In this document: positions 1 to 64,000 of the stretch, one piece after another
Layout of the letters: each line of letters starts with the position of its first letter
Position numbering within the stretch: position 1 is the first letter of the stretch
NCBI RefSeq assembly: GCF_002104515.1
Contig: NZ_NBOE01000001.1
Location: 186,001 to 250,000, forward strand
DNA: 64,000 bases
Direction of reading: 5' to 3'
From: Colwellia polaris
GTDB taxonomy: Bacteria > Pseudomonadota > Gammaproteobacteria > Enterobacterales > Alteromonadaceae
Made by a program: the position numbers and the translations under genes
Notes under the pieces: generated by a model
What the model saw: the letters and a program-made list of their open reading frames with translations, nothing else
The model's database searches: none
What the model was told of the DNA's origin: nothing

Positions 1-321
1 AATCCCATAGAGTAAGGTATCTTCATCTGAAGCAATATTTGGGGGTGTATGCCTATGTTGACTCAAACAAAAAGCCGAACATATCTCCCCTTCACTATAC
101 TTTGCTAATAACTTTTCATCTTCGCTAAAGTAACTTAAAGCACCCTTGCGAAGTATGTAGATATTCGCTTCTTCATTGTTTGTGGCTGACAGTGATTGGC
201 CGCGACGAACATAACTAATGCTGATCTCTTTTACTATTTGCTCAATGATATTACTCGGCAATAAGTCCAAAGGAGGAATCGCTTGAATAAATTCGCTGAT
301 TTCACTTAATGCTGAGTCCAT
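1..321 (-). CDS. CBS/cyclic-nucleotide-type nucleotidyltransferase-like protein (DUF294 family), N-terminal part
   Basis: The frame is open from the ATG at 319-321 to the left edge of the window, so only about 107 N-terminal residues are present. They begin MDSALSEISEFIQAIPP and continue through a segment (about residues 36-90) resembling a cyclic-nucleotide-binding beta-roll, including YVRRGQSL and IYILRKGALSYF. In Vibrio and Shewanella a protein with cNMP-binding, CBS and DUF294 nucleotidyltransferase-like domains lies divergent from the acetate symporter genes, and this gene has that position. The CBS and catalytic parts lie outside the window, so the full domain set is inferred from family and context. 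Confidence 0.7.
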   Translation of the reverse strand, partial: MDSALSEISEFIQAIPPLDLLPSNIIEQIVKEISISYVRRGQSLSATNNEEANIYILRKGALSYFSEDEKLLAKYSEGEICSAFCLSQHRHTPPNIASDEDTLLYGI

Positions 322-631
322 AACAATATCCCAAGTAAATACACTTACTGTATTTAGGGGAATTGTGTGACTTAAGTCAACCGTTAGAATCGCGTTCTAG
401 ACTAAAGTTTAATATAAGCGCTGAAATAATATTGCTAGTGTGTAACTTAGAGTAGGTTAAGTATTCATTTATCCAATGTTGGTTTTACCAGCGGGTCGAA
501 TTAATAGTCAACCTCTCTTAAACAACAGGTAATACCGATTGAAAATCAATTTGGTATATAGCGTATAAAAATCATAAAACGCTGTGCTTATTAAGCTGAT
601 TATGTTTGATAAGAATAATTGCTAGGAGAGA
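322..631. promoter_or_regulatory. Divergent intergenic control region upstream of the symporter genes
   Basis: This 310-bp gap separates the divergent DUF294-type gene from the symporter operon. At 366-381 there is TGTGA-N6-TCAAC, a partial match to the CRP consensus TGTGA-N6-TCACA, centred on the perfect 12-bp palindrome TGACTTAAGTCA (368-379). At 532-557 an imperfect inverted repeat (ATACCGATTGA / TCAATTTGGTAT) lies about 75 bp before the symporter start. CRP control of acetate uptake genes is known in E. coli; its presence here is inferred. No convincing sigma-70 hexamer pair stands out, and no small gene is visible. Confidence 0.35.
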
Positions 632-886
632 ATGATGGAAGGTAATGCAACATATTGGACAGAGAATCTGCGCCTAATATTTATATGTCTTGCTGTCTGG
701 TTTGTAGTTTCGTTTGGCTTTGGCTTATTGCTTGTAGAGCCATTAAATGAGATTCGATTGGGTGGGTACAAACTAGGTTTCTGGTTTGCACAACAAGGTT
801 CGATTTACACATTTGTCGGTTTAGTTTTTTGGTATACCAAGAAAATGAACGACCTTGATAAAAAATATAACGTGGAGGAATCATAA
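632..886 (+). CDS. Sodium/substrate symporter small subunit (DUF4212)
   Basis: This 84-residue protein has two predicted membrane helices, at about residues 12-33 and 47-68, joined by a short loop. This is the size and topology of the DUF4212 'sodium symporter small subunit' family, which occurs directly upstream of VC_2705-type large subunits. A good ribosome site (AGGAGAG) precedes two consecutive ATG codons, at 632 and 635; either could be used. Its stop overlaps the next start by one base (TAATG), which suggests translational coupling. The likely role is accessory subunit of the inner-membrane acetate-type symporter encoded next. Confidence 0.85.
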   Translation: MMEGNATYWTENLRLIFICLAVWFVVSFGFGLLLVEPLNEIRLGGYKLGFWFAQQGSIYTFVGLVFWYTKKMNDLDKKYNVEES

Positions 887-2625
887 TGGATGAGTTAAAG
901 ATTTATACATACATTGCCGTATTTGGTTCTTTCGCTATTTATTTCGGTATAGCTTGGTGGGCACGTGCTGGCTCAACAAGTGATTTTTATGTGGCTGGTG
1001 GTGGTGTAACACCTATGCAAAATGGTATGGCTATTGGTGCCGATTGGATGAGTGCTGCGTCATTTATCTCAATGGCCGGTATGATCTCATTCTTAGGTTA
1101 CGGGGGCTCTGTATTCCTAATGGGTTGGACCGGTGGTTATGTATTATTAGCCATGCTACTTGCACCTTACATGCGCAAACACGGTAAATTTACCGTACCT
1201 GAATTTATATATGATCGTTATTATTCAAAAACGGCTCGTATAGTCGCGGTTGTTTGTTTAATTATTGCTTCATTAACTTACATTATCGGTCAAATGAAGG
1301 GGGTAGGTGTTGCTTTCTCTCGCTTCTTAGAAGTTGACTACGATTTAGGTCTTTACATCGGTATGTTCGTTGTTTGGGTTTATGCAGTATTAGGTGGTAT
1401 GAAAGGTATTACTTACACGCAAATTGCTCAGTACTGTGTATTGATTTTTGCTTACACCATTCCAGCCGTGTTTATTTCATTGCAGTTAACGGGTAACCCA
1501 ATTCCACAATTAGGTTTAGGTTCTACTTTAGCTGACGGTAGTGGTGTTTACTTACTTGATAAGTTAGATATGGTGGTTACAGATTTAGGCTTTAAAGAAT
1601 ACACCACTGATAACATGGGCGGCACAGTAAACATGTTTGCTTATACCTTATCTCTGATGATTGGTACTGCAGGTTTACCGCACGTTATTATGCGCTTCTT
1701 CACAGTTCCTTCAGTTAAAGCAGCACGTCAATCAGCCGGTTACGCCTTAGTATTTATTGCTTTGTTATATACCGTTGCTCCTGCAGTTGGCGCTATGGCT
1801 CGTTTAAACTTAATGAACACCATTGAACCAGTAGCAGGTCAAAATCTTGAATATGCTGAGCGTCCTCAGTGGTTTAAAGATTGGGAAAATACCGGTCTAT
1901 TACAATATGAAGAAAAAAATGGCGATGGTAAAATTCAGTACACTGCTGATAAAGAAACCAATGAAATGATTAAAGTTGACCGCGACATTATGGTATTGGC
2001 TAACCCTGCAATTGCTAACCTACCTAACTGGGTAATAGCTTTAGTTGCTGCGGGTGGTTTAGCTGCTGCATTGTCTACGGCTGCTGGTTTATTATTGGCC
2101 ATATCATCCTCAATTTCTCATGATTTAATGAAAGGTATATTAACGCCCGATTTAACAGAGAAGAATGAGTTAATGGCTGGTCGTATTGTGATGACAATAT
2201 CGGTATTGGTGGCTGGTTGGCTAGGTTTAAATCCGCCTGGCTTTGCCGCTGGTACGGTTGCACTGGCCTTTGGTTTGGCAGCGTCGTCAATATTCCCTGC
2301 ACTAATGATGGGTATATTCGCTAAGAAAATGAGTGGAAAAGCAGCCGTTGCTGGTATGATTTCAGGTATCGGTGTAACTATGCTTTATGTATTCCAACAT
2401 AAAGGTATTATGTTTATCCCAGGTACTTCATTCTTAGGAGATATGGGTCCTAACTGGTTCTTTGGTATTTCTCCAAATGCCTTTGGTTCAGTTGGTGCGG
2501 TTGTTAACTTTGCGGTAGCATTTACTGTGTTGAAATTTACCGGTCCAGCACCTGCGCATATTCAACAATTAGTTGAAAACTTCCGTACGCCACATGGTGG
2601 GGTTTCGGCAGCACATGACCATTAA
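886..2625 (+). CDS. Sodium:solute (acetate-type) symporter, large subunit
   Basis: This 579-residue polytopic inner-membrane protein belongs to the SSS/SLC5 family, VC_2705 branch, often annotated as cation/acetate symporter ActP. The N-terminal region has the family pattern SDFYVAGGGVTPMQNGMAIG followed by DWMSAASFISMAG, and about 12-13 hydrophobic segments follow. A charged insert of about 60 residues (roughly 320-380) lies between membrane segments, as is usual in this branch. It overlaps the DUF4212 subunit gene by one base and is followed by an intrinsic terminator. The neighbouring CrbS/CrbR pair supports acetate or short monocarboxylates as substrate, but the sequence alone does not prove it. 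Confidence 0.88.
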   Translation: MDELKIYTYIAVFGSFAIYFGIAWWARAGSTSDFYVAGGGVTPMQNGMAIGADWMSAASFISMAGMISFLGYGGSVFLMGWTGGYVLLAMLLAPYMRKHGKFTVPEFIYDRYYSKTARIVAVVCLIIASLTYIIGQMKGVGVAFSRFLEVDYDLGLYIGMFVVWVYAVLGGMKGITYTQIAQYCVLIFAYTIPAVFISLQLTGNPIPQLGLGSTLADGSGVYLLDKLDMVVTDLGFKEYTTDNMGGTVNMFAYTLSLMIGTAGLPHVIMRFFTVPSVKAARQSAGYALVFIALLYTVAPAVGAMARLNLMNTIEPVAGQNLEYAERPQWFKDWENTGLLQYEEKNGDGKIQYTADKETNEMIKVDRDIMVLANPAIANLPNWVIALVAAGGLAAALSTAAGLLLAISSSISHDLMKGILTPDLTEKNELMAGRIVMTISVLVAGWLGLNPPGFAAGTVALAFGLAASSIFPALMMGIFAKKMSGKAAVAGMISGIGVTMLYVFQHKGIMFIPGTSFLGDMGPNWFFGISPNAFGSVGAVVNFAVAFTVLKFTGPAPAHIQQLVENFRTPHGGVSAAHDH

Positions 2626-2655
2626 TAACAAGTAATGGAATTGTATATTCAATGA

Positions 2656-2688
2656 ATAAAGGCTCCACTTTGGGGCCTTTAATTTTTC
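2656..2688 (+). terminator. Intrinsic terminator after the symporter genes
   Basis: A stem AAAGGCTCC / GGGGCCTTT (one G-T pair) with a short loop is followed by AATTTTTCTG. It lies 30 bp after the symporter stop codon. Confidence 0.8.
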
Positions 2689-2787
2689 TGATTTAGGGAG
2701 GACTTAAAGCGAATCGGCTTTGTATTATCGGCACTACTTATAGTGCTACAGCATAACGTTTACAATTGAATATTAAAGAGGATGATC

Positions 2788-3228
2788 ATGAATCGTCATA
2801 CAAAAGTAGCTTTAATGGTGGCACCGTTTCTTATTTTGGGTGGCTACATAGCGTCAGATTTTTATCTTGAAAATAAAGCGGATCAAGAAAGGGTATTTAA
2901 TATGGTGCCTTTTGGTCATTGTGATGTTATTAATAAAAAATGTATTTTGAAATCAGGTGAATTTGAAGTCAATATATATGATGAAGCAGGAACGACTACG
3001 TTAAATTCAACATTCCCGCTCGACAGCGCAACATTCTTTATCGTTGATAACGATAAGCAAGTCAATGCATACCCATTAGGTATGATTGACAATGCATATT
3101 ATTGGAAGAGTCCAACGCCTTTGCGAAACAAAATGTCAGGTAACAGTGATAAGCAAAAATTACGGGTAATAGCGAATATAAAAGGCGGACAATATATTGC
3201 TGAATTTTATACTCAAACTATACAGTAG
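2788..3228 (+). CDS. Membrane-anchored protein of unknown function
   Basis: Translation gives about 146 residues: a short basic start, one hydrophobic helix (about residues 5-24), then a soluble, probably periplasmic domain rich in beta-strand-forming residues. Two cysteines at about 45 and 52 (HCDVINKKC) could form a disulfide. I chose the ATG at 2788 because AAAGAGG lies 6 bp upstream of it but directly abuts the alternative ATG at 2782. The gene sits alone between the symporter terminator and crbS, same strand. I recognise no domain; an envelope role linked to the symporter or kinase would be a guess. Confidence 0.6.
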   Translation: MNRHTKVALMVAPFLILGGYIASDFYLENKADQERVFNMVPFGHCDVINKKCILKSGEFEVNIYDEAGTTTLNSTFPLDSATFFIVDNDKQVNAYPLGMIDNAYYWKSPTPLRNKMSGNSDKQKLRVIANIKGGQYIAEFYTQTIQ

Positions 3229-3322
3229 CCATTAACCTTCGCATGACAAGTTTAATGACAGACGTAAATAAATTAATATAATCGTATGTTAAAACACACC
3301 ATTTAAGTTATAGAGAAATTCA

Positions 3323-6300
3323 ATGTTTCCAAATTGGCAATTAGCGGGCTTAAGTTTTGCTTATATAGGTTTGCTGTTTTTTATTGCCTATATTGGGGAT
3401 AAGTATCGACATAAATTATTGCGTAAAAGCCAAGCGATAATTTATGCCTTAACGCTTGGCGTGTATTGTACGTCTTGGAGTTTTTTAGGCACTCCCGGGC
3501 AAGCATCTAATAACTTTATTTCTCATTTACCAATATATTTAGGGCCAATATTACTTTTTATTTTTGCCTGGCCCTTTATTCAACGCATTATACGGGTAAG
3601 TTTAAAGCTCAACCTCACTTCAATTGCTGACTTATTAGCAGCACGCTTTGGTAAATCACATAATTTAGCTATCTTAGTCACCATTGTGGCGTTAATTGGC
3701 ACTATGCCTTACATTGCGCTGCAATTAAAAGCGATTGTTTATACCTTTCAACAATTACAAGCAGAGCAAAGTCTCGCCAATTGGCATTTCGGTTTAGTGG
3801 TCAGTTTAGTTTTGGCTGGTTTTACTATTGTCTTTGGTGTACGAAATATCGATGTTACGGAGCGCCACCCAGGTGTTATGCTTGCTATTGCTTTTGAGTC
3901 TTTAGTGAAGCTATTTGCTTTTATCGCGGTCGGTTTTTTTGTCACTTATGTATTGTTTGATTCGCCTATGGAGCTTTGGCGCCGCTCATCGGTAAGTCTA
4001 CAACTTGATCAACAACTGAGTTTCCCAAATGTAATGTCAATGTTCGCCATGTTAGTGATCACAATGGCAGCATTCCTATCTTTACCTCGTCAATTTCAAG
4101 TGATGGTGGTTGAGCTAAAAGATGAGAAAGATACTTGGTTGAGTCGCCGTATTTTCCCTCTTTATTTATTAGTTTTTGCTGTTTTTGCTGTACCCCTAGG
4201 ATTGGCAGGCGATTTATTGCTCGGAGATACGGTTCCGTCTGACGCTTATGTATTGTTTTTACCTTGGTACCAACAACAACCTTGGTTAACACTATTTACC
4301 TTCTTAGGTGCGATTTCTGCAGCTAGTTCAATGGTTATTATTTCTTCTATTGCTTTGAGTACCATGCTCAGTAATGAGATTGTTTTCCCTTGGCTGTATC
4401 GCGCAAATAAAAGTCATGATACTGATTATGACAAATTTCGCTTACGGTTATTAACCATTCGTAAAGTCTTAGTCTTATTTGTTATTTTATTAGGTTACAG
4501 CGTATTTCTAATGGCATCGCCAGATACCTTGAGCTCGTTAGGTGAAATAGCATTTGGTGCTTTTGCGCAATTAACACCCGCTTTAGTTGCTGCTTTTTAC
4601 TGGCGCAGAGCAACATTAACAGCCGTTTATGGCGGTATCGCTATTGGGTTTTCTGCATGGCTTACTCTGAACTTTATTCCTCAGTTTGGTGTTTACCCGC
4701 ACCCATTTGAAGGCAGCTTTTTACCCGCCAATTCAATGGCAAGCTTATTGTCACTCTCTGTTAATATTATTGCGATGTGGTTACTTTCACATGTTAGTCG
4801 TCAAAGTGTACAAGAGCGTATGCAAGCCTCGTTATTTATGGAGTATCAAGCACCAAAAGCATTACAGCTGCAGCGCAACAAACAAATTAATTATCTAGAG
4901 TTGGAATTATTAGTTTCTCGATTTGTTGGTGAGAAAAAAACCATCACGAGTTTTAAGCAATTTCAACGTTCGATAGACAAAGCCAAAATGAGTCATGTTG
5001 CCTATAACCAGAAATTGCTGCAGCACACTGAAAACACGTTAGCAAGTGTTATGGGGGCTTCGTCAGCACGTTTAGTTTTATCATCGGCATTAGAAGGGCG
5101 TGATATTGCTTTAGATGAAATAGCCGTATTGGTAGAAGAAGCATCAAGCCAGCGTCAACAATATAGCCAAGACTTATTACAAAGTGCTATTGAAAACGCC
5201 AGTGAGGGCATTTCTATTGTCGATAGTGAATTAAATCTTGTTGCTTGGAATAAAAAATATATTGATTTATTTTCCTACCCTAGTGAACTTATTTACCAAG
5301 GTAGCCCGATCAGTGATTTAATTCGCTTTAACGTGGTACGTGGCTTATGCGGTGTTGGTAAAGTTGAAGAGCAAGTAAATAAACGCCTTGAGCATTTGCG
5401 TAATGGTAGTCCACATAGCTCTGAACGCGAACATAGCGATGGCCGAGTTATTCGTATTGAAGGTAATCCGCTACCAGGTGGTGGTTTTGTTATGTTGTTC
5501 TCCGATATAACCGCTTATCGTCAAGCAGAAAAAGGTTTGAAAGAAGCGAATGTTGATTTAGAAACACGGGTACTTGAGCGGACACAAAAACTAGAACAAA
5601 CCAATGATGCTTTAGCATTAGCACGTGAGAAAGCTGAACAAGCACATGTTAAAAAAAGTTTATATTTAAAAGCATGTAGCCACGACTTAATGCAACCATT
5701 AGAGGCAGCACGTTTATTTACTTCGGCATTATCGAGTCAAGGAAACTTAACGGCTACTCAGCAACGGCAGGTAGATAACATAGATCATTCACTGAAAGTT
5801 GCAAATGACTTAGTGGCAGATCTTGCTGAAATCGCACGTATTGAAAGTGGTAATATTAAGCCTAAAATCAGTAGGTTTTCAGTAAAATCTCTGTTTGATG
5901 ATCTTGCTAAAGAGTTTTCTGCCAGTGCTGTTGATCTCGATATTGAGTTTAGAGTGCATTGTAACAATAGTCTGTGGCTACGCTCAGACAGAAGTTTATT
6001 ACGTCGGATACTGCAAAATTTAATCGGTAATGCGTTTCGATATGCGAGCCCAGGTAAAGTGTTATTAGGAGCAAGAGCCAAAGGTGGTAACGTTGATATT
6101 CAAGTACTTGATAACGGTCCAGGTATTCCTGAGGATAAACAAACATTAGTTTTTGAACAGTTTACGCAACTAGAAAATCAACAAAATTCATCTGCTGGCG
6201 GGCTAGGTTTAGGGTTAAATATTACCCAAAGTTTAGCGCAACTGTTAGATCACCCTTTAGCCTTAATTTCTCAAGTTGGTCTAGGTTGTAAGTTCTCAAT

Positions 6301-6763
6301 TAACGTTGAAAGAGCGCAAGAACAACAAGAAGTTTTAGCGGTAAAACCGAAAGCGAATATAGGCTTGAGAGATGTGACGGTCATGTGTATTGATAACGAC
6401 CCTGATGTATTAAACGGCATGGTTGAACTGTTAACCGCTTGGGATTGTAATGTATTAGCGGCAGATTCTTATCAACAGGCGCTTTCATTGTATGATATTC
6501 ATAAAAACGATATTGAAATTTTGTTAGTTGATTATCAACTTGACGCTAACTATAACGGCATTGCTTTAATTGCTAAATTGAGAAAAATGAGTCGACATTA
6601 CGTGCCTGCCATTTTAATTACCGCGACCACTGATAGCGACTTAGAAGAGAAAACTTTAGCTGCTGATATTGGCTTTATGCGGAAGTTAATCAAGCCTGCA
6701 GCGCTTAGGGCGATGATGAGCTCGATGTTAACGAAGAAGTTACAAGCGAAGTATTTAACCTGA
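3323..6763 (+). CDS. crbS: CrbS-type hybrid sensor histidine kinase with SLC5 transporter-like sensor domain
   Basis: This 1146-residue hybrid kinase has an N-terminal sodium:solute-symporter-like module (about residues 1-500, 12-13 membrane segments), a linker, a PAS domain (about 617-735, IENASEGISIVDSELNLVAW), a coiled coil (about 740-780), a HisKA domain with phospho-acceptor in CSHDLMQPLE (about residue 786), an HATPase domain (DNGPGIPED near 930, GGLGLGLN near 960) and a C-terminal receiver whose phospho-acceptor Asp lies in LLVDYQLD (near 1068). CrbS-CrbR activates acs and acetate use in Vibrio cholerae and Pseudomonas. Position beside the acetate-type symporter and a LuxR-type regulator supports that role. 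Confidence 0.85.
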   Translation: MFPNWQLAGLSFAYIGLLFFIAYIGDKYRHKLLRKSQAIIYALTLGVYCTSWSFLGTPGQASNNFISHLPIYLGPILLFIFAWPFIQRIIRVSLKLNLTSIADLLAARFGKSHNLAILVTIVALIGTMPYIALQLKAIVYTFQQLQAEQSLANWHFGLVVSLVLAGFTIVFGVRNIDVTERHPGVMLAIAFESLVKLFAFIAVGFFVTYVLFDSPMELWRRSSVSLQLDQQLSFPNVMSMFAMLVITMAAFLSLPRQFQVMVVELKDEKDTWLSRRIFPLYLLVFAVFAVPLGLAGDLLLGDTVPSDAYVLFLPWYQQQPWLTLFTFLGAISAASSMVIISSIALSTMLSNEIVFPWLYRANKSHDTDYDKFRLRLLTIRKVLVLFVILLGYSVFLMASPDTLSSLGEIAFGAFAQLTPALVAAFYWRRATLTAVYGGIAIGFSAWLTLNFIPQFGVYPHPFEGSFLPANSMASLLSLSVNIIAMWLLSHVSRQSVQERMQASLFMEYQAPKALQLQRNKQINYLELELLVSRFVGEKKTITSFKQFQRSIDKAKMSHVAYNQKLLQHTENTLASVMGASSARLVLSSALEGRDIALDEIAVLVEEASSQRQQYSQDLLQSAIENASEGISIVDSELNLVAWNKKYIDLFSYPSELIYQGSPISDLIRFNVVRGLCGVGKVEEQVNKRLEHLRNGSPHSSEREHSDGRVIRIEGNPLPGGGFVMLFSDITAYRQAEKGLKEANVDLETRVLERTQKLEQTNDALALAREKAEQAHVKKSLYLKACSHDLMQPLEAARLFTSALSSQGNLTATQQRQVDNIDHSLKVANDLVADLAEIARIESGNIKPKISRFSVKSLFDDLAKEFSASAVDLDIEFRVHCNNSLWLRSDRSLLRRILQNLIGNAFRYASPGKVLLGARAKGGNVDIQVLDNGPGIPEDKQTLVFEQFTQLENQQNSSAGGLGLGLNITQSLAQLLDHPLALISQVGLGCKFSINVERAQEQQEVLAVKPKANIGLRDVTVMCIDNDPDVLNGMVELLTAWDCNVLAADSYQQALSLYDIHKNDIEILLVDYQLDANYNGIALIAKLRKMSRHYVPAILITATTDSDLEEKTLAADIGFMRKLIKPAALRAMMSSMLTKKLQAKYLT

Positions 6764-6884
6764 CACTGAATAATGAGTACTTAATACTCAAGTGAATAAA
6801 AAGCTTAAGTGGTAAAGTCAATGCTATAGCAAGGTGAACATCACGAATAGCCACCAATGCTTCATTTTCTGCCATTTCCAAGGC

Positions 6885-6922
6885 AAAACGTTGATGGATA
6901 GCGCGCTATTTATCGACGTTTT
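6885..6922. repeat. Palindromic (MITE/REP-like) element between crbS and crbR
   Basis: Two 18-base arms starting AAAACGTTGATGGATAGC and ending GCTATTTATCGACGTTTT surround a central GC and pair with three mismatched positions, two of which allow G-T pairing. Outer flanks extend the symmetry: ATTTTCTGC on the left against GCAGATAAT on the right, with one interruption. The surrounding 6764-7048 segment shows no reading frame. It resembles a small repeat element common in Colwellia-type genomes rather than a terminator, since no T-run follows either side. Its copy number cannot be seen from one window. Confidence 0.55.
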
Positions 6923-7048
6923 AACGCAGATAATGGGTTAAAAAGAAGGGTTGAGCAAGTGCTGCTTATCTAGCGTTCAGGTTATTTGCAATAATCGCCT
7001 TACATTGAACTAAGTTAAAAAATTAATTCAATGTTTTTTGAGGGATTA

Positions 7049-7708
7049 TTAACAGTCTTGTAGTTGTACGTCGTTAATATCAAGTTGTGCAATTGCAATA
7101 ACCGCTTGGGTACGATTACGCACATCGAGTTTACGAAATATAGCCGTTGCGTGTGCTTTAATTGTCGCTTCAGAAACATGTAAATCATAAGCTATTTGTT
7201 TATTGAGCATGCCTTGAGCAAACATCATTAAAATTCGATATTGTTGTTGCGTTAGACTTGCAACACGTTCAGCTATATCGTTATTGTCTTGCATAGGTGA
7301 TGATTGACTATACGCTTCCGGTGTCCAAATATTCCCTAGCAATACTTGTTGAATAGCATTGTAGATATCGTCTACTGGCGTAGACTTAGGAATAAAACCT
7401 GAAGCTCCGTAACCCATAGATTTATGAATGGTATCGTGATCTTCATGGGCTGATACCACCACAACGGGTATTTGTGGGAAGTGATTACGTACATGGATCA
7501 AAGTGTTAAAACCATGAGCGCCGGGAATATGTAAATCGAGTAACAATAAATCACTGTCATTATTATCGCTAAGTTGTTGTTCGAGCTCTGCAATGGTTTG
7601 TGCTTCTAGCCAGTGGGTTTGCGTGAGCTTTAATTTTAGTGTGCCTAGTAGTGCTTGCCTAAATAGTGGGTGATCGTCAGCTATTATAATTTTTTCTGGC
7701 TGAATCAT
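7049..7708 (-). CDS. crbR: CrbR-type response regulator, LuxR/NarL family
   Basis: This 219-residue protein has a receiver domain (about residues 1-125; acidic pair ADDHP, phospho-acceptor D58 in LLLLDLHIPG, conserved Lys in FIPKS) and a LuxR-type helix-turn-helix (about 150-210, LNKQIAYDLHVSEATIKAHA). It is the likely partner of the hybrid kinase encoded convergently at 3323-6763; in Vibrio cholerae and Pseudomonas the homologous pair switches on acetyl-CoA synthetase. The acs gene itself is not in the window. Partner assignment is by family resemblance and adjacency. Confidence 0.85.
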   Translation of the reverse strand: MIQPEKIIIADDHPLFRQALLGTLKLKLTQTHWLEAQTIAELEQQLSDNNDSDLLLLDLHIPGAHGFNTLIHVRNHFPQIPVVVVSAHEDHDTIHKSMGYGASGFIPKSTPVDDIYNAIQQVLLGNIWTPEAYSQSSPMQDNNDIAERVASLTQQQYRILMMFAQGMLNKQIAYDLHVSEATIKAHATAIFRKLDVRNRTQAVIAIAQLDINDVQLQDC

Positions 7709-7783
7709 ATTATTGTTTCCTTAAAAGTTCCCCGATCCTATCGTAGACCAATAAACGTTAATTTTTTATTAGACTTTAGCCTA

Positions 7784-7828
7784 GTAAAAAAATAATACCA
7801 GTTTAAAAAAACATTTAAACTGGTATTA
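7784..7828 (-). terminator. Intrinsic terminator after pepD
   Basis: A perfect 15-bp inverted repeat (TAATACCAGTTTAAA, 7793-7807; complement 7814-7828) is followed, on the minus strand, by TTTTTTTACTAGG. It lies about 70 bp beyond the pepD stop. Confidence 0.8.
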
Positions 7829-7897
7829 ATCATAGTCTATGTTACTGAAAAGTCGCTGCGCTAATTAAGCTAAGACATCAATATACTAGTGTTACCG

Positions 7898-9370
7898 CTA
7901 TGCTTTATCAGGAATATTTGCCAGTACCGCTATTAATAATTGCCAATATTGCTCTACGGTTGCAATCTGTACTTTTTCATCCGGAGAATGTGGAAATTTA
8001 ATTGTAGGTCCAAATGACACCATATCCCAATTTGGATAGGCAGTTTTAAATAAACCACATTCTAAACCGGCATGAATAACCATAATTTCAGGTACTTTAT
8101 TAAACAAAGACTGATAGGTATTACGCACCGTTTGCATTAATGCTGAATTTGTATCTGGCTTCCAACCAGGGTATGCCCCAGAAAAAGCAATGTTTGCGCC
8201 TGCTAGTTCAAATACAGACTGCACCATGGTTTGCGCTTCTTGTCGGCCATCGTCATGCAAGCTGCGAATTAGCGTCATGGCAACAAACTTATTACCTTTA
8301 CTGCGCATAACACCTAAGTTTAAAGACGTTTCAACAATACCTTCAATATCATCGCTCATACGTAGCACGCCATTTGGACAAGCATTAAGCGCACGTAAAA
8401 TAGTATGTTGAGTTGTACTGGTCCAACACTCGTCAAAAGTTTCAGGAGATATTAATAACATCTCGATATCGGTTTCGATAGCACCCAGAGACTGATTAAT
8501 GGTGGCTAAGTATTCAGATAACTTTTCTTTTAGTGCCGGTACCTTTGCACGATCAATAACGAAACTAGCATCAGCTTCTCGTGGGATCGCGTTGCGTAAA
8601 CTTCCGCCATTGAGTTCGGTTAAACGTATATCTAATGCTTGGCTAGCGTCGAGTAAAAACCTGACAAGTAGCTTATTAGCATTTGCACGTCCGGTATGAA
8701 TATCCACACCAGAATGGCCTCCTTTTAAGCCCGAAATAGATAAGTTAAATGATTCAACTTCATCTGTAACATCTTCATACTTAATGGCAAAAGTCGCTTC
8801 GCCATCAATACCGCCGGCGCAACCCATATAGATTTCACCTTCTTGCTCTGAGTCGGTATTGATCAGTAACTCACCATCAAGCCAACCGGCTTCTAGACCA
8901 AAAGCACCCGTCATACCGGCTTCTTCATCGATGGTGACTAGAACTTCTAATGGGCCATGGGCAATATCATCGCTAGCCAATACAGCAAGTGCAGATGAAA
9001 GACCAATGCCGTTATCTGCACCTAATGTAGTACCTTCTGCTGTAACCCAGTCGCCATCGGCTTCCGTGATAATATAGGGTTTAATAGGGTCGGTGAGAAA
9101 GTCATGTACTTTATCGGCATTTTTTTGCGGCACCATATCCATGTGGGCCTGTAAAATAACGCCTTTTTTATTCTCTAAGCCATCGGTAGCAGGTTTCTTA
9201 ATAATTAAGTTTCCTACAGCATCTTCTTTCACACTCAGCCCTTGTTCGGTCGCCCAAGTTTGGATCCAAAGTGATATTTTTTGTTCGTGTTTTGAAGGGT
9301 GTGGAATGCTACAAATGGTATCAAATATTTGCCATAATTTTTTTGGCTGTAGTTGTGCTAAGGTGCTCAA
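7898..9370 (-). CDS. pepD: Aminoacyl-histidine dipeptidase (peptidase D, M20 family)
   Basis: This 490-residue cytoplasmic metallopeptidase has the length of E. coli PepD and hydrolyses Xaa-His and other dipeptides. Metal-site and catalytic motifs of family M20C are visible: LQAHMDMVPQKN (about residues 88-99), GTTLGADNGIGL, TIDEEAGMTGAFGLE (catalytic Glu pair) and INTDSEQEGEIYMGCAGG. A C-terminal HAGLECGLF segment and a final histidine in FPHSPDE complete the site. It lies 60 bp downstream of slmA on the same strand and ends before a strong terminator. Confidence 0.93.
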   Translation of the reverse strand: MSTLAQLQPKKLWQIFDTICSIPHPSKHEQKISLWIQTWATEQGLSVKEDAVGNLIIKKPATDGLENKKGVILQAHMDMVPQKNADKVHDFLTDPIKPYIITEADGDWVTAEGTTLGADNGIGLSSALAVLASDDIAHGPLEVLVTIDEEAGMTGAFGLEAGWLDGELLINTDSEQEGEIYMGCAGGIDGEATFAIKYEDVTDEVESFNLSISGLKGGHSGVDIHTGRANANKLLVRFLLDASQALDIRLTELNGGSLRNAIPREADASFVIDRAKVPALKEKLSEYLATINQSLGAIETDIEMLLISPETFDECWTSTTQHTILRALNACPNGVLRMSDDIEGIVETSLNLGVMRSKGNKFVAMTLIRSLHDDGRQEAQTMVQSVFELAGANIAFSGAYPGWKPDTNSALMQTVRNTYQSLFNKVPEIMVIHAGLECGLFKTAYPNWDMVSFGPTIKFPHSPDEKVQIATVEQYWQLLIAVLANIPDKA

Positions 9371-9430
9371 TGAAGTTCCTTTATTGTTTGGTGTTAAGCA
9401 GAGTGACTGACACTATGGTAAATAGTTAAG

Positions 9431-10015
9431 TTATTTATCAGCCATTAAAAATTGCCATTGCTCGTTAAAGTCAGTACTTGGCTTTTTGGTAAAGTTTGAA
9501 CGAACATATTGGTTAATTTTACCTTCAGCAAAAGCCATTAAAATATTAGCTAGGGCTAATTCTGAAATAGTAAAACCTTTACCTTCGCGCAATTTACGCT
9601 CACGAAGTACTTGTTTAAATTGCGACTCAAGCTTTTCAAAAAATTGATTTACGCGGGCGCGTAAACGTTCGTTTTCACCCATTAAAGCGTCACCCGCTAG
9701 AATACGGCACATACCAGGATTACGCTCTGCAAAAATCAGTAAAACATGCAGAATATGGTGGCAGCGAACAAGGGCTTCTTTGTGATCTGTTAAGATTAAA
9801 TTTACACGTGAAAAAATTGATTCTTCGATAAACTCTATTAATCCTTCAAACATACGCGCCTTTGAAGGAAAGTGGCGATAAAGTGCGGCTTCAGAAACGC
9901 CTACTTCAGCGGCAAGTTTTGCCGTAGTAATTCTTTGTCCTGCGCTAGTTTGTAACATGTGCGCAAGGCATTCTAAAATTTGTTGTTTACGATTAGGTTT
10001 TTGAGTCGCCGGCAT
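9431..10015 (-). CDS. slmA: Nucleoid occlusion factor SlmA (TetR family)
   Basis: This 194-residue protein matches SlmA along its length. It has a short basic N-terminus, a TetR-type helix-turn-helix (about residues 24-50: [20 protein letters not shown], followed by [15 protein letters not shown]), and the helical C-terminal domain that binds FtsZ. SlmA binds chromosomal SlmA-binding sites and blocks FtsZ ring assembly over the nucleoid. In E. coli the order is coaBC-dut-slmA; here coaBC ends 156 bp upstream of slmA with no dut between them. Confidence 0.93.
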
Positions 10016-10171
10016 AAAACTGATTCTCTATTTTTATTATGTTTTCAGTTGCCATATTTACCGAATTAATAAATACATCGGCGCAATATGACAACTGAAA
10101 GATTAGCGTGATTGTATAGCGTTAGTTAGCTGATATTCAATAATAAAATAAATCCAATAAGATTAACTTTA

Positions 10172-11401
10172 TTATTGAGAACCCAGTAATGTTTGATGAA
10201 TATATTGAACTAATTGTTTAGCAAGTTCACTTTTATTCATTAAAGATAACTCTTTTTCATTATTAGGCGTAAAAACTGTTAACGCATTGTTGTCACTATT
10301 AAACCCTTGTCCCACTGTGGCAACATTGTTAGCGGCTATCATATCAAGATTCTTGCGAGCTAACTTGTCTTGTGCGTAATGTTTTACATCTTGTGTTTCA
10401 GCAGCAAAACCTACGGTAAACGGCTTATTCTCTAGTGCTGCAACATCAGCAACAATGTCAGGATTTTTGATTAAATTAAGTTGCATGGTATCTTGCGACT
10501 TTTTAATTTTTTCATTCGCGATATTATCAATGCGGTAATCAGCTACCGCAGCACATGCAACAAAAACATCAGATGTTGGAGCATAAGTTAGCGCTTGTTG
10601 ATGCATTTCAATGGCGCTGTTAACGGCGATTTTTTTGCAATTTAGCGGTGTCGTTAAATTTACAGGGCCAGAAATTATAGTCACTTCAGCGCCAAGTTCT
10701 TGGGCTGCTGCAGCAATAGCAAAACCCATTTTTCCTGAACTGTGATTAGAAATGTAACGCACAGGGTCAATAGCTTCACGAGTGGGTCCAGCAGTAATTA
10801 CCCACTTTTGACCTGTTAAAGGTTTTTGTTCAACAGAAGTATTGTTATTACCCGCTGCAATAGCTTGGCAGGTTAGATCTACTAATTCTGGTACATCTAG
10901 CATGCGACCTAAACCTACATCGCCACAAGCTTGCTCTCCTGCTCCAGGGCCGAATAATGTGTATTGCCAAGCAGTTAAGGTATTAATATTTTTTTGGGTT
11001 GCTTGGCTATGCCACATTTGTTGATTCATTGCTGGCGCTATCGCTATTGGCGCGGCTGTTGCCAAGCAAAGTGTGGTTAATAAATCATTCGCCATGCCTG
11101 CAGCAATTTTAGCGATTATATCTGCGGTTGCAGGGGCAATTAAAATAAAGTCTGCCCATTTTGCCAACTCAATATGGCCCATAGCTAATTCTGCTTGCGT
11201 ATCCAATAAGCTGTCAGAAACTGCATTAGCTGAAACCGCTTGCAAGGTTAAAGGTGTAATAAAGGCTTTAGCGCCTTCTGTCATAACCACGCGAACATCG
11301 GCACCTTTTTCTTTTAATCGGCGAACAAGTTCAGGCGTTTTGTAAGCGGCAATACCACCACTAATACCCAAGAGAATTTTTTTACCCTGAAGAATCTGCA
11401 T
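10172..11401 (-). CDS. coaBC: Bifunctional phosphopantothenoylcysteine decarboxylase / phosphopantothenate-cysteine ligase
   Basis: This 409-residue fusion enzyme catalyses the second and third steps from pantothenate to coenzyme A. The N-terminal CoaC flavoprotein domain (about 1-185) carries [13 protein letters not shown], the catalytic His in [13 protein letters not shown] and the active-site Cys loop [13 protein letters not shown]. The C-terminal CoaB domain (about 195-405) has [20 protein letters not shown] and CAAVADYR. It starts 84 bp from the divergent radC. CoaD, a later step, is also in this window. Confidence 0.95.
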
Positions 11402-11485
11402 AAGCTGCTAATCTTAATAACGACAATGGGCGATAAGATAGCATTATTCGCGCTTTATTTAAAATCACTTTGCAAGGATGCACTT

Positions 11486-12166
11486 ATGTTAAAAGACTGG
11501 CCAGATTGTGAAAAACCAAGAGAAAAACTCTTACAGCACGGGCCTAAAAGCCTCAGCGATGCAGAATTATTAGCAATTTTTTTACGTACTGGTGTTAAAG
11601 GTTGTCATGTAGTTGATTTAGCAAGAAATTTATTGAGAGATTTTGGCAGTATAGCGAAAATTTATCAGGCAGACTTAACCGACTTTTGTCAGCATCATGG
11701 TTTAGGTGTTGCTAAGTATGTGCAGTTGCAAGCATGTTTGGAAATGTCGACGCGCTATTTAGCCGAGCAAATGAAAACAGGCGAAGGGCTAACATCTTCT
11801 TTGCGCACACAAAATTTTTTAAAAGCAGAGCTACGCCATGAAACCCGCGAAATATTTGCGGTGTTGTTTTTAAATACCCAGCATCAAGTTATTAAGTTTG
11901 AACGCTTATTTCAAGGTACTATTAATGCCGCAGCTGTTTACCCACGCATTGTTGTTGAAGCGGCAATTAAACACCAAGCAGGTGCGGTTATTCTGGCGCA
12001 TAATCACCCTTCTGGTATTGCAGAACCGAGCATTGCCGATAATCAAATTACTAGTCGATTAGAGCAAGCGCTTGCTTTAATTGATATTAAAGTGCTTGAT
12101 CATATAATAGTTGCGGGTTGCCATTGTTATTCGTATGCTGAACATGGACGAATGGTTGAACAATGA
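11486..12166 (+). CDS. radC: RadC family (JAB/MPN domain) protein
   Basis: Starting at the ATG at 11486 gives 226 residues beginning MLKDWPDCEKPREKLL, the usual RadC start. AAGGA lies 7 bp upstream, whereas the longer frame from 11426 adds 20 residues not seen in the family. A helix-hairpin-helix-like N-terminal region (KSLSDAELLAIFLRTG) precedes the C-terminal JAB/MPN domain with the metal motif ILAHNHPSGIAEPSIAD. Despite its name the family's role in repair is unresolved. It is divergent from coaBC, as in E. coli. Confidence 0.92.
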   Translation: MLKDWPDCEKPREKLLQHGPKSLSDAELLAIFLRTGVKGCHVVDLARNLLRDFGSIAKIYQADLTDFCQHHGLGVAKYVQLQACLEMSTRYLAEQMKTGEGLTSSLRTQNFLKAELRHETREIFAVLFLNTQHQVIKFERLFQGTINAAAVYPRIVVEAAIKHQAGAVILAHNHPSGIAEPSIADNQITSRLEQALALIDIKVLDHIIVAGCHCYSYAEHGRMVEQ

Positions 12167-12204
12167 ATACTTATCATGCAAACGTAGTAAATTAAGGAGT
12201 CTCT

Positions 12205-12528
12205 ATGAGTGATATTGACAATACACACGAAAACGAAGCAAGCGAACGCCGACGATCGTTTCGTCTCGATATGGAAAAAGAAATAATTGATATCGTTTGG
12301 GTTGATAACAACGGCGATGAAAAACGCAAAAAAATAGTGTGTTTAGATTTTTCTCGTGGCGGCTTAAAAGTAGATTGTGACTGCGAAATTGCAGCAAATA
12401 CCCAAGTAACCGTTATATTTAAAGCAGCAAATCCAAATAGCCAAAAGTTGTTTGGTAAAGTTATACGTTGTGTAAAACAAGATAATGGCTGGTTCGAAGT
12501 TGCAATGCAGCTGACAGATCTTGCTTAA
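12205..12528 (+). CDS. PilZ-domain protein, probable cyclic-di-GMP effector
   Basis: This 107-residue protein is essentially one PilZ domain. Both binding signatures are present: RxxxR within RRRSFR (about residues 16-20) and D-x-S-x-x-G as DFSRGG (about 49-54). It is therefore predicted to bind cyclic di-GMP in the cytoplasm. A good ribosome site (AAGGAG) precedes the start. It lies 38 bp after radC and 71 bp before parA on the same strand. Target unknown; it has no fused output domain. Confidence 0.88.
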   Translation: MSDIDNTHENEASERRRSFRLDMEKEIIDIVWVDNNGDEKRKKIVCLDFSRGGLKVDCDCEIAANTQVTVIFKAANPNSQKLFGKVIRCVKQDNGWFEVAMQLTDLA

Positions 12529-12599
12529 GCTAACCCTGAATTATTGAACTATAATAAAGTGGTTGTTGTATTTTAAGTAGTAAACAAGGAATTACCAAG

Positions 12600-13268
12600 A
12601 TGATGATTTTAGTAGGCGGGGAAAAAGGTGGTAGTGGTAAAAGTTGCCTAGCGCAGAATTTAGCTGTGTATTTTGCCCGTGAGAAAAAAGCTATTGTATT
12701 GATGGTTGATTGTGATCCACAGCGAACTACGTCTGATTGGATACAAGCAAGAAATTCTGATCCGTCACTACCAGCCATCAATTGTATTCAATTGTACGGT
12801 AAAATTAGAAATGATTTATTAAGTCTAAACCAACACTATGATTATGTGATTGTAGATTGTGGTGGCCAAGATAACTTAGCCTTACGAGCGGCTATGTCAG
12901 TAGCTGACCATGTTGTTATACCACTGAGACCTAAACGTCGCGATTTAAAAACAGTACCCCATATGGAAGACATGCTAAGCACATGTAAAATGGTTAACCC
13001 TAAAATGTTAGCATCGTTTGTCATAACACAATGCCCTTCTTTACCTAATCAAGCAGGTAGAATTCTAGAAGCTAAAGAAGTATGTAGCTCCTTCGGCATT
13101 AATGTATTAAATGCCGTAACGTTTAACCGTAATGTTTATGATGACAGTGAAGAAATGGGTTCATCTGTACTGGAAATTGAACCTGATAGTAAAGCGGCGA
13201 TAGAAATGATCGCAATAGCTGAAGAGCTATTATCGATGAAACCGGACAATGCCCATGAGTTTAATTGA
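12600..13268 (+). CDS. ParA-like ATPase (orphan, type Ib-like)
   Basis: This 222-residue P-loop ATPase has the deviant Walker A motif GGEKGGSGKS at residues 6-15, MVDCDPQRTTSDW (Walker A' region) and YVIVDCGGQD (Walker B). It lacks the N-terminal helix-turn-helix of large plasmid ParA proteins. A TATAAT (12550-12555) upstream suggests its own promoter. Two ATGs occur at 12600 and 12603. Its end overlaps the start of a ribbon-helix-helix-like gene, the arrangement of plasmid type Ib ParA/ParG pairs. It is not the ParA of the chromosomal parAB locus, which normally sits near gidB and oriC. The cargo is unknown. Confidence 0.85.
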   Translation: MMILVGGEKGGSGKSCLAQNLAVYFAREKKAIVLMVDCDPQRTTSDWIQARNSDPSLPAINCIQLYGKIRNDLLSLNQHYDYVIVDCGGQDNLALRAAMSVADHVVIPLRPKRRDLKTVPHMEDMLSTCKMVNPKMLASFVITQCPSLPNQAGRILEAKEVCSSFGINVLNAVTFNRNVYDDSEEMGSSVLEIEPDSKAAIEMIAIAEELLSMKPDNAHEFN

Positions 13269-13641
13269 TCTAAAAAAATCCAAGGACGGTCCAAAGAAAA
13301 AGAAAAAATTCACGGTTGATGAATTTATTGCTGATGCGGAAGATTATGCCAAAGGGCAACCTAAAATTGTCAGTCGTGAACATGATGAAATGTCATTGCA
13401 AGAAGCAATTTTGGCAGCTAAAGAACATGCAAATCGCAAAACACAAACCAGCAATGAGGTCGGTCGTCGTTTTCGTCCTGCAACATTCACGTTAAGCGAA
13501 GCTGCTATAGAACAGTTGCAAGAATTGGCCGTTGATACGCAATTAGCTAAGTCTCATATTATTCGTATTTTAATTGATGAACTCTGTAATAAAGCTCAAA
13601 AAGAAAAATTGCGTAAATTATTAGACTCAAAAATAGACTAA
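13255..13641 (+). CDS. Probable ribbon-helix-helix partner of the orphan ParA
   Basis: From the ATG at 13255 the product is 128 residues and overlaps parA by 14 bp; an in-frame ATG at 13249 is also possible. The N-terminus is very basic (KKSKDGPKKKKK), the middle is acidic and probably flexible, and the C-terminus (about 75-125) starts with FRPATFTLS and continues with two helices, the pattern of ribbon-helix-helix DNA-binding proteins. Such a tail plus a ParA-stimulating basic N-terminus would fit a ParG-like adaptor. The fold is inferred from pattern only; I recognise no named family. Confidence 0.7.
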   Translation: MSLIDLKKSKDGPKKKKKFTVDEFIADAEDYAKGQPKIVSREHDEMSLQEAILAAKEHANRKTQTSNEVGRRFRPATFTLSEAAIEQLQELAVDTQLAKSHIIRILIDELCNKAQKEKLRKLLDSKID

Positions 13642-13769
13642 AATCGCACCTTTATTAATCGACTAGAATGATATTACTGCAATTATTGCCTCATTTTTAC
13701 CATTTTATTTATCTAAGCCCTTGAAATTTAATCTATTTTAAAAGTATTTGTTTTTAGGGCGATTAATAC

Positions 13770-13860
13770 TGGAATTCATTTTTCAGTTTCACTATAATAT
13801 GCCACCTTTTTCAGGATCCCGAGGCGACGGTCTTGGGGAAATACAGCACGACCTGAAATT
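13770..13860 (+). promoter_or_regulatory. rpmB promoter and structured mRNA leader
   Basis: A TATAAT at 13793-13798, with a weak TGGAAT 17 bp upstream, should start transcription near 13805. The leader then folds as two nested helices: outer TTTCAGG (13809-13815) with CCTGAAA (13852-13858), and inner CCCGAG (13818-13823) with CTTGGG (13832-13837, one G-T pair). This ends 20 bp before the rpmB start. It could be a ribosomal-protein leader controlling rpmB-rpmG; I know of no named motif that matches. Confidence 0.5.
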
Positions 13861-13878
13861 AATTTTGGAGTACTCATT

Positions 13879-14115
13879 ATGTCTAAAGTTTGCCAAGTAA
13901 CAGGCAAAAAGCCAATGGTTGGAAACAACCGTTCGCACGCAAGAAACGCGACTCGTCGTCGTTTTTTACCTAACCTTCAAACTCACCGTTTTTGGGTTGA
14001 GAGTGAAAATAGCTTCGTTAAATTACGTTTAACTCCGAAAGGAATGCGTATTATCGATAAAAAAGGTATTGATGCAGTTTTAACTGATATCCGTGCCCGT
14101 GGCGAAAAAGTTTAA
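13879..14115 (+). CDS. rpmB: 50S ribosomal protein L28
   Basis: The 78-residue product begins [20 protein letters not shown], the typical L28 N-terminus, and is strongly basic. TTTGGAGT precedes the start. It is the first gene of the rpmB-rpmG operon, 11 bp before rpmG, as in E. coli. Compared with E. coli, a PilZ gene and the ParA pair lie between radC and this gene. Confidence 0.98.
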
Positions 14116-14126
14116 GGAATTGCACA

Positions 14127-14282
14127 ATGCGCGATAAAATTCGTTTAGTTTCTAGTGCTGGCACTGGCCATTTTTACACTACAGACAAAAACAAAAAAAC
14201 TATGCCTGAGAAAATGGAGATCAAAAAGTTTGATCCTCGCATTCGTCAGCATGTTATGTATAAAGAAGCTAAAATCAAGTAA
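14127..14282 (+). CDS. rpmG: 50S ribosomal protein L33
   Basis: This 51-residue basic protein ([19 protein letters not shown] start, ending KEAKIK) matches L33. AAGGAATTGCACA gives a ribosome site. The zinc-binding cysteines of some L33 forms are absent, so it is the zinc-independent (C-minus) type common in gammaproteobacteria. It is cotranscribed with rpmB and followed by a clear terminator. Confidence 0.97.
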
Positions 14283-14302
14283 TTGATTACTGCTTATTTA
14301 AA

Positions 14303-14327
14303 AGCCCGGTTTATACCGGGTTTTTTA
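14303..14327 (+). terminator. Intrinsic terminator of rpmB-rpmG
   Basis: Stem CCCGGT / ACCGGG with loop TTAT is followed by TTTTTTATT, 20 bp after rpmG. Between this and the opposing terminator at 14533 (about 205 bp) I see no gene or repeat. Confidence 0.9.
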
Positions 14328-14532
14328 TTGCCTAAAGAAAAGTATGCAGTTAAGCACAACTGATTAACCATGGCTAACTTCCACCTTGATAGATGCTTAT
14401 TTTGTACATAGTCGTGAGTTGTTTGATGCGCTAGTAAGATGAGTTTATTCTTTTAGTTTGAAAAGCTACTCAATTAGCTGCTCATGTTTAGTCATGAAAA
14501 AGTAGTGTAATAAATTGAACACATTGATATAA

Positions 14533-14566
14533 AAAAGGAGAAACCACGTAATGCGGCTTCTCCTTT
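14533..14566 (-). terminator. Intrinsic terminator of the DUF885 gene
   Basis: The stem AAAGGAGAAACC / GGCTTCTCCTTT pairs almost perfectly. On the minus strand it runs into TTTTTTATATC, which places it about 30 bp after the DUF885 stop codon. Confidence 0.85.
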
Positions 14567-14595
14567 ATGTTAAGGCTGGGATAAAAGCTTTGTGG

Positions 14596-16338
14596 TTATA
14601 TTTGCTGTTGTTTAATCCAGTCCATAGTTAACTCTTCAAGCAATGCCATAGGTAAGCTACCATTTTTCAACATTTGGTCATGAAAAGCTCTAACATCGAA
14701 CTTATTACCAAGCGCGGCCTCTGCTGTAGCACGTAACTGACGAATTTTAATTTCACCAATTTTGTATGATAATGCCTGTGCTGGCCAACTTATGTATCGA
14801 TCAATTTGGCCAATAACATCGGCCATGCTTAACGCTGTATTGTCAGCTAAATAATCAATGGCTTGTTGTCGAGTCCAACCTTTAGCATGAATGCCGGTAT
14901 CAACCACTAAGCGACAAGCACGCCATGCCTCGTAAGTTAGGCGGCCAAAGTCACTGTAAGGGTCTTGATAAAAGCCCATTTCTTTACCTAAGCGTTCTGA
15001 ATATAGTCCCCAGCCTTCACCGTAAGCTGCGTGGTATAATGTTTTACGAAACTCTGCCATATCAACTTCTTGTGCAATGGCACTTTGAAAATGATGACCG
15101 GGCTCGGCCTCATGAAAGGTTAAAGCTTCTAAGGTATATAATGGTTGGCTCTCTAAATTTTTAGTTTCTAAAAAATAAGTTCCTGATGTAGTGCCACTGC
15201 CATCTGAGGCAACATAATACGCGCCGCCATTAGGGCTAGATTTTATATCAAAGGTCGAACGAGGTAGTACGGTAAACCATTTGGGTAATTGGGCAGCCAT
15301 TTTACGTGTGATATAGCTGGCTTTTTCAAGCATATCCATTGCATTGTCAGTATAAAATTGTGGGTCGGTACGTAAGAATTTAATGAAATCTTTGAACTCT
15401 CCTTTAAAGCCGACTGCTTTGATAATGGTCTGCATTTCTTGACGAATACGCTTAACTTCATCTAAGCCTGTTTGATGAATTTCATCTGCGGTTAGGTCTG
15501 TAGTGGTGTAATACTCAATTAAGTATTGATAGTAATCAGCCCCCCCTTTAACGCTATTAATACCGGCAGTCGTTCGACAGTTTGTCATATACTCTTGAGT
15601 AAAAAAGTCATAAAACGCTTGGTACTCGGGAAGCACAGTGTTTTTAATTAAGTTTTTTACTTGCTGACGATAAGTACTTTGTTGCGCCGGAGATATTGCT
15701 GTTGGCATATTTAGCATAGGCGCATAAAAAACACTCTCTTCCACATTATTGACTAAATGTTTACTGATCGACTTTTCGTAGCCTTTAAAGCTTTTACAGT
15801 AATGTGTATGCCCCAAAGCAACCGCTTGTTTAAGATCAACAATGTGCTCTTGGTTATAGCGTGGATAGTCAGCAAGGCTGATCAAATAATTGCGGTAGTC
15901 TTGCTCGGTTAAGAATGACATATTCGCGGGGGCGCCAGCAAAATAACTATGAAAACCAGAATAGTAGGTTAACGGATAAAGATGATCTTGAAATTGATAG
16001 CTCTTTTCTTCTGCTTCGCGTTCATATTTAAATAAACGATAACTTACTTGTTCAGCCGATGTTAGTTGCGTAACGTCAATGGTTTCGATGCGAGATAATA
16101 ATTCATGGTTATAGGTTGCACGACGCTCGCGACCTTTTGCTGACATTTCAGGTAACTTACCGTTCATTCGAAAGGCATCAGGGTCTTTTCTGAAAAATAT
16201 TTGTTCTTTATTTGCGTTTTGCCAATGCTCGTCGAGTAACTGTTGAAATTTTTCACTGTTTTGATTTGCAAACGTGCTAGTAGTGAGCGATAAGCCACTG
16301 AACAATAATATGCCTATACTGAGTTGTTTTATTTTCAT
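14596..16338 (-). CDS. Exported DUF885 family protein, probable metallopeptidase
   Basis: This 580-residue protein has a Sec signal peptide (residues 1-24, cleavage likely after TSTFA) and a long helical body typical of DUF885. A zinc-peptidase-like motif HEAEPGHHFQ lies near residue 415, with ESRL-like YSERLGKEMGFY downstream, arranged as in gluzincin-type enzymes. The family is annotated from structure and motif as metallopeptidase; its substrate is unknown. It is a single gene with its own terminator, probably periplasmic. Confidence 0.85.
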   Translation of the reverse strand: MKIKQLSIGILLFSGLSLTTSTFANQNSEKFQQLLDEHWQNANKEQIFFRKDPDAFRMNGKLPEMSAKGRERRATYNHELLSRIETIDVTQLTSAEQVSYRLFKYEREAEEKSYQFQDHLYPLTYYSGFHSYFAGAPANMSFLTEQDYRNYLISLADYPRYNQEHIVDLKQAVALGHTHYCKSFKGYEKSISKHLVNNVEESVFYAPMLNMPTAISPAQQSTYRQQVKNLIKNTVLPEYQAFYDFFTQEYMTNCRTTAGINSVKGGADYYQYLIEYYTTTDLTADEIHQTGLDEVKRIRQEMQTIIKAVGFKGEFKDFIKFLRTDPQFYTDNAMDMLEKASYITRKMAAQLPKWFTVLPRSTFDIKSSPNGGAYYVASDGSGTTSGTYFLETKNLESQPLYTLEALTFHEAEPGHHFQSAIAQEVDMAEFRKTLYHAAYGEGWGLYSERLGKEMGFYQDPYSDFGRLTYEAWRACRLVVDTGIHAKGWTRQQAIDYLADNTALSMADVIGQIDRYISWPAQALSYKIGEIKIRQLRATAEAALGNKFDVRAFHDQMLKNGSLPMALLEELTMDWIKQQQI

Positions 16339-16463
16339 AAGAAAACCTTGGTTTTTGAAAGCACTAAGAGAATGCTTTATTATTTGTTAATAGTGTAAAG
16401 CTATGTACTAATAAGCTCAATTTTTTCGTATTATGAAGTCAATGCTCGTCTTGGGAATATATT

Positions 16464-16955
16464 ATGGTGAAGCTATCAAAAACGGGTTGGAACAATGTCA
16501 TTATTTTTGCGGTTATGGGCTTTATTTTAGTGATTAATTTAACCAATAAAAAAATATTTTCAGCTGATGACAATGTTAGTAGTGAGCAGGAAATTGCACT
16601 CGTTGGTAAGCAAAATGTCATACTAACCTTAAGTATTAATAATATTGTAAATATTGAACGTATTGGTCGCACATGGCGATCAACACCCAGCAACATATCC
16701 GGGCAAGCTTTAGCGCAAATGATGATGTCTTGGCAACAAAGTACTGGTGAGGCTATGGCGCAAGCACCAGAGATAGACCGACAATTTTCGCTTGATGTAA
16801 AACTTGATATTGCAGGCCAGGTTGAACCACTAGCGTTAAACTTTTATGCCACAGAACAGCAATTATTAATATTTAATCAGCGCTCAAAACAATGGCTGAC
16901 AATGCCGATCGCTATGTATGGGCAATTATTTCCACAAGAAATATTTGCCGGTTAG
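16464..16955 (+). CDS. Single-pass membrane protein of unknown function
   Basis: The 163-residue product has a short basic N-terminus, one hydrophobic helix (about residues 11-28, NVIIFAVMGFILVINLT) and a soluble domain facing the periplasm if the positive-inside rule holds. I recognise no named domain. It is divergent from the DUF885 gene and lies 43 bp upstream of the ATP-grasp gene, likely in one operon running to mutM. Confidence 0.65.
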   Translation: MVKLSKTGWNNVIIFAVMGFILVINLTNKKIFSADDNVSSEQEIALVGKQNVILTLSINNIVNIERIGRTWRSTPSNISGQALAQMMMSWQQSTGEAMAQAPEIDRQFSLDVKLDIAGQVEPLALNFYATEQQLLIFNQRSKQWLTMPIAMYGQLFPQEIFAG

Positions 16956-16998
16956 CAGATGTTATTTCAATTTTATCGAATTAGAAGGCAGTAACCCA

Positions 16999-17934
16999 AT
17001 GAACAAATGTGCAATTTTATCGATGGACAATTTAGAAGACTTTGAAGTCTATGACTATTTAATCGATCAGCCGCTATTAGCTTTAGGGTGGCAAACAGAA
17101 GAGGTTTCATGGCGTTGTGCTAAGGTGAACTGGAATGACTATAAAGCGGTTATTATTCGAAGCCCTTGGGATTATCAAGACGATATGGAGCGCTTTCTCG
17201 AGGTATTATCGCGCATTGAACAATCGACAGCCCGACTAGAAAATAGTTTAAGTGTGGTTAAATGGAATATTAACAAAAGCTATTTAAAAAGCTTAGCCGC
17301 TGAGAAAATAACCATTGTGCCAACACTTTGGCCCGATGCTTTTGAAGCTGACAAGCTAACAGAATATTTTGATTATTTTGCAACCGAGCAAGTGGTATTA
17401 AAACCCAGAGTTAGTGCCAACTCAGATAATACCTTTTGGCTTACAAAAGCTAATTATAAAGACAATATAACCGATTTAAAGCAAGCTTTTGCCAGCCGAG
17501 AGTTAATGGTGCAGCCTTTTATGGAAAGTATTTGTCAAGAAGGCGAATTTTCCTTGTTCTATTTTAATGGTGAATACAGCCATGCCATTTTAAAAACGCC
17601 GGCGCAGGGCGATTTTAGAGTACAAGAAGAGCATGGTGGAGGTTTATTGTCAGTAACACCCGAAGATGGCTTGATTGCAGTTGCTAACAAAACGATGCAA
17701 GCCATTAGTAAGCTTCATGGTGAATTACTTTATGCCCGCATTGATTTTGTTCGTCATCAAGACACATTTGCGTTAATGGAAGCTGAGTTAATCGAACCTT
17801 CATTGTATTTTAATATGGACGAAGGTTCACCGCAGCGTTTTGCTAGCGCCTTTGCTGCTAGAATGAAGGCTTTCGAACAACAAGCAAGTAATACTAAAGC
17901 TAACAGCAGTTCGTCACTACCAGGAAAACCTTAA
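16999..17934 (+). CDS. ATP-grasp domain ligase, RimK/glutathione-synthetase-like
   Basis: From the ATG at 16999 the product has 311 residues; the longer frame from 16918 overlaps the upstream gene and adds atypical sequence. RSPWDYQDDMERFL (about residue 54), VVLKPRVSANSDNTFWL, QPFMESICQEGEFSLFYFNG, and the metal-binding YARIDFVR plus MEAELIEPSLYF fit ATP-grasp ligases annotated as RimK/glutathione-synthase type. Such enzymes join a carboxylate to an amine or thiol using ATP; the substrate here cannot be told. Its stop is 1 bp before mutM. Confidence 0.82.
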   Translation: MNKCAILSMDNLEDFEVYDYLIDQPLLALGWQTEEVSWRCAKVNWNDYKAVIIRSPWDYQDDMERFLEVLSRIEQSTARLENSLSVVKWNINKSYLKSLAAEKITIVPTLWPDAFEADKLTEYFDYFATEQVVLKPRVSANSDNTFWLTKANYKDNITDLKQAFASRELMVQPFMESICQEGEFSLFYFNGEYSHAILKTPAQGDFRVQEEHGGGLLSVTPEDGLIAVANKTMQAISKLHGELLYARIDFVRHQDTFALMEAELIEPSLYFNMDEGSPQRFASAFAARMKAFEQQASNTKANSSSSLPGKP

Positions 17935-17935
17935 T

Positions 17936-18814
17936 ATGCCTGAATTACCCGAGGTAGAAGTGTGCCGATTAGGCATAACGCCACATATTACACAGCAAAA
18001 AGTTACCCAAGTAATTGTGCGTAATGCCAAGTTACGCTGGCCTATACCTGATGAAGTACATAATGTTGTGGGTGAAAAGTTAGAAACAATAGAACGGCGG
18101 TCAAAATACCTTCTATTAAGATTTTCTAGTGGTACTTTATTGCTACATCTTGGCATGTCTGGCTCGGTACGAATTTTGGAAGAACATACGCCAGCGGCTA
18201 AGCATGATCATTTTGAAATGCTATTTGATAACGACAAAATGCTGAGGTTAAATGACCCAAGACGTTTTGGTGCAGTGCTGTGGTTTCCTGAGCATCAGGA
18301 CTTACAAGGATTGTTAACCAAGTTAGGACCAGAGCCTTTAACAGCAGATTTTGCCTATGGACATTTATTTGCCAAAGCAGGTAACCGTAAGGTGCCGATT
18401 AAAACCTTTTTAATGGATAATCATGTGGTTGTGGGTGTTGGTAATATTTATGCGAATGAGGCGTTATTTATTGCTAGTATTCATCCCGCCACTTTAGTTA
18501 ATAGTATTAGTGAAGAAAAATTTAATCAGTTAACAGACATTATTAAACAAGTGTTAGCGGCGGCAATTGAGCAAGGCGGTACAACGCTAAAAGATTTTAC
18601 GCAGGCTGATGGCAAACCAGGCTATTTTGCTCAAAAACTTTTTGTGTACGGGCGTGCCGGGGAAAAATGTGATGGTTGCCAAACCATACTAGAAGAGATT
18701 CGCCAATCGAATCGCAGCTCTGTTTTTTGCCCCACTTGCCAAGTTCAGGTAATACCTAAACAAGCAGCGAAAAAAAAGCCAAAGAAAGCTACTAATGCAA
18801 CTAAAGCAATTTAA
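17936..18814 (+). CDS. mutM: Formamidopyrimidine-DNA glycosylase (Fpg)
   Basis: The 292-residue enzyme starts MPELPEVEV, the invariant Fpg N-terminus whose Pro2 and Glu3 are catalytic; it removes 8-oxoguanine and cleaves the DNA strand. The helix-two-turn-helix and a C-terminal zinc finger with four cysteines (CDGCQTI and FCPTCQ) are complete. A basic tail of about 20 residues rich in Lys and Ala extends past the usual end at about 270. It is nearly fused to the ATP-grasp gene upstream (1-bp gap), so the two are probably coupled. Confidence 0.97.
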   Translation: MPELPEVEVCRLGITPHITQQKVTQVIVRNAKLRWPIPDEVHNVVGEKLETIERRSKYLLLRFSSGTLLLHLGMSGSVRILEEHTPAAKHDHFEMLFDNDKMLRLNDPRRFGAVLWFPEHQDLQGLLTKLGPEPLTADFAYGHLFAKAGNRKVPIKTFLMDNHVVVGVGNIYANEALFIASIHPATLVNSISEEKFNQLTDIIKQVLAAAIEQGGTTLKDFTQADGKPGYFAQKLFVYGRAGEKCDGCQTILEEIRQSNRSSVFCPTCQVQVIPKQAAKKKPKKATNATKAI

Positions 18815-18837
18815 AATAATGCACTTAAAGGATTAAA

Positions 18838-19356
18838 ATGCCAGTTAAATCAAGTCTAATGTTGATGTTCCTCTCTCTTTTCATGCTGTCTTGTAAGTCA
18901 ACTGATAGCATCAGAAAAACGACTCGCTCATTAGAAGTAAAAGAAATTACCGGGATGACACAATATAAAAAAGGCAATTATGAGCAAGCATTTCATTTGC
19001 TTAAAGAGCCAGCAGCATGGGGCTATAAAGGCTCACAATATGCTTTAGCTTTTATGTTCTTGAAGGGTCAATATGTTGAACAGTCAGTTTTGCTTGGTAT
19101 GGGATGGTTAGGAGTAGCTAAGGAGGCGAATGTAAGGGAATGGAATGAGCAATATGATGATTTTTATGCTTTTGCAACGCCAGCTATTCAAAATGAAATC
19201 GACACTATTGTCGCTGAATATATTCGTCGATATGGACTTAGTTCACAACATGTAACGTGTCGAAAGTCTATTAACACTTCATCGAATCGAGTTGATGTTA
19301 AATGTCACAAGTATGATGGCTTGAGTATTTTATATGAAGTGGATTTAGTTGAGTAG
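18838..19356 (+). CDS. Lipoprotein with Sel1/TPR-like helical repeats
   Basis: The 172-residue product has a type II signal peptide with lipobox LFMLSC (Cys at about residue 19). The mature part includes two Sel1-like helical repeats: YKKGNYEQAFHLLKEPAAWG and QYALAFMFLKGQYVEQS. A pair of cysteines occurs in the tail. It follows mutM by 23 bp with AAAGGA as ribosome site. The function is unknown; the mature protein should be anchored in the envelope. Confidence 0.72.
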   Translation: MPVKSSLMLMFLSLFMLSCKSTDSIRKTTRSLEVKEITGMTQYKKGNYEQAFHLLKEPAAWGYKGSQYALAFMFLKGQYVEQSVLLGMGWLGVAKEANVREWNEQYDDFYAFATPAIQNEIDTIVAEYIRRYGLSSQHVTCRKSINTSSNRVDVKCHKYDGLSILYEVDLVE

Positions 19357-19374
19357 GTATAAAATAGCGGCGCT

Positions 19375-19402
19375 AGCTAAATTTAATAAGTTAAATTTAG
19401 CT
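19375..19402. repeat. Perfect 12-bp inverted repeat
   Basis: AGCTAAATTTAA and its exact complement flank a TAAG loop just after the lipoprotein gene. There is no adjacent T-run on either strand, so it is a weak candidate for a terminator. Downstream, at 19455-19477, CTAAAGCT / AGCTTTAG forms a second inverted repeat just before a TATAAT at 19485-19490, the likely promoter of the next gene. Confidence 0.5.
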
Positions 19403-19575
19403 GCAATGTGCACGTTAAAGACTGTTATTTTCATGCTTTTTAAAGTAGTTAACGCTAAAGCTATTGCCAAGCTTTAGTTCACGTTATAATTCTACTTTAA
19501 TACCAAGATTATGTGCAACTGGGCTACCTTGAGCACTTTTTACCTGATATGCCCCTAAAAAGAGTCAAATAATTG

Positions 19576-19899
19576 ATGAAACCTTACGAAAATATTGCTG
19601 AGTTAATTGCTAATCTTGAACAAGAAATTCAAGCAATTAACCACGAAATTACGACCCTAAAAACAGCGCCAGAAAACTTTAACGAGCAAGTTCTTTTTAA
19701 GTATATTGAAACGGGCAGTACCGGACAAACTAAAGACTTTGTCCGCTCGTTAGGTGTAAAGTCTGAACGTGGCTCGTTATTTTCTTCGGGTGATGTCAGT
19801 AAATTAATTAAGTCGGGCAGCGATGACATCTCACCTGATTTACTCGCTATAGCGCGTAAAATTGCTAACACGAAAAATAAAAATGGTAAGCAACGCTAA
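19576..19899 (+). CDS. Small protein of unknown function
   Basis: This 107-residue protein starts at ATG 19576, with a TTG just before it as a less likely start. The N-terminus is predicted coiled coil (LIANLEQEIQAINHEITTLK) and the C-terminal half contains TKDFVRSLGVKSERGSLFSSGDVSKLI, a possible small helical domain. No named family is recognised. A TATAAT sits 85 bp upstream. It stands alone before convergent coaD. Confidence 0.6.
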   Translation: MKPYENIAELIANLEQEIQAINHEITTLKTAPENFNEQVLFKYIETGSTGQTKDFVRSLGVKSERGSLFSSGDVSKLIKSGSDDISPDLLAIARKIANTKNKNGKQR

Positions 19900-19941
19900 T
19901 AATACCGGTTAATAAAGTGGCGATTCATTCAACCTTAGTTG

Positions 19942-19994
19942 ATTAAAAGGCTTGTAATATCACGTCAGTATTATGTGAATTATAGCCTTTTAAT
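19942..19994. terminator. Long hairpin between the convergent small gene and coaD
   Basis: Perfect 11-bp arms ATTAAAAGGCT and AGCCTTTTAAT enclose 31 nt that can pair further (TCAC/GTGA). It lies in the convergent gap and may stop transcription from both sides, although neither side has a long T-run. Confidence 0.5.
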
Positions 19995-20038
19995 TACTTA
20001 TTCTTCTCTGTAAATCAGCCCTAGCTTATTTGTAAGCC

Positions 20039-20671
<633 letters not shown>

Positions 20672-20702
20672 TTAATTAACCCGTTTGTTCTAGGACAATT
20701 AA

Positions 20703-21086
20703 TTAACGGTTTTTTAATTGCGTTAGCATAGCGGTCATCTGTTCATTAATCATATTAAGCGCTTTATATGGTCTGATCATCACCTTAAATTCAGTGATTT
20801 TACCTGCATCATTCCATGTGATCATATCAATACCATTAATATCTATTTCTTGAATGACTAATGAAAACTCTAGCACCGCAGCGTTATCGCCTGAAAATTC
20901 ACGGTTGTATGTAAAGGTGCCATTTAAAAAAGTATGAAAGGCAGCGGTTAAATACAGACTAACCATTTCTTTACCTTTGATAGGTGTATGAATAACCGGT
21001 GAAAATAAAGTTACGTCATCAGCAAGTAAAGTCGAAATGTCAGAAACTGCATTATTTTCAATCAATGTATGCCATTTATTAAGCAT
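20703..21086 (-). CDS. NTF2-like / SnoaL-like small protein
   Basis: The 127-residue product has the order of elements typical of the NTF2-like fold: N-terminal helices (MLNKWHTLIENNAVSDISTLL), the ADDVTLFSPV strand and a run of long strands ending with MIRPYKALNMI. Members bind small hydrophobic ligands or act as enzymes. It is divergent from a TetR regulator and shares an inverted repeat with it, so the regulator probably controls it. The substrate is unknown. Confidence 0.8.
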   Translation of the reverse strand: MLNKWHTLIENNAVSDISTLLADDVTLFSPVIHTPIKGKEMVSLYLTAAFHTFLNGTFTYNREFSGDNAAVLEFSLVIQEIDINGIDMITWNDAGKITEFKVMIRPYKALNMINEQMTAMLTQLKNR

Positions 21087-21166
21087 TATATTTATCCTTT
21101 TTAATCAGTTTGTATTGTGCGTTACATAAGGTGCAATCAAATCTGACAAGTGTCAACATTAAAATT

Positions 21167-21197
21167 ACTTAAAGTATTTACTCGAAATACTTTAAGT
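21167..21197. promoter_or_regulatory. Perfect 13-bp inverted repeat, probable TetR operator
   Basis: ACTTAAAGTATTT and its exact complement AAATACTTTAAGT flank the spacer ACTCG. The site lies midway between the divergent NTF2-like gene (start 21086) and the TetR-family gene (start 21259), where a TetR dimer would repress both. No T-run follows, so it is not a terminator. Confidence 0.75.
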
Positions 21198-21258
21198 TTG
21201 ATGATTTTTGATAGTATGATAGAAAAATATCTAGCCACAAATACAAGAAGTAGTATCG

Positions 21259-21915
21259 ATGAAAACTAGGGACAAAATAATTCAAGCGAGTATTGTATTA
21301 TTTAATGAACAGGGTGAGCGTAATGTTACCACCAACCACATTGCCGCAGATCTTGGTATTAGCCCAGGTAATCTTTACTACCACTTTCGCAATAAAGAAG
21401 ACATTATCCTTTCAATTTATGAGGAATATGCCCGTAACTTATTAATTGAAACCATGCCGGAAGTAAGCCCTGATGTTAAACCATTAGACGCTATACTTTT
21501 ATATATGGACGTTGTATTTCAGGCAATGATGAAGTTTCGATTTTTCTACAGTAACTTACCCGTTTTATTAGCTAAAAATCCTTTGTTGCACGATAAATAT
21601 GTTGAAGTGCAAGGGTTTATCGCACAGCGTGTTAGTGAGTTATTACTTTCGCTACGTGATGCAGGTATGATGGATTTTTCAGATGAAGACTTGCCTGATA
21701 TTGTTAGCATATTGCGTTTAGTTAATACTTTTTGGTTAAGCTTTTATCAAACACAAAATAACGATAATGAAATTAACGACGCCGTTTTCTATCAAGGCGT
21801 GTTGAAAATTTTAGTTATTATTCACCCTTATATTAGTGAAAGTGCTAAGAGTGAGTTTTTAGAAGCCCGCGCTATGTATCGCCAACGTTGCCAAGATAGC
21901 TTAGACGTAGCTTAA
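21259..21915 (+). CDS. TetR/AcrR family transcriptional regulator
   Basis: This 218-residue regulator has an N-terminal TetR helix-turn-helix (about residues 8-50; VTTNHIAADLGISPGNLYYH) and a long helical ligand domain. It begins 62 bp after a perfect inverted repeat and is divergent from an NTF2-like gene, suggesting autoregulation plus control of that gene. The effector is unknown. It converges on kdkA with a 30-bp gap. Confidence 0.88.
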   Translation: MKTRDKIIQASIVLFNEQGERNVTTNHIAADLGISPGNLYYHFRNKEDIILSIYEEYARNLLIETMPEVSPDVKPLDAILLYMDVVFQAMMKFRFFYSNLPVLLAKNPLLHDKYVEVQGFIAQRVSELLLSLRDAGMMDFSDEDLPDIVSILRLVNTFWLSFYQTQNNDNEINDAVFYQGVLKILVIIHPYISESAKSEFLEARAMYRQRCQDSLDVA

Positions 21916-21945
21916 CGCTCAGCGGTTACTCTTCGTTATTACAAA

Positions 21946-22710
21946 CTATGTAATGGTAGACTGATAACCTGTTAGTAACATTTGCCAATTTTTCTCATGC
22001 CATTGAAAGCCTGCTATTTTATGACTTTCTTTGCGAAAAGATCTGAGTAACCTGGCCATATTTTCTGTTGGCCATTTATGTTGATTATTTCTTTTTTCAC
22101 CTTGATCAAAGTCAATTAGCCAAACCTTATTATTATCATCAAGCAAAATGTTATGGGCATTTAAATCGTGATGATAAATACCTTGTTGATGAAAAGCCTT
22201 TATTACTTTGCCAATATCTTGCCAAAGTTGATCATTAATTTCATGTTTACTCAGTATCGCGACTAAATCGTTAGCGTTTTCGATGCGTGACGATAATAAA
22301 TCAGCACGATAGATTAAACCGTGTTTACTCACTCGAAAAGCAATAGGTTTAGGGGCTGGCAGGCCTAATGCGCGCATGGTTTTTAATAAGTCAAACTCGC
22401 GTGCAGCACGGGTGTTTTCTAACCCTGTATACATGTATTGGTCGTTCAGCACTTTACCGATAAGTCCGCCACGATAATAATGTCGTAATACCCAGTTCTG
22501 CAAAACACCAGCAGAATTTTCATTGGCGATAAACCAAGTGGTACCACGACCTTGGGCACTACCAACGATGGCATTTTTTTCTTGCCAATAGTCGCCATTA
22601 AGCATTTCAGGGACAAAAGCGTTAATTTCATCGCTGTTATATCGGCAATAAATGTTGTCTTGTTGAAAAGTTTTTTCATGACAGGGTTTTACAATTGCGG
22701 GCTTGTTCAA
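21946..22710 (-). CDS. kdkA: 3-deoxy-D-manno-octulosonic acid kinase
   Basis: The 254-residue kinase phosphorylates Kdo in lipid A-core, mainly in species with a single Kdo residue. The catalytic segment HHDLNAHNILLD and the metal-binding WLIDFDQGE (about residues 175-205) are characteristic, as is LRHYYRGGLIGKVLNDQY near residue 80. It is divergent from a heptosyltransferase gene with a 48-bp gap, and waaA lies about 2 kb away, so it belongs to an LPS inner-core group. Confidence 0.92.
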   Translation of the reverse strand: MNKPAIVKPCHEKTFQQDNIYCRYNSDEINAFVPEMLNGDYWQEKNAIVGSAQGRGTTWFIANENSAGVLQNWVLRHYYRGGLIGKVLNDQYMYTGLENTRAAREFDLLKTMRALGLPAPKPIAFRVSKHGLIYRADLLSSRIENANDLVAILSKHEINDQLWQDIGKVIKAFHQQGIYHHDLNAHNILLDDNNKVWLIDFDQGEKRNNQHKWPTENMARLLRSFRKESHKIAGFQWHEKNWQMLLTGYQSTIT

Positions 22711-22758
22711 GATAATAGGCCTATATTATATATCTGCTCCTATTGTGGTGAATCCTTT

Positions 22759-23847
22759 ATGCTGGGTCAATTATCTGCTCCGAAAAATTTATGTTTATTG
22801 CGATTATCTGCCATTGGTGATGTTTGTCATGCTGTGGCTATGGTGCAAAATATTCAGCGACAATGGCCTAATACTAAAATTACTTGGGTAATTGGTAAGG
22901 TTGAAGCGAGTTTGTTACAAGGCTTGCACGGTGTGGAATTTGTTATTTTTGACAAACGTGCGGGTTTAAAAGGTTATCAAGATTTAAAACAAGCACTAAA
23001 AGGCCAAAAATTTGATGTTTTACTGCATATGCAAGTTGCCTTACGCGCTAGCATTGCCAGTTTATGTATATCAGCGAAAGTTAAAATTGGTTTTGACAGC
23101 CAACGTGCAAAAGAAGGGCAATGGTTATTTAGTAATAAAAAAATAGCTAAACAAAGCCAACCACATGTTCTAGATGGCTTTATGGGATTCGCAGCAGCAT
23201 TAGGCTTAGAGGTTGCAGCACCCTTGTGGAACATGCCCTTGCCAGATAGCGACCAATTATGGGCTAGCGAGAAACTCAGTGCAGGCAACCCAGAAAATAA
23301 ACCTATTGCCGTCATTAGCCCTGCAGCAAGTAAAGCCGAACGTAATTGGCATGCAGAAGGTTATTCGCAAACGGCTGAGTATTTACATGCGTGTGGCTTT
23401 AAAGTTGTTATATGCGGTGGCCCAACTACCATGGAAAAACTACTTGCTGAGGCAATTATTAGTCGCAGCAAGTTCAGCCAAGGTGATAACGAAATACAAA
23501 ATTTGGTCGGAGAAACCAGTTTAAAACAACTGTTAGCCATATTAAAAGTTGCGCATTTAGTGGTTGCTCCTGATACAGGGCCGGCGCATATGGCGGTTAC
23601 AGTAGAAACACCCGTTGTCGGGTTATATGCCCATAGTAATCCAATGCGTACTGGCCCATATCTATATCCTCAATATGTTGTTAGTGCTTATGCTGCATCG
23701 ATACAACAGCAATATAAAAAGCGTGTTGAACAATTACCTTGGGGTACGCGTGCTAAAGGTAAAGATTTAATGATGCAAATTAGCATTGCAGAAGTTAAAA
23801 AAACCATTGATCGTGTTATTCACGACAACTATCCAGAGATGTTGTAG
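22759..23847 (+). CDS. Family 9 glycosyltransferase, LPS heptosyltransferase type
   Basis: Starting at the ATG at 22759 gives 362 residues (MLGQLSAPKNLCLLRLSAIGDVCHA), the usual N-terminus of the family; the longer frame from 22552 runs antisense through kdkA and is not used. Conserved parts include LLRLSAIGDV, SPAASKAERNWHAEGY and the donor-binding VVAPDTGPAHMAVTVETPVVGLYAHSNP split over the C-terminal Rossmann domain. It is a WaaC/WaaF-like enzyme transferring heptose to the LPS inner core; which heptose cannot be decided here. Confidence 0.88.
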   Translation: MLGQLSAPKNLCLLRLSAIGDVCHAVAMVQNIQRQWPNTKITWVIGKVEASLLQGLHGVEFVIFDKRAGLKGYQDLKQALKGQKFDVLLHMQVALRASIASLCISAKVKIGFDSQRAKEGQWLFSNKKIAKQSQPHVLDGFMGFAAALGLEVAAPLWNMPLPDSDQLWASEKLSAGNPENKPIAVISPAASKAERNWHAEGYSQTAEYLHACGFKVVICGGPTTMEKLLAEAIISRSKFSQGDNEIQNLVGETSLKQLLAILKVAHLVVAPDTGPAHMAVTVETPVVGLYAHSNPMRTGPYLYPQYVVSAYAASIQQQYKKRVEQLPWGTRAKGKDLMMQISIAEVKKTIDRVIHDNYPEML

Positions 23848-23865
23848 TAGCAAACAAGGATAGAT

Positions 23866-24309
23866 ATGAAAAAATATGTTACCGGTTTTTTGTTTTCAAA
23901 AGATACTCGTTATGTCGTACTTATTGAAAAAATTAACCCAGAATGGCAGCGCGGGTTATTTAACGGTATTGGCGGCAAAGTTGAAGTTAATGAGTCTTCA
24001 ATCGATGCCATGGTGAGAGAATTTTTCGAAGAAACCGGTGTGAACACCCAACAAGCTGATTGGACATGTTACGCAAATGTATATCGAGAAAGTTGTTACG
24101 ACGTAGACGTGTATTTTGGCCATTCTGATCTCGCCTTTAATGCTAAAACTATTGAGCAAGAGCAAGTACATATTATTAAGTTGGCTGAATTACCGCGTAA
24201 GATTGTGCCAAATTTACGATGGTTAATTCCGTTGGCACTCGACCAACAAGCTGATTTCTCTACTCCGGTATTAATAAAAGAAATTGCTGAAAACCGCACT
24301 AAAGCTTAA
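23866..24309 (+). CDS. Nudix hydrolase
   Basis: This 147-residue protein carries a complete Nudix box (G-x5-E-x7-REFFEETGV, about residues 39-61). Members hydrolyse nucleoside diphosphate-linked compounds with Mg2+. It lies 18 bp after the heptosyltransferase gene and may be cotranscribed. A ribosome site AAGGA precedes the ATG. The substrate is not evident; housekeeping of nucleotides or nucleotide sugars are both possible. Confidence 0.88.
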   Translation: MKKYVTGFLFSKDTRYVVLIEKINPEWQRGLFNGIGGKVEVNESSIDAMVREFFEETGVNTQQADWTCYANVYRESCYDVDVYFGHSDLAFNAKTIEQEQVHIIKLAELPRKIVPNLRWLIPLALDQQADFSTPVLIKEIAENRTKA

Positions 24310-24420
24310 CCATTTAATATTTTAAACTATTTTATAATCTATCGATTGAAATAGTTGTGATTTAAAAGTAGCTATTAATAAAAATTTATACGCATCACAT
24401 TTAACAGATAAAAAATAACC

Positions 24421-25035
24421 ATGAAAAACAGCAAAATAAAAAGTAGAAAACTGCATAAAATTATCGGCCTAATGCTAGTGTTACCTATGTTGGGTTGGAC
24501 TTTTACTGGGTTAGTGTTTTTTATAAAGCCGGGCTACCAAGGTGCTTACGAGCAGTTATCCGTTAAACAATACCCGCTTAGCCAGCCCATTTCGTTGACT
24601 CCTCAAGATAATTGGCAAAAACTTAGCGTTGTTAAAACCGTGCTAGGCGATCACCTTTTAGTACAAGCGAATAACAAAAGTGAACACTTAAATCTTAACT
24701 CATTACTTGCGATGCCTGAGCCAACAACATCTGAATTTAAAGCCTTATTGAACGATGCTTTTACGCATAATCAGGCAAGGTATGGTGACATAGTTTCTAC
24801 TGATGGTTTAACGGCGAAAACCAGCACTGGTGTCAAAGTAACGTTAAATTGGAAAAATCTAACCTTAAGCCAGCAAGGACAAGATACCCAATTAATTAAC
24901 TTACTCTACCAAGTGCATTATTTACAATGGACGCCTTATAAAGAACTTAACCAGGTATTGGGTATATTAGGACTAATTTTGTTGATTTCGCTAACCATTT
25001 TAGGTGTAAGGCTATATTTTAAACAACGTGCTTAG
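24421..25035 (+). CDS. PepSY-associated membrane protein
   Basis: The 204-residue protein has one hydrophobic helix near the N-terminus (about residues 14-36) and another at the C-terminus (about 178-198), with a periplasmic domain between them. RKLHKIIGLMLVLPMLGWTFTGL and a C-terminal LLYQVHYLQW segment followed by a helix match PepSY-TM proteins. Some family members are linked to iron uptake or reductase functions. It is convergent with waaA, 23 bp apart. The function is unknown. Confidence 0.7.
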   Translation: MKNSKIKSRKLHKIIGLMLVLPMLGWTFTGLVFFIKPGYQGAYEQLSVKQYPLSQPISLTPQDNWQKLSVVKTVLGDHLLVQANNKSEHLNLNSLLAMPEPTTSEFKALLNDAFTHNQARYGDIVSTDGLTAKTSTGVKVTLNWKNLTLSQQGQDTQLINLLYQVHYLQWTPYKELNQVLGILGLILLISLTILGVRLYFKQRA

Positions 25036-25058
25036 CTGTTAGCCTTTAAACAATAGGC

Positions 25059-26351
25059 TTATCTTTTAATTAATGTTTGTAATGCCGCTAAAGATTGCTC
25101 GGTTGCCCCTTGGTTTGCTAACACTACTTGGTAACTATGATTTCCTAGTGCTTTAGCACTGGTTTCATCGGTAAATAAACGCAGCACTTCATCAGATAAA
25201 GCTTGCGCCATATTGTTATTTTCAAGCAACTGAATGATGCCCTGTGCCGTTTTTAGTTGCGCTAAAATCTCTATAAAGTTACTCATATTTGGGCCAACAA
25301 TTACAGGTTTTTTAAATAAAGCCGGTTCTAATGGGTTATGGCCACCAATACTGCTAAAGCTTCCCCCCATGGTTACCACGTCAGCTAAAGAGCAGGCGGC
25401 AAGTAATTCGCCTAAAGTATCAATAACCCAAACATGAGTGTCGGGAGTAACGGGGATATTTTGGCTGCGTTGAAGCACATTATTTCCAGCTTCACGTGCT
25501 AACTTAGCCACTTGTTCAAAGCGTTCAGGATGTCTTGGTACAATAATAAGCAATGCTTCAGGAATTTTTTTTCTGATTTTTTCAAAGGCTTTTAGCGCAA
25601 GCGTTTCATCGCCGGGGTGTGTGCTGGCAATTAACCACACTTTTTTAACTGCAGGTAATAAATTGTTTAATGCCTGTTGCTTAGATTTAGTCTCGTTATT
25701 GAGTGAAACATCAAATTTAAGATTACCCGATAATTTACATGAATTTTCGTTAGCGCCCATGGCTAAGTAATTATCTTGGTTGACTTGGCTTTGGGTTAAT
25801 ATTTTGTCAAAACGTTGAATAGCGGGTGTAATTAACCAAGATAGTTTTTTATAGCTACGCATAGATTTATCAGATAAGCGACCATTAACGAGCAACAACT
25901 TAACCTGCTTATGTTTACATTGTGCAATTAAGTTCGGCCATAACTCTGTTTCCATAAACACCATAGCTTTAGGCTGTAAGCGTTTTAGAAATAATGCTGT
26001 AGATATAATGTTATCGAGTGGCAAATAGCAATGCTGTACTTTGTCAGCAAATAATTTTTGCACTTGTGCTGAACCGGTTGGCGTAAACGTGGTGACTGTT
26101 ATTGGCGAGTCAGGATTCAATATTAGCAGTTGTGAAATAAAAGGTTTTAAAGCGATGATTTCACCCACACTGGCCGCATGCACAATAATGCCATGAGGCT
26201 TGAGGTTTTTTGCCAGTAACCCGAGACGCTCAAAAAGACGATTTCTATAGGCTTTATGGCTAATCGAACGTAACAACAATACGACTAAAAGCAATGGTGT
26301 TAATAGCAAAAATAATAAACGGTATAAAACTAAAGCAAGAGTAAAACGCAC
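25059..26351 (-). CDS. waaA: 3-deoxy-D-manno-octulosonic acid transferase (Kdo transferase)
   Basis: The 430-residue inner-membrane-associated glycosyltransferase adds Kdo to lipid A precursor. It has an N-terminal hydrophobic anchor (about 3-27), the conserved HAASVGEI (catalytic Glu region), TTFTPTGS, FMETELWPNL, ASTHPGDE and GGSFSSIGGHNPLEPA. Whether it adds one or two Kdo residues is not deducible, but the presence of kdkA nearby favours a single Kdo. The gene is separated from coaD, unlike E. coli. Confidence 0.94.
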   Translation of the reverse strand: MRFTLALVLYRLLFLLLTPLLLVVLLLRSISHKAYRNRLFERLGLLAKNLKPHGIIVHAASVGEIIALKPFISQLLILNPDSPITVTTFTPTGSAQVQKLFADKVQHCYLPLDNIISTALFLKRLQPKAMVFMETELWPNLIAQCKHKQVKLLLVNGRLSDKSMRSYKKLSWLITPAIQRFDKILTQSQVNQDNYLAMGANENSCKLSGNLKFDVSLNNETKSKQQALNNLLPAVKKVWLIASTHPGDETLALKAFEKIRKKIPEALLIIVPRHPERFEQVAKLAREAGNNVLQRSQNIPVTPDTHVWVIDTLGELLAACSLADVVTMGGSFSSIGGHNPLEPALFKKPVIVGPNMSNFIEILAQLKTAQGIIQLLENNNMAQALSDEVLRLFTDETSAKALGNHSYQVVLANQGATEQSLAALQTLIKR

Positions 26352-26525
26352 TTAACAAGCTCAAATATCAGTATTGTATAATCAGTAGTATACCTAAAAT
26401 CTTGCTTAAAAAAATCAAGCAAGCTATAAAAGGGCTGAGCATAGGGCTTAAGTTGTTATTATTATTTATCTTTCTAACCGAGCCGAGAAAGGTTTGTCAG
26501 TAGTGCATGGAGTTTTAGGTAACGT

Positions 26526-27344
26526 ATGAATAAGTCTCAAATTAATCGAAATAGTAAGGTGAAAACCTCAATACTAAAACGTGCTTTATGCTTATTAACT
26601 TTTGTAGTAACTCAGCAACTTGCAGCGCAACCGCTTACGTTAAAAGATACGACTAGTCCCAGTAGCATGGTTGAGTTAACCGTGCTTGATCAATTTAAGC
26701 TATCAGCGAAATTGCATCTTGGTTCAGCAACGGCAGGTGGTGTTTTGTTACTTCATGACTGCAAAAACACATCGAAAGATTTTCACGGCTTATATTCCGC
26801 ACTTGTTAAACAAGATTTTTTTGTTTTAGCGTTAGATTTACGCGGCTTTGGTGCTAGTCAAAATCAAGACTATTCTGATAAAAGTCTTCGAATAAAGGCT
26901 GATAACATTGTTAGTTATCAAGGCCAGTTAGCTACATTGATGATGCATTGGCAAAACGATGTATATTTAGCTTACCAGTATTTACAAGGTGCGATGAAAA
27001 ATAAGCAAGGCATTAGTGTGGTAACAAGTGGTTGCAGTAGTAATCAAGCGATTTACTTGGCACAAAAAACCGCGTTAAAAAGTGTGGTTATGCTCTCGCC
27101 CGAACTTAGTGTTGACGATAAAGAGCAATTTAAGCACTTAGCCGATATGCCCATTTATTTGCTCAGTGCAAAATACTTAACTGAAGCTATGCTTAATGCT
27201 CAGGAATTGTTTGAATGGAGTGGTGATAGCCATTCAGTACTGCAAACATTTAAGGGTAACGATTCTAGCGTTCAATTATTGAAAAAACAGACTTACCTGA
27301 ATAACAATCTATCAATTTGGTTAAAGAGTACGCTAGTTGAATAA
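26526..27344 (+). CDS. Exported alpha/beta-hydrolase-like protein
   Basis: The 272-residue protein has a signal peptide (basic start, hydrophobic core about 19-35, likely cleavage after QLAAQ). The fold follows: GGVLLLHDC (oxyanion strand), LDLRGFGASQNQ, and a possible nucleophile elbow VTSGCSSNQA. This is a variant of G-x-S-x-G in which Asn replaces the last Gly. A histidine in DSHSVL could complete a triad. The substrate is unknown. It ends directly against the convergent AsnC gene with no gap. Confidence 0.72.
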   Translation: MNKSQINRNSKVKTSILKRALCLLTFVVTQQLAAQPLTLKDTTSPSSMVELTVLDQFKLSAKLHLGSATAGGVLLLHDCKNTSKDFHGLYSALVKQDFFVLALDLRGFGASQNQDYSDKSLRIKADNIVSYQGQLATLMMHWQNDVYLAYQYLQGAMKNKQGISVVTSGCSSNQAIYLAQKTALKSVVMLSPELSVDDKEQFKHLADMPIYLLSAKYLTEAMLNAQELFEWSGDSHSVLQTFKGNDSSVQLLKKQTYLNNNLSIWLKSTLVE

Positions 27345-27773
27345 TTAACGTTTAAAAATGGTATCAAGAATAATAGAAGAATTGGTTCTTGCTACACCTT
27401 CAAGCGAGCACACCATATTCAGAACTTCGCTTAATTTCTCTAATGTGCTGGCTTGTATGGTTACCAATAAGTCGTATTCTCCGCTAATAGAATAAATATG
27501 ACTGATTTGATGTACTTTTCTTAATGCTAAACAGATGGTTTTTCTCAGGTTAGGGTTCACTTTTAAAGAAACGTTAGAAGAAATTAAGCCACTGGTATAT
27601 TCGCTGCCAAGCACTACACTGTATGCTTCAATAACATTATTATTTTCAAGCTTATTGAGTCGGTTTTGTATCGCCGTTCTTGAAACACCGGTTGCCCTTG
27701 CCATGTCTGACACACTTGCACGGGCATTCAGTCGTAATATGGAGAGCAGTTCTTCATCTTTTTCGGTTAGCAA
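27345..27773 (-). CDS. Lrp/AsnC family regulator
   Basis: The 142-residue regulator has the AsnC-type helix-turn-helix (about residues 6-55, SVSDMARATGVSRTAIQNRL) and the C-terminal RAM ligand domain. It is divergent from kbl-tdh; in related bacteria an Lrp-type protein controls threonine catabolism, so it probably responds to an amino acid such as threonine, glycine or leucine. An inverted repeat over a TTGACA box at 27825-27844 is a likely binding site. Confidence 0.88.
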   Translation of the reverse strand: MLTEKDEELLSILRLNARASVSDMARATGVSRTAIQNRLNKLENNNVIEAYSVVLGSEYTSGLISSNVSLKVNPNLRKTICLALRKVHQISHIYSISGEYDLLVTIQASTLEKLSEVLNMVCSLEGVARTNSSIILDTIFKR

Positions 27774-27824
27774 TTAAGGCTCCTGAGCATTAATAATGCA
27801 AAATACAGTACCTAATGTTACACA

Positions 27825-27856
27825 TTGACATTGTTATATGTCAATTTAACTATAAA
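27825..27856 (+). promoter_or_regulatory. Probable kbl-tdh promoter with overlapping palindrome
   Basis: TTGACAT (27825-27831) and ATGTCAA (27838-27844) form a perfect inverted repeat with a 6-bp spacer. TTGACA is also a consensus -35 element, with AACTAT 17 bp downstream (27848-27853) or TATAAA just after. A repressor bound here would block RNA polymerase. The AsnC-type regulator is the natural candidate. Confidence 0.55.
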
Positions 27857-27951
27857 GAAGGTCGAATTATCACGTAGTGTCACTTTGCTAAAAACAGCAT
27901 CTGAGCGGATAATACGATGATTGAAAGACAATAACTTTTTAAGGAATTACC

Positions 27952-29166
27952 GTGACCAATTCTGCTGATACAAATAACTTTTATGCTCACTTAACTTCGC
28001 AAATAAACCAAGTAAAAGAAGATGGTTTATATAAAGCTGAACGGGTAATTACTACCGCACAGCAACCACAAATTGCCGTAAATACCGGTGAAGATGTAAT
28101 AAACTTTTGTGCCAATAATTACTTAGGTTTAGCGAACCACCCTTCGTTAATTGCTGCGGCTAAAGAAGGCTTAGATGAACACGGTTTTGGTATGGCATCA
28201 GTACGTTTTATTTGTGGTACGCAAGATATCCATAAAACATTAGAGCAAAAATTAAGTACCTTTTTAGGTATGGAAGACACCATTTTATATTCTTCATGTT
28301 TCGACGCAAATGCTGGTTTGTTTGAAACCTTATTAGGCCCTGAAGACGCGATTATTTCTGACTCTTTAAACCATGCTTCAATTATCGATGGTGTACGTTT
28401 ATGTAAGGCTAAACGTTTTCGTTATGCAAACAATGATGCAGCAGAGCTTGAAGCACGTTTAATAGAAGCCGATGAAGCTGGCGCACGCTTTAAGTTAATT
28501 GCTACCGACGGTGTGTTTTCAATGGATGGTGTTATCGCAAATTTAAAAGCGGTTTGTGACTTAGCCGACAAATACAATGCCATGGTAATGGTTGACGACT
28601 CTCATGCCGTTGGTTTTGTGGGTGAACAAGGCCGTGGTAGCCACGAATATTGCGATGTAATGGGTCGAGTAGATATTATTACCGGTACTTTAGGTAAAGC
28701 GATGGGTGGTGCTTCAGGTGGTTACACTTCGGCTAAAAAAGAAGTGGTTGAATGGTTACGTCAACGCTCACGTCCGTACTTATTCTCTAACTCGTTAGCG
28801 CCTGCTATTGTTAATGCGTCAATTAAAGTCATTGATTTATTAGCGGAAGGTGACGAGCTACGTAAAACCTTAAAAGATAATGCCGCGTATTTTAGAACCC
28901 AAATGGAAGCTGCAGGTTTTACTTGTGCTGGTGCTGACCACGCCATTGTGCCTGTGATGTTAGGTGATGCAAAAGTGGCAAGTGCCATGGCTGATCGATT
29001 ATTAGCGGAAGGTATTTATGTTATTGGCTTCTCATTCCCTGTGGTACCAAAAGGCCAAGCACGTATTCGTACACAAATTTCTGCTGCACACACGAAAGCT
29101 GAGTTAGATAAAGCCATTGAAGCCTTTATTCGTATCGGTAAAGAAATGAACGTGATTGAGGGTTAA
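27952..29166 (+). CDS. kbl: Glycine C-acetyltransferase (2-amino-3-ketobutyrate CoA ligase)
   Basis: This 404-residue PLP enzyme converts 2-amino-3-ketobutyrate and CoA to glycine and acetyl-CoA. The PLP-lysine motif [26 protein letters not shown] and [13 protein letters not shown] are present. Translation starts at a GTG with AAGGA 6 bp upstream. It is 2 bp upstream of tdh, forming the threonine catabolic operon. Confidence 0.96.
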
Positions 29167-29168
29167 AC

Positions 29169-30194
29169 ATGAAGTCATTAGCGAAATTAAAAGCAGAACC
29201 AGGCATTTGGATGACCGACTCGCCTAAGCCAGAGTTAGGTCACAATGATCTGTTAATCAAAATTAAAAAAACCGCCATTTGTGGTACCGATATTCATATT
29301 TACAACTGGGATGAGTGGTCACAAAAAACTATTCCTGTACCTATGGTTGTTGGTCATGAATATGCGGGTGAAGTCGTTGGCATTGGCCAAGAAGTTAAAG
29401 GTTTTGCATTAGGTGATCGGGTATCGGGCGAAGGTCATATAACTTGTGGTCATTGTCGTAATTGTCGCGGCGGTCGCACGCATTTATGCCGTAACACGGT
29501 TGGTGTTGGCGTTAACCGTGAAGGCTCATTCGCCGAGTATTTAGTTATTCCTGCATTTAATGCTTTTAAATTACCCGATGAAATTTCTGATGATTTAGCG
29601 GCTATTTTTGACCCGTTTGGTAACGCAGTACACACGGCATTATCGTTTGATTTAGTTGGCGAAGATGTTTTAATTACCGGCGCTGGTCCTATCGGTATTA
29701 TGGCGGTGGCTGTCGCTAAGCATGTCGGCGCTCGCCATGTGGTTATTACCGATGTAAATGAATATCGCTTAGACCTTGCTCGTAAAATGGGCGCAACGCG
29801 TGCAGTTGATGTCAGCAAAGAAAAACTAACAGATGTTATGGCTGATTTAGGCATGTCTGAAGGTTTTGATGTTGGTATGGAAATGTCAGGCGTACCATCT
29901 GCCTTTACTGATATGTTAGCCAATATGAACAATGGCGGCAAAATTGCCATGCTAGGTATTCCTGGACAAGATATGGCAATTGATTGGAGCCAAATTATTT
30001 TCAAAGGATTAACCATTAAAGGTATTTATGGCCGTGAAATGTTTGAAACTTGGTATAAAATGGCGAGTTTAATCCAATCTGGCTTAGATTTAACGCCAAT
30101 TATCACCCATCACTTTAATATTGATGATTTTCAGCAAGGTTTTGATATCATGCGTTCAGGGCAATCAGGCAAAGTTATCTTAAATTGGGAATAA
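29169..30194 (+). CDS. tdh: L-threonine 3-dehydrogenase
   Basis: This 341-residue zinc-dependent dehydrogenase oxidises L-threonine with NAD+ to 2-amino-3-ketobutyrate, the substrate of Kbl. The catalytic zinc region [15 protein letters not shown] and GHEYAGE, the structural zinc cysteines in [15 protein letters not shown] and a Rossmann motif GAGPIG are intact. It follows kbl by 2 bp. Confidence 0.97.
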
Positions 30195-30200
30195 TGAAAA

Positions 30201-30533
30201 ATGGCAAGTAGCGAAGAAAGTTTTAAGCATATGCAGATCAGTGAACTGCACCAAGTATTAGCTGATGAATCTTATGTGGTGGTGGATATTCGTGATCCGG
30301 CCTCGTTTCAATCAGGGCATATTCCGAATGCAATTCATTTAAGTAATGAAAGCTTACCTGACTTTTTACGCGATGCTGATTTTGATGCCCCCGTTGTGGT
30401 GTGTTGTTACCATGGTATTTCAAGCCAACAAGCGGCGCAGTTTTTGATCAGTCAAGACTTCACCGAAGTGTACTCTTTGGATGGTGGCTTTGCCGATTGG
30501 CAATTACAGCATCCGGATGTTGTAGCCCGTTAA
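30201..30533 (+). CDS. glpE: Thiosulfate sulfurtransferase GlpE (rhodanese)
   Basis: This 110-residue single-domain rhodanese has the active-site loop VVCCYHGISSQQAA, with the catalytic cysteine before YHGISS as in GlpE. It transfers sulfane sulfur from thiosulfate to cyanide or thiols in vitro. The gene is 7 bp after tdh and overlaps glpG by one base (TAATG). The glpD and glpR genes found beside it in E. coli are absent here, so it probably reads from the kbl-tdh operon. Confidence 0.92.
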   Translation: MASSEESFKHMQISELHQVLADESYVVVDIRDPASFQSGHIPNAIHLSNESLPDFLRDADFDAPVVVCCYHGISSQQAAQFLISQDFTEVYSLDGGFADWQLQHPDVVAR

Positions 30534-31399
30534 TGCAAAACACTGAATTACAACCGCTGGTTAAAGTAACGCAACATAATATTGCGTTACTTTTTTGTGA
30601 TTACTTAAAAACACTACAAATTCGAACGCAAGTTGAAAAAGAAGCCGATGGCTTTGTTATTTATTGTCAGCAAGATAAGTTTGACTTCGTACAACAAGAG
30701 TTTGAACAGTTTATTCAGCAACCGGAACAAGCCAAATATCAACAAGCGGCTTGGCAAAATGGTGATGTAACTGATGTGAGTTCAAGTTTTCCTACCTTGG
30801 CTAGCAGCTTTAAAAAGCAATTCTTTTCACATGCAGGTGTCGTAACGCTAGCTGTTTTTGTTATCTGTTGGCTAGTATTCCTTGGCAGCAATCTTGGCTG
30901 GGGTAATGCTATATTTCAGCATTTACATTTTTATTCTCAGTTAAGTGTCGATGCCATTTTACAAGCACCTCACCGATTATTAGGACCCGCATTTTTTCAC
31001 TTCTCATGGTTACACATTGTTTTTAATACCATGTGGTGGTGGCAGTTAGGTGGCTCCATAGAACAAGTTAACGGTAAGTTCAGCTTGTTTAGTGTTTTAA
31101 TTGTTTCCGCGCTGGTTTCGAATCTTGGTCAGTTTATGGTTGATGGACCAAATTTTGGTGGCTTATCAGGCGTGGTATACGCGCTTGTCGGCTATGTGTG
31201 GTGGATGGGCTGGTTAATGCCAGAAAAAGGTTTGTCATTATCTAAACCTATTATCGGCTTTATGCTGTTCTGGCTATTACTTGGTTATACCAGTTTAATG
31301 CCAATAAATGTTGCTAATACAGCGCATTTATTAGGTTTAGTCAGTGGCTGTGCTTTAGCTTTTTTACAGGTTTTAAAAACAAAAAAACACAGTCACTGA
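30533..31399 (+). CDS. glpG: Rhomboid intramembrane serine protease GlpG
   Basis: From the ATG at 30533, which overlaps the glpE stop, the protein has 288 residues; a longer frame from 30401 runs through glpE. A cytoplasmic N-terminal domain (about 1-95) precedes six membrane segments. The catalytic serine lies in GGLSGVVYALVGY and the histidine in NVANTAHLLGLVSG. WLHIVFNTMWWWQLGG and the H-x-x-x-N motif are as in rhomboids. It cleaves membrane proteins inside the inner membrane. Confidence 0.93.
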   Translation: MQNTELQPLVKVTQHNIALLFCDYLKTLQIRTQVEKEADGFVIYCQQDKFDFVQQEFEQFIQQPEQAKYQQAAWQNGDVTDVSSSFPTLASSFKKQFFSHAGVVTLAVFVICWLVFLGSNLGWGNAIFQHLHFYSQLSVDAILQAPHRLLGPAFFHFSWLHIVFNTMWWWQLGGSIEQVNGKFSLFSVLIVSALVSNLGQFMVDGPNFGGLSGVVYALVGYVWWMGWLMPEKGLSLSKPIIGFMLFWLLLGYTSLMPINVANTAHLLGLVSGCALAFLQVLKTKKHSH

Positions 31400-31417
31400 G
31401 TATGATGGCTGTGTTTT
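31384..31417 (+). terminator. Intrinsic terminator of the kbl-tdh-glpE-glpG operon
   Basis: AAAACACAG and CTGTGTTTT form a 9-bp stem that starts inside the last codons of glpG and ends in TTTT. The overlap with coding sequence is unusual but the stem is exact. Confidence 0.7.
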
Positions 31418-31469
31418 AAACTCGCTAATATAGCATTAAGCAGATTGTTCATTCGTTTGAAATAACGGC

Positions 31470-31850
31470 TTAATTATCTAGCCATTGAGTAAATAAAAGC
31501 TTTTTAATTAATGGTTTACCAGTTTCTTTTTCTAGTAATTCTTTTACTTTGTCTTCACACAAACGCTGTATTTCATGGCGACCATTAATAGATTTTACTT
31601 TTGATTCAGGTTGCTGACCAATAATATTGATAATGGCATCTCGCAATAATGGTGAGTGATGCTCAACAATTTCATAATTGCTTGCATCTTCGATCATCAA
31701 CTCTACTGTTAGGCGAACATAACCCATTTTTTTCTTAACAGCGACGTAATTCGTAACAATAGAAGGTTCGAAACCAAAGTAGGCATAATCTGCCGCTTTA
31801 GTCGCAGCCGAACTTAGTAGTACAAGCATTAAAAAAATAGATGTTTTCAT
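31470..31850 (-). CDS. FliL-like exported protein
   Basis: This 126-residue protein resembles the FliL domain (MGYVRLTVELMIED..., LLRDAIINIIGQQ, IQRLCEDKVKELLEKETG). The N-terminus looks like a cleavable signal peptide (MKTSIFLMLVLLSSAATKA) rather than the membrane anchor of true FliL, and no flagellar genes are nearby. FliL supports the flagellar motor stator; this paralogue, found in other marine gammaproteobacteria, could act elsewhere in the periplasm. Its role is unknown. Confidence 0.75.
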   Translation of the reverse strand: MKTSIFLMLVLLSSAATKAADYAYFGFEPSIVTNYVAVKKKMGYVRLTVELMIEDASNYEIVEHHSPLLRDAIINIIGQQPESKVKSINGRHEIQRLCEDKVKELLEKETGKPLIKKLLFTQWLDN

Positions 31851-32229
31851 ACATTAAAACTCAAATTAAAAATAAATTAACTATTTGTGTTAAGCAGTTA
31901 AATAGGTTGATTACTATTAAATAATAACGCGAATTTTGATCATGCGCTGATTTATTTAACTATTTTTATTAGCTTGATAGCCTTGGCGTGAAAATAACCA
32001 AGTTTGGTTTAGGTAAATCAGGGGGAAGTAGCGCTTTTAGAAACAAGCAGTAAGCTGTATTTTTGTTAAGCTAAACGCTATCATACGTCGATTTTTCGTC
32101 AAATAACTTTTACCCTAATTAAACCCATAATGAATTATTCGCTATTTGTTGCTGTAGTTTAAAAGGGTTTTAGCTGAAGTTATTAATTACTTATTATTTA
32201 TCCGTGTTGAGGCTAAACAGTTTTAAAGT
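31851..32229. other. Divergent intergenic region without a gene
   Basis: This 379-bp AT-rich gap separates the FliL-like gene from ubiC. I see no convincing reading frame, repeat or RNA structure. It should hold the two divergent promoters, but no consensus hexamer pair is clear. Confidence 0.6.
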
Positions 32230-32802
32230 ATGACAACAGAACATTCATTATTTCCTGTGCAAATGGTTGCCCGTTGGCAGTCTTCACAATGCTTTGCACT
32301 TCATGCTAACTTAAGCAGTTGGTTACTTGACCCTAGTTCTTTAACAGCGCGCCTTAAGTCTCATTGTCAAAATTTTCGTGTTGAAGTGCTCGGACAAAAA
32401 ATTGAAAATTGTAGTGCTGCTGAGGCCAATAATGACATTGTTTGTGGCGAACCTGTATTAGTTCGAGAAGTGTTATTGTATTGCGATGAAATAGCACAGG
32501 TCTTTGCGCGTAGCTTATTACCGTTAAGCTCTTTAACTGGTGAACAACAGCAGTTAGCGCATTTAGGTACGCAGTCTTTAGGACAAGTATTGTTTAACCA
32601 CCCAGATTTACAACGCAAAAAAATTGAAGTAGCTGAGTTTAACTCAAGTTCTAGTATTGCTAAGCTGGTAGGAACATTAGCCCTCAATACTAGTCAAGAA
32701 ACACTTTGGGGCCGACGCTCAATTTTTATTTTAGATAATAAACCATTAATGGTAGCAGAGGTGTTTTTACCCGGCGCCATGGCCTATAAAAACACAATAT
32801 AA
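32230..32802 (+). CDS. ubiC: Chorismate lyase
   Basis: The 190-residue product fits UbiC, which converts chorismate to 4-hydroxybenzoate and pyruvate, the first committed ubiquinone step. Conserved parts include [17 protein letters not shown] and LWGRRSIF followed by VAEVFLPG. The E. coli protein is about 165 residues, so the N-terminus here is somewhat longer. It precedes ubiA by 11 bp, the same order as in E. coli, which supports the call. Confidence 0.92.
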
Positions 32803-32813
32803 AAGGTATTACA

Positions 32814-33674
32814 TTGAGTGAGTTTACAGAAAAGTTAACCGCGATTAAGCAAATTACCCGTATGGATAAGCCGATTGGCACATATTTGTTATTGTGGCCA
32901 ACTTATTGGGCGTTATGGATTGCTTCTGATGGCTGGCCGTCGTTGCAGATGTTGGTTATTTTTAGTTTAGGTGTTTTTTTCATGCGTAGCGCCGGCTGTA
33001 TTATTAACGATTATGCTGATCGTAAAGTCGATGGCGAAGTTAAACGTACACAACACAGGCCGCTAGTTACTGGCGCTTTATCAGGCAGCGAAGCATTACA
33101 GTTATTTTCTACCTTTATTCTGTTGGCTTTTTCTTTAGTGCTGACCTTAAGCGATTACACCATCATGTTGTCGGTAGTGGCGGTTTTTTTAGCCGCAAGT
33201 TATCCCTTTATGAAACGTATTACTCACTTTCCACAAGTGGTGTTGGGCGCCGCTTTTAGTTGGGGGATGATCATGGCATTTGCTCAAGAGCAAGGTGAAA
33301 TACCGACTGTTGCTTGGCTATTGTTTACGGCTAACGTTTTATGGACCGTTGCTTATGACACTATGTATGCCATGGTTGATCGTGATGACGATGTAAGAAT
33401 AGGCGTTAAATCTACCGCGGTTATTTTTGGTGAAAATGATAAACGTATCATTCTATTTTTGCAGTTAATGACCTTAGCACTGTTATTTACGGTCGGTGAT
33501 ATTTTAGCTTTTGGCTGGCCTTATCAACTGTCGTTGGTTATTGCCGCGGGTTTTTTCTGCTATCAACAAATTTTAATTGCAGGGCGAGAGCGAGATCGCT
33601 GCTTCCAAGCTTTCTTAAATAACCATTACGTAGGCTTGATCGTATTTGTTGGTGTAGCTATAGAGTACCTTTAG
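32814..33674 (+). CDS. ubiA: 4-hydroxybenzoate octaprenyltransferase
   Basis: This 286-residue integral membrane prenyltransferase adds the polyprenyl chain to 4-hydroxybenzoate. The two Asp-rich motifs, NDYADRKVDGEVKRTQHRP (about 66-84) and YDTMYAMVDRDDDVRIGVKS (about 182-201), are intact, with about eight or nine hydrophobic helices. The start is a TTG at 32814 with AAAAGG upstream; no ATG fits the family start better. Confidence 0.95.
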   Translation: MSEFTEKLTAIKQITRMDKPIGTYLLLWPTYWALWIASDGWPSLQMLVIFSLGVFFMRSAGCIINDYADRKVDGEVKRTQHRPLVTGALSGSEALQLFSTFILLAFSLVLTLSDYTIMLSVVAVFLAASYPFMKRITHFPQVVLGAAFSWGMIMAFAQEQGEIPTVAWLLFTANVLWTVAYDTMYAMVDRDDDVRIGVKSTAVIFGENDKRIILFLQLMTLALLFTVGDILAFGWPYQLSLVIAAGFFCYQQILIAGRERDRCFQAFLNNHYVGLIVFVGVAIEYL

Positions 33675-33795
33675 CTTAAGTAACCTGAACGCTTGTTTTA
33701 TTTGAAAGAGGTAACGGTTGCTTTATGCGAGTGCATAAGCTGATTTTTATTTCTAAGCCTAACATTACGGATTTAATGCCATATTGGGCATCATA

Positions 33796-33846
33796 AACGT
33801 ATGACTAAACCCAGCTTTATTATTGGCCTAGTCATACGTTAATTTT
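33796..33846 (+). terminator. Hairpin between convergent ubiA and plsB
   Basis: A perfect 12-bp inverted repeat (AACGTATGACTA / TAGTCATACGTT, 33796-33807 and 33829-33840) is followed by AATTTTAG. It lies in the 195-bp convergent gap and probably ends ubiA transcription, possibly also plsB. Confidence 0.6.
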
Positions 33847-33869
33847 AGATCATTTCAACACGATGTTTG

Positions 33870-36314
33870 CTAACGCACAATACTTTGTAAAACTTCTATA
33901 TCGACTAAGTTACTGACTGAACTTTTTAGTAACCCTAACGTACTGCTGTCTACTAATTTATCCTCTTCATTTGACACAATATAGCCCTGATCTTTCATGG
34001 CATTTATTAAGGTTAATTGCGCCTTTTTATCAATAAACTCGGGCGCATTTATGTTGTTTAATACTGATAAACGTTGAGCGATTGCAACAACTTTATCATT
34101 GAGTTCAGCCTTTTTAATTGGTGCTAGCTGACCGAGTAGAGAAGTGATTATTGCGAAACGTTGCATAGTTTCGTTAACACATTCAGCAATTAAACGAATA
34201 CTTGCTCTATCGTCGTCATCGCTACTTAAAGACCATGCTCCAGATTTACTTTGTTTTACAATGCCTTTTTCTGCTAAGAAATCACAAACAGCTGTTACTT
34301 GCAGGGCGATGTCTTCAGGTGACTGCCATAAAAATAAATCAGTTTTGAGTAACTCGACTAAACGTTGCGTTTGGCCGAGTAAATTTTCTGGCGTAATTTT
34401 AGTATTACGTTCTAATAAACGGCAAACTAGTGATGGCAGTATAAAAGTGTGCAGAATATTGTTGCGATAATAACGTAGTTCTAATATTGCACTTTCCGTT
34501 AAAGAAATAATGTCACCAAAACTGTCTTGGTTAATGGTGACTTTATTTAATGAGATAACATGCTCTAAAAGTTCAGCGCCAGTTTCTGTCGGTAGAGTTA
34601 ACTCTGCATGATATGGCGCTGCACGTTGTAATTCGATGAAAAAATCAAGCTGGCTGATTAACTCGGCTTTCGTCAGTGCTTTGTTTTCAGTTGCATGTAA
34701 AATCAAAGAGACTAAAGCAACGCCGTTTAATGCAGTACATTGGTTAATAGAAGTCATAACTTGTTGAGCTAAAACATTAACGCAAGGATTTAGCCACTGA
34801 GGCTTTTGTGGGTCTATCGGATCGATTGCTTGTTTCCAATCAGGTACCTGATTATTCAAAAACTGATTAATATTGATCGGCTCGCCAAAATTAACATAAC
34901 CTTTACCGTAGTTACGTAAATTTCGAATCGCTTTGATAACGCCAAAAATGGACTCACCTTTCTTTTTACTACCACTTAACTCTTTATGATAAGTACCTAC
35001 TTCCATTACATGCTCGTAACCTAAATAAACCGGCACTAAGGTTAATGGGCGATCAATACCGCGCAGCATACTTTGAATGGTCATGGCGAGCATGCCTGTT
35101 TTGGGTGATAGTAATCTACCGGTTCTGCTGCGGCCGCCTTCCGAGTAATATTTTACCGAATAGCCGCGTTCAAAAAGTAGGCTTAAATATTCACGAAAAA
35201 TAGTGGAGTAAAGACGATTCCCCTTAAAGCTACGGCGAATAAAAAAGGCACCGGCTTTTCTGAAAATTGGCCCCGCTGGCCAAAAGTTTAAATTGATACC
35301 CGCGGCAATACGCGGTGTAACTAGGCCTTGTTGAAATATTACGTAAGTGAGTAATAAATAGTCCATGTGGCTACGATGGCAAGGCACGTAAATAATTTCA
35401 TGGCCTTCTTGGGCTAGATTTCTTAATCGCTCAGCTTTACTAACTTCTATGCCGTTATAAAGACGATTCCATAACCAACCTAAAATTCGTTCACCAAAAC
35501 GCACAGTAACATCTCGATAATCACCAGCAATTTCGTCCATTATGGCTAATGCTTGCTTCTTCGCTTCTGCTTGAGTAATTTTTTTACTTTCTGCTTCTTC
35601 ATTGATTACCCGTTTAATTGCCGGATTAACCATTAAATTAGCAAACATTTGTTGGCGATGCATCAGCCTAGGGCCTGTAGCTGCAATAGTTTGGCGATGA
35701 AAATGAAAACGCGCAATGCGGATTAGTTTATGGGCGCTGCCTTCGGTACTACCATGTTTATCTGCCATATGACGAAAAGAAATCGCTTCACTAAAACGCA
35801 CCATAGTGTGACGACCTAGAAAAAGTACGATAAAGAATTTTCTTAACCAAGTTGGAGATTCTTGATCAGCTAACAATGCGCCAACGTTGGTATTGTTTTT
35901 CTCTTTTGTTGGGGTACGGCCCCAAATTACATTGGCAGGAATAAGTTGAGCGTCTAGTTTTTCATTATTCGCGTGAGCACTAAGTAATTCAAAACCTTGT
36001 GCTATTGCTGAGGTTTTCTTCGGTGTTCGCCAGTTAAATAACGCGGTAGGTTTTTCTAAAAAAAGTAACCGAGATAAGGTTTGTCCATCAACATTAACTG
36101 GCTTTAACGGGTCAGGTAAATTCGCATGCTTACAAGCAGTGCGCAGTGATAACACATCACTGGCTGATTGGTGACGTAATACATAAAATACCGGTTGCTC
36201 AGGACTTAATTGACCTGAATTAATAATTTCGTCGGCAACAACTTTGCAACGTACTAATATTTTTATCGGTAAACGTAATAATAAATAAAATAACTTACGA
36301 ATGGCTAACATCAT
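33870..36314 (-). CDS. plsB: Glycerol-3-phosphate 1-O-acyltransferase
   Basis: This 814-residue inner-membrane-associated enzyme matches PlsB, which makes lysophosphatidic acid at the first step of phospholipid synthesis. The acyltransferase blocks are present: CHRSHMDYLLL (H-x4-D), RRSFKGNRLYS, KYYSEGGRSRTGRLLSPK (glycerol-3-phosphate site) and LVPVYLGYEHV. The start is ATG-ATG at 36314/36311. It is a single gene, convergent with ubiA. Confidence 0.95.
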   Translation of the reverse strand: MMLAIRKLFYLLLRLPIKILVRCKVVADEIINSGQLSPEQPVFYVLRHQSASDVLSLRTACKHANLPDPLKPVNVDGQTLSRLLFLEKPTALFNWRTPKKTSAIAQGFELLSAHANNEKLDAQLIPANVIWGRTPTKEKNNTNVGALLADQESPTWLRKFFIVLFLGRHTMVRFSEAISFRHMADKHGSTEGSAHKLIRIARFHFHRQTIAATGPRLMHRQQMFANLMVNPAIKRVINEEAESKKITQAEAKKQALAIMDEIAGDYRDVTVRFGERILGWLWNRLYNGIEVSKAERLRNLAQEGHEIIYVPCHRSHMDYLLLTYVIFQQGLVTPRIAAGINLNFWPAGPIFRKAGAFFIRRSFKGNRLYSTIFREYLSLLFERGYSVKYYSEGGRSRTGRLLSPKTGMLAMTIQSMLRGIDRPLTLVPVYLGYEHVMEVGTYHKELSGSKKKGESIFGVIKAIRNLRNYGKGYVNFGEPININQFLNNQVPDWKQAIDPIDPQKPQWLNPCVNVLAQQVMTSINQCTALNGVALVSLILHATENKALTKAELISQLDFFIELQRAAPYHAELTLPTETGAELLEHVISLNKVTINQDSFGDIISLTESAILELRYYRNNILHTFILPSLVCRLLERNTKITPENLLGQTQRLVELLKTDLFLWQSPEDIALQVTAVCDFLAEKGIVKQSKSGAWSLSSDDDDRASIRLIAECVNETMQRFAIITSLLGQLAPIKKAELNDKVVAIAQRLSVLNNINAPEFIDKKAQLTLINAMKDQGYIVSNEEDKLVDSSTLGLLKSSVSNLVDIEVLQSIVR

Positions 36315-36575
36315 GTTTTACTCAGTTTTATTTGACTGGTTATGGTAACACTTAGCTTGAACGGTATCTCGTTTTCTCGGTAGAGTTCGTTTGGCTTAGT
36401 GCACAACTGCATTTTATATTGGCTATTATACCTGTACTTCTTTGAGATTGGCGATGAGTAGTTTTATACACTAACAATTAACTGCTAAAAGCACGTATTC
36501 AGAGTACTATAATGAAATATAAAGAAATAACTGAAGTATTGGCAAGTTTTACTTCATTTAGACAATAGGAAGCTT

Positions 36576-37067
36576 ATGCAAAATAGCCCGCAAGCATTAA
36601 AAATAGCTATATTTGTAGATGTACAAAATATCTATTACACCACACGTGATGCTTTTCAACAGCCATTTAATTATCGCGCTTTCTGGCAGCAAATTAGCCA
36701 GCAAGGTGAAATTGTACTGGCTAATGCTTATGCCATACAACCTAGTGACGACCAACAGCATAAATTTCAAAAAGCGCTAAAACACATAGGTTTTGATGTG
36801 AAGCTTAAACCTTTTATTCAGCGCAGAGACGGCTCTGCAAAAGGTGATTGGGATGTAGGTATTGCAATTGATGTTATGGAAGCAGCACCCGAAGTTGATA
36901 TCGTCGTATTACTATCAGGTGATGGCGACTTTGATTTATTGCTCAGAAAAGTTATGTTACGCGATGGCGTAAAAACACATGTTTATGGTGTTACAACATT
37001 AACGGCTCAGTCATTAATTAATGCCGCGAGTGACTTTTTCCCTATAGATAAGCAACTTTTGATATAG
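36576..37067 (+). CDS. NYN domain (LabA/DUF88-type) protein, possible RNase
   Basis: The 163-residue product is a single NYN domain of the PIN-like superfamily. Acidic residues expected for metal binding occur in IFVDVQNIYY (about residue 15), KGDWDVGIAID (about 90-95) and LLSGDGDFDLLL (about 112-116). Members include LabA-like and Maelstrom-linked nucleases acting on RNA, but many are uncharacterised. A ribosome site AGGAAG precedes the ATG. It stands alone, divergent from plsB. Confidence 0.85.
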   Translation: MQNSPQALKIAIFVDVQNIYYTTRDAFQQPFNYRAFWQQISQQGEIVLANAYAIQPSDDQQHKFQKALKHIGFDVKLKPFIQRRDGSAKGDWDVGIAIDVMEAAPEVDIVVLLSGDGDFDLLLRKVMLRDGVKTHVYGVTTLTAQSLINAASDFFPIDKQLLI

Positions 37068-37256
37068 TGAAATTTGCTCAGTTAAGTGGTAACCTATTTT
37101 GCTTTCATCTCAGATATACACTTAGTTTGAGTAATAAAATACATTTCATTTACAGATGAAATTTATCGTGAAATAAGCTAAATTTGTGTTTATTGTTTGA
37201 GCTTAGTATTGTACTAGAAAAATTGTCGTAGAAATAATTATAAACAAGGAAAAATC

Positions 37257-38201
37257 ATGTCAGTAGAAGCGTTATATAAAGTTATTTTATACCCATTTAT
37301 TAATGAGTCACTTGCCAGTTTAAAAGCAATGACGAACTTAGTTGGCGAAGCTGGAGAAGCTTTTGTCGATAATGTTGATGACTTTCGCTTTAAAGGCTAT
37401 GCAGTATGCTCTGAAGTTACCGGTGGTTTAGACGGTGTTATTATGATGCATCATTATCCAGAAACCGCCATTGCTATTGGTAACTCTGTTTGTGAACATA
37501 TGTTTGAAGAAAAATATCAATTTACTGAAATTAATGAAGAATTAAGTCATGCATTAGCTGAATGGGGCAACACTATTGTTGGTCGTTCAACTGATTTACA
37601 TGGCCGTTATAGCTTAGATTATAAGTTTTCAAGCCCGTACTTTGTTCATGATGTAAATGATATGGATAAATATTTGGCCGGCGTAAAAGAAGTTATTACT
37701 GTGCCAATTACTGTTGAAGGTGTAGGACGTTATTACTTTAACTTATTAATCCGTAATGTTGAGTATCAATCAATCGGCATTAAGCGTGAAGCGAGTAGAG
37801 GCATAAGTAACCCACACACTAAGGTTTTGCCATTAGAGAGTAAAATATTGTTAGTAGATGACAGTGGCATGATACGCAAAGCGTTAAAACGTTACTTAGC
37901 ACAATTGGGCTATAACAATGTTATTGAAGCTGACGATGGTTCAGTAGCTGTTACTATGGTGCAAGAGCAACAACCTGACTTTATGTTTATGGATGTTGTT
38001 ATGGGTGAAATGAATGGCGATGCAGCTTTAGCTAACATTCGTGCTAATGGTAGTAATGTTCCTGTGGTTATGTTGTCATCGGTAACAGATCAAGCGCTTA
38101 TACAAAGCTGTGCAAGTGAAGGTATTTCAGGTTTTATATTTAAACCAATTCAAGCTGATACTGGTGCTGAAATTATTAAAGAATATTTAAAAATAGCGTA
38201 A
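37257..38201 (+). CDS. CheX-like domain fused to a CheY-type receiver
   Basis: The 314-residue protein has an N-terminal CheX/CheC-like domain (about residues 1-170; INEELSHALAEWGNTIVGR contains the E-x2-N-like active pattern) and a C-terminal receiver (about 195-314; LLVDDSGMIRKALK, phospho-acceptor in FMFMDVVMG, Lys in FIFKPIQ). CheX dephosphorylates CheY-P, so the fusion may form a self-dephosphorylating switch. No kinase or chemotaxis gene adjoins it. A terminator follows closely. Confidence 0.85.
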   Translation: MSVEALYKVILYPFINESLASLKAMTNLVGEAGEAFVDNVDDFRFKGYAVCSEVTGGLDGVIMMHHYPETAIAIGNSVCEHMFEEKYQFTEINEELSHALAEWGNTIVGRSTDLHGRYSLDYKFSSPYFVHDVNDMDKYLAGVKEVITVPITVEGVGRYYFNLLIRNVEYQSIGIKREASRGISNPHTKVLPLESKILLVDDSGMIRKALKRYLAQLGYNNVIEADDGSVAVTMVQEQQPDFMFMDVVMGEMNGDAALANIRANGSNVPVVMLSSVTDQALIQSCASEGISGFIFKPIQADTGAEIIKEYLKIA

Positions 38202-38218
38202 ATAATCAAAACGCTGTT

Positions 38219-38266
38219 AAGGCAGTAACAAGGAGTAAAAATTTGCTTCTTGTTACTGCCTTTTTT
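38219..38266 (+). terminator. Intrinsic terminator of the CheX-receiver gene
   Basis: AAGGCAGTAACAAGGAG pairs with CTTCTTGTTACTGCCTT (one G-T pair) and is followed by TTTT, 17 bp after the stop. It sits just before the convergent SDR gene. Confidence 0.92.
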
Positions 38267-38276
38267 AATCGCGCAA

Positions 38277-39026
38277 TTAACTCATTTTTCTTAAAGTGCT
38301 GGCCGGCACAATACGCAAGATCCAGTGCAAAAATGCCCAAGGCCAACTTGGCACAAAGCTATTGGCTTTTTCTTTATTTATAGATTTTACCAAAGCTTTA
38401 CAGCCAGTTTCCAAATCAACAATAAACGGCACGGTTTTTACTGTTTCGTTAATTTCACTTCGAATAAAGCCTGGGTGAATACAACTGACTTTAATCGGTG
38501 TACCCATCACATCAACGCGTATGCCTTCACTTAATGACGTTATAGCGGCTTTAGTGGCAGCATATACGGTCATTGCGCGTCTAAATCCTCGTACTGCACT
38601 AATAGATGATATGGTGACAAGATGACCACTATTTTGTGCTCTGAATATTTCCATAGCCGCTTCTGCTTGTGCAATGGCGGCTATAAAGTTTGTTTCTGCT
38701 GTTTGCTTGTTAGCATGAAAATAGCCGGTACCAATAGAGGCGCCTTTTCCCATGCCTGCATTTATTATTACTCGGTCTAAGCTGCCTAATTCATCTCTAA
38801 ATGCGTTGAAAACCTCGAACACCGCAGGGTGGTCGTTAACATCAAGCGCTTTGGTAACGACAGTAATATTAGGGTTTATTTGTGCTAACTCAGCTTTAAG
38901 TTCTTCAAGGTTTTCCACTCGGCGTGCGCATAGCGCTAAGTTTCGCCCTTGTTTAGCAAACTCAATTGCCATGCCTTTACCAAGCCCTGAGCTGGCGCCA
39001 GTAATTAAAATATTTTGTCGGGTCAT
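38277..39026 (-). CDS. Short-chain dehydrogenase/reductase (SDR)
   Basis: This 249-residue SDR has the cofactor motif TGASSGLGKG (about residues 9-18), NAG in VIINAGMGKG and the catalytic YxxxK as YAATK, with Ser in ISSISA. It lies at the end of the five-gene minus-strand cluster running from 42984, 70 bp after the histidine phosphatase gene. The substrate is unknown; a hydroxyacyl or ketoacyl intermediate of the cluster's pathway is plausible. Confidence 0.85.
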   Translation of the reverse strand: MTRQNILITGASSGLGKGMAIEFAKQGRNLALCARRVENLEELKAELAQINPNITVVTKALDVNDHPAVFEVFNAFRDELGSLDRVIINAGMGKGASIGTGYFHANKQTAETNFIAAIAQAEAAMEIFRAQNSGHLVTISSISAVRGFRRAMTVYAATKAAITSLSEGIRVDVMGTPIKVSCIHPGFIRSEINETVKTVPFIVDLETGCKALVKSINKEKANSFVPSWPWAFLHWILRIVPASTLRKMS

Positions 39027-39095
39027 GGGATTCTCTTATTGTTGTAATTTTTTAGTTGTAATGACGAATAATGTAAATTTTGTCACTTATTAATG

Positions 39096-39827
39096 TTAGG
39101 TATAGGTGATCAATTTTTTTGTGCTCTGTTGCTCAAAAATATCATGCTCGTTTAGGGTTGAAAGCGTTAACTTATTGCTCGTTGTACGTGTAACAACTTT
39201 GGTTACACCCGCATTAACTAAACTCCAATTAATATCAATAAAGCGCGATAAAGGTAAGCCGAGTAAGTAACATACAATAATGCTAATAGGTCCGCCAGAG
39301 GTATAAATAACCACATGTCCGTTCGGGTTTTGGTGTGCAGCCTGTTCAAGCGCGTTGATCACGCGGCGACCAAAAGCTGAAAAAGACTCGCTGTATTCAG
39401 TGTTGTTAGCTTGCGGAGTTTTTTCGTCGGCTTGTATCCATTGGTTTATAGCATTAATAAATAACTCTTTAAAATGCGTTGTTGGATTTTCTTGTTTCGC
39501 TAAATATTTTCTTGCACGACTTGGTGTCGCTAATTCGCTATTGTAGGCGGCTAAAATATTTTGATGATCGTATTCATTCCAAGCCAAATCGACTTCTTGT
39601 GCAGGTGGCGTAGCATATTTTGATGATGCAAATGCTAACAGGCTATGCTGAGCGGTTTGTTTGTGACGTAACATTTCACCGGAAATAACTTTAGTTAGCT
39701 TGGGTATTTTCTTTTCTAAATAGCGGCCAACCAGCAAAGCTTGCTCGATGCCGATATCGGAGAGTTGATCATAGTTATCAGCAGAGAAACTGGCTTGGCC
39801 ATGTCTGACCAAATAAAACACTGTCAT
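39096..39827 (-). CDS. Histidine phosphatase superfamily protein
   Basis: From the ATG at 39827 the product has 243 residues starting MTVFYLVRHGQASF, with the catalytic LVRHG motif; a longer frame overlaps the upstream gene and lacks a ribosome site, whereas AAGG lies 8 bp before this ATG. Family members are phosphoglycerate-mutase-like phosphatases. Gene order beside the kinase and acyl-CoA dehydrogenase is the reason to suspect a role on a phosphorylated intermediate, but this is unproven. Confidence 0.85.
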   Translation of the reverse strand: MTVFYLVRHGQASFSADNYDQLSDIGIEQALLVGRYLEKKIPKLTKVISGEMLRHKQTAQHSLLAFASSKYATPPAQEVDLAWNEYDHQNILAAYNSELATPSRARKYLAKQENPTTHFKELFINAINQWIQADEKTPQANNTEYSESFSAFGRRVINALEQAAHQNPNGHVVIYTSGGPISIIVCYLLGLPLSRFIDINWSLVNAGVTKVVTRTTSNKLTLSTLNEHDIFEQQSTKKLITYT

Positions 39828-39828
39828 A

Positions 39829-40899
39829 TTATTTACCTTGGTTGCGGATCGCTTTTTTACAGCGATGCATGAGGTAATGAACAAATATCCAGAAGTTTTT
39901 AAAAGCGGGGTTGTTGGTTTGACCATGATGATAACGATAATAAATTTGCTGTACTATGCCAGCCAATCTAAATAAACCGTAGACTTCGTAAAAAGTAAAA
40001 TCGTCAACCGTGATCGACATTTTTTTACAATAGTATTCAACCACTTCTTTGCGGGTTAGCATGCCCTCAAGGTGCGTTGGTTGTCGGCGGGTCGATTGTG
40101 CTAAAAAGTCGTCACCGGGTTCAACCCAATAAGCTAAGGTGTTACCTAAATCCATTAAAGGGTCGCCTAAAGTGGCTAACTCCCAATCTAACACACCTAA
40201 TACTTTGGTGTAGTCATTGGCGTCAAGCACTACGTTGTCGAATCTAAAATCGTTATGGGTAATACAAATGCGCTCGTTTGCAGGCATATTTTCTGCTAAC
40301 CATTTCATAACAAACTTGCCAGAAGGTACATTCCAAGTTTTTGCTTTACTAAAGCGCTCACTCCAGCCTTCGATTTGTCGTTGGGTATAGCCCACACCTT
40401 TACCTAAGTGCGCTAAGTTCGCTTTTTGGTAATCGACTTGATGCAGTTCAACTAAGCAGTCTAATACGTTCTGACAAAGTTTTTTCGTTTGTGCAGGTGT
40501 AACGGCTAAATCGCGCGGTAAGTTTTTACGCGGAATAATACCGGTTAATTTTTCCATCACGTAAAAGTCAGTATTAATAACGCTGGCATCATCACAAAAC
40601 GCTTTCATTTCTGGTACGTATTGATAAACAGGGCGTAAAGCGTCTTGCAGACGATACTCGCGCCCCATGTCATGTGCGCCTTTGGCTTTAGTGCCTTCTG
40701 GGCCTCGGCGTAATATCAACGATTGCTCTGGGTAATCTAAACAATATGTCCAATTTGAAGCACCGCCGGCGTATTGCGTAACTGTTGGTAGTGCCGTTAG
40801 CCCGTCGACATGTGCCGATAACCACGCATGCACATTGGCAATGTCGAGTTCTTCACCGCTGCGCACTTGTTTGGCTTGATCTAATAATGTATTGCTCAT
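39829..40899 (-). CDS. ACAD10/11-type phosphotransferase (APH-like kinase)
   Basis: This 356-residue protein is an aminoglycoside-phosphotransferase-fold kinase. The catalytic loop ITHNDFRFDNVVLD (about 215-228) and the metal-binding VLDWELATLGDPLMDLG (about 240-257) are typical. It resembles the N-terminal kinase domain of mammalian ACAD10/ACAD11 and bacterial LvaA, which phosphorylate the 4-hydroxyl of acyl-CoA. Adjacent genes encode an ACAD and an SDR, as in those pathways. A 1-bp gap separates it from the phosphatase gene. The substrate is inferred. Confidence 0.83.
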   Translation of the reverse strand: MSNTLLDQAKQVRSGEELDIANVHAWLSAHVDGLTALPTVTQYAGGASNWTYCLDYPEQSLILRRGPEGTKAKGAHDMGREYRLQDALRPVYQYVPEMKAFCDDASVINTDFYVMEKLTGIIPRKNLPRDLAVTPAQTKKLCQNVLDCLVELHQVDYQKANLAHLGKGVGYTQRQIEGWSERFSKAKTWNVPSGKFVMKWLAENMPANERICITHNDFRFDNVVLDANDYTKVLGVLDWELATLGDPLMDLGNTLAYWVEPGDDFLAQSTRRQPTHLEGMLTRKEVVEYYCKKMSITVDDFTFYEVYGLFRLAGIVQQIYYRYHHGQTNNPAFKNFWIFVHYLMHRCKKAIRNQGK

Positions 40900-40923
40900 A
40901 AATCTTTAACTCTTTACTGGTGA

Positions 40924-41748
40924 CTAACGCTTTTGAGTGAATCGCTGCATGGATTTAGTTTTCTTCAGCATACTCTTGATATACATAGCAGTAGGCATTA
41001 ATTTTTTCATTAAAAATGCTTGTTTGCCAAGTTTGTGGGTCAGAATTAAAAACCTGCGTTTTTGTGCTGCTTGATAAATGCTAGTGGCAACTTGTTCTGC
41101 GTTAATATCTGACTTATCAAAGGCGCGGTCCATCATTTTTTTCATGGCTGGCTCGCTTGTGCGCATTGACTCATCTAAGTTGGTTTTGAAAAAGCTCGGG
41201 CAAACCACGCTAACGTCAATATTATCGTGGGCTAACTCAAGTTTCATGGTTTCTGATAAGCTAACCACGGCGGCTTTTACAGCATTGTAGCTACTCATAA
41301 ACGGAATCGGTGTTAAGCCTGCTTGCGAAGCAATATTAATAAAATAGCCATGGCCTTGTGCTTTAAAATCAGCAAGAAAGGTTTGACTAACACGCACCAT
41401 GCCGAGCAAGTTAATATCTAGTATCCATTGCCATTGTTCAATGCTTTCACCTTGTAGCGAGCCACCTGAAGCGACACCAGCATTGTTAATCACTATATCT
41501 AGTCCTTGCCACTGGGTATTAATGGCGGTGCGCAGCTGATCAATATCTTCTTGCTTGGTAATATCACAATGTTGATAAAAAGCGTTTGCGCCTAAAGCTT
41601 GTAACTCGGCAACGGTGGTATCTCCGCGACTTTTATTAATATCCGCGATGCAAATATTAACCTCAGATTTTTGATTTTTTGCCCAAGCGAGCGCCATGGA
41701 CTTACCTAAGCCGGTAGCGCCGCCAGTAATTAATAATCGTGTGGTCAT
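40924..41748 (-). CDS. Short-chain dehydrogenase/reductase (SDR)
   Basis: This 274-residue SDR has TGGATGLGKS (about 8-17), NNAG in IVINNAGVASGG, Ser in INIASQAG and the catalytic YNAVK. A C-terminal tail of about 50 residues is basic. It lies between the acyl-CoA dehydrogenase gene (15-bp gap) and the kinase gene (24-bp gap). In the levulinate pathway an SDR (LvaD) reduces the 4-oxoacyl-CoA to the 4-hydroxyacyl-CoA; this protein could play a similar part. Confidence 0.85.
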   Translation of the reverse strand: MTTRLLITGGATGLGKSMALAWAKNQKSEVNICIADINKSRGDTTVAELQALGANAFYQHCDITKQEDIDQLRTAINTQWQGLDIVINNAGVASGGSLQGESIEQWQWILDINLLGMVRVSQTFLADFKAQGHGYFINIASQAGLTPIPFMSSYNAVKAAVVSLSETMKLELAHDNIDVSVVCPSFFKTNLDESMRTSEPAMKKMMDRAFDKSDINAEQVATSIYQAAQKRRFLILTHKLGKQAFLMKKLMPTAMYIKSMLKKTKSMQRFTQKR

Positions 41749-41763
41749 AGCTATCTCTTATTC

Positions 41764-42984
41764 TTATAAATATTTTCTAAGCTCGAGGCGAGAAACCATG
41801 CCCATATGCACTTCATCTGGGCCATCGGCAAGACGTAAAATACGTCCCATAGCATTAAATGATGCAACAGGATGGTCGCCACTAACACCAGCGCCACCAA
41901 ACATTTGTATCGCCATGTCAGATACTTGTTGTAGCATATTTGGCACTACAACTTTAATACTAGAGATTTCGGTCATGGCATGTTTTACGCCAGCGGTATC
42001 TATTTTCCATGCTGCATGTAGCGTAAGTAAACGTGCTTGATCAATCGCCATTCTTGCTTTTGCAACACGCTCTAAATTGCCACCGAGTTTAATCAAAGGT
42101 TTGCCAAATGCTGTACGCGATAAACCACGTTTTATCATTAGTTCAAGTGAACGTTCAGCCGCACCAATGGCGCGCATACAATGATGAATGCGTCCAGGTC
42201 CGAGGCGTCCTTGAGCAATAGCAAAGCCTTTACCAAGTCCCATAATAAGATTTTCTTTCGGTACTCTAACGTTAGTAAATTCCATTTCGCCATGACCATA
42301 TGGAGCGTCGTATTCGCCACAAGCTGTTAACATACGTTTGATTGATACACCTGGCGTGTCAAGTGGCACAATAACCATTGAGTGCTGGCTGTGTTTGTCG
42401 TTTTCAGGGTTAGATAAACCCATAAAAATAGCGATTTTAGCGTTAGGATGTCCTAAGCCCGTAGTCCACCACTTTTTGCCATTAAGTATTAGCTCATCGC
42501 CGCTGGCTTCTATAGTGGCTTCCATATTGGTTGCATCAGAAGAAGCAACGTCAGGCTCAGTCATAGCAAATACTGAGCGAATTTCACCGTTAAGTAATGG
42601 CGTTAACCATTGTTTTTTCTGTGCCTCGTTACCAAAATGATAAAGTACTTCCATGTTGCCGGTATCAGGTGCGTTACAGTTGAAAATTTCAGGCGCAATT
42701 AAGCTACGCCCCGTTTGCTCAGCAAGTGGCGCGTACTCTAAACATGTAAGACCTTGAGCTAGCTCGGTGTCAGGTAAAAATAAATTCCATAAGCCTGCTT
42801 GGCGTGCTTTTTCTTTTAAGGGCTGAATTTGCGAAGGCACTTGCCATGTGCGCCAGTCTGGTGATTCGTTTAAACGACTGTTCTCGTCAAAAATGTCTTG
42901 TTCGATAGGTAAAACATGCTCGTCCATAAACGCTTTTAAGCGCGCTAGGTAGTCTTGGCTTTTGGCACTGGCTTCAAAATTCAT
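41764..42984 (-). CDS. Acyl-CoA dehydrogenase, ACAD10/11-like
   Basis: The 406-residue flavoprotein has the ACAD pattern: FAMTEPDVASSDATNMEA, GKKWWTTGLGHP, RTAFGKPLIKLGG and a C-terminal MFGGAGVSGDHPVA followed by RILRLADGPDEVH. This C-terminal region closely resembles ACAD11, whose acyl-CoA dehydrogenase domain converts 4-phosphoacyl-CoA to a compound fit for beta-oxidation. It is the first gene of the five-gene minus-strand set and is divergent from a LysR gene with an operator-like palindrome. Confidence 0.87.
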   Translation of the reverse strand: MNFEASAKSQDYLARLKAFMDEHVLPIEQDIFDENSRLNESPDWRTWQVPSQIQPLKEKARQAGLWNLFLPDTELAQGLTCLEYAPLAEQTGRSLIAPEIFNCNAPDTGNMEVLYHFGNEAQKKQWLTPLLNGEIRSVFAMTEPDVASSDATNMEATIEASGDELILNGKKWWTTGLGHPNAKIAIFMGLSNPENDKHSQHSMVIVPLDTPGVSIKRMLTACGEYDAPYGHGEMEFTNVRVPKENLIMGLGKGFAIAQGRLGPGRIHHCMRAIGAAERSLELMIKRGLSRTAFGKPLIKLGGNLERVAKARMAIDQARLLTLHAAWKIDTAGVKHAMTEISSIKVVVPNMLQQVSDMAIQMFGGAGVSGDHPVASFNAMGRILRLADGPDEVHMGMVSRLELRKYL

Positions 42985-43034
42985 GGCTTTATCTCTAACT
43001 TAGTATAAAAAGATGGCGTGTTACATTACGCAGT

Positions 43035-43057
43035 TGATTTAGCATAATGCAAAATCA
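43035..43057. promoter_or_regulatory. Palindrome TGATTTAGCAT-A-ATGCAAAATCA, probable LysR operator
   Basis: Eleven-base arms match at 10 of 11 positions around a central A and include a T-N11-A pattern. The site lies between divergent acyl-CoA dehydrogenase (start 42984) and LysR (start 43119), the standard place for a LysR-type box. Confidence 0.65.
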
Positions 43058-43118
43058 GTAATGAATTAAGTGAAATATATTGCTAACCTACTATGAATTT
43101 AATTCATTGGGTGTTTGC

Positions 43119-44024
43119 ATGATAGAAGCTAAAAAAGTACAGCAACTCGATTTTAATTTACTTAAAGTGTTCGAATGTCTGTATCAAGAACGCAATATGA
43201 GCTTGGCCGCTAAACTTTTATTTATCAGCCCGTCAGCGGTGAGTCATGCTATTAAGCGTCTGCGCTTGGTGCTGAATGACGACCTCTTTACTCGCCAAGG
43301 CCAAATTATGCAGCCAACAGCGGTTTGTCAGCGCATGGCACCGCAGTTATTAGATACCTTGGAAAAGCTACGACAAATATTACAAACTTGCGGTGATTTT
43401 GACTTATCGCAAACCGCGCAAACGTTTAAGCTAGCCATTCATGACGCGCTAGAGCCTCTAATTTTGCCTAAAATTCAGCAAGTAATACTACAAGAGGCGC
43501 CAAACGCTAAACTGATCAGCAGTAAATTAGTGCGTGAAGATATGGCGCGACAACTCAGCACAAATCAAGTTGATGTTGCTATCGATATTGCTTTGCCACT
43601 AAAAATGCCAATTAAACATTTAAAACTTTCTAGCAATGAGTTTTGTGTGTTGTTAAATAAAGCGCACAAAAATGTCGATAATATGACTGCGGAACATTAT
43701 TTATTGTCGAAACATATTGCTGTTTCTAACCGAGCAAGTGGTGTCGTAGTTGAAGATTTTGCTTTATTGCAACAAGGTATTAATCGCTCGATGAGTGCGC
43801 GTTGTCAAAGTTATCAAACAGCAAAAGAATTGTTAAAGGTTTCAGATGCCTTGTTAACTTTACCCACGTTATTAGCCGATAAGTTTGTTGATAATGACTT
43901 AGCGATAAGGCCGCTACCGTACCGTATACCCTCGGTGTCGACCCATTTATATTGGCATCAAAATACGGAGCAAGACGATGCCTTATTATGGTTGAGAAAC
44001 AAAATTCAACAGCTATTTATCTAA
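43119..44024 (+). CDS. LysR-type regulator of the acyl-CoA cluster
   Basis: From the ATG at 43119 the protein has 301 residues with an N-terminal LysR winged helix (about 10-70, MSLAAKLLFISPSAVSHAIK) and a periplasmic-binding-protein-like effector domain. The frame begins at a TTG 39 bp upstream, but the later start fits the family better. It is divergent from the ACAD gene and resembles the second LysR at 47932 in length and layout, so both may sense related compounds. Confidence 0.85.
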   Translation: MIEAKKVQQLDFNLLKVFECLYQERNMSLAAKLLFISPSAVSHAIKRLRLVLNDDLFTRQGQIMQPTAVCQRMAPQLLDTLEKLRQILQTCGDFDLSQTAQTFKLAIHDALEPLILPKIQQVILQEAPNAKLISSKLVREDMARQLSTNQVDVAIDIALPLKMPIKHLKLSSNEFCVLLNKAHKNVDNMTAEHYLLSKHIAVSNRASGVVVEDFALLQQGINRSMSARCQSYQTAKELLKVSDALLTLPTLLADKFVDNDLAIRPLPYRIPSVSTHLYWHQNTEQDDALLWLRNKIQQLFI

Positions 44025-44064
44025 TGATTGACTGTGATGATTTGTCCGAGACGGAAAACCGTGT

Positions 44065-44952
44065 TTAATTTTCGGCAGCGGTTAACGTTTCGCGTTTTTT
44101 GCGCACTGACTTTACCCATAACACTAAAAACGTTGGCCCAATGTACATGGCTAAACCATAAACCCCGGCAGAAACAGCAAATTCGGGGGCATTTAAAAAG
44201 CTAATAGCAATTAATATCGCCAGCGTGGCATTTTGAATACCCACTTCAATTGCTAAGGTTATGCCGTCGATAAAGGATAAGTTAAATATTTTCGACAGTA
44301 ACAAGCCCATGGCGATAGAGATAATATTTAATGCTAGAGCAGCGAAAAACACCTGATCAAACGAAGTTACTAACATCTCTCGTTCTTTAATTACTAGCGC
44401 TAAAATCATAGCGACCAAAAATAGCAGCGAGAAACGTCGAAAATACACTTCTGCTTTTAGCGCTGCATTAGTAAAGCGATGACGAATACCAATACCAATA
44501 ATAACTGGCACTAAAGTGACAACAAATAAGCCGATAGCGGTTTGCAGTAAAGAAAATTCTATCGCTTGCTCACCGGCGAAATTATTGATCGCATATTGAA
44601 TAATAAAAGGGGTTGAAAACACACATATAAAGGTAGATATCGCGGTTAAACTAACAGAAAGTGCTAAGTTTGCTTTTGCAACCTGACTAAAAACGTTTGA
44701 CGTAGTGCCGCCCGGGCAAGCTGCTAATATCATTAGACCAACCGCAATTGGTGTATCTAATTTGAGTATTAAACAAATACCTAGCGCCAATAAAGGCATC
44801 AATATTATTTGTCCTAGTAACCCCACACCAATAGATTTAGGTGCTTTGGCAAGCCGTGTGAAGTCTTGAATGGTTAAGCTTAGCCCCATTCCGAACATGA
44901 TCAATGCTATGGCGATAGGCAATAACACTTGGGTAAAAATTGATGCTTCCAT
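44065..44952 (-). CDS. Bile acid:sodium symporter (BASS) family transporter
   Basis: This 295-residue membrane protein has about nine or ten hydrophobic helices and the BASS signature CPGGTTSNVFSQVAKANLALS (here truncated in writing to its core CPGGTTSNV) near residue 85, with EVGIQNATLAIL in the C-terminal half. BASS proteins import organic acids with Na+. It is 6 bp after the acyl-CoA synthetase gene on the same strand, so the imported acid is probably the one activated by that enzyme. Confidence 0.87.
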   Translation of the reverse strand: MEASIFTQVLLPIAIALIMFGMGLSLTIQDFTRLAKAPKSIGVGLLGQIILMPLLALGICLILKLDTPIAVGLMILAACPGGTTSNVFSQVAKANLALSVSLTAISTFICVFSTPFIIQYAINNFAGEQAIEFSLLQTAIGLFVVTLVPVIIGIGIRHRFTNAALKAEVYFRRFSLLFLVAMILALVIKEREMLVTSFDQVFFAALALNIISIAMGLLLSKIFNLSFIDGITLAIEVGIQNATLAILIAISFLNAPEFAVSAGVYGLAMYIGPTFLVLWVKSVRKKRETLTAAEN

Positions 44953-44958
44953 TTACGT

Positions 44959-46959
44959 CTACTCCGACAATATTTTGTCTGTACACACTACATGATAATG
45001 AAAAGAATAATCAGCGAGTAATGCTTTAATTTCAGATGATACGGTGACTTGTTCTGTAAACGTTTCTACATTAATTGTTGCAATAATGCCATGTTTTTTG
45101 TCAGGTTTTACGGTAATTTGGTATTTTTCTTCACTAAATTTTTCTGCTAGAACAAGGCTAATAACTTGTTTTATTTCACGGCATACCAATTCAGGCTTAA
45201 ACATTTTTCCAACAGCAGTTAATGGCATTTCATCAACGATATTAATAATTTTTGGCATGGCAGCACGCTCGGGCACATTGTCTTTCATAAACTGTTCTAG
45301 TGCTGCTTTGGTTACGGTACTGTTTTCAATAAGGGTTAAATAGAGCACAGGTAACTCGCCTGAATAAGCATCAGGGCGTGGCACTGCAGCAGCAAGCAAT
45401 ACTTCTGGATGTGCTGAGGCAACATCTTCAATCATTTTAGGATCAATATTATGACCACCTCGAATAATTAATTCTTTTTGTCGACCACAAAGTGAGAGAT
45501 AACCGTTATGATCAACTCGACCTAAATCTCCGGTACGAACCATTTTTTCGCCAGTGGCAGTCGTTACCCACAAGGTTTGATTGTGTAAGTCATCTACATA
45601 GCCAGGGAAAACGTTATTACCCATAATAAGTATCTCGCCGGTTTCATCAGTATCACACAAGCTTAATAAATTACCGTCGGCATCAATGTCGCCAATGCGT
45701 AATACCGTACCGGGTATCGTTAAACCAACAGCGGTACGCGTGGCAACGGAATTTACCGGCATAATTGTGCTTACTGCAGTCCCCTCGGTTGAACCGTAGC
45801 CTTCAACCAAATTTATCGCGGTTTTTTTGATGAATTTTGCTTGTAGATCTGGTGACAATGGCGCTGCACCACACAAGGCCAATTTCATGTTTTTCGGTCG
45901 TTTAGGGGTAATGTTTTCAGCCGATAAATGCTGTAGTAAACCCGCATAAACCGTAGGGACAGCGGTCATAAATGCAATGTTAAAGTTATCAAGAATAGTC
46001 AGTAAATTCGCAATAACATGCTTGCCCCTGAAACCTGAAGGACCGGCAAGTAAAATAGTTGAACCTAACATCATTGAAGCTAAACCAGTAATGGCGGCAT
46101 TTACATGGAAAATTGGCAAACCAATTAAGACAGTATCGTTAGGCTCCATCGGCGATATCAGGTTCATTTGTGCGGCATTGGTAAGCTCATTTAAGTGCAA
46201 GTGTTTTGCTAGCTTAGGCAAGCCGGTAGTACCACCGGTATGAAAATAAGAACAAATATCTGACTGTTGAGGTGTAGCGTGCAGTAATTTTTCAGCTTGT
46301 TGTTTTGCTATTAATTTTTCAAAACTATAAACCGGTACTTTATGATTAGATGACGCCGGAATGTCATCACCAAACAAACAAATCACCGCTTCTAACCCAG
46401 GTATTTGATCTTTTATGGCTAGGGTTTTTTGCCAAATATCGCTGCCAGGAACAGGCCCTAATGCTATTAACACTTTACTGCCTGCCGTGGTAATTATTTC
46501 TTTAATAATATTGGCTTCAAGTAACGGGTTAATCGGATTAGCTATGCCGGCAGTTTCAGCGCCCCACAATGAAAAATACATTTCAGGGAAATTAGGGAGA
46601 ATAATTGAGGTAACATCGGTTCTGCCTATGCCAAAGCTATGCAGGGCATTACTTACTTGTGTTACGCGTTGTGAAACTTCACGATAGCTAATTTCGCGAT
46701 AGGGCGCTGCGAAAGTTCGACCTTTAACGAGCTTAACCACTTGATGTAGTGCTTTCTTAGCAAATGGTATTTTGTCTGGTGCTATGCAGTCACCGTCTAA
46801 AATATAACGTAAAGCAATACTTTCTGGAGAACGCTGGGCTGAAGCAGTAATAGCCTCATAGATAGAATGAGGTAGCCGTTCTGGGGAGATACTTGCTACA
46901 TCTATTTTTGCCATATCCAATTTTGTTTGGACTGTCGTGATATCTATTTTGTTTACCAT
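44959..46959 (-). CDS. Acyl-CoA synthetase (AMP-binding family)
   Basis: This 666-residue ligase has the AMP-binding P-loop YFHTGGTTGLPKLAKH (about residue 238), GYGSTEG, RTGDLGRVDHNGYL and the catalytic lysine in LTAVGKMFKPELV (about 588). About 75 extra residues follow the lysine. It activates a carboxylic acid to acyl-CoA; substrate chain unknown. In order of transcription it follows an aldolase (80-bp gap) and precedes the BASS symporter. It could be the LvaE-like entry enzyme of the cluster. Confidence 0.87.
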   Translation of the reverse strand: MVNKIDITTVQTKLDMAKIDVASISPERLPHSIYEAITASAQRSPESIALRYILDGDCIAPDKIPFAKKALHQVVKLVKGRTFAAPYREISYREVSQRVTQVSNALHSFGIGRTDVTSIILPNFPEMYFSLWGAETAGIANPINPLLEANIIKEIITTAGSKVLIALGPVPGSDIWQKTLAIKDQIPGLEAVICLFGDDIPASSNHKVPVYSFEKLIAKQQAEKLLHATPQQSDICSYFHTGGTTGLPKLAKHLHLNELTNAAQMNLISPMEPNDTVLIGLPIFHVNAAITGLASMMLGSTILLAGPSGFRGKHVIANLLTILDNFNIAFMTAVPTVYAGLLQHLSAENITPKRPKNMKLALCGAAPLSPDLQAKFIKKTAINLVEGYGSTEGTAVSTIMPVNSVATRTAVGLTIPGTVLRIGDIDADGNLLSLCDTDETGEILIMGNNVFPGYVDDLHNQTLWVTTATGEKMVRTGDLGRVDHNGYLSLCGRQKELIIRGGHNIDPKMIEDVASAHPEVLLAAAVPRPDAYSGELPVLYLTLIENSTVTKAALEQFMKDNVPERAAMPKIINIVDEMPLTAVGKMFKPELVCREIKQVISLVLAEKFSEEKYQITVKPDKKHGIIATINVETFTEQVTVSSEIKALLADYSFHYHVVCTDKILSE

Positions 46960-47039
46960 TACTACCTCAGCCTGACGTTACTTTTAGCGTTTTGAGTTAT
47001 TGCGCTGTTATTATTATGTGATTTTGTGCGTTTAACGCC

Positions 47040-47846
47040 TTAATCTAAAAAGCTATTATCTTGTGCATTTACCACTTGGTAGAGTGGTTGGAAGTTGCCC
47101 CAAGTGACTATGTCTGAGCCATTAGCCCGTTTGGTTTTCACTGCAATATCGTGACTAATCAGCTTTAATTCGCCAGCCGCTTGTGCCAAAAGCTGGCTTT
47201 GGCAGCAGCTATCCATTAAAACAAAGTTGGCAACGGCAGCGTCAAGCGACTTACCTACGGTGAGTAAACCATGGTTTTGTAAGATCACCGCGGTTTTATC
47301 AGCAAGTGAAGCTGCAATCATATCGCCTTCTTCTGCGTCGGCTACTACACCCGAAAACACATCAAAAACACTGTGGTTTTCGTAAAAAACACAGGCGTCT
47401 TGCGAAATAGGTTTAAGTAATTGTCCGAGTGATGAAAAAGCGCGGCCAAACTTAGTATGTGCATGAGCAACTGCGGCAACATCAGGGCGTGCCATATGAA
47501 TACGTGAATGAATAGCAAAGGCCGCATTATTAATTACTGAGTTACCCTCAACAATATTACCTTTGTGATCAACACGTACTAAATCTGAGGCTTTAATATG
47601 CGCGAAATGAATACCTAATGGGTTTACCCAAAAAGTTTCAGGGTCAATGCAATCACGCTGGGTAATATGCCCTGCTAGCCCTTCATCAAATCCGTGCATA
47701 GCAAAAACACGAAATCCAGCAGCTAGGCGCTGTTTTTCGTAGGTTTGTTGTGCTGCTAAATTGTCAAAAGTTGGTGGCATAGGTAAAGCAAATTTATCAC
47801 TACCTATAGTCATACTTTTTGCTTGCTCAATTAAATCGTTACTCAT
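47040..47846 (-). CDS. Class II aldolase/adducin domain protein
   Basis: From the ATG at 47846 (GGGA upstream) the product has 268 residues; a TTG at 47858 is a weaker start. Zinc-binding histidines are visible in VAHAHTKFGRAF and LQNHGLLTVG, as in fuculose-1-phosphate aldolase-type proteins. Such proteins cleave or decarboxylate sugar-phosphate-like or hydroxy acid substrates. It is divergent from a LysR gene and leads the aldolase-synthetase-BASS operon. The reaction is not known. Confidence 0.85.
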   Translation of the reverse strand: MSNDLIEQAKSMTIGSDKFALPMPPTFDNLAAQQTYEKQRLAAGFRVFAMHGFDEGLAGHITQRDCIDPETFWVNPLGIHFAHIKASDLVRVDHKGNIVEGNSVINNAAFAIHSRIHMARPDVAAVAHAHTKFGRAFSSLGQLLKPISQDACVFYENHSVFDVFSGVVADAEEGDMIAASLADKTAVILQNHGLLTVGKSLDAAVANFVLMDSCCQSQLLAQAAGELKLISHDIAVKTKRANGSDIVTWGNFQPLYQVVNAQDNSFLD

Positions 47847-47871
47847 AGCTATTCCCAAAAGACTGTTTGAC

Positions 47872-47891
47872 TTAAGTCTAATTAGTCTTAA
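47872..47891. promoter_or_regulatory. 20-bp palindrome, probable LysR operator
   Basis: TTAAGTCTAATTAGTCTTAA is symmetrical except for one mismatched pair (18 of 20 positions). It lies between the divergent class II aldolase (start 47846) and LysR (start 47932) genes. Confidence 0.65.
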
Positions 47892-47931
47892 AATAAATTG
47901 AAGTGATGCAAATTAATGGATATATATAAAT

Positions 47932-48837
47932 ATGCTGCATAGTAAAATTGATTTAAATTTATTTTTAATACTTAGAACCGTCTATTTAGAAGGGACTATT
48001 ACCGCTGCAGCAAATAAATTACATTTAACTCAGCCTGCGGTGAGTCATGCCTTATCAAGATTACGCGCTAAGTTTGATGATGTCTTGTTTATTCGTCATG
48101 GCCGAAAAATGGTGCCATCGGCGCTATGCCAGAAAATTATGCCGCAAGTTATCACCTCGTTAACTGCTTTAGAATCAACCCTGTTAGATAACCAATTGTT
48201 TGATGTAACCGCGCACAAACGTGAGATTAAATTTGGTTTTCGAGACATTCTTGAATCTATATTTTTTCCTACCCTAGTTACCGATTTACTGATCAATACA
48301 CCAAATATAACGATTAATAGCCGACAAGTGTCGCGTGTTGAAATGGAAAAGGCACTTGAGCAGCAAGAGTTAGATATTGTTATTGATGTACTTACGCCAA
48401 CCAGTAACGACATTAGAAGTACGTTGATTTGTAATGAAAGTTTCTCGTTAATATGTCGCCAAGGACACCCTATTCTTAACGAATTAACTTTAGAAAATTA
48501 TATTAAGGCTTCACACGCGTTAGTGGCACTTAAGGACTCTCGGGTAGACTTAGTTGACATGGCGCTAGCAAACCACGGCGCTACACGTAATATAGTGCTT
48601 CAATGCGAGCATTATTTTGCCGCTACAAGTGTGATAAGTCGGTGCGACATGTTGTTAACCATGCCCAACGCATACGCGAATTTATTAAAAGAGAAAATGC
48701 CCGTTGAGGTTGTGCCATTACCTTTTGAGGTACCTGTATTGCCGGTACATATGTATTGGCATAAACAAGCTGAGCATGATCCTATCAATGGTTGGATGCG
48801 AGAAAAACTATTAGTTATTGCCAAAGAGTTGTTGTGA
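47932..48837 (+). CDS. LysR-type regulator divergent from the aldolase
   Basis: This 301-residue regulator has a LysR helix-turn-helix (about 8-66, ITAAANKLHLTQPAVSHALS) and an effector domain. Its C-terminal part (PVLPVHMYWHKQAEHDPINGW) parallels the same part of the LysR at 43119 (VSTHLYWHQNTEQDDALLW), suggesting a common origin. It probably controls the aldolase-synthetase-BASS operon through the palindrome at 47872. It converges on the TonB receptor gene across a shared terminator. Confidence 0.87.
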   Translation: MLHSKIDLNLFLILRTVYLEGTITAAANKLHLTQPAVSHALSRLRAKFDDVLFIRHGRKMVPSALCQKIMPQVITSLTALESTLLDNQLFDVTAHKREIKFGFRDILESIFFPTLVTDLLINTPNITINSRQVSRVEMEKALEQQELDIVIDVLTPTSNDIRSTLICNESFSLICRQGHPILNELTLENYIKASHALVALKDSRVDLVDMALANHGATRNIVLQCEHYFAATSVISRCDMLLTMPNAYANLLKEKMPVEVVPLPFEVPVLPVHMYWHKQAEHDPINGWMREKLLVIAKELL

Positions 48838-48924
48838 TTTTTGCTGTGGGTATCAAGGCATATCAAGTGATACAGATAAAGAAATATTAAAGGTAAGGCA
48901 TGGTGTAGAGCGTTAAGTGAAAAA

Positions 48925-48970
48925 TTAAAAAAGCACGGCACATTGCTTTGTGCGCGTGCTAAATTTTTAT
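48925..48970. terminator. Bidirectional terminator between LysR and TonB receptor genes
   Basis: AGCACGGCAC and GTGCGCGTGCT pair with one bulge. The left flank is A-rich (AAAATTAAAAA) and the right flank is AAATTTTTATAA, so transcripts from both strands meet a T-rich run after the stem. Confidence 0.72.
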
Positions 48971-48990
48971 AACAATAATACGTTTATATG

Positions 48991-51354
48991 CTAAAAGTTA
49001 TAACTCGCTTGCAAGTGATAACTACGAGGGCGCTCTGACAAGAAACGATGCGCATAGCTTAATACAGGGACATCGTTTGCCTGACTAAAGGTTTGCTCGT
49101 CGGTTAAGTTTTTCACTAAAAATGCTAGGGTCCAAGCATCATCTTTGTCTGTTACTTCAAGTCTAAAGTTTACTTTTTCATAGGCTTTTTGCACAGCAAT
49201 GGGATCTAAATCTTGTTCAAGAAAATAGTCATCACTGAAATTAACCGATAAATTTGCCGACAGCGGATAGCCTGAAAATATTTCGGTATTGTAGTCAAGT
49301 GCGAGGTTACCTGAATAATCAGGAGCAAAAGCGCCTGTTTTGCCACTCAAATCTTGTGTTGCTTGGCCCAGTAATTCAGCTTGACGTACTGTTGGAGAAG
49401 CTCCCGTGTAACTCTCGTATTCAAAATCAAGTAAGGCAATATTGGCTGATAGGGTCCAGTTGTCGTTTATTGCCCAGCGGCTATCAATTTCAATACCTTG
49501 TACTTTGGTTTCAGCTGCATTTTTTACCACAAAAGCATTGCCGTTAAACTCAGATACTTGCAAGTCTTCGTATTTGGTGTGGAAAATGGTGGCGTTAATT
49601 TCTAAAACATTTTTAATGGGCTCAGACTTTATACCAAACTCAATATTAGTGGCTTTTTCATCATCAAACTCGAAACCTGACTCAGGATCAGGTTGATTAC
49701 CGCTTGAACTGTTTAAACCTGAGCCGTCATAGCCACCTGCTTTATAACCAATACCGGCACTAGCGAATAGCATGGTGTCTTCGAAACCTAGATACTGCAC
49801 ACTAATGCTTGGTGATAGATGTGACTCGTCGCGATCAGCTTCAATTTCATGCATGCCTGCACCAGATAACGCTGCAGCAATGCCGGGTACTAAGGTATTA
49901 ACAAACTGTTGTACAGGTTCAGGCACGCCTTCAGCAAACATGGCGTATGAACTTTGTTCACTAGTAACTTCTTTTTCTTCTTTTTGATAACGTAAACCAA
50001 GATTGGCACGCCAGTCGTTATTTACATTCCAAGTCAGTGAAGCAAACGCAGAATAGCTTTCTTGGTCTTGTTCAAATAACGCCCGAGTACCCACTGAAGT
50101 TGCTGGCGGCAACGTTGGGATAAGCGTTGATGCTGCTAGTAAAATATCGTTTGGATGGCTAAGTTCGCTGTTCATGTAAAATACGCCTGCAACGTATTCA
50201 AAGGTTTCACCGGCGGGCGAAGAAACACGAAACTCTTGAGTAAATTGCTCAAAGTTCTCAATATGATCTTGTTTAATCAAAGAAACTTCAGAATAATCAG
50301 CATCGAATAAAGCATCCCAGTCGTAATCACTGTAAGTAGTAATCGAGGTAAACTCATATTCACCATGGTCGTAAGTTAGCTGCAATACGGCATTATTTGA
50401 AGTTGTAGAATTACCTTCATCTAGCCCGCCAGGGTGTTGGTCACCCGATACCGCGCTGGTGTAATCAAGGCCTGAAGCATCAGAAAGTAAAAATGAGCGG
50501 TAGCCAACGTTACCTAGGTTAGCCGGATCGCTAGCCACTTGTTCATTACGACTCGTTTCATCAACAATATATTGATAACGAGAGCCCTTAGTATCAAAGC
50601 TAGCATGTTCCCATTTGAATAGTGCGTTTACGTTGTCGCTTAATTGCCAATCAGCAGAAAATCTAACCCCGCTAGCTTCTGAGGAAGATTCGTCTTTATC
50701 GCGGGCAATGTTGTTAATATAGCCGTCCATTGATTCATCAAAAGCCGCAATTCGAATAGCTAAATCATCATTTATTGCAAAATTTGCCATAGCGTTAATA
50801 CGGCGCTCGTTGTCAGAGCCATACTCAACTGAAATAGAGCCTTCATTTTCATCGGTCGGCGAATTTGTCACCATACTAAAAGCACCGGCGGTAGCGTTTT
50901 TACCAAACATAACGGCTTGCGGGCCTTTGATTAGCTCTATACGCTGCATGTCTAAAAAAGGAAACTTAGCTTGATGCCCGCGACCTAAGTAAATACCGTC
51001 TTTGTACATGGCAACCGATTGTTCAAAACCGGCATTGGTGCCTGAGCCAATACCGCGGACAAATATGCGCTTACTACTTGAAGATTCTGTTATGTGCACA
51101 TTGGGTAAAGACTCAGACATGCCCAACAAGTTATCTATGTTGTTTTTCTCTAAACTAGCGCCTGTAAACGCTTGAATAGACGTTGGAACATCTTGAATTG
51201 ATTGCACGCGCTTTTGAGATGTAACGGTAATACGCTCCAAGCCTGCTGCTTTCTCTTGTTGCTGTGCTTCAGCTGCAAAGGTGCTACTTGGCATAACAAT
51301 AGCTGAATAAATAACTGCCTGTGTAGCAATACTCACTAGTGAACGTTTAAACAT
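48991..51354 (-). CDS. TonB-dependent outer-membrane receptor
   Basis: This 787-residue protein has a signal peptide (cleavage likely after STFAA near residue 28), a TonB-box-like ERITVTSQKR, a plug domain (about 50-165; FVRGIGSG, IELIKGPQAVMFGKNATAGA) and a C-terminal 22-strand-type barrel ending in an aromatic (YNF). Such receptors import large or scarce substrates into the periplasm. It is separated from the neighbouring clusters by a terminator and its own 407-bp upstream gap. Its substrate is unknown; proximity to the acid-catabolism genes is suggestive. Confidence 0.9.
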   Translation of the reverse strand: MFKRSLVSIATQAVIYSAIVMPSSTFAAEAQQQEKAAGLERITVTSQKRVQSIQDVPTSIQAFTGASLEKNNIDNLLGMSESLPNVHITESSSSKRIFVRGIGSGTNAGFEQSVAMYKDGIYLGRGHQAKFPFLDMQRIELIKGPQAVMFGKNATAGAFSMVTNSPTDENEGSISVEYGSDNERRINAMANFAINDDLAIRIAAFDESMDGYINNIARDKDESSSEASGVRFSADWQLSDNVNALFKWEHASFDTKGSRYQYIVDETSRNEQVASDPANLGNVGYRSFLLSDASGLDYTSAVSGDQHPGGLDEGNSTTSNNAVLQLTYDHGEYEFTSITTYSDYDWDALFDADYSEVSLIKQDHIENFEQFTQEFRVSSPAGETFEYVAGVFYMNSELSHPNDILLAASTLIPTLPPATSVGTRALFEQDQESYSAFASLTWNVNNDWRANLGLRYQKEEKEVTSEQSSYAMFAEGVPEPVQQFVNTLVPGIAAALSGAGMHEIEADRDESHLSPSISVQYLGFEDTMLFASAGIGYKAGGYDGSGLNSSSGNQPDPESGFEFDDEKATNIEFGIKSEPIKNVLEINATIFHTKYEDLQVSEFNGNAFVVKNAAETKVQGIEIDSRWAINDNWTLSANIALLDFEYESYTGASPTVRQAELLGQATQDLSGKTGAFAPDYSGNLALDYNTEIFSGYPLSANLSVNFSDDYFLEQDLDPIAVQKAYEKVNFRLEVTDKDDAWTLAFLVKNLTDEQTFSQANDVPVLSYAHRFLSERPRSYHLQASYNF

Positions 51355-51761
51355 GTATTGGCTTCCCCATTGATAAATGAAATCGTGCTTGTTGTATTTA
51401 ATTTCTGCACTTTGTTGATTGAAATCATGTTGAAGCTAGCTAGTATTAAATGAAAATGATGTTTAGTTATCTTTAAGTATGAATGAAATGCATACAATAG
51501 TAATGAGTTGACGCATTTAACGAACAAAGATTCGCAAAAAATCAAGCTTGAATTAGTATTTAAGTTGTCGGTTTTTTTTGAGGAAAGTAGTTGTTTTTGT
51601 TGTAAAAAAATTAATGTCAACGATTTGCTTTGCACTGTAATGGTTAAGTTTAATTACCCACTACAGTGGTATTTGGCTAACAATTTAACTAAATATTTCA
51701 ATAGATTTGATTTGCTACTCTTGAGCACCGAAATGTTGAAGTAATCTATTTATTAGTAAAA
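51355..51761. other. Gene-free region upstream of the TonB receptor gene
   Basis: This 407-bp AT-rich stretch lies between the TonB receptor start and the alginate lyase stop. It must hold the receptor promoter. A short CCACT-AC-AGTGG inverted repeat occurs at 51659-51670. The reading frames here are short with no ribosome site and I do not call them genes. Confidence 0.5.
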
Positions 51762-52835
51762 CTATTCAGGCTTTTTAGCGGCGCCAGTTGTTAGTTTTGT
51801 AAATGTAACTTGCGCGTAATCGCCATTTTTTTTATCCGTTTGCCAGTCGCCCGTTCCTAGGCATTTAGGATACCAAAAACCAGGATCATCTTTAATGCTA
51901 CATTGGTTATATGCGCCGGCTTTAAAAAACAAAGCATCACCAAGATAGCCATTTGGATGATCATACTTGTCTACCTTACTGTTCGCATCAATGTTGTTTG
52001 CTAAGTTAATTTGAAACTTTACGGTTTTATGGCGTGCCGTAGTGAACGTTAAATACATAATGTCGTTGTAAACATTAATTTCGTAACTAAATTCTTCATT
52101 TAATGCTATGCCATTTTCACCGGGCTCATTGCTTTCACTCCATAATTCACCCCACACTGGGTAGGCAATATCAACACGATTAACATCTGCTTTTGGTAAG
52201 TTACGTTCATAGTTCCAAAACACTGAACCATATTGGTGATTTGGCCATTTTTTAAAGTAAATTTTTATCGGTTCATTGCCATAACCAAAACCATTACCTT
52301 GTGCAACGATGGCTTTGTCTTTAGTGGCATGTATTTGTCCAACTACTACAGAGTAAGCTGGGTTTTTGTTTGGATAAGTCGCTCGTTTAGCAACGTGGTT
52401 TACTTTTACTGTGGCTTGTAAGTTACCACCAATTTGAGCATGGTTTTTTACATTTGGGTGAGATTTTAAGGAAAAATTATTAGCCGGCGCATTACTTTTA
52501 ACTTTAGGACCACCTAATAATTGATGTAACTCACTTCGGGTATTAGTTGAATTTGCGGTGGTAAATGCTTTGTTAGGTGTAGCAAATACCAAATTATTAT
52601 TGTCATCAAGATAGAAATAATCGGGGTGACTATAGTGTTGAATATCAATGCGACTTACCTGATCAACTTTGCCGTTATTATCTTTATCGGTTGGTACCGT
52701 AATTTTCCATGTTGATAAATCAAACTGAGTCGCAGGAATTACGTTGAGTGACTCTTGGTTACCTGTGCTAGTGCCGCAACTCGTGATGAAGAAGGTACTT
52801 ACTATGGTTGACGCTAGTATTGTCTTAAATTTCAT
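51762..52835 (-). CDS. Polysaccharide lyase family 7 alginate lyase, lipoprotein
   Basis: The 357-residue protein has a lipoprotein signal with lipobox FFITSC (Cys about residue 20), so it should be anchored in the envelope. PL7 signatures are clear: RSELHQLLGG (R-x-E-L; about 101), VVGQIHAT (Q-I-H; about 165) and FFKAGAYNQCS (YFKAGxYNQ-like; about 305). It cleaves alginate by beta-elimination, leaving unsaturated ends; the Q-I-H variant is associated with guluronate-containing alginate. It lies 61 bp downstream of lacI on the same strand. Confidence 0.92.
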   Translation of the reverse strand: MKFKTILASTIVSTFFITSCGTSTGNQESLNVIPATQFDLSTWKITVPTDKDNNGKVDQVSRIDIQHYSHPDYFYLDDNNNLVFATPNKAFTTANSTNTRSELHQLLGGPKVKSNAPANNFSLKSHPNVKNHAQIGGNLQATVKVNHVAKRATYPNKNPAYSVVVGQIHATKDKAIVAQGNGFGYGNEPIKIYFKKWPNHQYGSVFWNYERNLPKADVNRVDIAYPVWGELWSESNEPGENGIALNEEFSYEINVYNDIMYLTFTTARHKTVKFQINLANNIDANSKVDKYDHPNGYLGDALFFKAGAYNQCSIKDDPGFWYPKCLGTGDWQTDKKNGDYAQVTFTKLTTGAAKKPE

Positions 52836-52896
52836 TTTATATGCCTTTAATAAAAATTGTTAAGTCGAGTGTTATATTGCGATTTTTAACTAAACG

Positions 52897-53904
52897 TTAT
52901 GGCGCTTTACAAGAAGATCTTTTAATTAGTGAGCAAGGTACCATCACTTTCTTGGCTGAAGTTTGTTTTTCATTAAGTAAATTGAGTAGCGCGCTAGCAG
53001 ATTCAGTGCCTATTTCGTAAGGCTCTTGTTTAATCACAGTAATAGGCACTTTAAAAAATTTAGCCATGGGGATATCGTCAAAACTAATAACTGATACATC
53101 GTCAGGAATGGTGATATTTCCGTGCTCTAAATTTTCCAGTAATGCGGTAGTAATCGCTAAATGTTGGGTGAAAAAAGCACTAGGTGGATGCAACTGCGAA
53201 AGTACTTCTGTGGGTGAAAGTTCAAACCCGGTTTCACGATGCCAATATTGAATAAGCTGATTATCAACACTCATTCCATGCTTAAGATGCGCTTCTAAAT
53301 AGCCTTGGTAACGTTCGTTTCGTGATTTAACACTGTCGAAATGTTGTGTAATAAAGCAAATTCGCTTGTGACCTAACGTAATTAAATAGTCAGTAGCATC
53401 AAACGCACCTTGGCGGTAATCTGATAATATTATGTGCTTTTCGGTACCGTCGTGCTCCAGTTGAAATTGCACAACGGGTAAACCTTTGTCGATAAATTTG
53501 CAGATAAGCTCAGCGTTTTTTCCTGACGACGCGATAATAATACCGTCAACATTTAGCTGTCTTAACGCCTGTAAAGATTGCGCTTCAATCGTTGGATCGA
53601 AATCTGTGTTGTAAATTAAAACGTTATAGCCATTTTTTTTACAAAAATCATCAATACCTCGTATCGCTTTACCTGTGTATGAACCGGTAACGTCACGCAC
53701 AATAACGCCAATGGTTTTCGTTTTAGCTGTTTTCAGGCTTCTGGCAATAGGGTTTGGTACATAATCTAGCTCTTCAATCGCTTGCATTATTCTTTGTTTG
53801 GTTTTTTCTGCCATGTAATCAAAACGGCCATTTAAATATTGAGAAACCGTGCTTTTAGACACGCCAGCTTTCTCAGCTACATCGATTAACTTGATTTTTA
53901 CCAT
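52897..53904 (-). CDS. LacI family transcriptional repressor
   Basis: The 335-residue regulator begins with a LacI helix-turn-helix and hinge (MVKIKLIDVAEKAGVSKSTV; NPIARSLKT), followed by a sugar-binding periplasmic-type domain. It is divergent from the manD operon and reads toward the alginate lyase gene. Two CG-centred palindromes in the divergent gap are its probable operators. It may respond to a uronic or ketodeoxy acid such as KDG, by analogy with other LacI regulators of uronate use; the effector is inferred. Confidence 0.9.
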   Translation of the reverse strand: MVKIKLIDVAEKAGVSKSTVSQYLNGRFDYMAEKTKQRIMQAIEELDYVPNPIARSLKTAKTKTIGVIVRDVTGSYTGKAIRGIDDFCKKNGYNVLIYNTDFDPTIEAQSLQALRQLNVDGIIIASSGKNAELICKFIDKGLPVVQFQLEHDGTEKHIILSDYRQGAFDATDYLITLGHKRICFITQHFDSVKSRNERYQGYLEAHLKHGMSVDNQLIQYWHRETGFELSPTEVLSQLHPPSAFFTQHLAITTALLENLEHGNITIPDDVSVISFDDIPMAKFFKVPITVIKQEPYEIGTESASALLNLLNEKQTSAKKVMVPCSLIKRSSCKAP

Positions 53905-53937
53905 GGATTTTTCTTTGAGGCGCTAAATATTCGAGTG

Positions 53938-53966
53938 TTGACATTGTGCAACAGTGTGCTAATTTA
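53938..53966 (+). promoter_or_regulatory. Probable promoter of the manD operon
   Basis: A consensus TTGACA at 53938-53943 is followed at 16-17 bp by TAATTT/AATTTA (53960-53966). Transcription would start near 53972, at the edge of the operators, about 95 bp before the manD start. Confidence 0.65.
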
Positions 53967-53970
53967 ATCA

Positions 53971-53999
53971 ACTAAACCGATTTAGTAAAACGATTTAGT
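53971..53999. promoter_or_regulatory. Two overlapping LacI-type operators
   Basis: ACTAAACCGATTTAGT (53971-53986) and AGTAAAACGATTTAGT (53984-53999) are 16-bp palindromes centred on CG, each with two mismatched pairs. Their centres are 13 bp apart. CG-centred palindromes are the standard LacI-family operator form. They cover the presumed transcription start of the manD operon, and the lacI start (53904) is 67 bp to the left. Confidence 0.75.
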
Positions 54000-54066
54000 T
54001 TGTTCGGTAAATCATAGTTACTCTGCTGATTTAGTATTGAATGAGTATTGAACGTAAGGAAGATAA

Positions 54067-55284
54067 GTGAAAATTGAAGCGATAAAAGTCTTTGTATGTA
54101 GCCCTGGTAGGAACTTTGTCACGGTAAAAGTGATGACTGATGCTGGTGTTTACGGTTTAGGTGATGCAACAGTAAATGGCCGAGAAATGGCTGTTGTTAC
54201 CTATTTAGAAGAACACGTAATTCCTTGTTTAATAGGTAGAGACCCAAGCAACATTGAAGACATTTGGCAATATTTGTACAAAGGTGTGTATTGGCGAAAA
54301 GGGCCAATTAATATGGCCGCGATTGCAGCGATTGATATGGCACTTTGGGATATTAAAGGAAAAGTGGCTGGTTTACCTGTGTATCAGTTACTTGGTGGAA
54401 AAAGCCGTAAGGGTGTTACCTTGTACGCACACGCCAATGGGGAAAGCATTGCTGACACACTTGATAAAACACAGGTATTAATTGAACAAGGCTTTAAGGC
54501 TATTAGATTACAGTCGGCAATTCCCGGGCTTAAAGTAACTTATGGCGTTCTAGGGGATAAAAAAGATTATTACGAATTGCAGGGCAATCGCCCTTTGCCG
54601 CCAGAAGAAGAATGGTCAACGCCAAAATATTTTAATTCGGTGGTCGAGCTATTTCGTGCTGCACGTGAACGTTTTGGTGATGAAATTCAATTTGTTCATG
54701 ATGTACACAGTAGGCTAACACCCATTGAATCAGCCAAACTCGGTAAGTTATTAGAAGAGTTTAATTTATTGTTTCTCGAAGATGCTTCAATGGCAGAGAA
54801 CCAAGATAATTTTTCCATAATCAGGCAGCACACCACAACGCCATTGGCTATTGGCGAAACCTACAATACGATTTGGGATTGTAAAGATCTGATACAAAAC
54901 CAGCTTATTGACTATATTCGAGTGGCCGCAACACATGCCGGTGGTATTACGGCGTTAAGACGTATCGCAGATTTTAGCAGTATATATAACGTAAAAACGG
55001 CACCGCATGGCGCTCCTGATTTATCGCCGATTTGTTTTGCAGCGCATATGCATCTTAATATTTGGACACCTAATTTTGGTATTCAAGAGTTTGTAGGTTT
55101 TGGTAATGAGCAATTAAAGCAAATATTTAAGCATGAATATAGCGTAAAAAATGGCATGGCTTATATGAGTGAGGCGCCGGGCTTAGGTATAGAATTTGAT
55201 GAAGAAGCGGCGAGTCAATATCCTTATAAACGCTCTTATTTGCCCGTAAGTCGGTTAGAAGATGGCACATTGTGGAACTGGTAA
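54067..55284 (+). CDS. manD: D-mannonate dehydratase, ManD (RspA-type) enolase superfamily
   Basis: The 405-residue enzyme keeps the ManD residues: Arg147 (IRLQ), Tyr159, Asp212 and His214 (VHDVHSR), Glu238 (FLEDASMAENQ), Glu264 (GETYNTIWDC), His314 (APHGAPDLSP) and a C-terminal DGTLWNW. These align, allowing a 2-residue shift, with characterised ManD proteins. It should dehydrate D-mannonate to 2-keto-3-deoxy-D-gluconate; the Ala after His-Gly fits, as I recall, the high-activity group. Start is a GTG with AAGGA 6 bp upstream. It heads the LacI-controlled operon. Confidence 0.88.
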   Translation: MKIEAIKVFVCSPGRNFVTVKVMTDAGVYGLGDATVNGREMAVVTYLEEHVIPCLIGRDPSNIEDIWQYLYKGVYWRKGPINMAAIAAIDMALWDIKGKVAGLPVYQLLGGKSRKGVTLYAHANGESIADTLDKTQVLIEQGFKAIRLQSAIPGLKVTYGVLGDKKDYYELQGNRPLPPEEEWSTPKYFNSVVELFRAARERFGDEIQFVHDVHSRLTPIESAKLGKLLEEFNLLFLEDASMAENQDNFSIIRQHTTTPLAIGETYNTIWDCKDLIQNQLIDYIRVAATHAGGITALRRIADFSSIYNVKTAPHGAPDLSPICFAAHMHLNIWTPNFGIQEFVGFGNEQLKQIFKHEYSVKNGMAYMSEAPGLGIEFDEEAASQYPYKRSYLPVSRLEDGTLWNW

Positions 55285-55331
55285 ACACTGGCATTGTGGG
55301 CTTTGATTAAACATAAAAACAGGATTAATAC

Positions 55332-56471
55332 ATGAGTAATAAAATTAAAGTATTAGTGCATGGCACTGGTTTTGCTGGGCAAGGGCACACAGACGCCTTT
55401 AGATATGCCGGCGCTGAAGTGGTGGGTATTGTTGGTAGAACCAAGAGCGTGGTTGAACAAGTTGCTAAAGACATGAGTATTCCTTATGCCGGCACAAATT
55501 GGCAGCAGGCGTTAGAAGAGTGTAAACCTGATGTGGTGTCGATTGCTACACCGGGTGGCGCACATGTTAAGCCGATAGAGCAAGCAATTGAATTTGGCTG
55601 TCATGTTTTCTGCGATAAGCCATTAACACAAAGTGGTGCAACGTCAAAAGCGTTATACCAATTAGCTCAAGCTAAAAATGTTAAAACTGCTTTCGCCGCA
55701 AGTTTTAGGTATATGCCAGAAATACTCCATGCGAAAAAGCTTGTTGCTGAAGGAGTTATAGGCGAACCGCTTGAAGTTGAATGTATTTCTCATTTTAATT
55801 TAGAGCGTGATATTCCCTTTGGCTGGTCGCATCGAAAAGAAGAGGGTGGTGGACGACTGAATAATAACTTTACTCATATGATGTCGATTGTTACTTCGGT
55901 CGTTGGCGAGAAAATTTTATCTATTATGGGTGAGGTTCGTGACGATTTAGGTAAAGCGCCGATTGTGGAAGGTGTGCACAACTTTAAAACTCGACGTGAC
56001 TTTATTCCCAAGGATTTAAACGATGCTTCACTGCAGTGGGGAGAATCAAATGTTGAGTGGTCGTATAACGTATTAGCGCAATTAGAGAGTCCATTTGCTG
56101 AAAAGCCGGTTTCTGTCATGTTTAAACATGGCGGGTTGCATCCACGCTTTAACGAAGATCACATTGTATTTTATGGTAGTAAAGGTGCAATTTATATTAA
56201 GGGGCATTACGGTGCAGGGCCACTGTATATATACGGCGATAATAAAGAATGGCAGGAAGTACCATTACCTGCAGAAATTGCAGCAGATGTGCCTAATGTT
56301 GAAGGTGATACCGAAAGAAACTGGCGCTACCTTATTCGTGAATTAGTGAAAGACATTAAAGGTGAAACTGTGCCGCCTTACCAAACATTTAAAGAAGGCA
56401 GTCAATATCAACAGCTTATTGATTTAATTCGTAAAAATGACTACTGGGTTGATGTCAGTCATCTGCAATAA
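55332..56471 (+). CDS. Gfo/Idh/MocA family oxidoreductase
   Basis: This 379-residue protein has an N-terminal NAD(P)-binding Rossmann domain (VHGTGFAGQGHTDA), the family motif FCDKPL (catalytic Lys of the E-K-P type; here D-K-P) near residue 97 and a C-terminal alpha/beta domain with HFNLERDIPFGW and NNNFTHMM. These enzymes oxidise or reduce sugars and sugar acids. Located 48 bp after manD, it may act on a uronate, for example reducing D-mannuronate to D-mannonate; that is only a proposal. Confidence 0.85.
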   Translation: MSNKIKVLVHGTGFAGQGHTDAFRYAGAEVVGIVGRTKSVVEQVAKDMSIPYAGTNWQQALEECKPDVVSIATPGGAHVKPIEQAIEFGCHVFCDKPLTQSGATSKALYQLAQAKNVKTAFAASFRYMPEILHAKKLVAEGVIGEPLEVECISHFNLERDIPFGWSHRKEEGGGRLNNNFTHMMSIVTSVVGEKILSIMGEVRDDLGKAPIVEGVHNFKTRRDFIPKDLNDASLQWGESNVEWSYNVLAQLESPFAEKPVSVMFKHGGLHPRFNEDHIVFYGSKGAIYIKGHYGAGPLYIYGDNKEWQEVPLPAEIAADVPNVEGDTERNWRYLIRELVKDIKGETVPPYQTFKEGSQYQQLIDLIRKNDYWVDVSHLQ

Positions 56472-56494
56472 ATTTAAGCCGAAAAGGTAAGCTC

Positions 56495-58240
56495 ATGTTT
56501 TATGATTATTTGGTAATCGCAGGATACTTTACCCTCATTATGGGGATAGGCTTTGCTTTTAAAGGTATGGCTAAAAACTCAACCAGTGACTACTTTCGCG
56601 GTGGCGGGAGAATGTTGTGGTGGATGGTAGGTTCAACCGCCTTTATGGCGCAGTTTTCTGCCTGGACCTTCACCGGGGCAGCCGGTAAAGCATACACAGA
56701 TGGTTTTGCTATGAGTTTAGTATTTTTCGCCAATACTTTTGCTTACTTTTGCGGTTGGGCATATTTTTCACACCGTTTTCGTCAAATGCGTGTTGATACA
56801 CCAACCGAAGGCATAAAACGTCGCTTTGGCCAGCAAAATGAAACGTTTTTTTCATGGGCATTAATTGTGTTTAGTGTGATTAATGCCGGTGTTTGGCTGA
56901 ATGCGCTGGGTGTGTTCTCTAGCGCGGTATTTAATGCTGATATTACGCTTACTATTATTATTACTGGTTTAACAGTGCTATTTGTTTCAGTACTTTCTGG
57001 GGCATGGGGAGTTGTAGCATCAGACTTTGTGCAAACGTTAGTCGTTGCTGTAGTTTCTATTGCTTGCGCGATTGTCGCCTTAGTTCAAGTAGGCGGTCCT
57101 GTTGAAATGGTAACCCAATTTCCGTCTGACTTTATGATGGGTCCCGATATGAACTATGGTTTGTTATTAGTTGGCACTTTTGTTTTCTTTCTAGCTAAAC
57201 AAATGATCACCATTATGAATTTGAACGACTCCTTTCGCTTTCTAAATGCAAAAGACTCTGACAACGCTAGAAAGGCGGCTTTACTGGCCATGGTATTAAT
57301 GGGGTTTGGTAGTATTATATGGTTTATACCGCCTTGGGTTTCGGCCATTTTGTATCCTGAAGCGGCCGCTGCATTTCCAGAATTAGGTAACAAAGCAGCT
57401 GATGCTGTGTACTTGGTATTTGCTCGCAATACTATGCCAATAGGAACGGTAGGCTTGTTATTAGCCGGACTTTTCGCTGCTACCATGTCATCAATGGACT
57501 CGTCTTTAAATAAAAACGCCGGTATATTTGTGCGCAGTATTTACCAACCATTATTGGCGAAAAAAAATAAAGTTATTGATGATAAGCACTTATTAAAGGT
57601 TAGCCGAGTTGTTAGTTTCGCTTGTGGTATTTTGGTGATCTCGGTGGCGTTATTTTTTAAGTCACTTAAAGAATTAAGCTTGTTTGACTTAATGATGTCG
57701 TTATCAACCATGATCCAAGTACCGCTGCTTATTCCGCTTATTTTTGGTTTGTTTATCAAGAAAACACCTAATTGGGCGCCATGGGTTACCGTCGCTTTAG
57801 GCTTGTTTATCTCGTGGTTTATGATGAATGTATTAACACCACAAGTATTCGCTAATTGGTTAGGCTTAAATGAACTAACTCGAAGAGAATCAGTTGATAT
57901 GAACTTAATGCTCACCATAGCCGCACACTTGATTTTTACCGCAGGATTTTTCTGCTTAACCACTTTTTTTTATAAAGCCGAGCATGACGAACATCGACAA
58001 GCGCGAGAAAAATTCTTTGTTGATATTGAAACCCCAGTCATTGCCGATAACGAACAAGATGATTACGACCGTAAACAAAGAGACAAGTTAGGTTCTATGG
58101 TGCTGTTAATGGGCAGCGGCGTAACATTTATGGCGTTAATTCCCAACCCATTATGGGGTAGGGGTATGTTTGTCGCCTGTGCTTTGGTGATTTTAGCCGT
58201 AGGTGTTTTTTTGAAAAGAAGCGCTAAACCAATCGCTTAA
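56495..58240 (+). CDS. Sodium:solute symporter (SSS family), probable uronate or sugar importer
   Basis: The 581-residue polytopic protein has the SSS pattern SDYFRGGGRMLWWMVGSTAF (about 30-49) and about 14 helices, with MSSMDSSLNKNAGIFVRSIY in the C-terminal core. Oligoalginate transporters of Vibrio (Toa type) belong to this family. Its place between manD-type enzymes and next to an alginate lyase suggests a sugar acid as substrate. It follows the oxidoreductase gene by 23 bp. Confidence 0.87.
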   Translation: MFYDYLVIAGYFTLIMGIGFAFKGMAKNSTSDYFRGGGRMLWWMVGSTAFMAQFSAWTFTGAAGKAYTDGFAMSLVFFANTFAYFCGWAYFSHRFRQMRVDTPTEGIKRRFGQQNETFFSWALIVFSVINAGVWLNALGVFSSAVFNADITLTIIITGLTVLFVSVLSGAWGVVASDFVQTLVVAVVSIACAIVALVQVGGPVEMVTQFPSDFMMGPDMNYGLLLVGTFVFFLAKQMITIMNLNDSFRFLNAKDSDNARKAALLAMVLMGFGSIIWFIPPWVSAILYPEAAAAFPELGNKAADAVYLVFARNTMPIGTVGLLLAGLFAATMSSMDSSLNKNAGIFVRSIYQPLLAKKNKVIDDKHLLKVSRVVSFACGILVISVALFFKSLKELSLFDLMMSLSTMIQVPLLIPLIFGLFIKKTPNWAPWVTVALGLFISWFMMNVLTPQVFANWLGLNELTRRESVDMNLMLTIAAHLIFTAGFFCLTTFFYKAEHDEHRQAREKFFVDIETPVIADNEQDDYDRKQRDKLGSMVLLMGSGVTFMALIPNPLWGRGMFVACALVILAVGVFLKRSAKPIA

Positions 58241-58256
58241 TTAAAGAGATAATATA

Positions 58257-59120
58257 ATGTTTGCAAAAATTAACTTAATAGCAATAGTCTTCATCTTTTC
58301 TACTACGACTATTAGTTGTACTGCAAAGCATAAAACGCTTAACAGCACGGTAAGTAAAGTAAAACCTGCCGTGGTGTTAACTCATGGTATTGACCAATCT
58401 GCTGGCGGTGTTGCAACTTACATAATAACAACGAATAACGCGACTTATTATTTGGAAAAACAAGGTGGCGGTTTATCAAGCATGGAAGATATTGAAGGTG
58501 TTGATTGGTTAGGGTTTAACAACACTAAAGGTTCCGGCCACAAGGGTGAATATCGCGGCTTTCCAAATGCTATTCATAAGCAGGACGGTAATTATTTTCA
58601 TGCGCTTAACGCCGGCACCAATTTATCGACTTCTGAAGTTAATATTGAATCAGAAAAACACGTTCGCATTACTTTTACATCAGGTAATAAAAAGTGGCAA
58701 GGCCAATGGGATTTCTACCCTGAGCGTTTAGATTTTACCATGAGCGAAGTTAGTGCAGGCTATAAATACTGGATACAATACGAAGGTGTGCCTTATGGGG
58801 AAATGGATAAAACCGACTTTTGGTTTAGTGCGAGTGACAACAAAGCTCATGCCATCAACGAGCCATATTTGGCTGACTTACCAAACACTGAATGGATAGC
58901 GTTCGGTGATATAAAAAGCCCAAGAATGTTATATATGTTGCACCATCAAGACGATGAATACCCAGATAATTACGTAAGTAGACCTGATATGACTGTCTTT
59001 GGCTTTGGTCGAAGTAATAAAGATAAATTCTTAGATACGCCTCAACGATTTTCTCTTGGTTTTATTGAATCATCTGAATATGAACAAGTAAAAGTAACGG
59101 TCGAGAAAATTATGCTGTAA
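58257..59120 (+). CDS. Conserved lipoprotein of unknown function
   Basis: The 287-residue protein has a lipobox-like TTISC (Cys about residue 21). The mature part is beta-rich and contains the strongly conserved-looking GGLSSMEDIEGVDWLGFN (about 75-92) and GEYRGFPNAIH. I recall similar proteins in Planctomycetes and other marine bacteria, often next to sugar-catabolic genes, but no function is known to me. As the last gene of the manD operon (16-bp gap) it may bind or process a carbohydrate in the envelope. Confidence 0.7.
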   Translation: MFAKINLIAIVFIFSTTTISCTAKHKTLNSTVSKVKPAVVLTHGIDQSAGGVATYIITTNNATYYLEKQGGGLSSMEDIEGVDWLGFNNTKGSGHKGEYRGFPNAIHKQDGNYFHALNAGTNLSTSEVNIESEKHVRITFTSGNKKWQGQWDFYPERLDFTMSEVSAGYKYWIQYEGVPYGEMDKTDFWFSASDNKAHAINEPYLADLPNTEWIAFGDIKSPRMLYMLHHQDDEYPDNYVSRPDMTVFGFGRSNKDKFLDTPQRFSLGFIESSEYEQVKVTVEKIML

Positions 59121-59288
59121 ATAGCGATTTGATAAGTTATTTCTTTCGTCGATATTTTAGCAGCACTAGGCCGCGCTTTAGATATTATAAATAAAGCAAG
59201 TAAAGCACTAATAATTGGTTGAGTTTTATTTGAAAATACTGATAATTGTCTTTAATTATGTATATATGACAAGGTATTAATAGAAGAA

Positions 59289-59365
59289 TGGGGTGGCTAA
59301 AGGGACTTGAACCCTCGACAACCGGAATCACAATCCGGGGCTCTACCAACTGAGCTATAGCCACC
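59289..59365 (-). tRNA. tRNA-His (GTG anticodon)
   Basis: The minus strand folds as a full cloverleaf: acceptor GTGGCTA with TAGCCAC, D-arm AGCTCAGTTGGTAGAGC, anticodon arm CCGGATTGTGATTCCGG with GTG, and a T-arm GAGGGTTCAAGTCCCT. An extra C on the template (59365) gives the G-1 characteristic of tRNA-His, and CCA is encoded at the 3' end (59289-59291). Confidence 0.97.
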
Positions 59366-59578
59366 ACTGATATTACTTGAAGCGCCCAGTGACAAGGCGC
59401 GAGGATTGTATTGCATTTTATAGTGATATGACAAGTGAAATATCACATTTAGATCGTTTTTTTTGAATTTTTGTCGAGTATTGTAATATTTTTTGCTCGG
59501 GGACCCGTTATTCCGTTATTTTAACTTTTATCTGTAACTTGCTAATATGAGTTATAGCCATTTAATAAGATAGCCATT

Positions 59579-60127
59579 ATGTCATTAGAAAAAATTTCAA
59601 CACAAATTTCAAACGCTCAGCAGGGTAATGTTAAGAAAATGCCACCTGTTGAGTTATGGGATCCGCCTTTTTGTGGTGATATAGACCTAGAAATAAAATC
59701 GGACGGTAGCTGGTTTTATAATGGTAGCGTTTTTAAGCGTTTGTCTTTAGTTAAGTTATTTGCATCGGTATTAAAAAAAGAAGATGAAAAATATTTTTTG
59801 GTAACGCCGGTTGAAAAAATAGGCATAAAGGTTGTTGATGCACCATTTATTTTAACGCAATGGCAATGGATCGATGAAGAAAAAACCCGTATGCAAGTCA
59901 CTACTAATTTAGACGATAGCTTTATATTAAATGCAGAACACCCTTTAGATATTGCAGAAGATGGTGCTTTATACGTTACGGTTAGACGAAATTTAAAGGC
60001 CAAGGTACATCGTAATGTTTATTATCAATGGGTAGATTTAGCCAAAGAAGATAAAAATGAGCAGGGCACTGAGTTGGTGTTTTTCAGCGCCGATTGTCGG
60101 TTTATTTTAGGCAAACTAGAAGATTAA
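59579..60127 (+). CDS. DUF1285 family protein
   Basis: The 182-residue product matches DUF1285, including PPVELWDPPFCGDIDLEIKS and GSWFYNGSVFKR. Structures of the family show a mixed alpha/beta fold but the function is unknown. The gene ends 1 bp before the convergent hemN. A tRNA-His lies upstream on the opposite strand. Confidence 0.85.
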   Translation: MSLEKISTQISNAQQGNVKKMPPVELWDPPFCGDIDLEIKSDGSWFYNGSVFKRLSLVKLFASVLKKEDEKYFLVTPVEKIGIKVVDAPFILTQWQWIDEEKTRMQVTTNLDDSFILNAEHPLDIAEDGALYVTVRRNLKAKVHRNVYYQWVDLAKEDKNEQGTELVFFSADCRFILGKLED

Positions 60128-60128
60128 G

Positions 60129-61499
60129 TTATATCACCCGAGAAAAGCGTTGCTGATTTAGTTTTTGCTTTAGGTTGGCATCAAAGCTCATGCAAATGTT
60201 TCGTATTAATAATCGAGCTTTTTGATCTACACGAATATTATTTTGTGTATTGCTGAGTAAGCCGTCATTAATAAAAGGCTTAAGCAGAGGTAGATCTTCA
60301 GCGAAGTATTGGTCAAAATCAATTGAATATTTTTCATTAATTTTATTTTTGTTGATAGACATATTACACATTAATTCACGAATAACTTCGCCTCGAATAA
60401 TGTCATCTTGAGTGAGTTTTAACCCTTTTTCATGTGCATGCGCGTTTGCATCAATTGCTTTATAATAGTTCGGTAGTTCTTTGGTGTTTTGGCTTAAGCT
60501 ATTTCCAATAGCGCTTATTGCTGACACACCTAAACCGAGCAAGTCGCCACCGCCTTTGGTGGTGTAGCCTTGAAAATTTCTGTGTAAATTCCCTTCTTTT
60601 TGAGCGATAGCTAACTCATCTTCCGGCTTGGCGAAGTGATCCATTCCGATAAAGTCGTAGCCAAAGTCACAAAGCTTTTCTATGGCAAGTTTCATTAAAG
60701 CAAACTTCTCATCTATGCTTGGTAGCCATTCATCTTTCAGTTTACGTTGAGCAGCAAACCGGGAGGGCATATGGGCATAACTAAAGAGTGAAATGCGATC
60801 AACGGCCATTTCATGTGCTTTGTTCAGTGTACGGGTGAATGTTGCTATATTTTGATGTGGTAAACCATAGATTAAATCAATATTAATCGACTTGAAGCCA
60901 ACGTGCTTGGCATGAGCAATAAATTTCTCTATAAATTCGGTTGATTGCACTCTATTAATGGTTTGCTGCACTTTTTCATCGATGTCTTGCACACCAATGC
61001 TTAAGCGATTAAACCCTAAACTATATAAATGTTCGGCTAAGTTCATTTCTATTTCACGTGGGTCTATTTCAATACTCATCTCTACTTGCTCAGAGAAGGT
61101 AAATTGCTCTTTTAATAACACAACTAATTTGGTTATTTGTTCGTGATTTAAGAAACTAGGCGTACCTCCACCCCAATGCAGTTGTTTAACGGTATAGTTT
61201 TTAAATAAAGGTGCTTTTGCGATAATTTCTTTTGCAAGAAATGCTAGGTAGGTGTCAGCTTTATCTCTGTGGCGAGTAACGACTTTATTGCACCCGCAGT
61301 AATAGCAAAGGCTATGACAAAAAGGAATATGAACATACAAGGATAACGCTTGATTTGGGGATGCTTCAATAGTTGAAACTAAATCACTATATTTGAATTG
61401 TTCAGTAAATTCTAACGCGGTTGGGTACGAGGTATAACGCGGCCCACTGGTGTTATATTTTTTTAGTAAGGCATTATCGAAAAAGTTATGGGTTTGCAT
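60129..61499 (-). CDS. hemN: Oxygen-independent coproporphyrinogen III oxidase
   Basis: The 456-residue radical SAM enzyme decarboxylates coproporphyrinogen III to protoporphyrinogen IX without oxygen. The iron-sulfur motif lies in HIPFCHSLCYYCGC (about 57-70), with GGGTPSFL, IEIDPREI, DLIYGLPHQ and GLGVSAIS following. The first strand and R-Y-T-S-Y-P start are typical of HemN. In E. coli hemN is next to yihI, as here with two genes between. Confidence 0.94.
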   Translation of the reverse strand: MQTHNFFDNALLKKYNTSGPRYTSYPTALEFTEQFKYSDLVSTIEASPNQALSLYVHIPFCHSLCYYCGCNKVVTRHRDKADTYLAFLAKEIIAKAPLFKNYTVKQLHWGGGTPSFLNHEQITKLVVLLKEQFTFSEQVEMSIEIDPREIEMNLAEHLYSLGFNRLSIGVQDIDEKVQQTINRVQSTEFIEKFIAHAKHVGFKSINIDLIYGLPHQNIATFTRTLNKAHEMAVDRISLFSYAHMPSRFAAQRKLKDEWLPSIDEKFALMKLAIEKLCDFGYDFIGMDHFAKPEDELAIAQKEGNLHRNFQGYTTKGGGDLLGLGVSAISAIGNSLSQNTKELPNYYKAIDANAHAHEKGLKLTQDDIIRGEVIRELMCNMSINKNKINEKYSIDFDQYFAEDLPLLKPFINDGLLSNTQNNIRVDQKARLLIRNICMSFDANLKQKLNQQRFSRVI

Positions 61500-61704
61500 A
61501 AGAGGGCCAGTTTATCTATTTTTCGATATTATAAATAAACTCGCTTCTCAAACATTGATCGAGCGCAATAGTGCATGCTTTTTTGAGAAAAAAAAGCTAC
61601 TCATAGTGTAAATATATGAATAGCTTATTGTAGTACGTTCAAACTTAAATTTTGAGCTTTTTATACTATAGTAACTAACAGGTGCTTTAAGTAAATATTG
61701 CTAT

Positions 61705-62211
61705 TTAAATGGTAGTTTTTGTTTCACTTAGCATACTATTTCGTTCATTGGCGTATTGATGTAATAGCGCTATATCTTGTCGAATAGCATCTGCCATTTC
61801 AGCTTCGAGTTTCATGCGCTCAAAATCTAGTTTCATGCGTGTTTTTTTATCAAGCTTTTTACGCGCTGCTAAAATTGGCATATGCTTTATAGCTTCATAA
61901 AATGTAAATATAGCAGGAAACTGCACACTTAAATCTTGGCTTAATTTTAATGAGTCAAGTAAAACGCTTAAGCGCCAACAGCCTTCTGCGATATCGCATT
62001 GCTCTTCTTTCATCGCGCGAACAATGATAATAACGCTAGCTATTATTTTTTTGTCATGCTGTTGCAAAGCTTGTTGCTGAGCTATTTCTTTTTGCTTTTG
62101 TGCCAGTGTTTGCTGTTTTAACTGTCGCAATAGTTTTACGGCTATGGCGGCTAATACTGCAATAATAACAAAAGCCAATAATGCAAGGTAAACCCATGGA
62201 TTTGATAGCAT
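61705..62211 (-). CDS. DUF2489 family membrane-anchored protein
   Basis: The 168-residue protein has one N-terminal membrane helix (about 4-27, VYLALLAFVIIAVLAAIAV) and a long helical, coiled-coil-rich cytoplasmic region (QLKQQTLAQKQKEIAQQQAL). Two cysteines flank EEQCDIAEGCWRL. It fits DUF2489, which occurs beside yihI and hemN in gammaproteobacteria. It starts 9 bp after yihI ends, so the two form an operon. The function is unknown. Confidence 0.8.
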   Translation of the reverse strand: MLSNPWVYLALLAFVIIAVLAAIAVKLLRQLKQQTLAQKQKEIAQQQALQQHDKKIIASVIIIVRAMKEEQCDIAEGCWRLSVLLDSLKLSQDLSVQFPAIFTFYEAIKHMPILAARKKLDKKTRMKLDFERMKLEAEMADAIRQDIALLHQYANERNSMLSETKTTI

Positions 62212-62220
62212 TGATGTTAC

Positions 62221-62793
62221 CTATTCAAATTTGGTTAAATCACTATTATTAAATTTGTCCCATAGATCATCTTCTGAGTCTGATTTTTTAGGCTGTGCTA
62301 CAACATCATCTTCATCATCTAGGCCTAACGCATCACTGATTTTTTCGTGTTGTTCCATTAGGGTATTATAGTAGTCAATTTCTTCTGATGATAAAGCTAT
62401 GTCATCATCTTGTTTTTCAAGAATCTCAAGCAATCTTGGATCTTGCTCAATGCGACTTAATTGATCTGCTAATGACTCGCCTGTTTCAACTGCGCGGATG
62501 CCTGCGATAGGGGAGTTATCTTGCACTTTCTTCGCTGGTTTGGTTTTTATTGGCGCACTAATCGGCTTACCTAAATCGATAGGCGTTTTATTGCCAATAC
62601 GAGGATCTTTATGCTTAGCAGAAGTTTGGCTTTGAGTAACTTTTTTCGTGGCTTCTTTTTGACGGTTACCCGCTTCGTTACCATTAGATTTTTTTGCTCT
62701 ACGCGGTTTTGGTTCGACTAATTTTTTTTTGTCATCTTTTAGGATGCCAATAGAACCTGTGCCCGGTTTGCGTGATTTTTTCGTACGAGACAT
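62221..62793 (-). CDS. yihI: Der GTPase-activating protein YihI
   Basis: This 190-residue protein has a basic, lysine-rich N-terminal half (MSRTKKSRKPGTG) and an acidic C-terminal half (LDDEDDVV), the usual form of YihI, which stimulates the ribosome-assembly GTPase Der. In E. coli it lies beside hemN and next to csrC; here hemN follows and a CsrB/CsrC-like RNA lies just upstream, so the neighbourhood agrees. Confidence 0.92.
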   Translation of the reverse strand: MSRTKKSRKPGTGSIGILKDDKKKLVEPKPRRAKKSNGNEAGNRQKEATKKVTQSQTSAKHKDPRIGNKTPIDLGKPISAPIKTKPAKKVQDNSPIAGIRAVETGESLADQLSRIEQDPRLLEILEKQDDDIALSSEEIDYYNTLMEQHEKISDALGLDDEDDVVAQPKKSDSEDDLWDKFNNSDLTKFE

Positions 62794-62863
62794 AGTAATA
62801 ACTTAAAATAATGAACAATTAGGTTTATTTTACGACATTCCGCACTAAACAGCGATAGAAAGA

Positions 62864-63205
62864 AAAAAAGCGACGTAAATAACGTCGCTTTTTGAGAAAA
62901 TGCGGCAATTGCCAACATATAAATCCCGATTCTTAAGTGGCTGTCCTAGCCTTTTGTTACAGTCCCTGTGAGTTTAATAATTTCTAATATTATTTTTTAT
63001 TATTATCGTAGCACTTTATTTTATTTTTATCGGTCATCCTGACACTTTCTTGGGCTATCCTTTATGTCTAATATAGACAAAATATTCAATGCTTTCCCTA
63101 AGCAGTAGTAAACCATCCCTATTGTAAATATTGTTCTGCGTTAAATAACGCTTACTTGCTGTCCGTGCTGTGACTATCCATTTTGTTAGTTGCTATCTAC
63201 GTAGC
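62864..63205 (-). ncRNA. CsrB/CsrC-family regulatory RNA (CsrA-sequestering)
   Basis: The minus strand carries nine GGA motifs between 63179 and 62924. Four are in loops of perfect hairpins: TGCTT-AGGGA-AAGCA (63090-63104), GTCA-GGA-TGAC (63033-63043), ACAG-GGA-CTGT (62959-62969) and GGCT-AGGAC-AGCC (62939-62951); AATCGGGATT is a weaker fifth. It ends in a terminator, GCGACGT / ACGTCGC followed by TTTTTTTC (62893-62864). A TTGATG / TAAAGT box pair would start the RNA near 63205, for a length of about 340 nt. No protein frame fits. The position before yihI matches csrC of E. coli. The exact 5' end is uncertain. Confidence 0.88.
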
Positions 63206-63401
63206 TGCCCATACTTTACGTGAGTTTCGACAAGCATCAAGTGCTTTTTTTCGTTTTTTTACTAACTCAAAAGCTAAAACTCAGCAAGTCTTTGTTTTTA
63301 AGTGTAATAAAATTGTTAAAATATGTAATTTATTTTTTATTAATTTCTATTTTATGGTCAATGTCTTACAAAAAAGCTTACTTTGAAGGGTAATTTGTTT
63401 G

Positions 63402-63439
63402 CAAGCCTTACTTACGAAGCTCTTCGTTATTAAGGCTTG
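63402..63439. terminator. Long hairpin downstream of the VOC gene
   Basis: Two 18-base arms starting CAAGCCTTA pair at 16 of 18 positions around CT, with an inner ACGAAG / CTTCGT helix. It starts 22 bp after the VOC stop codon. No T-run follows on either strand, so termination may be weak or the structure may stabilise an RNA end. Confidence 0.55.
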
Positions 63440-63460
63440 TAGCAATGTTCTGGTTAAAAT

Positions 63461-63994
63461 TTAGTCGTTTAACTCATGTAACCAAGCGGCATGTGTTGGT
63501 GCTTTTTTAGTTTTTGACCATTCTTCTACCATCAGTGGAGCGACCCGTTTAAGTTCAGCATATTGCTCTTTTGTACCAATATTGGCTGCTAACTCTAAAC
63601 GATGTCCATTTGGGTCGAAGAAGTAAATTGATTTAAATACACCATGATTTACCGGGCCTAATATATCTATTCCCTGTGACTCTAAATCGTTTTTTGCTGA
63701 GATTAAAGCGTCTAAATCTTCAACTTCTAGAGCGATATGTTGTACCCATGTAGGTGTGTTTTCATCGCGACCCATGTCAGGAGAATTTGGAATTTCAAAA
63801 AATGCGAGTATATTGCCCATGCCTGCATCTAAAAATATATGCATGTAAGGATCAGGCGCCTTGGTTGACGGCACTTCATTTTCTGCAATCGCAACCGTCA
63901 GTTCCATGTTTAAATGTTTTTGGTACCAGTCGACAGTTTCTTTGGCATCTTTACAGCGATAAGCCACGTGGTGAAAGCGTTTTAAATTAATCAT
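63461..63994 (-). CDS. VOC superfamily protein (glyoxalase/extradiol dioxygenase-like)
   Basis: The 177-residue protein has the VOC domain pattern: MINLKRFHHVAYRCKD with a metal-type His, YMHIFLDAGMGN, and the second half VQHIALEVEDLDAL, with FFDPNGHRLEL carrying Glu at the end. It should bind a metal; the substrate is unknown. The ATG at 63992-63994 lies at the window edge, so the ribosome site is not visible and an earlier start is possible. Confidence 0.75.
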   Translation of the reverse strand: MINLKRFHHVAYRCKDAKETVDWYQKHLNMELTVAIAENEVPSTKAPDPYMHIFLDAGMGNILAFFEIPNSPDMGRDENTPTWVQHIALEVEDLDALISAKNDLESQGIDILGPVNHGVFKSIYFFDPNGHRLELAANIGTKEQYAELKRVAPLMVEEWSKTKKAPTHAAWLHELND

Positions 63995-64000
63995 AGGGTT

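Follow-up and report, generated by a model that had tools for sequence, protein, structure and literature searches.

A probable csrC gene upstream of yihI in Colwellia polaris

In Colwellia polaris, the DNA next to yihI very probably contains a small RNA gene whose product would sequester CsrA. Judged from its sequence and its relatives, this csrC-type gene appears to be real, unannotated and of a known RNA type, and we consider it highly likely to be the csrC of a Colwellia/Cognaticolwellia-type genome: a free-standing sRNA of ∼344 nt that precedes yihI and has both a promoter and a terminator of its own. Several lines of evidence favour a putative CsrA-titrating RNA of the CsrB/CsrC type at the csrC locus: conservation of GGA motifs, covariation, a promoter, a csrC-type UvrY site, a terminator, gene order, and the occurrence of CsrA, UvrY and BarA in the genome. 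The original prediction, of a CsrB/CsrC-like RNA of the form that sequesters CsrA, is thus strengthened by the GGA motifs and covariation across 17 genomes, the promoter, the UvrY site and the terminator. It can be sharpened, probably, to csrC, and the UvrY-type site and a second, CsrB-like candidate are additions to it.

The window analyzed here is the whole 64,000-nt (64-kb) stretch of DNA. Nine GGA motifs lie between positions 63179 and 62924 on its minus strand (256 nt), as had been predicted, and the putative transcript, 63205 to 62862, has nine GGA and no TCC (Table 1). The interval first proposed, 62864–63205, agrees with this transcript, whose start would be at ∼63205. We counted GGA in 344-nt segments taken every 20 nt along both strands of the 64-kb window. 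Over these 6366 segments the mean is 1.58; just five segments contain at least nine, and each of these overlaps the csrC-type locus. The 450 nt before yihI contain 10 GGA, compared to 4.9 in 200 dinucleotide shuffles (z = 2.9). The original prediction placed at least four GGA motifs in the loops of exact short hairpins and a strong intrinsic terminator at the end of the run; four such motifs could be located by coordinates, and the terminator has a 12-pair stem. The locus has many GGA motifs, several of them in hairpin loops and conserved, as in RNAs of the CsrB/CsrC type, and, as sequence features, the elements of a free-standing transcription unit with an intrinsic terminator. On the 3′ side of yihI, the same strand encodes a DUF2489 gene and then hemN (Radical_SAM and HemN_C), and a glyoxalase-family gene lies upstream of the putative sRNA gene.

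Table 1. Features of the csrC-type locus, in window coordinates
Feature	Position	Strand	Remarks
Putative UvrY site, csrC-type, TGTAAGACATTGACCATA	63353..63370	-	165 nt before putative start; matches Salmonella csrC site at 16/18
Possible -35, TTGATG	63235..63240	-	16 nt from -10; predicted
-10, TAAAGT within GTAAAGTA	63213..63218	-	as at E. coli csrC
Putative CsrC-type sRNA gene, ∼344 nt	62862..63205	-	9 GGA, 0 TCC; covarying hairpins; start taken from E. coli -10-to-start distance
Hairpin GCGTT-ATTT-AACGC	63138..63151	-	no GGA
Hairpin GCTT-AGGGA-AAGC	63091..63103	-	GGA in loop; double changes in 3/4 pairs (genus)
Hairpin TGTCTATATTAGACA	63065..63079	-	no GGA; double changes in 3/5 pairs
Hairpin GTC-AGGAT-GAC	63033..63043	-	3 pairs only; stem unchanged across 17 rows; centre of core seen in relatives
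Hairpin ACAG-GGA-CTGT	62959..62969	-	weakest of set; 85% of cells paired; missing from unguided fold
Hairpin GGCT-AGGAC-AGCC	62939..62951	-	GGA in loop; double changes in 2/4 pairs
Hairpin TGGC-AATT-GCCG	62903..62914	-	before terminator
Intrinsic terminator	62865..62893	-	12-pair stem, then T-rich tail; 71 nt before yihI start
yihI, separate gene	62221..62793	-	Pfam YihI 71.9 bits; starts 71 nt past terminator stem

The DNA of the sRNA locus is conserved in all 17 genomes of the genus, C. polaris itself included (named relatives are Colwellia and Cognaticolwellia), with 8–13 GGA per locus. We aligned these 17 rows (alignment A2, with L001, L005, L007 and L013 turned round) and compared the retention of 19 trinucleotides. 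GGA is the best kept, at 84%, followed by AGG, which overlaps it, at 69%. The reference row, L008, contains 12 GGA: eight are present in 15 or more of the 17 rows, three in 12 rows and one in L008 alone, compared to a mean retention over all trinucleotides of 9.9 rows.

To assess covariation, we used ten hairpins chosen by eye from row L008, five of which have GGA in the loop. In these hairpins, 95.3% of cells are paired, versus 92.8% in shuffles. Double changes occur in 13 pairs and 27 cells, compared to 6.7 and 8.4 in shuffles, and none of 500 shuffles reaches either value. One measure, further pair types, stays within the range of the shuffles (31 versus 28.2; 50/500). Among the GGA hairpins, double changes are seen in three pairs of the GCTT hairpin, two of GGCT and one of ACAG, with none in the two others. 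Unguided folding of the alignment with RNAalifold gave 48 pairs, 12 of them with double changes; most of the hairpins chosen by eye are retained, a long-range helix is gained, and the ACAG hairpin is lost. Loss of the GGA hairpins in relatives had been named at the outset as a result that would overturn the prediction; they are conserved, and the reading survives.

Two forms of upstream box were considered. The palindromic UvrY box TGTRAGN6CTYACA, sought first, is absent before the csrC-type locus and was rejected there; its one site in the genome lies 164 nt before a CsrB match. Since the reversed control of this pattern gives three matches per strand, the count by itself says little and only the position is telling. 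The second form is the site upstream of csrC that is bound in vitro by UvrY, published as a UvrY/SirA site by Zere et al. (PMC4682653), with the sequence TGTGAGACATTGCCGATA in E. coli and TGTGAGACATTGACCATT in Salmonella. The putative site in C. polaris differs from the Salmonella sequence at two of 18 positions and from that of E. coli at three; binding was tested in the Salmonella csrC control region (PMC4682653), whereas the site here is predicted from sequence. The 4.43-Mb genome contains a single copy of the 12-mer TGTRAGACATTG, located at the csrC-type locus, and no copy of its reversed control.

Among 80 named yihI loci, 11 of them from genus members, this asymmetric box is present with at most one mismatch in 28, compared to 13 of 1600 shuffles, and is lacking in the other 52. 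GTA(A/C)AGT follows 125–165 nt past the box in 23 of the 28 box loci, at a distance of 149–151 nt in 19 of these, and all 28 contain 8–15 GGA in the 370 nt examined. The Salmonella 18-mer is found exactly in two of the 80 (L205 and L212). Within the genus alignment, the box is within one mismatch in 12 of 17 rows. In the five members that lack the site (L005, L006, L007, L012 and L017), it shows 3–4 mismatches, yet a GGA-rich RNA is kept (8–11 GGA). C. polaris has both an asymmetric UvrY-type site near −165 and the BarA and UvrY genes.

The arrangement resembles that of E. coli csrC (RF00084; NC_000913.3 4051036–4051281), which lies 65 nt before yihI, followed by hemN, and is annotated as a separate ncRNA. 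In both organisms, the RNA precedes yihI and hemN on the same strand, and the two loci share the GTAAAGTA −10 element, the asymmetric UvrY site at about −165, a terminator of the form GCGAC...GTCGC with a T-rich tail ending in CTTT, and a GTCAGGAWGAC hairpin. The csrC–yihI–hemN order matches that of E. coli. Distances also agree: 151 nt from box to GTAAAGT here versus 154 in E. coli, 165 versus 168 from box to start, and 76 versus 75 between yihI and the last G-C pair of the terminator. For E. coli csrC we propose no −35 element, given the unsuitable spacing. The loci differ in length (∼344 nt with nine GGA here, 246 nt for E. coli CsrC), in the far-side neighbour (the glyoxalase-family gene versus yihA) and in the DUF2489 gene between yihI and hemN, which is extra relative to the E. 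coli order.

Similarity at the sequence level is much more limited. In local alignments of the RNA body with E. coli csrC, the terminator alone aligns (1/500 shuffles as good), while the best match of the upstream regions is the box (24/500 shuffles as good). With L008 substituted for the window, 14/500 (upstream) and 3/500 (RNA) shuffles score as well. Plain alignment to E. coli csrC is thus too weak as sole proof. The search with Rfam models proposed along with the original prediction came out negative at curated cut-offs, an outcome partly foreseen, as it had been suggested that sequence similarity might overlook the locus. At gathering scores, only a tRNA is detected in the window. The CsrC model (RF00084) gives 11.1 bits, on the terminator alone, against a cut-off of 61, and the CsrB model (RF00018; cut-off 71) gives no match at this locus, its sole match in the genome being elsewhere. 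A permissive Rfam scan of 681 bases yielded 13 weak matches, none reaching its cut-off. Nine of these overlap the terminator hairpin (STnc240, SpF25, sraA, STnc430, AgrB, Arrc11 and CsrC) and four are eukaryotic RNA families away from it; all were rejected. When the CsrC model was run over 20 loci, it reported E. coli (L143) at 278.7 bits and L228 at 138.9, and none of the other 18.

The CsrB match elsewhere in the genome (L031; G000:C28:75802-76129) has 17 GGA and is preceded by the palindromic box TGTGAGATATATCTTACA. Its Rfam CsrB score is 36.2 bits, below the cut-off of 71. Because 8 of 14 control genomes also give weak CsrB matches at E-values up to 10, its candidacy rests on its E-value of 3.8e-8, the 17 GGA and the box. 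It lies between a DEAD/helicase ORF and an ORF with a weak GNAT likeness that scores below the Pfam cut-offs. Like CsrB (RF00018), L031 is a GGA-rich RNA with a terminator and a UvrY-type box upstream; it differs from the csrC-type RNA in its 17 GGA, its palindromic box and its location. These properties make it a candidate for a more typical CsrB than the RNA at yihI.

We also considered 127 yihI loci, 17 from the genus and 110 from the family. GGA is enriched (z of at least 2) in 53, including all 17 genus loci; the mean z is 1.2. Searching with a profile of the RNA minus its terminator, we detected related RNAs before yihI in Thalassotalea, Thalassomonas and other Colwellia-type loci, as well as weaker matches ∼900 nt upstream in Pseudoalteromonas and Alteromonas relatives. 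The sequence AAAG(T/C)GTCAGGA(A/T/C)GACC is common to five of six such related loci compared, with L221 deviating. At 15 Colwellia loci, including two of C. psychrerythraea, the box is absent and just 4–7 GGA occur per 450 nt; other loci have fewer still. Other families of the order contributed 70 yihI loci; 13 or more GGA per 350 nt are found in 12 of these (one in f5, seven in f18 and four in f25) and fewer in the other 58, although these counts are rough, as the yihI start is misplaced for some loci, including L231, L232, L243 and L246. These numbers, together with the GGA-poor, box-less Colwellia loci, indicate a patchy distribution of the yihI-side RNA within the order. As a separate observation, the region preceding yihI in L248, L250, L251 and L255 (f25) carries 16–18 GGA per 350 nt and has TGTAAGAGATCT ∼100 nt before it; these loci are further csrC-like candidates.

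This patchiness bears on the main alternative, that the RNA titrates CsrA and is no orthologue of csrC, being a csrB copy or a product of convergence that came to lie next to yihI. Such a history would also fit the confinement of the E. coli alignment to the terminator, and three family loci (L065, L075 and L076) have an upstream box that is palindromic and csrB-like, with that of the Pseudoalteromonas locus L222 close to this type. However, E. coli csrC is matched in the −10 element, the asymmetric UvrY site, the spacing between these two and the distance to yihI; the palindromic box in this genome belongs to the CsrB candidate instead; and the terminator-less profile matches RNAs upstream of yihI in many loci of the family. 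We therefore regard a non-orthologous origin as improbable.

A GGA-rich RNA candidate is also seen at L222 (positions 1270–1760; Pseudoalteromonas sp. S2755), with TGTGAGATATATCTCACT and TGTAAGATATTT before it. This candidate includes 11 GGA as well as AAT-rich stretches, with a methyltransferase gene intervening before yihI. That separation is one of several points against another alternative, in which the sequence would be a yihI leader whose CsrA sites act in cis rather than a free RNA. The RNA does lie on the yihI strand, immediately upstream. However, a terminator intervenes before the start codon, the nine GGA are spread over 256 nt with none adjoining the yihI start, and the equivalent E. 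coli RNA is annotated as a gene of its own, so that a leader seems very improbable. Finally, although the fold energy is ordinary (z = −0.85 for the single strand, with 19 of 100 shuffles folding equally well) and a match in Rfam is absent, chance GGA richness of an AT-rich gap is scarcely credible, given that the locus is the GGA maximum of the window, that GGA is preferentially conserved, and that covariation, the promoter and the UvrY-type site are seen in relatives.

If the gene is csrC, its place in the cell can be sketched from its homologues. The genome encodes CsrA, a UvrY with 69% identity to the E. coli protein, and a BarA with 42% identity over positions 4–915 of 918; by homology, control by BarA–UvrY and titration of CsrA would be expected. 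BarA would phosphorylate UvrY, and phosphorylated UvrY would bind the site near −165 and turn csrC on, as the identity of this site suggests. By analogy to the rest of its family, csrC RNA would capture several CsrA dimers through its GGA motifs, starting with the ones in hairpin loops, and would so release the mRNA targets of the protein. The csrC RNA would act alongside the more typical CsrB candidate encoded elsewhere. In evolutionary terms, the RNA body appears to have diverged from E. coli CsrC, with place, UvrY site, −10 element, spacing and style of terminator kept.

We searched the literature on csrB/csrC with yihI, Colwellia, Shewanella, Pseudoalteromonas/Thalassotalea/Alteromonadales, UvrY sites and csrB prediction, and found no csrC in Colwelliaceae among the matches listed. 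The nearest case in the literature is Pf3, an sRNA of Pseudoalteromonas fuliginea BSW20308 with nine GGA, encoded between D172_RS16045 and D172_RS16040, which binds CsrA by EMSA (PMC11882849). The same paper reports that Pf3 weakly matches a Thalassotalea and that its zebrafish matches lie in TAA/AAT-rich repeats (PMC11882849). Pf3 resembles the C. polaris RNA in its nine GGA and its AAT-rich stretches and may be related to it, and the candidate near yihI at L222 may be Pf3. In Shewanella oneidensis, a csrC has been predicted between mutM and SO_4727, and its level is reported to be independent of BarA or UvrY (PMC3171408); this is a different locus from the yihI-side csrC.

We lean toward the view that csrC is ancient, with a regulatory shell that has held while gain and loss of GGA hairpins replaced the RNA body until sequence models fail, and that Pf3 is csrC, neither new nor homologous to animal sequences. 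The shell would comprise the place at yihI, the asymmetric UvrY site with its constant spacing, the −10 element and the terminator, and would extend from Enterobacteriaceae to Colwelliaceae and Thalassotalea, with an altered form in Pseudoalteromonas. The history of csrC would then reach past the range of its Rfam model. The E. coli UvrY site is a poor palindrome, and its being kept in that form in distant marine bacteria suggests that the asymmetry is probably functional. These features also suggest a recipe to search for diverged Csr RNAs: upstream of yihI, an asymmetric UvrY site, GTAAAGT ∼150 nt further on, and GGA motifs. With csrC in place, the BarA–UvrY–CsrA–CsrB/C circuit would be filled in for cold marine bacteria.
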